The translations under genes were made by a program, and so were the position numbers. 32,787 nucleotides of DNA from assembly GCA_020831625.1 (NCBI GenBank), contig JAFIGD010000053.1, positions 1 through 32,787 of the forward strand. Reading direction: 5' to 3'. Position 1 is the first letter of the stretch. Every line of letters starts with the position of its first letter. Origin of the DNA: Verrucomicrobiota bacterium. Its GTDB lineage: Bacteria > Verrucomicrobiota > Kiritimatiellia > SS1-B-03-39 > UBA6053. The notes under the pieces are model-generated. The model made no database searches. It was not told the DNA's origin and saw only the letters and a list, made by a program, of their open reading frames with translations. Below are positions 1 to 32,787 of the stretch, one piece after another.

Positions 1-120
1 GCCTATAATATTTATGCCCTAGGGAATGAGCTTTCACCAATTCCGGGATGCGCCCATTGAACATCTCCCGGTCACAAAAAGGTTGAGCTGAATCTTTGCA
101 TGCGCTACTGCTGGAGCAGA

Positions 121-345
121 ATGAACAAGAATAAACCCAAAAAGAAACAGCCTAAGATTCACTGCGATGAGAACGGTCAATTCCGATATGAGACCTATTT
201 TATTGGCGGAAAACAAAAGCGCAGGAAAATCCGCATGATTGAGGGAATGGATGCCGAAGAATTTATTCGGTTGAATGCGGATGACATCTGGTTGAAGCAG
301 GAAGGCTGTTACGAGATTCTCCATGAAAGAGAGATGAACGGGTAG
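121..345 (+). CDS. Small basic hypothetical protein, 74 aa
   Basis: I do not recognise a family. The protein starts with a lysine-rich stretch (MNKNKPKKKQPK), followed by a compact mixed segment rich in charged and aromatic residues. The ATG at 121 is preferred over an upstream in-frame ATG at 100 because GGAG lies at 113-116. There is no signal peptide or membrane segment. A TATAAT-like hexamer lies at 4-9, but its link to this gene is unclear. A dispersed repeat cluster follows the stop codon. It could be a nucleic-acid-binding protein from its charge, but nothing specific shows that. Confidence 0.55.
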   Translation: MNKNKPKKKQPKIHCDENGQFRYETYFIGGKQKRRKIRMIEGMDAEEFIRLNADDIWLKQEGCYEILHEREMNG

Positions 346-351
346 AAACCA

Positions 352-540
352 GTCTCCATCAGTGGTTCACCCCCACCCTGCCCCACAGCCCCTCTCCAAC
401 ATCCCCCCGTGCCTCACAGCCCTATCCGTGTCCATCCGTGTTTATCCGTGGTTCACCCCTCTCTGCCCCACAGCCCTTCGTTTCCTTCCTTCCCTTCTGT
501 TCAAAACCCCTCTCTGCCCCAAAGATCCGTGTACACCCAA
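352..540. repeat. Cluster of dispersed TCCGTG-type repeat modules
   Basis: This stretch contains iterated modules of the form GCCCCACAGCCC followed by ATCCGTGTCCATCCGTG and a GGTTCACCCC tail, for example at 410-452 and again, degenerated, to about 535. The same modules recur at 2703-2718 and in 17200-17600. The segment is pyrimidine-rich on the plus strand. It is non-coding on the plus strand, but the 3' end of the minus-strand SufU-like gene reads through it. Confidence 0.7.
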
Positions 541-922
541 ACGCCTCCCACGGAAGCCGCACACACGCCATCCGCATCGGAAACGCCCGCACCTCCCCCA
601 GCGCCCGCATTTCCCGCGCCGCCCAGTCCCCCGTCCAATCCGCATCCCCCGCAAAATAGGCCAGCGCCTCCCGCAGCCGGACCTCCGCAGCCTCCGGCAC
701 ACACCCCGTCACCGCCTCCGCCAGAACCGCCGCCGACGCCAGCGTGATCGCGCAGGCCTGCGCCCGGTACCTCACCCGCACCCGCCCGGTCTCATCCACC
801 GACACCCCAAGCTCCACCTCATCCCCGCAGGCCGGATTCCGACGCGCCACACCCGCCGCGTCAAGCGCCGCGACCTTGAAGCGCGTGTCCTTTGAACACT
901 GAAGTAAAATATCCTGATACAT
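422..922 (-). CDS. SufU/IscU-like iron-sulfur cluster scaffold with repeat-derived tail
   Basis: The protein resembles the SufU/NifU N-terminal scaffold family, which assembles Fe-S clusters in the cytoplasm on three cysteines. The signatures are NPACGD (Cys32, Asp34), an ACAITLASA segment (Cys57) and C-V-R-LPW near Cys120. The start is set at the ATG at 922 (MYQDILL), the family's usual N-terminus; a longer frame reaches 1069 but has no family similarity. Residues 1-128 cover the domain. The last ~38 residues are encoded by the dispersed TCCGTG repeat cluster, so the original stop has probably been lost or replaced. No suf or isc partner genes are visible in the window. Family assignment is fairly secure from motifs; activity is inferred. 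Confidence 0.75.
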   Translation of the reverse strand: MYQDILLQCSKDTRFKVAALDAAGVARRNPACGDEVELGVSVDETGRVRVRYRAQACAITLASAAVLAEAVTGCVPEAAEVRLREALAYFAGDADWTGDWAAREMRALGEVRAFPMRMACVRLPWEAFGCTRIFGAERGFEQKGRKETKGCGAERGEPRINTDGHG

Positions 923-965
923 AAGCGGGTAAGGAAACACCTTTCCCGGACGTATTATCTGTCCT

Positions 966-1145
966 ATGAACATATTCAGTAAAAAAACACCCGAAAAGAA
1001 ACTCCGCACCCAATACGAAACCCTCATGAAAGAGGCCATGACCGCCCAGCGCGGCGGCGACATCGTCAAAAGCTCCGAACTCCACGCTCAGGCCGAAGCC
1101 GTCCTTAAGCAACTCGACGATCTAAAAAGCAATCCAACGACTTAA
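966..1145 (+). CDS. Lacal_2735-type (DUF6435) small protein, 59 aa
   Basis: This short protein begins MNIFSKKTPEKKLRTQYE, continues with a lysine/glutamate-rich helical segment and ends in AEAVLKQLDDL. That arrangement is typical of the small Lacal_2735 family, which has no known function. It is probably one or two amphipathic helices. It is divergent from the SufU-like gene, with 43 bases between the two start codons. Its stop overlaps the 3' end of the convergent VF530 gene by a few bases. It is easily missed because of its length. Confidence 0.6.
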   Translation: MNIFSKKTPEKKLRTQYETLMKEAMTAQRGGDIVKSSELHAQAEAVLKQLDDLKSNPTT

Positions 1146-1360
1146 TGAATCGGAGTTGAAAGATAGAGGGCTTCCAGTTTTTCACGGGCCCAGGGGGTCT
1201 TGCGGAGAAACTTCAGACTGGAATTGATGGAGGGGTCATTCTGAAAGCAGCGGAAATCCAAACGCGCCGCCAGACCGCTCCATTCATAATGGGCCACCAG
1301 CTTTCTCAACATGTGTTCAAGCGTAATCCCGTGCAGGGGATCATTGGGGTGTTCATTCAT
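1142..1360 (-). CDS. VF530 family DNA-binding protein (DUF2132)
   Basis: The 72-residue product matches the VF530 family closely. It has NDPLHGITLEHML near the N-terminus, an HYEW segment, CFQNDPSINSSLKFLRKTP in the middle and WAREKLEALYL at the end, which is the family's full usual length. VF530 is a small helical fold described as DNA-binding; its cellular role is not established. It follows the small basic ORF at 1371-1478 by 10 bases on the same strand, so the two are probably co-transcribed. Confidence 0.85.
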   Translation of the reverse strand: MNEHPNDPLHGITLEHMLRKLVAHYEWSGLAARLDFRCFQNDPSINSSLKFLRKTPWAREKLEALYLSTPIH

Positions 1361-1370
1361 CCCAAAGTCC

Positions 1371-1478
1371 TCACTTCAGCTTTTTCGCCTGTTTGGCCTG
1401 TTTCTTTTCTTTGGGGCTCAGCGCCGCTTTTTTCCGGGTTTCTTTGCCGCCTTTATCTTTTTTGCCTTTTTCGCCCAT
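1371..1478 (-). CDS. Very small lysine-rich protein, 35 aa
   Basis: The ATG at 1478 is chosen over an upstream ATG at 1619 because it is preceded by AAAGGAC at normal spacing. The product begins MGEKGKKDKGGKETRKK, contains ALSPKEKK and ends in a run of lysines. Small proteins of this kind occur next to VF530 genes in other bacteria as far as I recall, but no function is known. It is highly basic with no hydrophobic segment, so it is probably disordered or nucleic-acid associated. Confidence 0.5.
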   Translation of the reverse strand: MGEKGKKDKGGKETRKKAALSPKEKKQAKQAKKLK

Positions 1479-1609
1479 GACCGTGTCCTTTTGTTGAGGT
1501 TGACCCGATAAGATACCAGATTTCATGCAAAAGTCGCGCCCATTCGTCACTTCAAATTTTTCTTCCCAGTTGTCTTGCGGCCCGCGCCTCTTGTCTTTAG
1601 AGATGGCAC

Positions 1610-2701
1610 ATGATTTCAAACGAGTATCTTTCCAATATCACCGCCCGGCTTCAGGAGCTGGAAGCCCAAATGTCCCGCCCGGAGGTCGCCGGCAGCCGGG
1701 AAAAGATGAAAACCCTCTTCGCCGAGCATAAACAATGCAAAAAACGGCAGCAGGTCGCCTCCGACTTCCTCGCGGTCGCCGGACAGCTCGCCGAGGCCCG
1801 CGCCATGCTGGAGGATCCCAAACTGGATCCTGACATGCGTGAAATGGCGGAACTGGAGGCCGCCGAACTCACCGAAAAGCTCCCCGCCGCCGAAAAACAA
1901 ATGCAGCGGGCGCTTCTCGATCCCGATCCCCACGACTCCCGCAACGTCGTGCTCGAAATCCGCGCCGGCACCGGCGGCGAGGAGGCCGCCCTCTTCGCGG
2001 CCGATCTCTTCCGCATGTACTCCCGCTACGCGGAAAACAACAAATGGTCCTGCAAAATCCTCGACGCCGCCGACGCCGACATGGGCGGCTACAAAGAAAT
2101 CATCGCCGCCATTGAAGGCGAGGATGTCTACAAAAAACTCAAGTACGAAAGCGGAGTCCACCGCGTCCAGCGCGTGCCCGCAACCGAGGCCAGCGGCCGC
2201 ATCCACACCTCCGCCGCCACCGTCGCCATCCTCCCCGAAGCCGAGGAGGTCGACGATGTGCCCATCAAGCCCGAGGAAATCCGCATCGACATTTTCCGCA
2301 GCTCCGGCCCCGGCGGCCAGTCCGTCAACACCACCGACAGCGCCGTCCGCATCACCCACCTCCCCACCGGCCTCATCGTCCAGTGCCAGGACGAAAAATC
2401 CCAGCACCGCAACCGCGAAAAAGCCATGCAGGTGCTCAAGTCCCGGCTGCTCGACCAAATGCGCCGCGAAGAGGACGCCAAACGCGCCGGGGACCGCAAA
2501 GACATGATCGGCACCGGCGACCGCAGCGAACGCATCCGCACCTACAACTATCCGCAAAACCGCATCTCCGATCACCGCATCAACCTCACCCTCTACCACC
2601 TCGACCGCATCGTCGAAGGCGACCTCGACCAGCTCATCGAACCCCTCGTCGATCACGACACCGAAGTCCGCGTAAACATCGAACTCGGTGAAACGCTTTA
2701 A
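1610..2701 (+). CDS. prfA: Peptide chain release factor 1
   Basis: RF1 ends translation at UAA and UAG codons on the ribosome. The 363-residue protein has the family's normal length and order: an N-terminal helical domain, the codon-recognition domain with the RF1-type PxT motif (Pro190-Ala-Thr192), and the GGQ loop (235-237) that triggers peptidyl-tRNA hydrolysis. The PAT motif, not SPF, separates it from RF2. The GGQ glutamine is the residue usually methylated by PrmC, which is not in the window. The ATG at 1610 gives the usual N-terminus; the ribosome-binding site is weak. It is upstream of the antiporter-type genes but separated by a short repeat. Confidence 0.97.
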
Positions 2702-2702
2702 G

Positions 2703-2718
2703 GTGTCCATCCGTGGTT
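2703..2718. repeat. Single short copy of the TCCGTG repeat
   Basis: GTGTCCATCCGTGGTT directly follows the prfA stop codon and matches the core of the modules at 352-540 and 17200-17600. It occupies the short gap between prfA and the next gene. Confidence 0.55.
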
Positions 2719-2746
2719 GAATTTCTCATCACCCCTGCTGCCTTAG

Positions 2747-3685
2747 ATGTTGTACGCCAGCTTCCTGTTTGACCTCATCCTCTCCATCGCCCTGGTGGTG
2801 CTCGGCATGATCACCCTGCAACAGAAAACCCCGCGCGAAGCGGTGGTGCAGCTCATGATCTTCGGCCTCCTTGTCGCCCTGTCCTGGATCCGCATCGACG
2901 CCCCCGACCTCGCCCTCACCGAAGCCGCCATCGGCTCCGGGGTCACCGGAGCCCTGCTGCTCGCCGCCCTGCGGCGCCTCGGCCTGAACCAGCGCTTTCC
3001 CGACCCCGCGCCCGCCGCAATCCGCCTGCCGGTCACCCTCGGCTGCGCCGCCCTCGGATTCCTGCTCAGCGTCATCCTCATCCAGTCCTGGGACGAACCC
3101 GCCGGCCTCACCGACATCGTGTACCAAAACATCGAATTCAGCGGCAGCGCCAACCCCGTCACCGCCGTGATTCTCAATTTCCGGGCCTTCGACACCCTGC
3201 TCGAAATCGGCGTCCTCCTCGTCGCCGCCCTCAGCGTCTACACCCTCTCCGGACCCGCCGGCGGCACCCCCGTCCGCCCGCCCGGCCCCATTTTCAATCT
3301 CTACCTCCGCTGGATGACCCCCGTCTTCTGGCTCGTCACCCTCTACATGGTCTGGATCGGCGGCCGCGCCCCCGGCGGCGCGTTCCAGGCCGGAGCCCTC
3401 CTCTCCGGCCTCGGAGCCCTCACCCTCCTCGGCCCCTCCCCCTGGCCCATGCGCCTCCGCCGCCGCGTCGTCCGCTGGGGGCTCACACTCGGCTTCGGCC
3501 TCTTTCTCTTCGCCGCCGCCTGGCTCTGGCGCTACGGAAATCTCCTCACCTACCCGCAGAATCACGCCAAAACCTGGATCCTCATCATCGAAATCGCCTG
3601 CACCCTCAGCATCGGCATCTCCCTCACCGTCATGTTCGCCGGCTGCGCCGGTTGGCTCCACGAGGATCCGGAGGCCGCCGCATGA
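2747..3685 (+). CDS. Mrp/Mbh-type subunit: MbhD-MbhE-MrpB fusion
   Basis: This is a polytopic membrane protein of 312 residues. The N-terminal ~80 residues carry the DUF4040/MbhD signature (APDLALTEAAIGSGVTGALL). The middle carries the MbhE-like segment NPVTAVILNFRAFDTLLEIG. The C-terminal third carries the MrpB/MnhB signature GGRAPGGAFQAGALL. In classical Mrp antiporters the first two lie at the C-terminus of MrpA, and MrpB is a separate gene. Here they are joined without the large NuoL-like part of MrpA. It starts a tightly overlapping four-gene operon. The likely role is part of a proton- or sodium-translocating membrane complex. No good ribosome-binding site is visible before the ATG. Confidence 0.88.
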   Translation: MLYASFLFDLILSIALVVLGMITLQQKTPREAVVQLMIFGLLVALSWIRIDAPDLALTEAAIGSGVTGALLLAALRRLGLNQRFPDPAPAAIRLPVTLGCAALGFLLSVILIQSWDEPAGLTDIVYQNIEFSGSANPVTAVILNFRAFDTLLEIGVLLVAALSVYTLSGPAGGTPVRPPGPIFNLYLRWMTPVFWLVTLYMVWIGGRAPGGAFQAGALLSGLGALTLLGPSPWPMRLRRRVVRWGLTLGFGLFLFAAAWLWRYGNLLTYPQNHAKTWILIIEIACTLSIGISLTVMFAGCAGWLHEDPEAAA

Positions 3686-3984
3686 CCCTTCCGCCCGGAG
3701 CCCTCCTCTACGCCCTCGCCGGGGTCTGGATCACCGTCATCGGCCTCCGCGGCGTCCTCGCCGAAGAGGACTGGTTCCGCAAAATCGTCGGCGCCAACGT
3801 CATGGGCAGCGGCGTGTTCCTCCTCCTCGTCGCCCTCGCCCGCCGCGCCCCCGACGGCCCGCCCGACCCCGTGCCCCACGGCATGATCCTCACCGGACTC
3901 GTCGTCGCCGTCAGCGCCACCGCCCTCATGCTCGCCCTGCTTGGCTTTCTCAATGACCGCGAAAACGGGGAGGACGACACATGA
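3682..3984 (+). CDS. Mrp subunit C-like (NuoK-like) protein
   Basis: The 100-residue protein has three predicted hydrophobic segments and the NuoK/MnhC pattern: a first helix (LLYALAGVWITVIGLRGV), then GANVMGSGVFLLLVAL, then DPVPHGMILTGLVVAVSATAL. The ATG at 3682 overlaps the upstream stop as ATGA, so the two are translationally coupled. The length matches the MrpC family. It is expected to sit in the membrane arm between the B-like and D-like subunits. Confidence 0.88.
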   Translation: MTLPPGALLYALAGVWITVIGLRGVLAEEDWFRKIVGANVMGSGVFLLLVALARRAPDGPPDPVPHGMILTGLVVAVSATALMLALLGFLNDRENGEDDT

Positions 3985-5498
3985 TCGCCCCCCCCTGGCT
4001 CCTCTCCCTCCCTGTCATTTTTCCGCTCATCCTCGGGGTGTTCACCCTCCTCATTCCCGCCCACACCCTTAAACAGGCCGGAAAAACCGGGGCCGTCGCC
4101 ACCGCCGTCACCACCCTGCCCTGCCTCCAGTGGGTCTGGCAGGCCGGCCCCCTCCATCAAACCCTCGGCGGCTGGGGAGCCCCCCTCGGAATCGATCTCT
4201 ATCTCGACGGCCTTTCCTGCCTCTTCCTCCTCTTCGCCGCCCTCACCGGTCTCGGCATCAGCTTCTACGCCACCGAATATTTTCCCCGGTCCGCCGAAGG
4301 CCACCGCTCCCGCACCGACCTCTTCTGGCCGCTGTGGTTTGTCACCTGGGGCGGCATCAACTCGCTCTTCCTCACCCTCGACCTCTTCAACATCTACGTC
4401 ACCCTCGAACTCATCAGCATCGCCGGCACCGGCCTCATCCTCATCGCCGGCACCCGCGGGGCCATCCGCGCCGCCCTCCAATACCAAATGCAGGCCCTCA
4501 TCGCCGGCCTCGTCTACCTCCTCGGTGTCGGTCTCGTCTACAACGCCCTCGGCACCCTCGATCTCCAGCTCATCGCCGCCGAACTTACCCCCTCGCCGAT
4601 GATCCTCACCGGACTCGCCCTCATGGTCACCGGACTCATTATCAAAGCCGCCCTCTTCCCGGTCCACTTCTGGCTGCCGCCCGCGCACGCCGACGCCCCC
4701 GCGCCCGTCAGCGCCGTCCTCTCCGGCCTCGTCGTCACCGTCGCCTACGTCATCGTCTTCCGCCTCTGGTTCGCCGGATTCCACACCATCGCCCCCAACC
4801 TCGTTCCCCGCCTCATGGGCGTCCTCGGCGCCGTCGGCATCGTCTGGGGCGGCATCCTCGCCCTCCGCCAGGAACGCCTCAAACGCGTCCTCGCCTATTC
4901 CACCGTCAGCCAGGTCGGCTACCTCTTCCTCGTCTTTTCCCTCACCCTCGACAGCCCCGCCGCAGAAGGCCTCGTCTGGGCCGGCACCGTCTACATGGCC
5001 GTCGCCCACGGCCTCGCCAAAAGCGCCGCCTTCCTCGCCGCCGGCTGTCTCCAGAAAACCGAAGGATCCGACACCCTCACCGCCCTCCGCGGCGCCGCTC
5101 TCCGCCAGCCCGCCGCCGTCATCGTCCTCGCCCTCGCCTCCATCAACCTCATCGGCCTCCCGCCCTCCACCGGATTCATCGGCAAATGGATGCTGCTCAA
5201 AGCCTCCTTCTACACCCGACAGTGGGGCATCGCCTTCGTCATTCTCGGCGGCGGCCTCCTCGCCGCCGCCTACCTCTTCCGGGTCTTCGAAGTGCTCATG
5301 AACCCGCCCGACCGCGCCGCCGCCCCCGACACCGCGAAGCCCCCCCTGCCCCTCAGCCGGGGCATCCTCTTCCCCGCCATGCTCCTCGCCCTGGCCACCC
5401 TCATTCCCGTCCTCTACATCACCGCCCCCGAAGAACTCCTCCGCATCGGCGCCCCCGTGAGCTTCAGCCGCTTCATCACCCCCGGAGCCGCGCAATGA
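3981..5498 (+). CDS. Mrp subunit D-like proton-translocating membrane protein
   Basis: This 505-residue protein belongs to the NuoL/M/N-MrpD family (Proton_antipo_M). It has about 14 hydrophobic segments. The key charged residues of the proton path are visible: Glu143 in TLELISIAG and Lys222 in IIKAALFPVHFWLPPAHADAPAPVSAVLSG. A second family hallmark, LAYSTVSQVGYL, is also present. It overlaps the C-like gene by ATGA at 3981 and the next gene at 5495. The normal length and conserved residues suggest an active ion-translocating subunit. Confidence 0.92.
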   Translation: MIAPPWLLSLPVIFPLILGVFTLLIPAHTLKQAGKTGAVATAVTTLPCLQWVWQAGPLHQTLGGWGAPLGIDLYLDGLSCLFLLFAALTGLGISFYATEYFPRSAEGHRSRTDLFWPLWFVTWGGINSLFLTLDLFNIYVTLELISIAGTGLILIAGTRGAIRAALQYQMQALIAGLVYLLGVGLVYNALGTLDLQLIAAELTPSPMILTGLALMVTGLIIKAALFPVHFWLPPAHADAPAPVSAVLSGLVVTVAYVIVFRLWFAGFHTIAPNLVPRLMGVLGAVGIVWGGILALRQERLKRVLAYSTVSQVGYLFLVFSLTLDSPAAEGLVWAGTVYMAVAHGLAKSAAFLAAGCLQKTEGSDTLTALRGAALRQPAAVIVLALASINLIGLPPSTGFIGKWMLLKASFYTRQWGIAFVILGGGLLAAAYLFRVFEVLMNPPDRAAAPDTAKPPLPLSRGILFPAMLLALATLIPVLYITAPEELLRIGAPVSFSRFITPGAAQ

Positions 5499-5530
5499 TC
5501 TCCCCCATGATCTCACCCATGATCTCACCC
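5495..5530 (+). repeat. 12-bp tandem repeat (3 copies) over the start codon
   Basis: ATGATCTC(C/A)CCC is repeated three times without interruption at 5495, 5507 and 5519. Each unit carries an in-frame ATG, giving three possible start codons and the peptide MISP three times. Confidence 0.9.
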
Positions 5531-7150
5531 TGGCTCATGCCCCTCGCCTCCCTCTTCCCGCTCCTCCTCGCCGGATGCGCCGCGCACCGCCGCCTCAAAG
5601 AACATATCCTGCTCCTCCTCCCGCTCGCGGCCCTCCCCGCCCTCGCCGCTGGACTCCTCCTCCCCGACGGCGCGTCCATCACCCTCCCCAACGCCCTCCT
5701 CGAAGCCTCCTGGACCATGGACCCCACCGGACGCCTCTTCCAGCTCTTCACCGCCTCCGGATGGCTCTTCGCTGGACTCTACGCCGTTTTTTACTTCAAA
5801 ACCGACCCCCATAAAGGCCGCTTTGCCGTCCCCTTCCTCATCGCCATGAGCGGGAATTTCCTGCTCCCCACCACCTCCGACGCCGTCACCTTCTACAGCG
5901 GCTTCGCGGTCATGAGCTTCGCCTCCTGGGGCCTCGTCGTCCACTCCGGCACCGAAGAGGCCCGCCGCGCCGGACGCATCTACCTCGCCCTCGTCGTCCT
6001 CGGCGAACTCATGGTCTTTCCCGGACTCGTCAAAGGCGTCCTCTGGGCCGAAACCGCCGACCTCGCCGCCATCCGCACCCACTGGGCCCTCGACCCCGAC
6101 CCGCGCCTGCAGATTTTTCTCATCTTCTTCGGTTTCGCCATCAAAGCCGGTCTCTTCCCCCTCCACTTCTGGCTCCCCCTCGCCCATCCCGTCGCCCCCA
6201 CCCCCGCCAGCGCCGTGCTCTCCGGCTGCATGGTCAAAGCCGGCCTCCTTGCCTGGATCCGCCTCATTCCCCTCGGCGAATTCCCCATGCCCGTCCTCGG
6301 ACACACCGCCGCGGGTCTCGCCGCCTGCGGCCTGATCCTCAGCCTGCTCTGCGGACTCACCCAGACCAACCCCAAAGCCCTGCTCGCCTACTCCAGCGTC
6401 AGCAAAATGAGCCTTATCGTGCTCCTCCTCGCCCCGGCCATGCTCGAACCCGCCCTCACCGCCCCCGCCCTTGCCGCCGCCCTCCTCTACGCCGGATTCC
6501 ACTCCCTCCACAAAACCGCCCTCTTCCTCGGATCCACCCTCACCGCCAAACTCGGTTCCAGGGCCCAACTCCCCCTCCTCCTCCTCTGCGCCTCCTTCGC
6601 CGGACTCCCCTGGCTCAGCGGAGCGCTCCTCAAGGTGCCCATCAAAGCCCTCCACGACCACATCGCCTTTCCCGGAGCCAACCTCTACCTCAACCTCTTC
6701 AACCTCGCCGCATTCCTCACCCTCCTGCTCATGGCCCGCTTCTTCATGCTCACCCGCCCCGCCGCGAATCCCGCCGCCCCCAAACCCTCCCGCGGTCTCG
6801 CCCTCACCTGGGGCCTCGCCACCCTCACCGCCCTCGCCATGCCCGCCCTCCTTATCCCGCTCAACCTCCTGCCCGCGACCGACACCGTCTACACCCCCGT
6901 CAAACCCTGGCTCGACCCCGTCTTCGCCCTCGCGCTTGTCACCCTCATTCTCTACAGCGCCATCCGTCCCCGGCTGCCCCGGCCCGTTCCGCCCGGCGAT
7001 CTCTTTCACATCCTTCCCCGACTCCCCTGCGGCTCCCTGAACCGCCTGCAAACCGCGATCCAGCACATGGAAAGCCACTTCAGCCGCCCCGCCGGCGGCC
7101 TCATTTACCTCTCCCTCATCCTGCTCTTCCTCCTCCTCATCCGGCAATGA
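5495..7150 (+). CDS. Second NuoN/MrpD-like membrane subunit
   Basis: This is a 551-residue paralogue of the D-like subunit. It keeps AIKAGLFPLHFWLPLAHPVAP with Lys217, and LLAYSSVSKMSLI, but the helix that normally carries the conserved glutamate reads FYSGFAVMSFASWG, with Ala138 at the expected Glu position. The true start is the ATG at 5495, overlapping the upstream stop as ATGA; the same frame stays open back to 4130 only as a shadow. The N-terminus is a triplicated MISP motif. It closes the operon. It could be a MrpA-like or hydrogenase-type subunit (HyfB-like), but no hydrogenase genes are nearby. Confidence 0.85.
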   Translation: MISPMISPMISPWLMPLASLFPLLLAGCAAHRRLKEHILLLLPLAALPALAAGLLLPDGASITLPNALLEASWTMDPTGRLFQLFTASGWLFAGLYAVFYFKTDPHKGRFAVPFLIAMSGNFLLPTTSDAVTFYSGFAVMSFASWGLVVHSGTEEARRAGRIYLALVVLGELMVFPGLVKGVLWAETADLAAIRTHWALDPDPRLQIFLIFFGFAIKAGLFPLHFWLPLAHPVAPTPASAVLSGCMVKAGLLAWIRLIPLGEFPMPVLGHTAAGLAACGLILSLLCGLTQTNPKALLAYSSVSKMSLIVLLLAPAMLEPALTAPALAAALLYAGFHSLHKTALFLGSTLTAKLGSRAQLPLLLLCASFAGLPWLSGALLKVPIKALHDHIAFPGANLYLNLFNLAAFLTLLLMARFFMLTRPAANPAAPKPSRGLALTWGLATLTALAMPALLIPLNLLPATDTVYTPVKPWLDPVFALALVTLILYSAIRPRLPRPVPPGDLFHILPRLPCGSLNRLQTAIQHMESHFSRPAGGLIYLSLILLFLLLIRQ

Positions 7151-7361
7151 TTTCCCCGCATGTCGGCATTCTACAACCCGACCGAGGCCTCACCCACCTC
7201 TCTCAATTCCCCGAAGTTCTCACAACATGAAAACTACGCCCCTGTATGTTCTTTGATTTCTTTATAACGAGCAAAAGAACAAACAATACTGTTGATTTCC
7301 AATATGTAATACCTGTATGGTGAGATCCAAACAGAATACAGACTTTACATAAGGAGATCTG
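7151..7361 (+). promoter_or_regulatory. Upstream region and probable promoter of the cas operon
   Basis: This 211-base gap holds no gene. Base composition drops from GC-rich to AT-rich at about 7240. A possible promoter is TTGATT at 7292-7297 and TATGGT at 7316-7321 with an 18-base spacer; it is only moderately like the consensus. A strong ribosome-binding site, AAGGAG at 7351-7356, precedes the cas9 ATG. No terminator for the membrane-subunit operon is evident. Confidence 0.45.
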
Positions 7362-10300
7362 ATGAGAACCCTAGGATTGGATTTAGGCACCAACAGCATT
7401 GGCTGGGCTGTGATCGACAGCTCACGACCTGAACCCCTGATCGCAAAAGGCGTACAGATTTTCGAGAAAGGCGTTGGCGAAGAAAAAAACAATGAGTTTT
7501 CGCTCGCTTCAAAACGAACCGTTTACCGGTCCGCGAGAAGGCGTAAACGCCGCCGCAAAATGCGGAAATATTTCACCCTGAAAGTACTGGTTGACGCAGG
7601 GATGTGTCCTGGTCTCACTCTGGAGGATTTACAGAAATGGAAAACGGAAAAAATATATCCGGCAAACTCTGAATTTCGGAATTGGCTTAACACACGAGCC
7701 GAGACGGATAAGCAGAAACCTGTAGACCCCTATACCTATCGGGATTTGGTGGCGAAACAGCCTTTGGATCTCTCTCAATCTGAAAATCGATACATCCTGG
7801 GAAGAGCCTTCTATCACCTGTCGCAACGACGTGGATACAAAAGCAATCGGGTCTCGGGAGAGGAAAAAGAGGGCACCGTCAAAGAGGCGGTACAGAAACT
7901 CGACCAGGAGCGGGGGCAGAGGACTCTGGGGCAATTATTTAAGCAGGATTATCTCGGGAAGTCTCGCATCCGGGGACGCTATACAGGTCGTGAACAATAT
8001 CAGGAGGAATTTGAACGAATCTGCACTGTACAAAATTTACCTGACAACCTTCGAAATCGTCTTGAAAAGGCGATTTTCCTGCAACGTCCGCTTAAATCTC
8101 AAAAAGGAAGTGTGGGCCCATGCCTTCTGGAAAAAGGAAAGCCCCGAGTTGCGATCTCCCACCCGGATTTTGAAAAGTTCCGGGCATTGCAACTGATCAA
8201 CAACATTCGCGTCGCTGAGCCTGGCGCAACCGTTTTCAGGCCTCTCTCTGATGCAGAAAGACATATCGCCCTTACGTGGAACCTTTCACGTTCGAAAAAC
8301 GAGAAGTTTGAAACGCTCGCGAAACAACTAACACCCAAAAAATCTAAACGTATTTTTGGTGTCAGACATCCGGCATCCGAACCGTACGCATGGCAGTTCA
8401 ACTTCCGGGAGGATGCAATGGTTTCAGAATGCCCTGTCAATGACCGGATGAGAAAGCTTTTTGGGGAGGAATGGCGAACAACTCTTCGTGAACAATACAC
8501 AAAAGCAGGTTCAAAAACAGACCAGCAAATTATAGAGGATGTCTGGCATGCCATGTTCAGTTTTGATGATCCTGACAAACTCCGGGCCTTTGGACAGCTG
8601 AATCTTGGATTGGGAGAGGATGAATCAAAATTGTTTATTCGACCTCTTCGCCAAGGATACGGTTCACTCAGCCTTGCTGCGCTTCGCAAAATTCTCCCTT
8701 GGATGGAAAAGGGGCTCATTTACTCCCATGCTGTTTTTCTGGCCAACCTACCGACACTCTTCCGGAAACAAGGACTAAAGTGGGAGGAATGTTCCGGCAC
8801 CGTTGAAAAAAAAATCCACAGGATCATTGTGACGGCCTCAGATTTGGGACTGAAACAGAAAGCCATACGGGAAGTTTTGAAGGATCTGATCGCCGAAGTG
8901 CCTACGGTTGACCCGGACACACTGGTGATGCCTCACCGGAAAAAGAAAATCTTTGCTATTCTTGAAAAAGAGCTTCGTTTGCGAATGGGTGCCGAGGTTT
9001 GGGAAAACCTCTCAACTTCGGAAGCCACAGCTTTGAAGGAGCAGCTATTTGAGGAAGTCAGAAACAACTTCCACAGCGGACTGAAAATTGAAGACCTGCC
9101 CATGACTCCAACCGTTGAGAGGCAAATCCAGAATTTGCTGAGTGAGTCCTATGGGATATCCGATAAACTCCTTGAGTTTGTTTACCATCCTGCAGCAATC
9201 GAAACCTACCCGGCGGCAACAGCCAAACTGGGTTCACCACGAATTCAATCCATTAAAAATCCGGTTTTTATGAGGGCGATGCATCGTCTTCGTGCGGTAA
9301 TCAATGAATTAATCGCGCAGGGTGTGGTGGACAGGGAAACACGCGTGCGTGTTGAAATGGCGCGTGACCTCACCACCGCAAACGATCGGAAGGCCATTTA
9401 CCGCTATCAAAAAGAACGGGAAAAAGAAAACGCCAAGTATTTTAAGGAAATCAAGAATCTGGGCTTTTCTGTGACATCAGAACAGGATCCATTAGTTTTA
9501 AAGTACAGACTATGGAAGGAACAGGAAGAAAAATGCATCTATACAGGCCGTCAAATCTGTGCCGCCGCGTTTCTCTCCAATACTCCTGCCTTCGATTTCG
9601 AACACACCATTCCGCAGAGCCGCCGTTTCGATGATTCTCAGGCAAACCTGACTCTGTGTGAATTGGACTTTAACCGGAATACAAAGGGCCGCAGAATGCC
9701 TTCAGAACTCCACAATCATGCGGAAATCCTTGAACGGGTGCACACACTCTGGGAGCCCCACGTCCGGGAGCATGAAACTGCGATAGCCAAAGCACGGATT
9801 GCGAGCCGGTCAGCTTCCGACAAGGATGCCAAGGATCAGGCGAGGCAACGGCTTCACTATCATCAGCAGCATCTACGCTATTGGCGGGATAAAATCCGGA
9901 ACTTTGAGACAAAAGAGGTGCCGGAAGGCTTCACCAACCGTCAATTGGTTGACACCAGAATTATCACAAAATACGCGACCCTTTACCTCAAAAGTTACTT
10001 CTCGCATGTGTACTCTCTCAAAGCGTCCGCCTTGAGCACCCTCAAAGAAATTTGGGGGCTTAAGGAAAAACATCGCGATAACCACATACACCATTGTGTG
10101 GACGCAATCATCGCTGGAGTAGTGAGCCCGCGGTTCTACGATGAACTGGCCGCCTACTACCATGCCCATGAACGCTGGACCAAATCCGCAGCACCCAAAC
10201 CCCGCGCTCCTGAACCATGGCCCGGTTTCGCTCAGTATTTGAATGAAAAATTGGTTAAGGAAGTCCTCGTTGTCCACCACAAACGGGATCTCCTCCTGAA

Positions 10301-11198
10301 ACAAACACACAAATTATTGCGCGTCCGGGGAAAAATCCAGTTGAACCCGGAGGGAAAACCCATTTACGTTCGGGGTGACAGCGCCCGGGGGGCGCTCCAT
10401 CAGGAGACAAATTACGCCAAGGTACGGGAAGTACCCACTGAGGAAAATCCCGAACCCGGCGACCTCTTTACCGTAGTGCGCAAACAACTGAACGAAACCT
10501 TTAAACCTGAGGATATTGAAAAAATTGTCGACCCCGTCGTGAAGAAAATAGTCAGAGCTCAGAAAGACCGCATCGGTAAAGAAACCGTCTGGTTCAATAA
10601 GGAGAAAGGAATTCCAATCCGGCATGTGCGTATCCGGTGCGTAAATAAAACTGAATCATTGATTAGCTTGCGTGAGCATCGCGATGTCTCTAAAGCCAAC
10701 CATAAAAAATATCTATATACCGCAAAAAGCAAACCTAATTTCCTTATTGCCATTTATAATGGAAAATTAAAAAATAAACCGAAATGGGATCTAAAACTTC
10801 TGAGCACATTTGAGGCTATTCAAGCCTCAAAGAATAGACTTCTTACTGATTTACTTCCTGAAATCAGCGATGAAGGGTTGAATTTGAAATATGTATTAAA
10901 GCCTGGCACACAAATAATGTTCTGCAAAGAGTCGCCAGCTGAATTAAAAAAATTACCTTTAGAGGTTGTCTCCAATAGACTGTACATTGTTTCTGGCATG
11001 GAGACGGATAGAATTAGTTTTGATCATCACATCACGAGTTTGACCGATAAAGTTTTAGGAAAAGGTAAAACAAAAATTGATTTTGAAGAGACAGCACCAT
11101 CCCTACGCTTACGGCTAAGTGCTTCAAAGTTAAATCTGGCTGTGGAAGGACAACATTTCACGTTATCAAGCACCGGAGAAATCAAATGGAGGTTCTGA
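7362..11198 (+). CDS. cas9: CRISPR-associated endonuclease Cas9, type II-C
   Basis: Cas9 cuts DNA guided by crRNA and tracrRNA. The 1278-residue protein shows RuvC-I (GLDLGTNSIGWA, Asp7), an arginine-rich bridge helix (about 56-70), RuvC-II with Glu665 (RVRVEMARDL), the HNH domain with His748 (DFEHTIPQS) and Asn771 in DFNRNTKG, and RuvC-III (HIHHCVDAIIAG, His911 and Asp914). All catalytic positions are present. The neighbours are cas1 and cas2 without csn2 or cas4, hence subtype II-C. The length is above the ~1000-1100 residues common in II-C. Start at 7362 is fixed by AAGGAG. The region encoding roughly residues 1090-1250 is far more AT-rich than the rest. Confidence 0.98.
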   Translation: MRTLGLDLGTNSIGWAVIDSSRPEPLIAKGVQIFEKGVGEEKNNEFSLASKRTVYRSARRRKRRRKMRKYFTLKVLVDAGMCPGLTLEDLQKWKTEKIYPANSEFRNWLNTRAETDKQKPVDPYTYRDLVAKQPLDLSQSENRYILGRAFYHLSQRRGYKSNRVSGEEKEGTVKEAVQKLDQERGQRTLGQLFKQDYLGKSRIRGRYTGREQYQEEFERICTVQNLPDNLRNRLEKAIFLQRPLKSQKGSVGPCLLEKGKPRVAISHPDFEKFRALQLINNIRVAEPGATVFRPLSDAERHIALTWNLSRSKNEKFETLAKQLTPKKSKRIFGVRHPASEPYAWQFNFREDAMVSECPVNDRMRKLFGEEWRTTLREQYTKAGSKTDQQIIEDVWHAMFSFDDPDKLRAFGQLNLGLGEDESKLFIRPLRQGYGSLSLAALRKILPWMEKGLIYSHAVFLANLPTLFRKQGLKWEECSGTVEKKIHRIIVTASDLGLKQKAIREVLKDLIAEVPTVDPDTLVMPHRKKKIFAILEKELRLRMGAEVWENLSTSEATALKEQLFEEVRNNFHSGLKIEDLPMTPTVERQIQNLLSESYGISDKLLEFVYHPAAIETYPAATAKLGSPRIQSIKNPVFMRAMHRLRAVINELIAQGVVDRETRVRVEMARDLTTANDRKAIYRYQKEREKENAKYFKEIKNLGFSVTSEQDPLVLKYRLWKEQEEKCIYTGRQICAAAFLSNTPAFDFEHTIPQSRRFDDSQANLTLCELDFNRNTKGRRMPSELHNHAEILERVHTLWEPHVREHETAIAKARIASRSASDKDAKDQARQRLHYHQQHLRYWRDKIRNFETKEVPEGFTNRQLVDTRIITKYATLYLKSYFSHVYSLKASALSTLKEIWGLKEKHRDNHIHHCVDAIIAGVVSPRFYDELAAYYHAHERWTKSAAPKPRAPEPWPGFAQYLNEKLVKEVLVVHHKRDLLLKQTHKLLRVRGKIQLNPEGKPIYVRGDSARGALHQETNYAKVREVPTEENPEPGDLFTVVRKQLNETFKPEDIEKIVDPVVKKIVRAQKDRIGKETVWFNKEKGIPIRHVRIRCVNKTESLISLREHRDVSKANHKKYLYTAKSKPNFLIAIYNGKLKNKPKWDLKLLSTFEAIQASKNRLLTDLLPEISDEGLNLKYVLKPGTQIMFCKESPAELKKLPLEVVSNRLYIVSGMETDRISFDHHITSLTDKVLGKGKTKIDFEETAPSLRLRLSASKLNLAVEGQHFTLSSTGEIKWRF

Positions 11199-11202
11199 GG
11201 CC

Positions 11203-12099
11203 ATGCTCAAACGCACCCTTTTTTTCACAACATCCTGTCACCTATCCGTACACCTCAGCCAGTTATTGATCCGAAGGAAGGACCAGGATGACCGCAAAGT
11301 TCCTCTGGAAGACATTGCGGTACTGGTACTTGAAAATCCTTCTATTACTCTGACAGTTGCCTGCCTCCAGCGCCTCTTTGAGCAAAATGTGGTTGTAGTA
11401 GTCTGCAATGCCAAGCACATGCCGGAAGCACTGCTTCTTCCTTCCAGTGCAAACAATGTCCATTCCGAGGTGTTGCGCCTTCAAATCCAGTCCTCGTTAC
11501 CCATGACGAAGCAACTTTGGCGGCAAACCGTGCAGGCAAAAATAGGCAACCAGGCAGAACTATTGGAACGTCTCAACCGAAAAGGGTCTCCACGAGTGCG
11601 GCAACTTGTCCGGGAAGTGAAGTCAGATGATTCGGACAATAGAGAAGGTGTCGCCGCCCGGATTTACTGGCAGGAATTGTTCGATGATCCGACCTTTATT
11701 CGCGAACGGGAAGGAAATGCTACTAATTCGCTGCTGAACTACGGATATGCGATCCTACGCGCCGCCACCGCCCGGGCTCTAGTTTCCTCAGGTTTGCTGT
11801 GTGCAATTGGAATACACCATCGAAACCGCTACAATCCGTACTGTCTTGCGGATGATATCATGGAACCCTACCGTCCTTTTGTGGATCAAATCGTTCACGA
11901 GATCGTTCTAAAGGACGATGAAGCCCCCCAAATCACCCCTGAAATAAAAATGAAACTCATGGAGGTTTTAACTTGTGACACCTTTATCAACGGAGAGCGC
12001 AGCCCTTTGCTGGTTGCGCTCAGCACCACAACCGCCTCGCTGGTGCGATGTCTTCGGGGAGAAAGGGATTCGAAAATTTTATATCCCTGTCTGCAATGA
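11203..12099 (+). CDS. cas1: CRISPR adaptation integrase Cas1
   Basis: Cas1 with Cas2 inserts new spacers into the array. The 298-residue protein has a family-typical beta-rich N-terminal half and a helical catalytic half, with the metal-binding residues Glu148 (NREGVAARIYW), His205 (GIHHRNRYNPY) and the acidic group near 217-221 (LADDIMEPYRP). It begins four bases after the cas9 stop, with GGAGG in the end of cas9 as a possible ribosome-binding site. It overlaps cas2 by ATGA. Type II-C is consistent with the size and gene order. Confidence 0.97.
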   Translation: MLKRTLFFTTSCHLSVHLSQLLIRRKDQDDRKVPLEDIAVLVLENPSITLTVACLQRLFEQNVVVVVCNAKHMPEALLLPSSANNVHSEVLRLQIQSSLPMTKQLWRQTVQAKIGNQAELLERLNRKGSPRVRQLVREVKSDDSDNREGVAARIYWQELFDDPTFIREREGNATNSLLNYGYAILRAATARALVSSGLLCAIGIHHRNRYNPYCLADDIMEPYRPFVDQIVHEIVLKDDEAPQITPEIKMKLMEVLTCDTFINGERSPLLVALSTTTASLVRCLRGERDSKILYPCLQ

Positions 12100-12440
12100 G
12101 CGTTCTGCATTTGGCAGCGGAAAGTTACCGCATCATGTGGCTCTTCTGCTTCTTTGATCTTCCTGTGGAAACCAAAAAACAACGCAAGCTGGCTGCAGGC
12201 TTTCGTAAAGACCTGCTGAAAGATGGCTTTGGTATGATGCAGTTTTCCGTTTATATCCGCCATTGCGCCAGCCGGGAAAATCTGGAAGTCCATGTCAAAC
12301 GCGTAAAGAATTTTTCACCCGATACTGGATCCGTCAGTTTGTTAGCCATAACCGACAAGCAGTTTGGAAACATGATAAACCTCTTGGGGACAAAAGCCAC
12401 CGCCCCACCCAGTACCCCAAAACAACTTGAAATGTTCTGA
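12096..12440 (+). CDS. cas2: CRISPR adaptation protein Cas2
   Basis: Cas2 is the structural partner of Cas1 in spacer acquisition. The start is the ATG at 12096, which overlaps the cas1 stop; an upstream in-frame ATG at 12048 lies inside cas1 and is less likely. The product is 114 residues with the Cas2 core WLFCFFDLPVETKK (Asp21) in the first strand, followed by FRKDLLKDGFGMMQFSVYIR. The C-terminal extension after about residue 90 is proline- and threonine-rich. The tracrRNA region begins right after its stop. Confidence 0.95.
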   Translation: MSVLHLAAESYRIMWLFCFFDLPVETKKQRKLAAGFRKDLLKDGFGMMQFSVYIRHCASRENLEVHVKRVKNFSPDTGSVSLLAITDKQFGNMINLLGTKATAPPSTPKQLEMF

Positions 12441-12483
12441 AATTCCTGTTGACGACCGATGTTGATTAAGGTTATGAAGGATG

Positions 12484-12558
12484 TGGAATCTATTCACAGT
12501 AAGGCCAAGTGCCGAAGGATTAATTCCTACAGCCCCGCCTAGGTGGGGCATTTTTTTT
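12484..12558 (+). ncRNA. Predicted tracrRNA
   Basis: The anti-repeat at 12485-12500 (TGGAATC then TATTCACAGT) is complementary to the 5' half of the array repeat, with one small internal mismatch. It is followed by AAGGCC, as in other II-C tracrRNAs, then three stems: 12503-12513, 12516-12528 and the terminator at 12532-12549. A TTGACG at 12449-12454 with TATGAA at 12473-12478 is a weak possible promoter, placing the 5' end near 12484. A longer 5' form pairing with more of the repeat (from about 12458) is also possible. Same-strand orientation implies that the array is transcribed on the plus strand. Confidence 0.82.
12532..12558 (+). terminator. Intrinsic terminator of the tracrRNA
   Basis: GCCCCGCC and GGTGGGGC form an eight-pair stem (one G-U) with a tiny loop at 12532-12549, followed by eight T residues at 12551-12558. 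Confidence 0.88.
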
Positions 12559-12598
12559 GATGCTGTTCTTTGAAAACCGCATAGAAACGACCTTTTTT

Positions 12599-12658
12599 TT
12601 CACAGCCAATACTCACAAACGACTGTTTTTCAGCGCTTTATGAGTCATTGGCTGTGAA
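12599..12658 (+). promoter_or_regulatory. Inverted repeat across the CRISPR leader-repeat junction
   Basis: The left arm at 12599-12615 (TTCACAGCCAATACTCA) pairs with 12641-12658 (TGAGTCATTGGCTGTGAA) with a single bulged base. The right arm includes the first eight bases of the first CRISPR repeat. The loop is 25 bases. The rest of the leader (12559-12650) is AT-rich with a nine-T run ending at 12600. The role is unknown; it could be an integration-host or Cas1-Cas2 recognition structure or an RNA fold. Confidence 0.7.
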
Positions 12659-15326
12659 CTGATTCCAATCTCAAGAGAGAAACACCTTACGGCGGTTATG
12701 TCCCATAGATATATTCGCTGTGAACTGATTCCAATCTCAAGAGAGAAACACCATTATCATAAATTTTGAAAAGGGGAGTTTTGCTGTGAACTGATTCCAA
12801 TCTCAAGAGAGAAACACCGAGGACACCCCCGGCTTGCGCATCTCCATGGCTGTGAACTGATTCCAATCTCAAGAGAGAAACACCCAACCCAACTCGCCGC
12901 CATCGACCGCGCCAGCTGTGAACTGATTCCAATCTCAAGAGAGAAACACCCATCGCCTTTTGTGAGGCCCGCGAATCACAGCTGTGAACTGATTCCAATC
13001 TCAAGAGAGAAACACCAGTGCCATCAAAATCTTGTAAGGTACACCCGCTGTGAACTGATTCCAATCTCAAGAGAGAAACACCGCAGCATGGTTTGACCTA
13101 AATTCGTCAACTGCTGTGAACTGATTCCAATCTCAAGAGAGAAACACCTCCGCCGCGACCGTGAACGACGCCAAGCCCGCTGTGAACTGATTCCAATCTC
13201 AAGAGAGAAACACCTTCCAGTCGCTCAAGCAACAAGCGGAAGAAGCTGTGAACTGATTCCAATCTCAAGAGAGAAACACCATGTCCCGATGACGAGAAGG
13301 AGGAGGAGTAGCTGTGAACTGATTCCAATCTCAAGAGAGAAACACCGATGACGAGCGGAAGCGCGAACACGGTCAGGCTGTGAACTGATTCCAATCTCAA
13401 GAGAGAAACACCACGCTCCTATATGCGGATCGGCGAAAAGCGGCTGTGAACTGATTCCAATCTCAAGAGAGAAACACCAACACCTTCGACCTAGACCAAG
13501 CCCGCAACGCTGTGAACTGATTCCAATCTCAAGAGAGAAACACCGGAGGAACGGGAGTATGAGCGCATCACCACGCTGTGAACTGATTCCAATCTCAAGA
13601 GAGAAACACCGTCCTCACGATCTGGGATCCGGATTCCTTTGCTGTGAACTGATTCCAATCTCAAGAGAGAAACACCCAGGGACGCATCGTATTAGAGGCC
13701 GAGGAGGCTGTGAACTGATTCCAATCTCAAGAGAGAAACACCCGAACAAAGATCCAAAAACACCTGATTCACGCTGTGAACTGATTCCAATCTCAAGAGA
13801 GAAACACCCCATCGGCCGATGGAAGGGCAAAGTACACAGCTGTGAACTGATTCCAATCTCAAGAGAGAAACACCCTCGACCACGCCCCCTTTTACCGCAT
13901 CACTGCTGTGAACTGATTCCAATCTCAAGAGAGAAACACCCGGTTTGATTTTCTAAATTGCCGCCAATGTGCTGTGAACTGATTCCAATCTCAAGAGAGA
14001 AACACCCTCGGCAACTACCTCTACTGCCAGGCCGACGCTGTGAACTGATTCCAATCTCAAGAGAGAAACACCGTAATCGCCGCCCTTATCCGTAATCCAC
14101 CAGCTGTGAACTGATTCCAATCTCAAGAGAGAAACACCCCTCCTTGGCATCAAAGCCCCCGAATCCCAGCTGTGAACTGATTCCAATCTCAAGAGAGAAA
14201 CACCCTCGACCACGCCCCCTTTTACCGCATCACCGCTGTGAACTGATTCCAATCTCAAGAGAGAAACACCCATCAAGCCGAAGCGTTAAAAACAGAATCC
14301 GCTGTGAACTGATTCCAATCTCAAGAGAGAAACACCCGTTCCAGAGACCTCCTCAACCCGCAAGGGGCTGTGAACTGATTCCAATCTCAAGAGAGAAACA
14401 CCGAGCGCGGACTCGGCAGACTCATGAACCCGGCTGTGAACTGATTCCAATCTCAAGAGAGAAACACCTCACCACCTGCAGGGTATTCCCGTGCCACAGC
14501 TGTGAACTGATTCCAATCTCAAGAGAGAAACACCCACCGCCGCGAACCGGCAGCACCATAATCCGCTGTGAACTGATTCCAATCTCAAGAGAGAAACACC
14601 CTGGTGCGGCTGCTGGATCGTTATTTGCAGGCTGTGAACTGATTCCAATCTCAAGAGAGAAACACCGCCGGCCATTGCAGGGAGAGGCGCTCGGTGGCTG
14701 TGAACTGATTCCAATCTCAAGAGAGAAACACCGTGCCGAGGATTTTGCCGACGTTCGCGAGGGCTGTGAACTGATTCCAATCTCAAGAGAGAAACACCCG
14801 ACCGTCCGGCGTGGTCAACTGCGGGATGGCTGTGAACTGATTCCAATCTCAAGAGAGAAACACCTCTTTGCGCTCAACATAAAAGCAGCAAAGGGCTGTG
14901 AACTGATTCCAATCTCAAGAGAGAAACACCTCATCGGGCTCAACGACTCCCTTTGCACCGGCTGTGAACTGATTCCAATCTCAAGAGAGAAACACCCCAA
15001 CGACGACAACCAGAAGGCCCTCGACGGCTGTGAACTGATTCCAATCTCAAGAGAGAAACACCCTCGCCGACCGCGCCCACTACACCCGCCTCGCTGTGAA
15101 CTGATTCCAATCTCAAGAGAGAAACACCATCATCCCCCTCCGAAATCCCTACTACCAAGCTGTGAACTGATTCCAATCTCAAGAGAGAAACACCCCAGGA
15201 ACAGGACAGCTTCCCGGATGATTAGCTGTGAACTGATTCCAATCTCAAGAGAGAAACACCCCTAGTGCTCAGCCGGCTGGCCGACTTCCTGCTGTGAACT
15301 GATTCCAATCTCAAGAGAGAAACACC
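12651..15326 (+). CRISPR. Type II-C CRISPR array: 41 repeats, 40 spacers
   Basis: The 36-bp repeat begins GCTGTGAACTGATTCC and ends AGAGAGAAACACC. It recurs exactly every 66 bases from 12651 to 15291, giving 41 copies and 40 spacers of 30 bp. I see no base change in the copies I compared, including the first and last. The 5' half of the repeat pairs with the tracrRNA anti-repeat, so crRNA is read from the plus strand and the leader is at the cas2 side. Because 66 is a multiple of three, the array stays open in several frames and yields spurious long ORFs. Spacers 19 (13875) and 24 (14205) are nearly identical. Confidence 0.99.
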
Positions 15327-15327
15327 C

Positions 15328-15386
15328 ATGGTTTTACGACGGACGGGAAATTGGTTTAGCCAATTTCCCGTCCGTCGTAAAACCAT
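15328..15386. repeat. Perfect 27-bp inverted repeat abutting the last CRISPR repeat
   Basis: The arms at 15328-15354 and 15360-15386 are perfectly complementary, with a five-base loop (TTTAG). The arm starts ATGGTTTTACGACGG. It lies one base after the terminal repeat. No T-run follows directly, so it is not a classical intrinsic terminator. A 15-bp tandem duplication (ATCATTCTGTCG core) at 15400-15429 follows it. Confidence 0.95.
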
Positions 15387-15540
15387 CTAACCTTCTCCAA
15401 TCATTCTGTCGTCCATCATTCTGTCGCAACGGCACCAATCGTTTTTTCTTTTCCTAGGCCTCCCCCTCCTCTGGATCCAAACGCTGCCAATTCGCCGCCG
15501 GTGGCCATACCTGGAAACCGGGCAGCCCCTCCGCCGAATC

Positions 15541-15814
15541 CTAAAACACATACCCCGCCGAAAAACTGACATGCGCCCCGCCGGATTCATTCCGCTGGTC
15601 CCCCTCCAGCGTCTCCATCGGAAAGGCCAGATCCACCCGCACCGGAAAATTCTCCGGTGGACGGCGTATACCCCGCAAACACCGTCAAATCGCAGCCGAT
15701 AAGCCTGTGGGCGAACCGGATGCACCGCACCGGGAACTAGGCCAGGGTCAGCCCCGGCGCAAAGAGTTCCAGCATGGCCCGGTTCAGATCTTTGGTGTGC
15801 ACGTCCATTTTAAC
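15541..15814 (-). pseudogene. Decayed C-terminus of an outer-membrane beta-barrel protein
   Basis: Read on the minus strand, 15814-15740 gives a peptide ending NRAMLELFAPGLTLA, then a stop; the same frame continues FPVRCIRFAHRL and DLTVFAGYTPST; after a one-base shift it reads NFPVRVDLAFPMETLEGD and closes with HVSFSAGYVF and a stop. The terminal aromatic residue and alternating pattern resemble the last strands of Omp85/BamA-like barrels. It contains at least one stop and one frameshift and has no N-terminal part. The remainder of the gap (15430-15540 and 15815-16000) shows no gene. Confidence 0.45.
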
Positions 15815-16000
15815 ATCATCCTGACCCGGAGGGGGCGGGTTATTCAAAAATAATGATAGTACAAACGCATGTTTACAAGCGGAAAATTGAACAATTAGAG
15901 ACTGCTTAACCATGCATGATGCGTGAGCAAAAAAATACCTTGGAGAATATGCGGAAGGCAGATATGAAGCTTTGCAAATCATATTCTTTGGATCGCTCCA

Positions 16001-16029
16001 CTGTTTGAACAACACAATCTTTTTATAAT
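16001..16029 (+). promoter_or_regulatory. Possible promoter of the DUF2264 gene
   Basis: A perfect TATAAT lies at 16024-16029, with only a weak -35 candidate (CTGTTT at 16001-16006, 17-base spacer). The distance to the ATG at 16047 is short. The surrounding 150 bases are AT-rich compared with the gene. Confidence 0.4.
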
Positions 16030-16046
16030 TTCAGTTGAAAATCAAT

Positions 16047-17180
16047 ATGAACAAAACCCCCGATAAAACCCGCGCCCTCTGGATCGAACACCTCCAACGC
16101 GTCGTCCATCCGGTCTTCCGCTCACTCGCAAACCAAAGCCTCCGCGCCGACATGCCGGTCGAAACCGCGCCAGACGCCTATGCGGAACGCGAAGCCTTTA
16201 CGCACCTCGAAGCCGTCGGCCGCTCCCTCTGCGGCATCACCCCCTGGCTCGTCTGTCCCGGCCTTTCCCCGGAAGAATCCGCCCTCCGTGACCGCCTCCT
16301 GTCCGATGTCATCACCGGACTCAACCACCTCGCCTCCCAGGTCAATTTCGCCCAGGGCCAGCAGCGCGTGGTCGACGCCGCCTTCCTCGCCCAGGGCCTT
16401 CTCCGGGGCGGACCGGCCCTCTGGAACGCCCTCAGCGACACCGGACGCGCCGAAATTCTCGCGGGTCTCCGCGCCACCCGGGATTGCGTCCCCTATTTTA
16501 ACAACTGGCTGCTCTTCTCCGCCCTCATCGAAACCTTCCTCGAATCCGTCGGCGAACCCGCAGACCGCATGCGCATCGATTACGCCCTCCGCCAACACGA
16601 ACAATGGTATCTCGGCGACAGCGTTTACGGCGACGGACCCGAATTCCACTGCGACTACTACAACAGCTACGTCATCCACCCCATGCTCGCCGACATCGTC
16701 GAAACCCTCGAGGACTTCACGCAACTCCGCGACCGCATTCTCCACCGCGCCCGCCGTTACGCCGTCATCCAGGAGCGCCAGATCGCCCCCGACGGCACCT
16801 TCCCGCCCGTCGGCCGATCCCTCTGCTACCGCGCCGGCGCCTTCCACCTCCTCGCCCGGCAGGCCCTGCGGGAAGATCTCCCCGACACCCTGCCCCCCGC
16901 GCAAGTCCGCACCGCCCTCACCGCTGTTCTCCAAAGAACCCTCGACGCCCCCGGCACCTTCGCCCCCGGCGGCTGGCTCACCCTCGGCCTCGCCGGACAC
17001 CAGCCCGCCCTCGCCGAACCCTACATCTCCACCGGCAGCCTCTACCTCTGTGCCTCCGCCTTCCTCCCACTCGGCCTCCCCCCCGCCCATCCTTTCTGGT
17101 CCGCCCCCGACCACCCCACAACCTCCCAACAAATCTGGCAGGGCCAAAACCTCCCCCGCGATCAGGCCATGAAAAACTGA
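16047..17180 (+). CDS. DUF2264 family protein
   Basis: The 377-residue protein belongs to DUF2264, a family with a predicted helical (alpha/alpha toroid) fold related to some carbohydrate-active enzymes; its reaction is not known to me. The diagnostic stretch is YGDGPEFHCDYYNSYVIHPM, with G195 to S207 at its core. Other family-like segments are FNNWLLFSALIE and GTFPPVGRSLCYR. No signal peptide is evident, so it is probably cytoplasmic. The start at 16047 is the first ATG; a TTG at 16035 in the same frame is a weaker option. It stands alone, followed by a repeat-rich spacer. A role in sugar or polysaccharide breakdown is inference. Confidence 0.85.
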   Translation: MNKTPDKTRALWIEHLQRVVHPVFRSLANQSLRADMPVETAPDAYAEREAFTHLEAVGRSLCGITPWLVCPGLSPEESALRDRLLSDVITGLNHLASQVNFAQGQQRVVDAAFLAQGLLRGGPALWNALSDTGRAEILAGLRATRDCVPYFNNWLLFSALIETFLESVGEPADRMRIDYALRQHEQWYLGDSVYGDGPEFHCDYYNSYVIHPMLADIVETLEDFTQLRDRILHRARRYAVIQERQIAPDGTFPPVGRSLCYRAGAFHLLARQALREDLPDTLPPAQVRTALTAVLQRTLDAPGTFAPGGWLTLGLAGHQPALAEPYISTGSLYLCASAFLPLGLPPAHPFWSAPDHPTTSQQIWQGQNLPRDQAMKN

Positions 17181-17199
17181 AAAGAAGAAGTGTTGGAGT

Positions 17200-17600
17200 G
17201 ATGGTGTAATGGAACTCCCCCCACAGCCCCAAAGCCCTGTCCGTGTCCACACTCCCCCCCCTTGCCTCACAGGCTTATACGTGTTCATCCGAATGCACCC
17301 GCCAACATCGCTTCGCGAAGCGTTGCGGGCAGGTCCGTGATTCAATTTACACCCTCTGCCTCAAAGCCCCTGCCCCAAAGATCAGTGAAAATCAGTGTCA
17401 TCAGTGGTCCCCCCCAGCCCTGCCTCCCAGCCTTCCCCTCATCCCTTCCCCCTGTTGCCCCACAGCCCTATCCGTGTCCATCCGTGTCCATCCGTGGTTA
17501 AACGTCTTCCCACTGCCTCACAGCCCACCCAAACACCTTCCCTCCCACTCTCCCTTCGATCTCTTCGCGCTCTTCGTGGTTTAACTCTTCCCTCTGCCTC
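17200..17600. repeat. Second cluster of TCCGTG-type dispersed repeats
   Basis: This gap between the DUF2264 gene and the fumarase gene holds repeated modules and no gene. The clearest unit is at 17455-17502: GCCCCACAGCCC, then two TCCGTGTCCA units and TCCGTGGTTAAAC. A diverged relative with ATCAGTG units lies at 17380-17410. A hairpin at 17298-17329 has a perfect CGCTTCGCGAAGCG core at 17309-17322 and outer CCCGC/GCGGG arms. The end of the cluster contains a CTTCGTGGTTTAAC unit. Confidence 0.75.
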
Positions 17601-17669
17601 TACGTCATTGACAAATCGTCAAGAATTTCACAACTAAGTTCGAAATCACCTAAACCGGAAATACATCCC

Positions 17670-19277
17670 ATGGAACCCTACAACTACGAACCCACCCTCC
17701 AATTCGGCAAAGACACCACCCAATACCGCAAACTCACCTCCGAGCACGTCAGCCTCGGCGAGTTCGAGGGCAAACCCATCCTCAAGATCGACCCCGAAGC
17801 GCTCACCGTTCTCTCCAAAGCCGCCTTCAGTGATGTCTCCTTCTACCTGCGCGCCTCCCACCTCGAAATGCTCGCCCGCGAACTTAACGACCCCGAAGCC
17901 AGCGACAACGACCGCTTTGTGATCTACACCCTCCTCCAGAACGCCGTCGTCGCCAAAGGCGGACAGCTCCCCTCCTGTCAGGACACCGGCACCCCCATCA
18001 TCTTCGCCAAAAAAGGCCAGCAGGTCTGGACCGGCGGCGACGACGCCGAAGCCCTCTCCCGCGGTGTCTACGAAACCTATCAGGAAAAAAACCTCCGCTA
18101 CTCCCAGATCGCGCCCCTGAGCATGTTCGAAGAGAAAAACACCCGCACCAATCTACCCGCGCAAATCGACATCCTCGCCGAACCCGGCGACGAATACAAA
18201 TTCCTGTTTGTCGCCAAAGGCGGCGGCTCCGCCAACAAGACCTTCCTCTATCAGCAGACCAAAAGCCTGCTCAACGAAGCCTCGCTCGCGAAATTCGTCA
18301 CCGAAAAACTCGCGGACCTGGGCACCTCCGCCTGTCCGCCCTATCACATTGCCATCGTCATCGGCGGCACCAGCGCCGAAACCACCACCAAACTCACCAA
18401 ACTCGCCTCCTGCGGCTACCTCGACCACCTCCCCACCACCGGCAGCGAAGGCGGACGCGCCTTCCGCGACCTGGAATGGGAAAAGCGCATCGGCGACATC
18501 GCCGTGCACTCCAAAATCGGTGCCCAGTTCGGCGGCAAATACTTCGCCCACGATATCCGCGTCATCCGCATGCCCCGCCACGCCGCCTCCTGCCCCGTCG
18601 GCCTCGGGGTCAGCTGCAGCGCCGACCGCAACATCAAGGCCAAAATCACCCGCGACGGCCTCTTCCTCGAACAGCTCGAATACCATCCCGAAAAATACCT
18701 TCCCGAAGCCGCGCCCGACATGGCCCCGCCCGTCACCGTGGACCTCGACGAGGGCATGGACAAAGTCCGCGAAACCCTCAGCCGCTTCCCCATCAAGACC
18801 CGCCTCAACCTCAACGGCACCCTCATCGTCGCCCGCGACATCGCCCACGCCAGGATCAAAGAAATGCTCGATGCCGGCGAGCCCATGCCCGACTACTTCA
18901 AAAACCATCCCATCTACTACGCCGGCCCCGCCAAAACCCCCGAAGGCATGCCCAGCGGCAGCTTCGGCCCCACCACCGCCGGGCGCATGGACCCCTACGT
19001 CCCCGAATTCCAGCAAAAAGGCGGAAGCCTCATCATGCTCGCCAAAGGCAACCGCAGCGTTGCCGTGACCGACGCCTGCAAAGCCAACGGCGGCTTCTAC
19101 CTCGGCTCCATCGGCGGCCCCGCCGCCATCCTCGCCCAGGACAACATCCGCGAAGTCGAAACCGTCGCCTTCCCCGAACTCGGCATGGAGGCCATCCGCA
19201 AAATCAAAGTCGAAAACTTCCCCGCCTTCATCGTCGTCGATGACAAAGGAAACGATTTCTTCAAGTCCCTCGATTAA
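17670..19277 (+). CDS. fumA: Fumarate hydratase, class I, iron-sulfur type
   Basis: Class I fumarase interconverts fumarate and malate in the citric acid cycle, using an oxygen-sensitive [4Fe-4S] cluster. The 535-residue single chain has the length and order of the FumA/FumB type. The three cluster ligands are Cys103 (SCQDTGTP), Cys222 (GTSACPPYH) and Cys308 ([18 protein letters not shown]). The C-terminal beta domain, with [20 protein letters not shown], is also present. The ATG at 17670 is the first start after the repeat cluster. The 3' end overlaps the next gene by 38 bases. Confidence 0.96.
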
Positions 19278-20007
19278 GCCCCTCCTCTACCTCAACGTCC
19301 ATGTGGCGCTGATCGCCTGGGGCTTTCTCCTCAGCGCCGCCCGGTGGCGCGGAATCGACCCCGCCCCCGCCCTCCAGCTCCTCGTCTTCTGCGCCGCGCT
19401 CGCCGTTTACGGCCTCGACCGCACCGGCGGCTTCTCCCCCGAAGACCGCCGCAACGCCCCCGACCGCTGCGCCTGGCTCACCCGCCACCGCGCCCTCCAA
19501 ACCGCCGTCATTCTCCTCGCCCTCCTCGGCCTCCTGCTTGCCCTCACGCGGGTTTCCACCCACACGCGGCTCACGGCAACCGCCTACGTCCTCTTCGCCG
19601 CCGCCTACGCCCGCCCCCTCCTCCCCGGCAAAAAACGCCTGCAGGACTTCCCCCGCCTCAAACTCCCCTGCATCGTTCTCGGCTGGGCCCTCCTCCCGGC
19701 CCTCAATCCCGACCTCTTCAGCCTTCCCTGGACCCTCTACCGCGTCCTCTGGCTCATTCCCAACGTCCTCTGGAGCGAGTGGCTCGACCACCCCGGCGAT
19801 CACCAAACCGACCGCCCCGCTCCGCCCCTGCGCGCCAGCCTCCTCCTCCTCGCCGCCACCCTCCTCTACGGCCTCCACATCCAGGCCGGCCCCGACCTCC
19901 CCGCGCCCGCCCTCTACACCCTCGCCCTCCTCCTCATCGCCCCCCGCCGCCCCCTCACCTTCGCCCGCTGTCAGGACCTGTTGTTACTCACCGTCCTTCT
20001 TATGTGA
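19240..20007 (+). CDS. Polytopic membrane protein, possibly UbiA-like
   Basis: The 255-residue product has about seven hydrophobic segments. An early cytoplasmic stretch, [20 protein letters not shown], followed by a WLTRHRALQ segment, recalls uncharacterised UbiA-superfamily-like proteins (prenyltransferase fold), but the catalytic NDxxD-type motifs are not clear. The start at 19240 overlaps the fumarase coding end; a later start would remove the first hydrophobic segment. It is likely co-transcribed with fumarase. No function is assigned. Confidence 0.6.
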
Positions 20008-20084
20008 GGCCTGCCCGACAACCACCCTTCATCGTAATCCAAATACCAATCGATCTCGATGATGATGACGACTTGTGCGCCTCA

Positions 20085-20140
20085 GGAGCATTACGCCTGG
20101 AGCATTACGCCTGGAGCATTACGCCTGGAGCATTACGCCC
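20085..20140. repeat. 14-bp tandem repeat, four copies
   Basis: The unit GGAGCATTACGCCT is repeated at 20085, 20099, 20113 and 20127, the last copy ending in C. It lies in the 262-base gap between the membrane protein gene and tRNA-Glu. Nothing else is recognised in 20008-20221. Confidence 0.95.
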
Positions 20141-20221
20141 ACCTCGAACCCCACGGCTACGATGAAATGTCCGTTCCGGGCAAAGTACAAGCGCAATCAC
20201 CGTATCTCCCTCCATCCCTCC

Positions 20222-20254
20222 AAAAAAAAACGCTCCTGACGAATCAGAAGCGTT
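20222..20254 (-). terminator. Intrinsic terminator after tRNA-Glu
   Basis: On the minus strand AACGCTTCTGA pairs with TCAGGAGCGTT around a TTCG loop (one T-G mismatch/wobble position), followed by a run of T (A run at 20222-20230 on the plus strand). Confidence 0.88.
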
Positions 20255-20269
20255 ATGGGGAAAAAGAAA

Positions 20270-20345
20270 TGGCACCCCCAAGGGGACTCGAACCCCTGTT
20301 GCCGGGATGAAAACCCGAAGTCCTAGGCCACTAGACGATGGGGGC
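20270..20345 (-). tRNA. tRNA-Glu (anticodon TTC)
   Basis: The 76-base gene folds as a full cloverleaf on the minus strand: acceptor GCCCCCA/TGGGGGT, D arm with CTAGTGGCCTAGG, anticodon stem TCGGG/CCCGG with loop TTTTCAT (anticodon TTC), T arm CAGGGGTTCGAGTCCCCT, and an encoded CCA end. It is close in sequence to other bacterial tRNA-Glu. An intrinsic terminator follows. Confidence 0.97.
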
Positions 20346-20397
20346 GTCAAAAGTGTTCGCAGGTACGTACACATTTTTTTCAAGAGGTCAACCCGAA

Positions 20398-20434
20398 AAC
20401 AAAAAAAACCGACGCATTTCTGCGTCGGTTTTAA
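20398..20434 (-). terminator. Intrinsic terminator after the prepilin gene
   Basis: AAACCGACGCA and TGCGTCGGTTT (20406-20431) form a perfect 11-pair stem with a GAAA loop on the minus strand, followed by a long T run (A-rich stretch at 20396-20408 on the plus strand). Confidence 0.92.
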
Positions 20435-20456
20435 GATGTGTGGAATATAGATTAAA

Positions 20457-21098
20457 TCAGGGCGCCAGGAGCTGATTCGTGGCAGCGGCCGGATTAATAT
20501 TCGTCCATCTCAGTGCGCGGCCGGGAATCACTTCTCCGCCGCCGCCCACACGAACGACCACCAGCGCGCGCTCTTCATAGGGAGGGCCAGCAGGTGTAAC
20601 CGTGTCCGTATTCACATCCGTTGAGGGAGCCACCAGCTGGGTTTCCGTCAGGTTTCGGGTGATCAGGAAGGGCAACTGTGAAGTGCTGCTGTTGGTCGCG
20701 CCGTCAGTAACCTTCCACGTGTTGTTGTCCGCCGTAAAGTTAGTGAGTTCACGGGCGGCCGGGAATCCGGAGGCCGAAAAAAGACCGAAGTCCGGGCTGA
20801 GGATATCATCTTCAATGAGACGTCGGAAGTACTGAGTACTGTTTGTATCCGGGGTGTTGGTTCTCGTGGAAGAGGGCCAAACCGGCACGTCCGGCGGGAA
20901 GTTAATCGTTTCCAAATGCGCGGCAAAAACCGCTTGATAAACTCCGCGGCCGTTGGACAGCGATCGCGTGCGGTTCGCGTTATCCAGCGCATTGGTCACC
21001 GTGGGCACCAGAATCGCCGCCAGCAGGGCGATGATCGCGATCACCACGAGCATTTCAATCAGCGTAAATCCGCTGTCTTTTGTCTTTTTTAAGTTCAT
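20457..21098 (-). CDS. Type II secretion/type IV pilin-like prepilin
   Basis: The product (213 residues) carries a prepilin signal: a short basic leader followed by SGFTLIEMLVVIAIIALLAAIL, cleaved and methylated by prepilin peptidase at G-F. The rest is a globular, asparagine- and threonine-rich domain ending with GRALRWTNINP. Such pseudopilins are numerous in PVC bacteria and form secretion or pilus fibres at the inner membrane. Two adjacent ATG codons exist (21101 and 21098); the second has better spacing to GGAG. A strong terminator follows. No secretion genes are adjacent, so the exact apparatus is unknown. Confidence 0.9.
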   Translation of the reverse strand: MNLKKTKDSGFTLIEMLVVIAIIALLAAILVPTVTNALDNANRTRSLSNGRGVYQAVFAAHLETINFPPDVPVWPSSTRTNTPDTNSTQYFRRLIEDDILSPDFGLFSASGFPAARELTNFTADNNTWKVTDGATNSSTSQLPFLITRNLTETQLVAPSTDVNTDTVTPAGPPYEERALVVVRVGGGGEVIPGRALRWTNINPAAATNQLLAP

Positions 21099-21269
21099 CA
21101 TAGTCTCCAGTTAAGGTTTAGGTCTATCACGATCATGGCATCCCAAGACGTTCAGTGCGCATCCTAGTCGAGCTTTCTCCTAAAAGTCAACACACTTTCA
21201 GTAAAGTTTGCCGTATTCATCACACTTTTATCCTACCCGAAATTCAGTTTCCTGTTAAGGTACTCCCCC

Positions 21270-22304
21270 ATGAAAACATCCGAGTTCGATTACGATCTTC
21301 CCGAAAGTCTCATCGCGCAGCATCCCGCCGAAAAGCGGGATCAGGCCCGTATGCTTTGCCTGGACCGCGCCACCGGTGCCAGGACCCACCGCATCGTCCA
21401 CGACTTTCCCCACCTCATCCGCCCCGGCGACGCCCTCGTCCTCAACAACACCCGCGTCATTCCCGCCCGCACCCACGGCCACAAAGACTCCGGCGGTCAG
21501 GTGGAATGCCTCTTTGTCGAACCGCTCGAAGACACCGACCGCGAATGGCTGGTGATGATGAAAAGCAGCCGCCGCCCGAAAGTCGGCACCCACATCCGCT
21601 TTCACGGCGGTCTCTCCCTCGAAATCCTCGAACACCGTCCCGACGGACTGAACCGCGTCCGCGCCTCCGGACCCGACTCCGTTCTCGACACCCTTGAGGA
21701 CATCGGCGAACCACCCCTCCCCCCCTACATTCACCGCGACCACCTCGCCGAGGACGACCCCGAACGCTATCAAACCGTCTACGCCAAACATCCCGGCGCC
21801 GTCGCCGCCCCCACCGCCGGACTCCACTTTACCCCGGAAATGCTCGACGAGGTCCGCGCCCGCGGCGGCAGCGTCGTCGAACTCACCCTCCACGTCGGCC
21901 CCGGCACCTTCCGTCCCGTGAAAAGCGACACCGTCGAGGATCACACCATGGACGAGGAGCGCTACGAACTCTCCGCGGAAGCCGCCGAAACCCTCAACGC
22001 CACCCGCGACCGCGGCGGGCGCATCATCGCCGTCGGCTCCACCAGCGTCCGCACCCTCGAAACCGTCGTCGACGCCGACGGCCGCTTCGCCGCCGCCTCC
22101 GGACGCTCCGGGATTTTCATCTACCCGCCCTACACCTTCAAAGCCGTCGATGCAGTCCTCACCAACTTTCATCTCCCCCGCTCCACCCTCCTCATGATGT
22201 TCAGCGCCTTTACCACCCGCGACATCATGCTCGAGGCCTACCGCGAAGCCGTTCAACTCGAATACAGGTTCTTTTCTTATGGCGATTGTATGTTCATTCA
22301 TTAA
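21270..22304 (+). CDS. queA: tRNA ribosyltransferase-isomerase QueA
   Basis: QueA transfers and isomerises the ribosyl part of S-adenosylmethionine onto 7-aminomethyl-7-deazaguanine in tRNA, giving epoxyqueuosine. The 344-residue protein has normal family length and shows the N-terminal DYDLPESLIAQHPAEKRDQAR, LVLNNTRVIPAR, VAAPTAGLHFTPEM, TLHVGPGTFRPV and IAVGSTSVRTLE motifs in order, ending with LTNFHLPRSTLLMM. AAGG precedes the ATG at 21270. Other queuosine genes are not in the window. The 3' end overlaps the next gene by 26 bases. Confidence 0.97.
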   Translation: MKTSEFDYDLPESLIAQHPAEKRDQARMLCLDRATGARTHRIVHDFPHLIRPGDALVLNNTRVIPARTHGHKDSGGQVECLFVEPLEDTDREWLVMMKSSRRPKVGTHIRFHGGLSLEILEHRPDGLNRVRASGPDSVLDTLEDIGEPPLPPYIHRDHLAEDDPERYQTVYAKHPGAVAAPTAGLHFTPEMLDEVRARGGSVVELTLHVGPGTFRPVKSDTVEDHTMDEERYELSAEAAETLNATRDRGGRIIAVGSTSVRTLETVVDADGRFAAASGRSGIFIYPPYTFKAVDAVLTNFHLPRSTLLMMFSAFTTRDIMLEAYREAVQLEYRFFSYGDCMFIH

Positions 22305-22995
22305 CACCCCGCAACGCAAGCTCCTCGCCTGGGCCCTCGGCTACACCCTCTTCCGGCTCCTCACCTCGGCGATGGTGCCCGTTCCCTTCGCGGTGCCGCT
22401 GGACCCCATCGCCGTCTGCGCCGCCGGCATGATCGCCGTCGGCGAACGCCGTCTCCTCCCCGAAGCCCTCATCCTGGCGCTCGCCGGCATGATCGCCGGC
22501 GATCTCGCCGCCGGACTCTCTGCCGCCAGCATCCTCCCCCGCGCCCTCGGCATCTTCCTGCTCATGCTCGTCCTTCCCCGCAAAACCGACCCCCTCTCCG
22601 CCACCCTTTTCCTCATCAGCACCCACGCCGTCTGGTCCGCGCTCGGCCCCGAATTCCGCGGCGAGTTTCCTTTCAGCTACCTCTATTCCGTCTTCGTCAT
22701 TCAAGGCCTCCTGTTCCTCGGACTGCTGCTGCCGCTTCTCCCCGACCGCCCTTTCCGTCCCGGCGCCTTCGCCGCCCTGCACCTCCTCCTGCCCCCCGCC
22801 GCCGTCCTCCTGCTGGCGCTCACCCTCCAGCCCCTCCCCCTCTGGCCGCCGCCCTCCCTCGGTCAGTCCGGCACCACCGCCCTGCGCACCCTCGCCACCC
22901 TCCTCATCCTCCCGCCCTTTATCCCCCCGATCCTCCGCTTGGCCGCCCGCCGCAAACAGGCACTGGATTCTTCGATCCTTCGCCAAAACGATTGA
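22279..22995 (+). CDS. Unrecognised polytopic membrane protein
   Basis: The 238-residue product has six or so hydrophobic segments, with a short basic C-terminal tail (RLAARRKQALD). I do not recognise the family. Its pattern of short helices with PVPFAVPLDPIAVCAAGMIAV could fit a small transporter component such as an ECF substrate subunit or an MreD-like protein, but no diagnostic motif is seen. The start overlaps queA by 26 bases, which suggests translational coupling. Its 3' end overlaps the -35 box of vapBC. Confidence 0.6.
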   Translation: MAIVCSFINTPQRKLLAWALGYTLFRLLTSAMVPVPFAVPLDPIAVCAAGMIAVGERRLLPEALILALAGMIAGDLAAGLSAASILPRALGIFLLMLVLPRKTDPLSATLFLISTHAVWSALGPEFRGEFPFSYLYSVFVIQGLLFLGLLLPLLPDRPFRPGAFAALHLLLPPAAVLLLALTLQPLPLWPPPSLGQSGTTALRTLATLLILPPFIPPILRLAARRKQALDSSILRQND

Positions 22996-23027
22996 CAGAA
23001 CTCGTAATCAGATGCATACTAATCTGC
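22992..23027 (+). promoter_or_regulatory. vapBC promoter with possible operator
   Basis: TTGACA at 22992-22997 and CATACT at 23015-23020, with a 17-base spacer, form a good promoter. The expected start of transcription (23026-23028) coincides with the vapB ATG, which predicts a leaderless message. An inverted repeat ATGCA/TGCAT at 23012-23029 overlaps the -10 box and may be the operator bound by VapB or VapBC. Confidence 0.65.
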
Positions 23028-23219
23028 ATGAGAACAACACTTAATCTCGACAAATCGTTAATCGATCAAGCGGCCAGAATGACAGGCATCACCGAAAAAA
23101 CAGCCCTGATCCGCATGGGACTTGAACGGTTGATTGCAGAGGAATCGGCTTTACGCTTATCCAAACTTGCGGGCACGGAGCCCTCGCTTCAAAAGGTTAA
23201 CCGCAGGAGATCGCCCTGA
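23028..23219 (+). CDS. vapB: VapB-type antitoxin
   Basis: This is a 63-residue ribbon-helix-helix-like antitoxin: MRTTLNLDKSLIDQAARMTG is followed by a TEKTALIRMGLERLIAEE helix pair and a short flexible tail that would wrap the toxin. The start at 23028 is chosen because the family begins MRTTLNLD; a longer frame from 22992 overlaps the promoter. The stop overlaps the vapC ATG as TGATG. It neutralises VapC and probably represses the operon. Base composition is lower in GC than in flanking genes. Confidence 0.88.
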   Translation: MRTTLNLDKSLIDQAARMTGITEKTALIRMGLERLIAEESALRLSKLAGTEPSLQKVNRRRSP

Positions 23220-23581
23220 TGGTCCTCGTGGATACTTCCGTCTGGATTGATCATCTTCAAAAAGGCTCTCCGGCCCTATCCGCTTTACTCGAAACGAACC
23301 GCGTTATCCTTCATTCTTTTGTCATCGGAGAACTAGCCTGCGGAAATTTGAGTCGGCGGAAAGAAATCCTGTCTCTGCTCCATGCTTTACCGTTGATTGG
23401 CGCAGTGGAGAACGATGAAGTGTTGTTTTTTCTGGAAAAACATCATCTCTTCGGAAAAGGTCTGGCGCTCGTGGACATTCATCTTCTTGCATCATGTTTT
23501 ATGCATCAGGTTCCGCTGTGGACACGGGACAAACGCCTCAATGCCGCATCGAAACACCTGGGTTTGAATTTCAGTCCTTAA
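23219..23581 (+). CDS. vapC: VapC-type PIN-domain ribonuclease toxin
   Basis: The 120-residue protein is a PIN domain with the acidic metal-binding set Asp5 (VLVDTSVWIDHL), Glu38 (FVIGELACG), Asp86 (LALVDIHLLAS) and Asp104 (LWTRDKRL). VapC toxins cleave RNA, often tRNA or rRNA, when freed from the antitoxin. AGGAG upstream and the one-base overlap with vapB support translational coupling. The length is normal and all catalytic residues are kept, so it should be active. The target RNA cannot be told from sequence. Confidence 0.93.
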   Translation: MVLVDTSVWIDHLQKGSPALSALLETNRVILHSFVIGELACGNLSRRKEILSLLHALPLIGAVENDEVLFFLEKHHLFGKGLALVDIHLLASCFMHQVPLWTRDKRLNAASKHLGLNFSP

Positions 23582-23692
23582 CGCATCGAGCACTCCCGAA
23601 GTACGCGTTTTTCATTCCTCTGCCACTCCTGGAGGCCAACAGTATCTCAGTCTTCAAAGATTAGGGGCAATCATCCGGCAAAGCCCGACTGA

Positions 23693-23741
23693 TTTTCCGA
23701 TTTTCGGAAAACCTGCACCTCTATTTTCCGAACCTCGGAAC
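23693..23741. repeat. Pair of 17-bp palindromes, 31-bp period
   Basis: TTTCCGA-TTT-TCGGAAA at 23694-23710 and TTTCCGA-ACC-TCGGAAC at 23725-23741 start 31 bases apart with a 14-base C-rich spacer. They match the three copies at 25908-25986. They lie in the gap between vapC and the convergent TIGR02757 gene. Confidence 0.85.
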
Positions 23742-23750
23742 CCGGCGCAA

Positions 23751-23789
23751 ATTCATCCGGTTATCCTGTAATCCTGTCAAAATCCTGCC
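23751..23789. repeat. Dispersed AATCCTGT-type repeat
   Basis: ATCCGGTTATCCTG, then TAATCCTGTCAAAATCCTG, is a short iterated repeat of a kind I recall as dispersed in several bacterial genomes. It supplies the last codons and stop of the minus-strand TIGR02757 gene. Confidence 0.55.
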
Positions 23790-24559
23790 TCCCCCCCCAT
23801 CCCCAGCCGCGTAATCGCAAAATCGTATTTCAGCGGATCCGCCGGACACATCCGCGCATAGGCGGCCGTAATCCGCCGCGCCGCCTCCCCGTCCGGCTGC
23901 TTCCGCCGGGTGAGCCCCAGCCTGCGCGAGATCCGGAACATATGCGTGTCCAGCGGCACCCACAGCTTCGCCGGCGACAGCCGGTCCGCCCAGATCCCCG
24001 GATCAATCGCGTCCGCCCGCGCCATCCACCGCAGCCACATCGCCAGACGCTTGCACGCCCCCGGCCCGTCCGGATTCGGAAACAAATGATCCGGATCCAC
24101 GCCCAGATCCAGCACATCCCGCCGCACCGTCCCCAACGCCGCCCGATACCCGCGCGGATGCGCCGCCAGCCGCTCACCCATTCTCTCCCCGAATACCGCC
24201 CACGCCCGCAGCATCGCCGCCACATGCGCCCCGCGCGTCCATCGATACACAAAGCCCTCCAGCGCCGCCCTCCTCTCAGCATCCGACGCCTCCCGCACAA
24301 ACGCACCCGGCTGACCCTCCCACCGACGGTCCAGATCCGCCAGTGCCTTCAAAATTGATCCCACCCGCCCGTACGCCAGCGCCGCCGCCATCCACGCCGC
24401 CACCTCGCGGTCCTCCCGCGTCTCATACCGCCACACAAACGACACCGGATCCCCCGCCCGGAATTCTTCGCAGTTGAACCGCACATACAACGCCTCCAAC
24501 CGCCGCACCCGGTCCGCCCCGTGACTCCGGCAAAGCGTCTCCAGCCCCTCCTGACTCAT
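23777..24559 (-). CDS. TIGR02757 (DUF2400) family protein
   Basis: The 260-residue protein matches the TIGR02757 family of unknown function. Typical segments are DPVSFVWRYETREDREVAAWMAAALAYGR, LFPNPDGPGACKRLAMWLRWM and LSPAKLWVPLDTHMFRISRRLGL. The family has a helical fold reminiscent of HhH-type DNA glycosylases, but no activity is established. The start is the ATG at 24559, overlapping the upstream stop as ATGA; an ATG at 24688 lies within the upstream gene. It is the last gene of a three-gene minus-strand operon. The C-terminal residues EAGF come from a dispersed repeat. Confidence 0.88.
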   Translation of the reverse strand: MSQEGLETLCRSHGADRVRRLEALYVRFNCEEFRAGDPVSFVWRYETREDREVAAWMAAALAYGRVGSILKALADLDRRWEGQPGAFVREASDAERRAALEGFVYRWTRGAHVAAMLRAWAVFGERMGERLAAHPRGYRAALGTVRRDVLDLGVDPDHLFPNPDGPGACKRLAMWLRWMARADAIDPGIWADRLSPAKLWVPLDTHMFRISRRLGLTRRKQPDGEAARRITAAYARMCPADPLKYDFAITRLGMGGEAGF

Positions 24560-25038
24560 CGCAGGTAAAGTTCCAGAGCGTCCAACACCTGCAGCGGATT
24601 CTGCTCCCCCTTGTGTACCTTGATCCAGTGCCGCGTCACGTACCCGTCCGATGCCATCAGCGCCACCGTCGGCACCACCCCGTTCCACCGCCCCTGCTTG
24701 CCGCTCGGCGGCACCCAGGCGCTGTAGGCCCGGATCACCTTGCGCTCCTCATCCATCAGCAGCGGAAACGGCAGCGAAAACCGCTTGGAGAATTCCGCGG
24801 ACACCGCCGCATTTTCCGCCCAGACCGCCCACACCGGAACCCCCAGCTTTTGAAACGCCCCCCAATGCTCCCGATACGCGCAGGCCAGCCGCACACTCAT
24901 TTTCTGCTCCATCCCCGGCAGAAACACCAACAACGCCCATTTTCCCCGCAAATCCTCCAGCGCATATTCATCGCCCCTCGCGTCCTTCAGCGAAAACGCG
25001 GGCGCGGGAAAGGGCTGAATAATCGACTTATCCGCCAT
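24556..25038 (-). CDS. Peroxiredoxin-like protein lacking the peroxidatic cysteine
   Basis: The 160-residue product has the thioredoxin-fold AhpC/TSA/Bcp layout: PAPAFSLKDARGDEYALEDLRGKWALLVF, then VPVWAVWAENA, then FSLPFPLLMDEERKVIRAY. In Bcp-like enzymes the motif PGCTxEAC carries the peroxidatic cysteine; here the aligned segment reads MSVRLAC, with Ser48 in place of that cysteine and Cys53 at the second cysteine position. It may not be a peroxidase. It sits in an operon between flavin reductase (9-base gap) and TIGR02757 (ATGA overlap). Confidence 0.8.
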   Translation of the reverse strand: MADKSIIQPFPAPAFSLKDARGDEYALEDLRGKWALLVFLPGMEQKMSVRLACAYREHWGAFQKLGVPVWAVWAENAAVSAEFSKRFSLPFPLLMDEERKVIRAYSAWVPPSGKQGRWNGVVPTVALMASDGYVTRHWIKVHKGEQNPLQVLDALELYLR

Positions 25039-25047
25039 TGCCGCGCG

Positions 25048-25653
25048 TCAGCTCCTCGGCCAGGCCATTTCAAACCGGTCCCGACACCGCACATACCCGT
25101 CCGGCCCCTGCATCCGCCCGATCACCGGGAACGCCTCCGGGTTGATATACTTCGTCACCGGATCCAGAATCCCGTCCCGCACAATCATCTTCCCGCCCAG
25201 CCCCAGGATTATCCGGTTGCCTTTGATCTTCTGAATATCATGCAGCGTGCACTCCAGCGACACCGGCGACTCCGCGATCCGCGGCGTGCGGATTTCAAGA
25301 CTCGCCGCCGTCGTCACCCCCGCCCGCGTCAACTCCGACTCCCCGTACGGCAGACCCGCCGCCGACTCATTCATCGCCTCCGCCACATGCTCATCCACCA
25401 AATTCACCACAAATTCTTTTTCCCGCTCAATATTGCGCACCGTATCCTTCGGCACCCCCGGGGCTTTGTTCCCCACCCCGAAAATCACCAGCGGCGGCGC
25501 GCTCCCGAACACATTGAAAAAACTGAACGGAGCCAAATTCACACTGCCATCTTCATTGAGAGAGCTGATCCAGGCAATCGGGCGGGGCGTCACCAGTGCG
25601 GTCAGCACCTTGTACGCAATATCATTATCATTTCCAGCAAGGTCTAGTTCCAT
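25048..25653 (-). CDS. Flavin reductase family protein
   Basis: The 201-residue product has the FMN-binding split-barrel fold of flavin reductase-like proteins: ALVTPRPIAWISSLNEDGSVNLAPFSFFN at the N-terminus, KDTVRNIEREKEFVVNLVDE in the middle, and ECTLHDIQKIKGNRIILG later. Proteins of this type bind FMN and may supply reduced flavin or act on other substrates; the partner here is unknown. It is the first gene of the minus-strand operon with the peroxiredoxin-like and TIGR02757 genes, which fits a redox role but is not proof. Confidence 0.88.
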   Translation of the reverse strand: MELDLAGNDNDIAYKVLTALVTPRPIAWISSLNEDGSVNLAPFSFFNVFGSAPPLVIFGVGNKAPGVPKDTVRNIEREKEFVVNLVDEHVAEAMNESAAGLPYGESELTRAGVTTAASLEIRTPRIAESPVSLECTLHDIQKIKGNRIILGLGGKMIVRDGILDPVTKYINPEAFPVIGRMQGPDGYVRCRDRFEMAWPRS

Positions 25654-25772
25654 AGTGAACCCCTCTTACACCGATTTCCAAAAACCGAAAATCATTTTCC
25701 AAATAAATTTCAACCCTCTCCCGCCCTTAAAGTGCCCCCACCCGAAACCCAAGAACCTCCCCACATCATATC

Positions 25773-25859
25773 CTTAATCTTAATCTTAATCTTAATCTTA
25801 ATCGTAATCTTAATCGTTATCGTAATCGTAATCGTTATCGTAATCGTTATCGCAATCGA
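25773..25859. repeat. Degenerate hexamer microsatellite
   Basis: About 14 copies of a six-base unit (C or G, T, A or T, ATC) run without a gap between the flavin reductase start and the RM operon. The first units are CTTAAT-type, the later ones CGTAAT/CGTTAT-type. The translated frames are low-complexity isoleucine/valine runs and are not genes. No gene lies in 25654-26029. Confidence 0.9.
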
Positions 25860-25907
25860 ACCCGGTCCCGAAACCGATGACCAGCATGAGCATCACCAAC
25901 ACCCATT

Positions 25908-25986
25908 TTTCCGACAGTCGGAAACCCGCCGCCAACCTTTTCCGAGCGTCGGAAACCCCCTCTCCGCCTTTTCCGAATGTCGGAAA
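25908..25986. repeat. Three 17-bp palindromes with exact 31-bp period upstream of hsdR
   Basis: TTTCCGA-N3-TCGGAAA occurs at 25908-25924, 25939-25955 and 25970-25986. Each is separated by a 14-base C-rich spacer. The last copy is five bases upstream of TTGACA at 25992. The same element occurs twice at 23694-23741. It could be a REP-like element or an operator array. Confidence 0.9.
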
Positions 25987-26029
25987 CGTGGTTGACAATT
26001 ATGACCCTCTGCATAGCGATACAATACCC

Positions 26030-28411
26030 ATGATCAAAAAGGAACTTTCTGAACGCGATATTTGCACCAAGTTCATTACACCCGCTCTGGAAGGGGCCGG
26101 ATGGGATGTCGCGACGCAAATTCGGGAAGAGTTCCAACTGACGAAAGGGCGTATTCTTGTTCGCGGCAAACTCCACACCCGCGCCAAGCATAAACGGGCG
26201 GACTATGTCCTGTTTTACAAGCCGAACATCCCCATCGCCGTCATCGAAGCCAAAGACAACACGCACAGCCTCGGCGACGGCATGCAACAGGCGCTTGGGT
26301 ATGCCGAACTGCTTCAGGTTCCCTTTGTCTTCAGTTCCAACGGCGACGGGTTTCTCTTTCACAACGATCTTGCCTCCGAAGGCACCACCGAGCGCGAACT
26401 GGCCCTGGACGAATTTCCGTCACCAGACACCCTCTGGAAGGCCTGGGCGCGGCATAGGGGTCTGGACGACCGGCAGCATGAGCTGGTGACCCAGGATTAT
26501 TTCAGCGACGGCAGCGACAAGGCTCCCCGGTATTACCAACTGCTGGCCATCAACAAAACCATCGAGGCAATTGCCCGCGGCCAAAACCGCATCCTGCTGG
26601 TCATGGCCACCGGCACCGGAAAAACCTACACCGCCTTCCAGATCATCTGGAGGCTCTGGAAATCCAAGGCAAAAAAACGCATCCTCTTCCTCGCCGACCG
26701 CAATATCCTCGTCGACCAGACCATGACCAACGATTTCAAGCCTTTTGGCTCGGCCATGACCAAAATCAAGAAGCGCCAGGCCAACAAATCCTTCGAAATC
26801 TATCTCTCCCTCTACCAGGCGGTGACCGGGACGGAAGAGGTGCAAAACATCTACAAACAGTTTTCACCCGAGTTCTTCGATCTCATCATCATCGACGAGT
26901 GCCACCGGGGCAGTGCCGCCGAAGACTCCGCCTGGCGTGAGATTCTCGAATATTTTTCCGCCGCCACCCAGATCGGCCTTACCGCCACCCCCAAAGAAAC
27001 CAAAGACGTCTCCAACATCGATTATTTTGGCGACCCCATCTACACCTACTCCCTCCGGCAGGGCATTGAAGACGGGTTCCTCGCCCCTTACAAGGTCGTG
27101 CGCATCGACCTCGACCGGGATCTCGCCGGATGGCGGCCCGACAAAGGCATGCTCGACAAACACGGCCATGTCATCGAAGACCGGATCTACAATCAACAAG
27201 ATTTTGATAAAACTCTTGTCTTGGAAGAGCGCACCCGGCTGGTGGCCCGCAAAATCAGCGAATTTCTCCGCGAGACCGGACGTTTTGACAAAACCATCGT
27301 CTTCTGCGAAAACATCGACCACGCCGAGCGCATGCGCCAGGCCCTGGTAAACGAAAACCCCGATCTGGTTCAAAAAGACCGCCGCTACGTCATGCGCATC
27401 ACCGGCGACAACGAGGAGGGCAAGGCCGAACTCGACAATTTCATCTTCCCCGAGAGCACCTACCCCGTCATCGCCACCACCTCCAAGCTCATGAGCACCG
27501 GAGTCGACGCCCAGACCTGCAAACTGATTGTGCTCGACCAGCGCATCCAGTCCATGACCGAATTCAAACAGATCATCGGACGCGGCACCCGCATCAACGA
27601 GGATTACGGCAAATATTATTTCACCATCATCGACTTCAAAAAAGCCACCGAACTCTTTGCCGACCCCGATTTTGACGGCGACCCCGTGCAGGTCTATGTC
27701 CCTGGACCGGGCGAATCCCCGGTGCCGCCCGATGAGCCGGAGGAATCCAACCAACTGCCCGGCTACCCCGAAACCGGGGATGATCCCGGCCCCTGGGGTC
27801 CTGTGAACGAACCGGAGCCGGAGATGCCGCCCCCCGGCGTCCGCCGGTACGTGGTGGCCGATGTAGAGGTCAAGGTCGCCGCCGAGCGCGTGCAGTACTT
27901 CGATGCCAACGGGAAACTGATCACCGAATCCCTGAAAGAGTACACCCGCAAAGCGCTGGCCAAAGAGTACAGCTCGCTCGACGACTTTCTGCGTCACTGG
28001 AGCCGCGCCGAAAAGAAACAGGTTCTCCTCGACGAGCTGTCGGAACAGGGCGTGTTCTTCGAGGCCCTGGCTGACGAAATCGGACGAAAAACCGGCAAAG
28101 AGTTCGACCCCTTTGATCTGGTCTGTCATGTCGCCTGGGACCAGCCGCCCCTCACCCGCCGCGAGCGGGCCGAACAGGTCAAAAAACGGGACTATTTCAC
28201 CCGCTACGGCGAACAGGCCCGGCGCGTGCTCGAAGCCCTGCTCGACAAATACGCCGATGAAGGCGTCTCCCAGATCGAAGAAACCCGAATCCTCACCATT
28301 TCCCCTTTCACCGATTTCGGCACCCCCATGGAAATCATCCGCGCCTTTGGCGGACTGGAACAATACCAACAAGCCGTCACCGAATTGGAACAGGCCCTCT
28401 ACGGTGCCTAA
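26030..28411 (+). CDS. hsdR: Type I restriction enzyme, R (HsdR) subunit
   Basis: HsdR is the DNA translocase and nuclease of the type I complex with HsdM and HsdS. The 793-residue protein has a PD-(D/E)XK nuclease at the N-terminus (Asp58, then IAVIEAKD with Glu73 and Lys75, QxxxY near 87-91), a Walker A ATGTGKT (193-199), a DECH box (289-292), TATPKET, the helicase C domain with [12 protein letters not shown], a proline-rich linker around 585-640 and an EcoEI-type C-terminal domain. The start is the ATG at 26030, where similarity begins ([15 protein letters not shown]); the frame is open further up through repeats. There is no ribosome-binding site. TTGACA at 25992 suggests a short or absent leader. 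Confidence 0.95.
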
Positions 28412-28455
28412 CATGAAATCTCACAGAGATACAAAATCCCATTGCTTTCCCCTCT

Positions 28456-28490
28456 CCTCTCCGTGCCTCTGTGCCTCCGTGAGATCCTTT
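28456..28490. repeat. Dispersed CCGTGCCTCTGTGCC repeat between hsdR and hsdM
   Basis: CTCTCCGTGCCTCTGTGCC followed by TCCGTGAGATCC occupies the 104-base hsdR-hsdM gap. Its complement matches, with changes, three segments inside hsdS (30911-30944, 31784-31817 and, in the same orientation as here, 31571-31603). Confidence 0.8.
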
Positions 28491-28515
28491 CTTAACTCTT
28501 AAAACCCTCCCCCCC

Positions 28516-29982
28516 ATGTCCCTCACCTCCCTCATCAAAACCATTCAGGATATCATGCGCAAGGATGTCGGCGTCGACGGCGATGCCCAGCGCATCAGCC
28601 AGATGGTCTGGCTCATTTTCCTGAAAATTTTCGACGACAAAGAGCAGGAATGGCAGCTCACCGAGCCCGGCTACAAATCCCCGCTGCCCGGACGCTTCCG
28701 CTGGAGCAGTTGGGCGCGGGACCCCGAGGGCATGACCGGCGAGGAACTCATCGACTTCGTCAACAACGACCTCTTCCCCGCCCTCAAACGCCTCGCCACC
28801 GCCGCGGGCGTTCCCCCGCGCGGCAAAGTCGTCGGCTCCGTGTTTGAAGACGCCTACAACTACATGAAATCCGGCACCCTGCTGCGGCAGGTCATCAACA
28901 CCATCCAGGCCGATGTCGACTTCAACGTCTCCGGCGACCGGCATCTCTTCAACGACCTCTACGAAAAAATCCTCGCCGACCTCCAGTCCGCCGGAAACGC
29001 GGGAGAATACTATACCCCCCGCGCCGTCACCCGGTTCATGGTCGATATGCTCGATCCCCAACTGGGCGAAAGCCTCCTCGACCCCGCCTGCGGCACCGGC
29101 GGCTTTCTCACCTGCGCCATCGAACACCTCGGCAAACAGATCAAGACCTCCGAAGACCGCCAGCGCCTGCAGGCCGGCATCCACGGCGTGGAGAAAAAGC
29201 CCCTGCCGCACATGCTCGCCATGACCAACCTGATGCTGCACGGCATCGACGTTCCCACCAACATCCGCCACGACAACACCCTCGGCCGCCCCCTCAAAGA
29301 CTACGGCCCCCGCGACCGCGTGGACCTCATCATCACCAATCCACCCTTCGGCGGCATGGAGGAGGACGGCATCGAAAACAACTTCCCCCGCAAATACCAG
29401 ACCCGCGAAACCGCCGACCTCTTCATGGCCCTCATCATGCACCTGCTCCGGCACGACACCGGTCGCGCCGCCGTGGTGCTGCCCGACGGTTTTCTCTTCG
29501 GCGAAGGCACCAAAACCACCCTCAAGCGCGAACTCCTCGAAGAATTCAACCTCCACACCATCGTCCGCCTGCCCAAAGGCGTGTTCGCCCCCTACACCAG
29601 CATTTCCACCAACGTGCTCTTCTTCGAAAAAGGCGGACCCACACGGGACGTCTGGTTCTTCGAACACCCCTATCCCGAAGGCTACAAATCCTACTCCCGC
29701 TCCAAACCCCTCACCATCGCCGAATTCGACCTCGAAAAAGCCTGGTGGGGCGGCAAAGCCCGCAAAGGCCGCAAGACCACCGAACAGGCCTGGAAGATTT
29801 CCGCGAAAGCCCTGGCCGAGCGCAACTACAACCTCGACTCCAAAAACCCGCACGAAAACGAAATCACCCACCGCGATCCCGAAGAACTCATGGCCGAGTA
29901 CCAGCAGATCGTCCAACAGCTCGAAGCCGCCCAACAGGCGCTCAAAGAAGAACTGACGGCCTCTTTGGGGGGCGAGGCATGA
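28516..29982 (+). CDS. hsdM: Type I restriction-modification DNA methyltransferase (HsdM)
   Basis: HsdM transfers methyl groups from S-adenosylmethionine to adenine N6 in the target of the HsdS subunit. The 488-residue protein has the HsdM N-terminal helical domain (QDIMRKDVGVDGDAQRISQ), the SAM-binding motif I DPACGTGGF (189-197) and the catalytic motif IV NPPF (275-278), followed by FLFGEGTKTTLKRELLEEF. No strong ribosome-binding site is seen upstream of 28516. The stop overlaps the next gene as ATGA. Confidence 0.96.
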   Translation: MSLTSLIKTIQDIMRKDVGVDGDAQRISQMVWLIFLKIFDDKEQEWQLTEPGYKSPLPGRFRWSSWARDPEGMTGEELIDFVNNDLFPALKRLATAAGVPPRGKVVGSVFEDAYNYMKSGTLLRQVINTIQADVDFNVSGDRHLFNDLYEKILADLQSAGNAGEYYTPRAVTRFMVDMLDPQLGESLLDPACGTGGFLTCAIEHLGKQIKTSEDRQRLQAGIHGVEKKPLPHMLAMTNLMLHGIDVPTNIRHDNTLGRPLKDYGPRDRVDLIITNPPFGGMEEDGIENNFPRKYQTRETADLFMALIMHLLRHDTGRAAVVLPDGFLFGEGTKTTLKRELLEEFNLHTIVRLPKGVFAPYTSISTNVLFFEKGGPTRDVWFFEHPYPEGYKSYSRSKPLTIAEFDLEKAWWGGKARKGRKTTEQAWKISAKALAERNYNLDSKNPHENEITHRDPEELMAEYQQIVQQLEAAQQALKEELTASLGGEA

Positions 29983-30734
29983 AAAAAGACGGAACCTTTG
30001 CACAGTTGCTCGAGAGCATTCAGGCGGCCCATCAGGAGCTGACGGCTCAGGCGGGACGGGCCGTCAACATCAGCCTGACCCTGCGCAACTGGCTGATCGG
30101 GCAGTATATCGAAGAATATGAACGCAACGGGGTCGATCGGGCTGAATATGGCGAAAAGTGGATGGATAAACTTGCTGAACAGCTTGACAGGCAGGGTGTT
30201 TCCCGCTGCGACCGCCGGGAGCTTTACCGTTATCGACAATTTTATTTGACCTATCCGCAAATTGTGCAAGCACTGCCTGCACAATTCCAACAACTCCACA
30301 TTAAAGGTATCCCTGATTGTGGAGTCGCTGACTCCACAATGCGGCAGGCGGAGATTTCACCATCCCCCGTTGACGGTAAAACGCTGATTTCAAAACTGTC
30401 CTTTACCCATATCAATGAGCTGATCACCCTCGACAATCCCACCCAGCGGGCCTTCTACGAGGCGGAGTGCATCCGTGGAAACTGGTCGGTCCGGGAACTG
30501 AAACGCCAAATCGGAAGTCTCTACTTCGAGAGGTCCGGCCTGTCCCTGGACAAGCAAAAGCTGTCCAAGCTGGCCAATGCAAGCGCCGAGGTCGAGACAT
30601 CCCTGAATATCCGCGATCCGTACATCTTCGAATTTCTTGGCCTCAAGCCTGCCGAAGTGATGAGCGAGTCGCACCTCGAAGAGGGAAAGATTCAAACCTT
30701 TATCGACGCGCAACTTCGGGACGTCACATCATGA
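29979..30734 (+). CDS. DUF1016 N-terminal domain protein without nuclease domain
   Basis: The 251-residue product matches the N-terminal part of the YhcG/DUF1016 family (SLTLRNWLIGQYIEEYERNG, ELYRYRQFYLTYPQI, LSFTHINELITLDNPTQRAFYE and WSVRELKRQIGSLYFERSGL). The usual C-terminal PDDEXK nuclease half is missing: after FEFLGLKP the sequence ends within about 25 residues. The start at 29979 overlaps the hsdM stop as ATGA, and the stop overlaps the hsdS start in the same way, so it is embedded in the RM operon. It may assist or regulate the RM complex. The gene carries two internal palindromes (30261-30285 and 30316-30340). Confidence 0.82.
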   Translation: MKKDGTFAQLLESIQAAHQELTAQAGRAVNISLTLRNWLIGQYIEEYERNGVDRAEYGEKWMDKLAEQLDRQGVSRCDRRELYRYRQFYLTYPQIVQALPAQFQQLHIKGIPDCGVADSTMRQAEISPSPVDGKTLISKLSFTHINELITLDNPTQRAFYEAECIRGNWSVRELKRQIGSLYFERSGLSLDKQKLSKLANASAEVETSLNIRDPYIFEFLGLKPAEVMSESHLEEGKIQTFIDAQLRDVTS

Positions 30735-32443
30735 CAACCGCCCAGCTCCTCGAACAGCACTTCGACACCGCCTTCGCCGCCCCCGACGGCATTCCCAAAC
30801 TGCGCGAACTCATCCTCACCCTCGCCATGCGGGGCAAACTGGTGCCCCAGAACCCCGACGATCCCCCCGCACGCGACCTGCTGAAGGAAATCGAAGCCGA
30901 AAAGAAAAAAGTCTCTCACAAAGGCACGGGGACACGGAGAAAAAACAAAGAACTCCCGCCCATCAAACCCGAGGAAATCCCCTACGAACTGCCGCAGGGC
31001 TGGGAGTGGGTGAGGTTGGGGGGAATCTGCCATGACTGGGGACAAAAAATCCCTGACAAAAAATTCACATACATCGATGTGGGATCAATAGACAATAAAA
31101 TTGGGGCCATTGGGTCAAACACGCAACTACTCGATCCTTCAGAGGCACCTTCACGGGCTCGCAAAATCGTTAAGCCAGGGACAGTGGTCTACTCAACGGT
31201 AAGGCCGTATTTGCTCAACATTGCTATCATAGAGAAAGAATATAACCCTGAGCCTATTGCAAGTACTGCATTTGCCATCCTTCATCCGTTTCGATCAATC
31301 TTGCCCCGATTTCTATACCGCTATTTGCATGCGCCATCATTTATCCAGTACGTTGAAGCATGCCAAAAAGGCGTTGCGTATCCTGCCATAAATGATGGCG
31401 ATTTTTTCAAAGGATTATTCCCCCTCCCACCCCTCCCCGAGCAAAAGCGGATCGTCGAGCGGATTGACCAGTTGATGGCGCGGTGCGATGCCTTGGAGAC
31501 GCTGCGCAGGGAGCGGGAGGAGAAACGCCGCGCCGTCCACGCCGCCGCCATCCGGGAATTGCTGAGGCCTCCTCTCCGTGCCTCCGTGCCTCCGTGCGAG
31601 ACCCCAAATCCCTTCACCTTTCTTTCCCGCCACTTCCGCGAACTTTACACCGACAAACAAAACGTCGCCGAACTCCGCAAAGCCATCCTCCAACTCGCCG
31701 TCATGGGCCGCCTCGTCGAACAAGACCCCAACGACCCGCCCGCCAGCGACCTGCTCAAAGAAATCGAAGCCGAAAAGAAGAAGGTCTCTCACAAAGGCAC
31801 AGGGACACGGAGAAAAAGCAAAGAACTCCCCCCCATCAAACCCGGGGAAGTTCCGTATGAAGTACCGAAGGGGTGGGAGTGGGTGAGGTTTGGAAAAGTG
31901 GCAAACAACCGACTTGGGAAAATGCTCGACAAATCAAAGAATCGAGGAAACCCAAAACCATATTTGCGAAACACCAATGTTCAGTGGCATCAGTTTGTCC
32001 TTGATGATGTAAAAGAGATGAAGTTTGAAGATGATGAGTTAAATGAATTTCGTGTGCTTCCAGGTGATCTGCTCATATGCGAAGGTGGCGAACCTGGGCG
32101 CTGCGCTATATGGAGGAATTCCGAGATGGAAATCTATTTCCAAAAAGCTATTCATAGAGCAAGACCCTCTTCGTGCGTTACTTCTGAATATCTTCAAATT
32201 TGTCTTACCAACGATGCGGGCAATGTTCAGCTTAGCAAATATTTCACAGGGGCAACAATCAAGCATTTCCCGGGTGACAAACTCAATAAATATATTATCC
32301 CCCTCCCCCCCCTCCCCGAGCAACACCGCATCGTCGCCCGGATTGACCAGTTGATGTCTCTGTGCGACGAGCTGGACCGGCAGATTGACACGGCGGACGG
32401 CAAACAGACAGAACTTCTCGAATCCGTGATGGCGGCAGTTTGA
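30731..32443 (+). CDS. hsdS: Type I restriction-modification specificity (HsdS) subunit
   Basis: HsdS reads the two halves of the DNA target for HsdM and HsdR. The 570-residue protein has two target-recognition domains (about 84-235 and 374-525), each closed by PLPPLPEQ(K/H)RIV and followed by a helical conserved region. The two halves begin with the same LLKEIEAEKKK helix. Residues 61-72 and about 352-363 (VSHKGTGTRRK) and 279-291 (LRASVPP) are encoded by dispersed repeats. DNA of both recognition domains is AT-richer than the conserved parts, a sign of domain exchange. The frame is intact. ATG at 30731 overlaps the upstream stop. Confidence 0.95.
   Translation: MTTAQLLEQHFDTAFAAPDGIPKLRELILTLAMRGKLVPQNPDDPPARDLLKEIEAEKKKVSHKGTGTRRKNKELPPIKPEEIPYELPQGWEWVRLGGICHDWGQKIPDKKFTYIDVGSIDNKIGAIGSNTQLLDPSEAPSRARKIVKPGTVVYSTVRPYLLNIAIIEKEYNPEPIASTAFAILHPFRSILPRFLYRYLHAPSFIQYVEACQKGVAYPAINDGDFFKGLFPLPPLPEQKRIVERIDQLMARCDALETLRREREEKRRAVHAAAIRELLRPPLRASVPPCETPNPFTFLSRHFRELYTDKQNVAELRKAILQLAVMGRLVEQDPNDPPASDLLKEIEAEKKKVSHKGTGTRRKSKELPPIKPGEVPYEVPKGWEWVRFGKVANNRLGKMLDKSKNRGNPKPYLRNTNVQWHQFVLDDVKEMKFEDDELNEFRVLPGDLLICEGGEPGRCAIWRNSEMEIYFQKAIHRARPSSCVTSEYLQICLTNDAGNVQLSKYFTGATIKHFPGDKLNKYIIPLPPLPEQHRIVARIDQLMSLCDELDRQIDTADGKQTELLESVMAAV
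30911..30944 (-). repeat. Dispersed repeat copy inside hsdS (first half)
   Basis: CTCTCACAAAGGCACGGGG followed by ACACGGAGAAAAA matches the complement of the intergenic repeat at 28456-28490 and encodes VSHKGTGTRRK in frame. Confidence 0.75.
31571..31603 (+). repeat. Dispersed repeat copy inside hsdS (central linker)
   Basis: CCTCTCCGTGCCTCCGTGCC then TCCGTGCGAGACC is in the same orientation as the copy at 28456-28490. It encodes the proline-rich linker near residues 279-291. Confidence 0.75.
31784..31817 (-). repeat. Dispersed repeat copy inside hsdS (second half)
   Basis: Nearly identical to the copy at 30911-30944 and at the equivalent place in the second half of HsdS, so it probably arose by duplication or gene conversion of the conserved region. 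Confidence 0.75.
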
Positions 32444-32499
32444 GTCTGGAAACGCGGCAGAGAGCTGACGTTCGGGCCGAAGGTCCGAGCCGATACCAG

Positions 32500-32549
32500 C
32501 CCGGTCCGTTCACGGGGGCCGCGTGAGCGGAACCCGTGAACGGGCCGGG
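32500..32549. repeat. 17-bp inverted repeat downstream of hsdS
   Basis: CCCGGTCCGTTCACGGG (32500-32516) pairs with CCCGTGAACGGGCCGGG (32533-32549), one T-G position, around a 16-base loop. It lacks a T run. It is flanked by two imperfect copies of CGGGCCG(A/C)AGGTCCG (near 32473 and 32567). It may stop transcription or be part of a mobile repeat. Confidence 0.75.
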
Positions 32550-32619
32550 AACTCGATGTGACAGATGAGTCGCGGGCCGCAGGTCCGCACAGATTACCGG
32601 GGACTCAGACCTCAGTTTA

Positions 32620-32787
32620 AAGATTATTTAGCCAAAAGGGATCGCAAATTTAAATGCCTTTATTCAGAATCGGGCGGGCTGTGCATTTGTGTCGCGTAGC
32701 GACATTTCCAAGTTACGGGTGAAAAGCTGGGCGAACGCAAGGGTTTTTGTAACCCCGGAGGGGTTTGAGCGGATAGCCCGGGGTCAG
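32620..32787. repeat. Partial dispersed non-coding repeat at the window edge
   Basis: No gene is seen. The stretch contains TGTCGC-GTA-GCGACA (32690-32704) and AACCCC-GGA-GGGGTT (32751-32765), then GAGCGGATAGCCCGGGGTC. I recall similar sequences as dispersed elements in planctomycete and verrucomicrobial genomes, but cannot confirm it. It continues beyond the window. Confidence 0.5.

Follow-up and report, generated by a model that had tools for sequence, protein, structure and literature searches.

What is a long, perfect hairpin doing at the end of a CRISPR array, or how did it come to be there? This question is raised by the window analysed here, the whole 32,787-nucleotide stretch of a contig from a Verrucomicrobiota bacterium. 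The first-pass annotation had described a 27-bp perfect inverted repeat with a five-base loop, one base away from the last CRISPR repeat, and this description is accurate: the 27-nt 5′ arm (15328-15354, + strand) and the 3′ arm (15360-15386, + strand) are complementary at 27 of 27 positions, the second being the exact reverse complement of the first; they flank the 5-nt loop TTTAG (15355-15359, + strand); and C15327 alone separates the stem from the last repeat, which ends at 15326. None of the 27 pairs is a G-U pair. In the RNA form, an inner T-G pair is able to close as well, giving 28 pairs, a 3-nt loop and a folding energy of -48.9 kcal/mol, and a 171-nt stretch around it reaches a folding z of -7.5 relative to dinucleotide shuffles. 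The hairpin is the longest perfect one among 725,439 sampled bases of its own genome, in which only four stems of at least 20 bp occur, this one included. It is far beyond chance.

The hairpin follows a CRISPR-Cas locus with the gene order cas9-cas1-cas2-tracrRNA-array (7362-15326), and the presence of cas9, cas1, cas2 and a tracrRNA together fits type II-C. All components lie on the + strand: cas9 (7362-11198; 1278 aa), a cas1 of the type II family (11203-12099), cas2 (12135-12440), the 3′ part of the tracrRNA (12483-12558), with the anti-repeat GTGGAATCTATTCACAG at 12483-12499 and a U-tailed terminator at 12532-12558, an upstream leader (12559-12650), and the array itself (12651-15326). The array consists of 41 exact copies of one 36-nt repeat, the last of which (15291-15326) is identical to the other 40, and of 40 spacers of exactly 30 nt. 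Spacers 19 (13875-13904) and 24 (14205-14234), five units apart, are the same 30-mer except for the last base. An Rfam scan of the window returned one tRNA and otherwise nothing. Cas9 relatives were not found in viral contigs, and a search of the genome-contig collection for closer Cas9 relatives found only distant Bacteroidota.

In its + strand reading, the repeat has a 5′ part complementary to the anti-repeat GTGGAATCTATTCACAG, and the T run of the tracrRNA terminator lies on that strand too. The crRNAs therefore derive from the + strand, and the hairpin falls at the pre-crRNA 3′ end. Polarity is less direct, since all 41 repeats are identical and hence carry no signal of it. The closest systems, in genomes G184, G023 and G093, belong to the same family, with cas9 about 50% identical; in G184 and G023 repeat degeneracy is greatest at the downstream end, and the upstream leader is conserved between G184 and G093 (z = 7.3). 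We therefore take the hairpin end to be distal and transcriptionally last, and it is probably also the oldest end of the array. The leader of the window was assigned by homology to the sister systems, yet its own sequence has diverged and shows no significant similarity to the sister leaders, so that the polarity of this array rests on clade membership. In type II-C systems the first repeat is usually the degenerate one and acquisition occurs at the downstream end; the sister arrays of G184 and G023 run opposite to this. More broadly, the clade of Cas1/Cas9 families f1, f2 and f6 has the degenerate repeat downstream and a conserved leader upstream, reversing the usual II-C polarity of other branches (L075, L076, L084, L086, L088 and L099 versus L090, L093, L095, L101, L216 and L220).

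A stem-loop at a transcript end brings intrinsic termination to mind, and the hairpin does provide the stable stem-loop of an intrinsic terminator (-48.9 kcal/mol). It differs from such terminators in lacking a U-tract and in stem length, which far exceeds that of the tracrRNA terminator of the same genome, a canonical U-tailed stem. Directly 3′ of the stem the + strand reads CTAACCTTCTCC, with no T run; no U-tract was found right after the stem on either strand (CTAACCTT on +; GGGTGTTT on -). The earlier statement that the hairpin has no T run thus holds on the + strand, and a terminator scan flagged the hairpin on neither strand. We consider it quite unlikely that the hairpin instead terminates transcription intrinsically in a non-canonical way, perhaps on both strands, between the array and convergent transcription. 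The great strength of the stem would fit such a role, as would the T5 that follows the array-end stems of G038 and G241, the 17-bp stem plus T6 at +87 of the G035 array, and the T-rich stretch that the G023 stem faces on the opposite strand; against it stand the count of only 3 T in the 8 nt past the stem on the + strand, the GGGTGTTT that follows on the - strand, and the silence of the terminator scan.

The sequence beyond the stem points to a different kind of ending. A pyrimidine-rich stretch (15387-15476, + strand; 33 C, 32 T, 14 A and 11 G) follows, with an excess of C over G in the top 3.3% of 90-nt windows of the same genome, and is a possible Rho-entry (rut-like) region. Genes for Rho and RNase III are present in the genome. 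A U-less hairpin followed by C-rich, G-poor sequence is what Rho termination with a trimmed, hairpin-protected 3′ end would leave. Term-seq data from E. coli include hairpins that lack a U-tract and precede C-rich, G-poor sequence; these have been explained as 3′ ends left by trimming once Rho had terminated transcription downstream (PMC13289151). The window hairpin shares with these stabilising 3′-end hairpins a strong U-less stem, the C-rich, G-poor sequence behind it and an encoded Rho; it differs in capping a CRISPR array rather than an mRNA, in starting 1 nt past a repeat and in having 27-28 pairs.

The first-pass annotation had proposed comparing array ends in related genomes, and the comparison gave a divided answer: the sequence of the hairpin is not conserved in 66 other arrays from relatives, whereas its position is reused by other stems. 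Arrays were collected from 32 cas9 loci in the class and 40 cas1 loci in the phylum, and we counted stems of at least 13 pairs starting no more than 6 nt from the array end. With automatic strand calls, which were made by anti-repeat matching and are noisy, such stems lie downstream of the last repeat in 6 of 64 arrays and upstream in 2 of 53. Two arrays, G038 and G241, were then re-oriented by hand because the repeat start motif lies on their other strand, with which their T5 tails agree; this gives stems of 13-28 pairs in 8 of 64 downstream flanks versus 0 of 53 upstream flanks (Fisher p = 0.008). Since the re-orientation was made post hoc, with the result already seen, the downstream bias is suggestive only. 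The excess of stems over shuffled flanks, of which 2 of 2,340 have comparable stems, is independent of how G038 and G241 are oriented.

The stems themselves are varied. Those of G075 and G155 have 21 bp and a triloop and start at +1, as does that of G269 (21 bp with one G-U, triloop). G150 has 13 bp at +3; G065 has 14 pairs at +6, with a further foot that extends to +1; G038 has 13 bp at +4 followed by T5; and G241 has 17 pairs at +4, including G-U pairs and one mismatch, also followed by T5. The 11-bp stem of G023 at +4 falls under the counting limit. In the Cas1 tree, the systems with array-end stems sit on scattered branches. Between G075 and G155, which belong to one genus, 5 of the 21 pairs differ and all five differences are compensated. 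Compensation is what selection on pairing would predict, and it favours selection on the hairpin of this pair, although two sequences are few and the covariation could be mimicked by template-switch correction; in a search for further arrays of the G075 genus, G155 was the sole match. Most arrays have no such stem, the same-family array of G184 among them, and no trailer conservation was detected in close Cas9 relatives. In several other arrays, the downstream end doubles as the acquisition (leader) end.

We favour the reading, with a probability of roughly one half, that the hairpin is a 3′ stem-loop that caps the pre-crRNA, transcription being terminated farther downstream. What favours it is the strand and position of the stem, the missing U-tract, the presence of Rho and RNase III genes, and the reuse of the position in other arrays. 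The array would be transcribed from the cas/tracrRNA side; RNA polymerase would pass the last repeat and the palindrome and stop farther on, perhaps through the action of Rho within the pyrimidine-rich stretch; and the 28-pair stem would then mark the mature 3′ end, either as a block to 3′-to-5′ exonucleases or as a substrate of RNase III, which the host also uses in type II crRNA maturation. We infer transcription through the hairpin, the site at which it ends and the protective role from the DNA sequence. The first-pass annotation had suggested that the hairpin acts as a barrier or stabiliser where the array transcript has its distal end; strand and position, the lack of a U-tract and the stems that recur at the 3′ ends of other arrays fit this suggestion, while the role itself stays a predicted one. 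Several observations count against a cap. The stems of several other arrays could serve acquisition, their downstream end being the leader end; the downstream enrichment hinges on re-orienting two arrays; most arrays, such as that of G184, have no stem; 27 pairs without a G-U pair would suit an origin at the level of DNA; and a 27-bp stem exceeds the length needed to block an exonuclease.

The main rival, which we regard as rather unlikely but serious, is that the hairpin is a palindrome without function, created where the array border was rearranged, through template switching during replication or through fold-back repair. A terminal spacer, later copied in the inverse sense, may once have occupied the 30 nt directly behind the last repeat (C, the arm and TT). 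The segment ahead of the loop does match the 30-nt spacer length, but a comparison of the arm with all 40 spacers found no shared stretch as long as 8 bases. The pairing is perfect, with zero G-U among 27 pairs, the hairpin sequence is absent from relatives, and the right flank looks like a rearranged border: it contains two CATCATTCTGTC mini-repeat units (15397-15426, + strand), a sequence dispersed in same-genus genomes, and then two fused gene remnants (15541-15818, - strand), in which a BamA-like C-terminal end is joined to the N-terminal part of a gene that G580 carries intact. The first-pass annotation had read the perfect pairing as a sign of recent origin or selection; such a border favours recent change of the hairpin. 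A palindrome of this origin leaves unexplained the stems of unrelated sequence at the same place in other arrays, and also the compensated pairs of G075 and G155, though repeated template-switch correction could yield the latter. We therefore find this explanation favoured for the copy in the window, given the absence of G-U pairs in 27 and the unstable neighbourhood, and disfavoured as a general account because stems recur elsewhere.

Other features bear on the history of this neighbourhood. The N-terminal fragment within 15541-15818 is regulator-like, and its gene is whole in G580 at the syntenic place. Only the two CATCATTCTGTC units at 15397-15426 were found in the organism's own genome; in relatives, such mini-repeats cluster between genes and at contig ends (L136, L138, L139, L140 and L143). 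On the other side of the locus, sodium/proton antiporter genes precede cas9 in the window, and in G015 the place of cas9 after the antiporter genes is taken by a type I restriction-modification-like operon (L179:985-5101 versus window 7150-7362), an assignment made by reading the translations. Defence genes thus seem to be exchanged at this locus. Elsewhere in the window, 30795-31020 and 31668-31893 are 81% identical stretches within one 658-aa frame beside restriction genes, like a tandem specificity subunit, and 25765-25854 is an intergenic run of degenerate tandem ATCTTA/ATCGTA hexamers.

The remaining explanations fare worse. It is very improbable that the palindrome acts as DNA, as a cruciform or Cas1-Cas2 anchor that signals acquisition at the array end: the G269 stem does abut the end opposite the degenerate repeat, which is the acquisition end, and the stem side of G075 and G155 is the conserved flank, but in the clade of the window the degenerate repeat is on the hairpin side and the conserved leader on the other. 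Less probable again is that a small MITE- or REP-like mobile element left the hairpin behind. The first-pass annotation had raised an inserted element and had noted that many copies elsewhere in the genome would make the hairpin an ordinary dispersed element; we looked for such copies and found the hairpin once in its own genome. In shape the hairpin resembles a short element bounded by terminal inverted repeats, and a dispersed mini-repeat adjoins it, yet no adjacent direct repeat indicative of a target-site duplication was seen when the flanks were inspected by eye, no phage or plasmid matches the hairpin, no exact copy of the arm was found in viral contigs, and the arms occur in relatives, phages, plasmids and viral contigs only as short coding look-alikes. 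The mobile-element reading is largely refuted by copy number, on which a dispersed element was rejected. We likewise rejected the CATCATTCTGTC mini-repeat and the hairpin as a single element (the mini-repeat copies of relatives have no such perfect hairpin alongside), homology of the arm to matches in G093 and G581 (chance similarity to coding DNA), and a protospacer origin of the arm, which was not found in viral contigs and resembles none of the 40 spacers. The same genome also contains recurring palindromes based on TTCCGAnnnTCGGAA (L068:9487, L069:12201, L072:14422 and L074:3168), which may form a REP-like family. Least probable of all is an assembly or library artefact. The assembly is a draft of 111 contigs and one related contig ends in adapter-like sequence, but the contig with the hairpin continues for 17 kb, syntenic to G580 from 15648 on, and fold-back chimeras normally yield longer inverted copies. 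The related contig, from G580, ends in GACGCTCTTCCGATCT (L159 far end, reverse strand start), which resembles adapter sequence left over from sequencing.

Hairpins at array edges have been described in type II-A, II-C and VI systems, where they lie upstream and deal with an extra repeat (PMC12080349; PMC13187072). In type II-C systems, hairpins and Rho-independent terminators suppress extraneous crRNA (Feussner et al., 2025; PMC12080349). The window hairpin is likewise an RNA stem beside a type II-C array; those hairpins, however, precede the first repeat and exert their effect on the extra one, whereas on the crRNA strand the window hairpin lies not upstream of the first repeat but downstream of the last, whose crRNA has a genuine spacer. 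The leader-repeat hairpins of type II-A and type VI systems (PMC13187072) also form a stem at the array edge, but they pair leader with repeat, while the stem in the window contains no repeat sequence and sits at the opposite end. A narrow search of the open full-text literature found no description of a capping hairpin at the downstream end of an array.

We tentatively propose, while leaning against it as a general rule, that stem-loops dedicated to capping, which define where the pre-crRNA ends on its 3′ side, have arisen repeatedly in the type II arrays of this phylum, forming a class that is long, has a triloop, is U-less and starts +1 to +2 past the last repeat. If this is true, the capping stem-loop would be an undescribed array part beside the leader and the extraneous-crRNA hairpins. 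The ends of pre-crRNA transcripts have been little studied compared with their starts, and a stem that recurs at the downstream edge with a conserved structure would add a new and testable part to type II arrays. Its possible roles include protecting the crRNAs of the oldest spacers, stopping read-through and providing an extra RNase III site, and it would also provide a sequence cue for array orientation.
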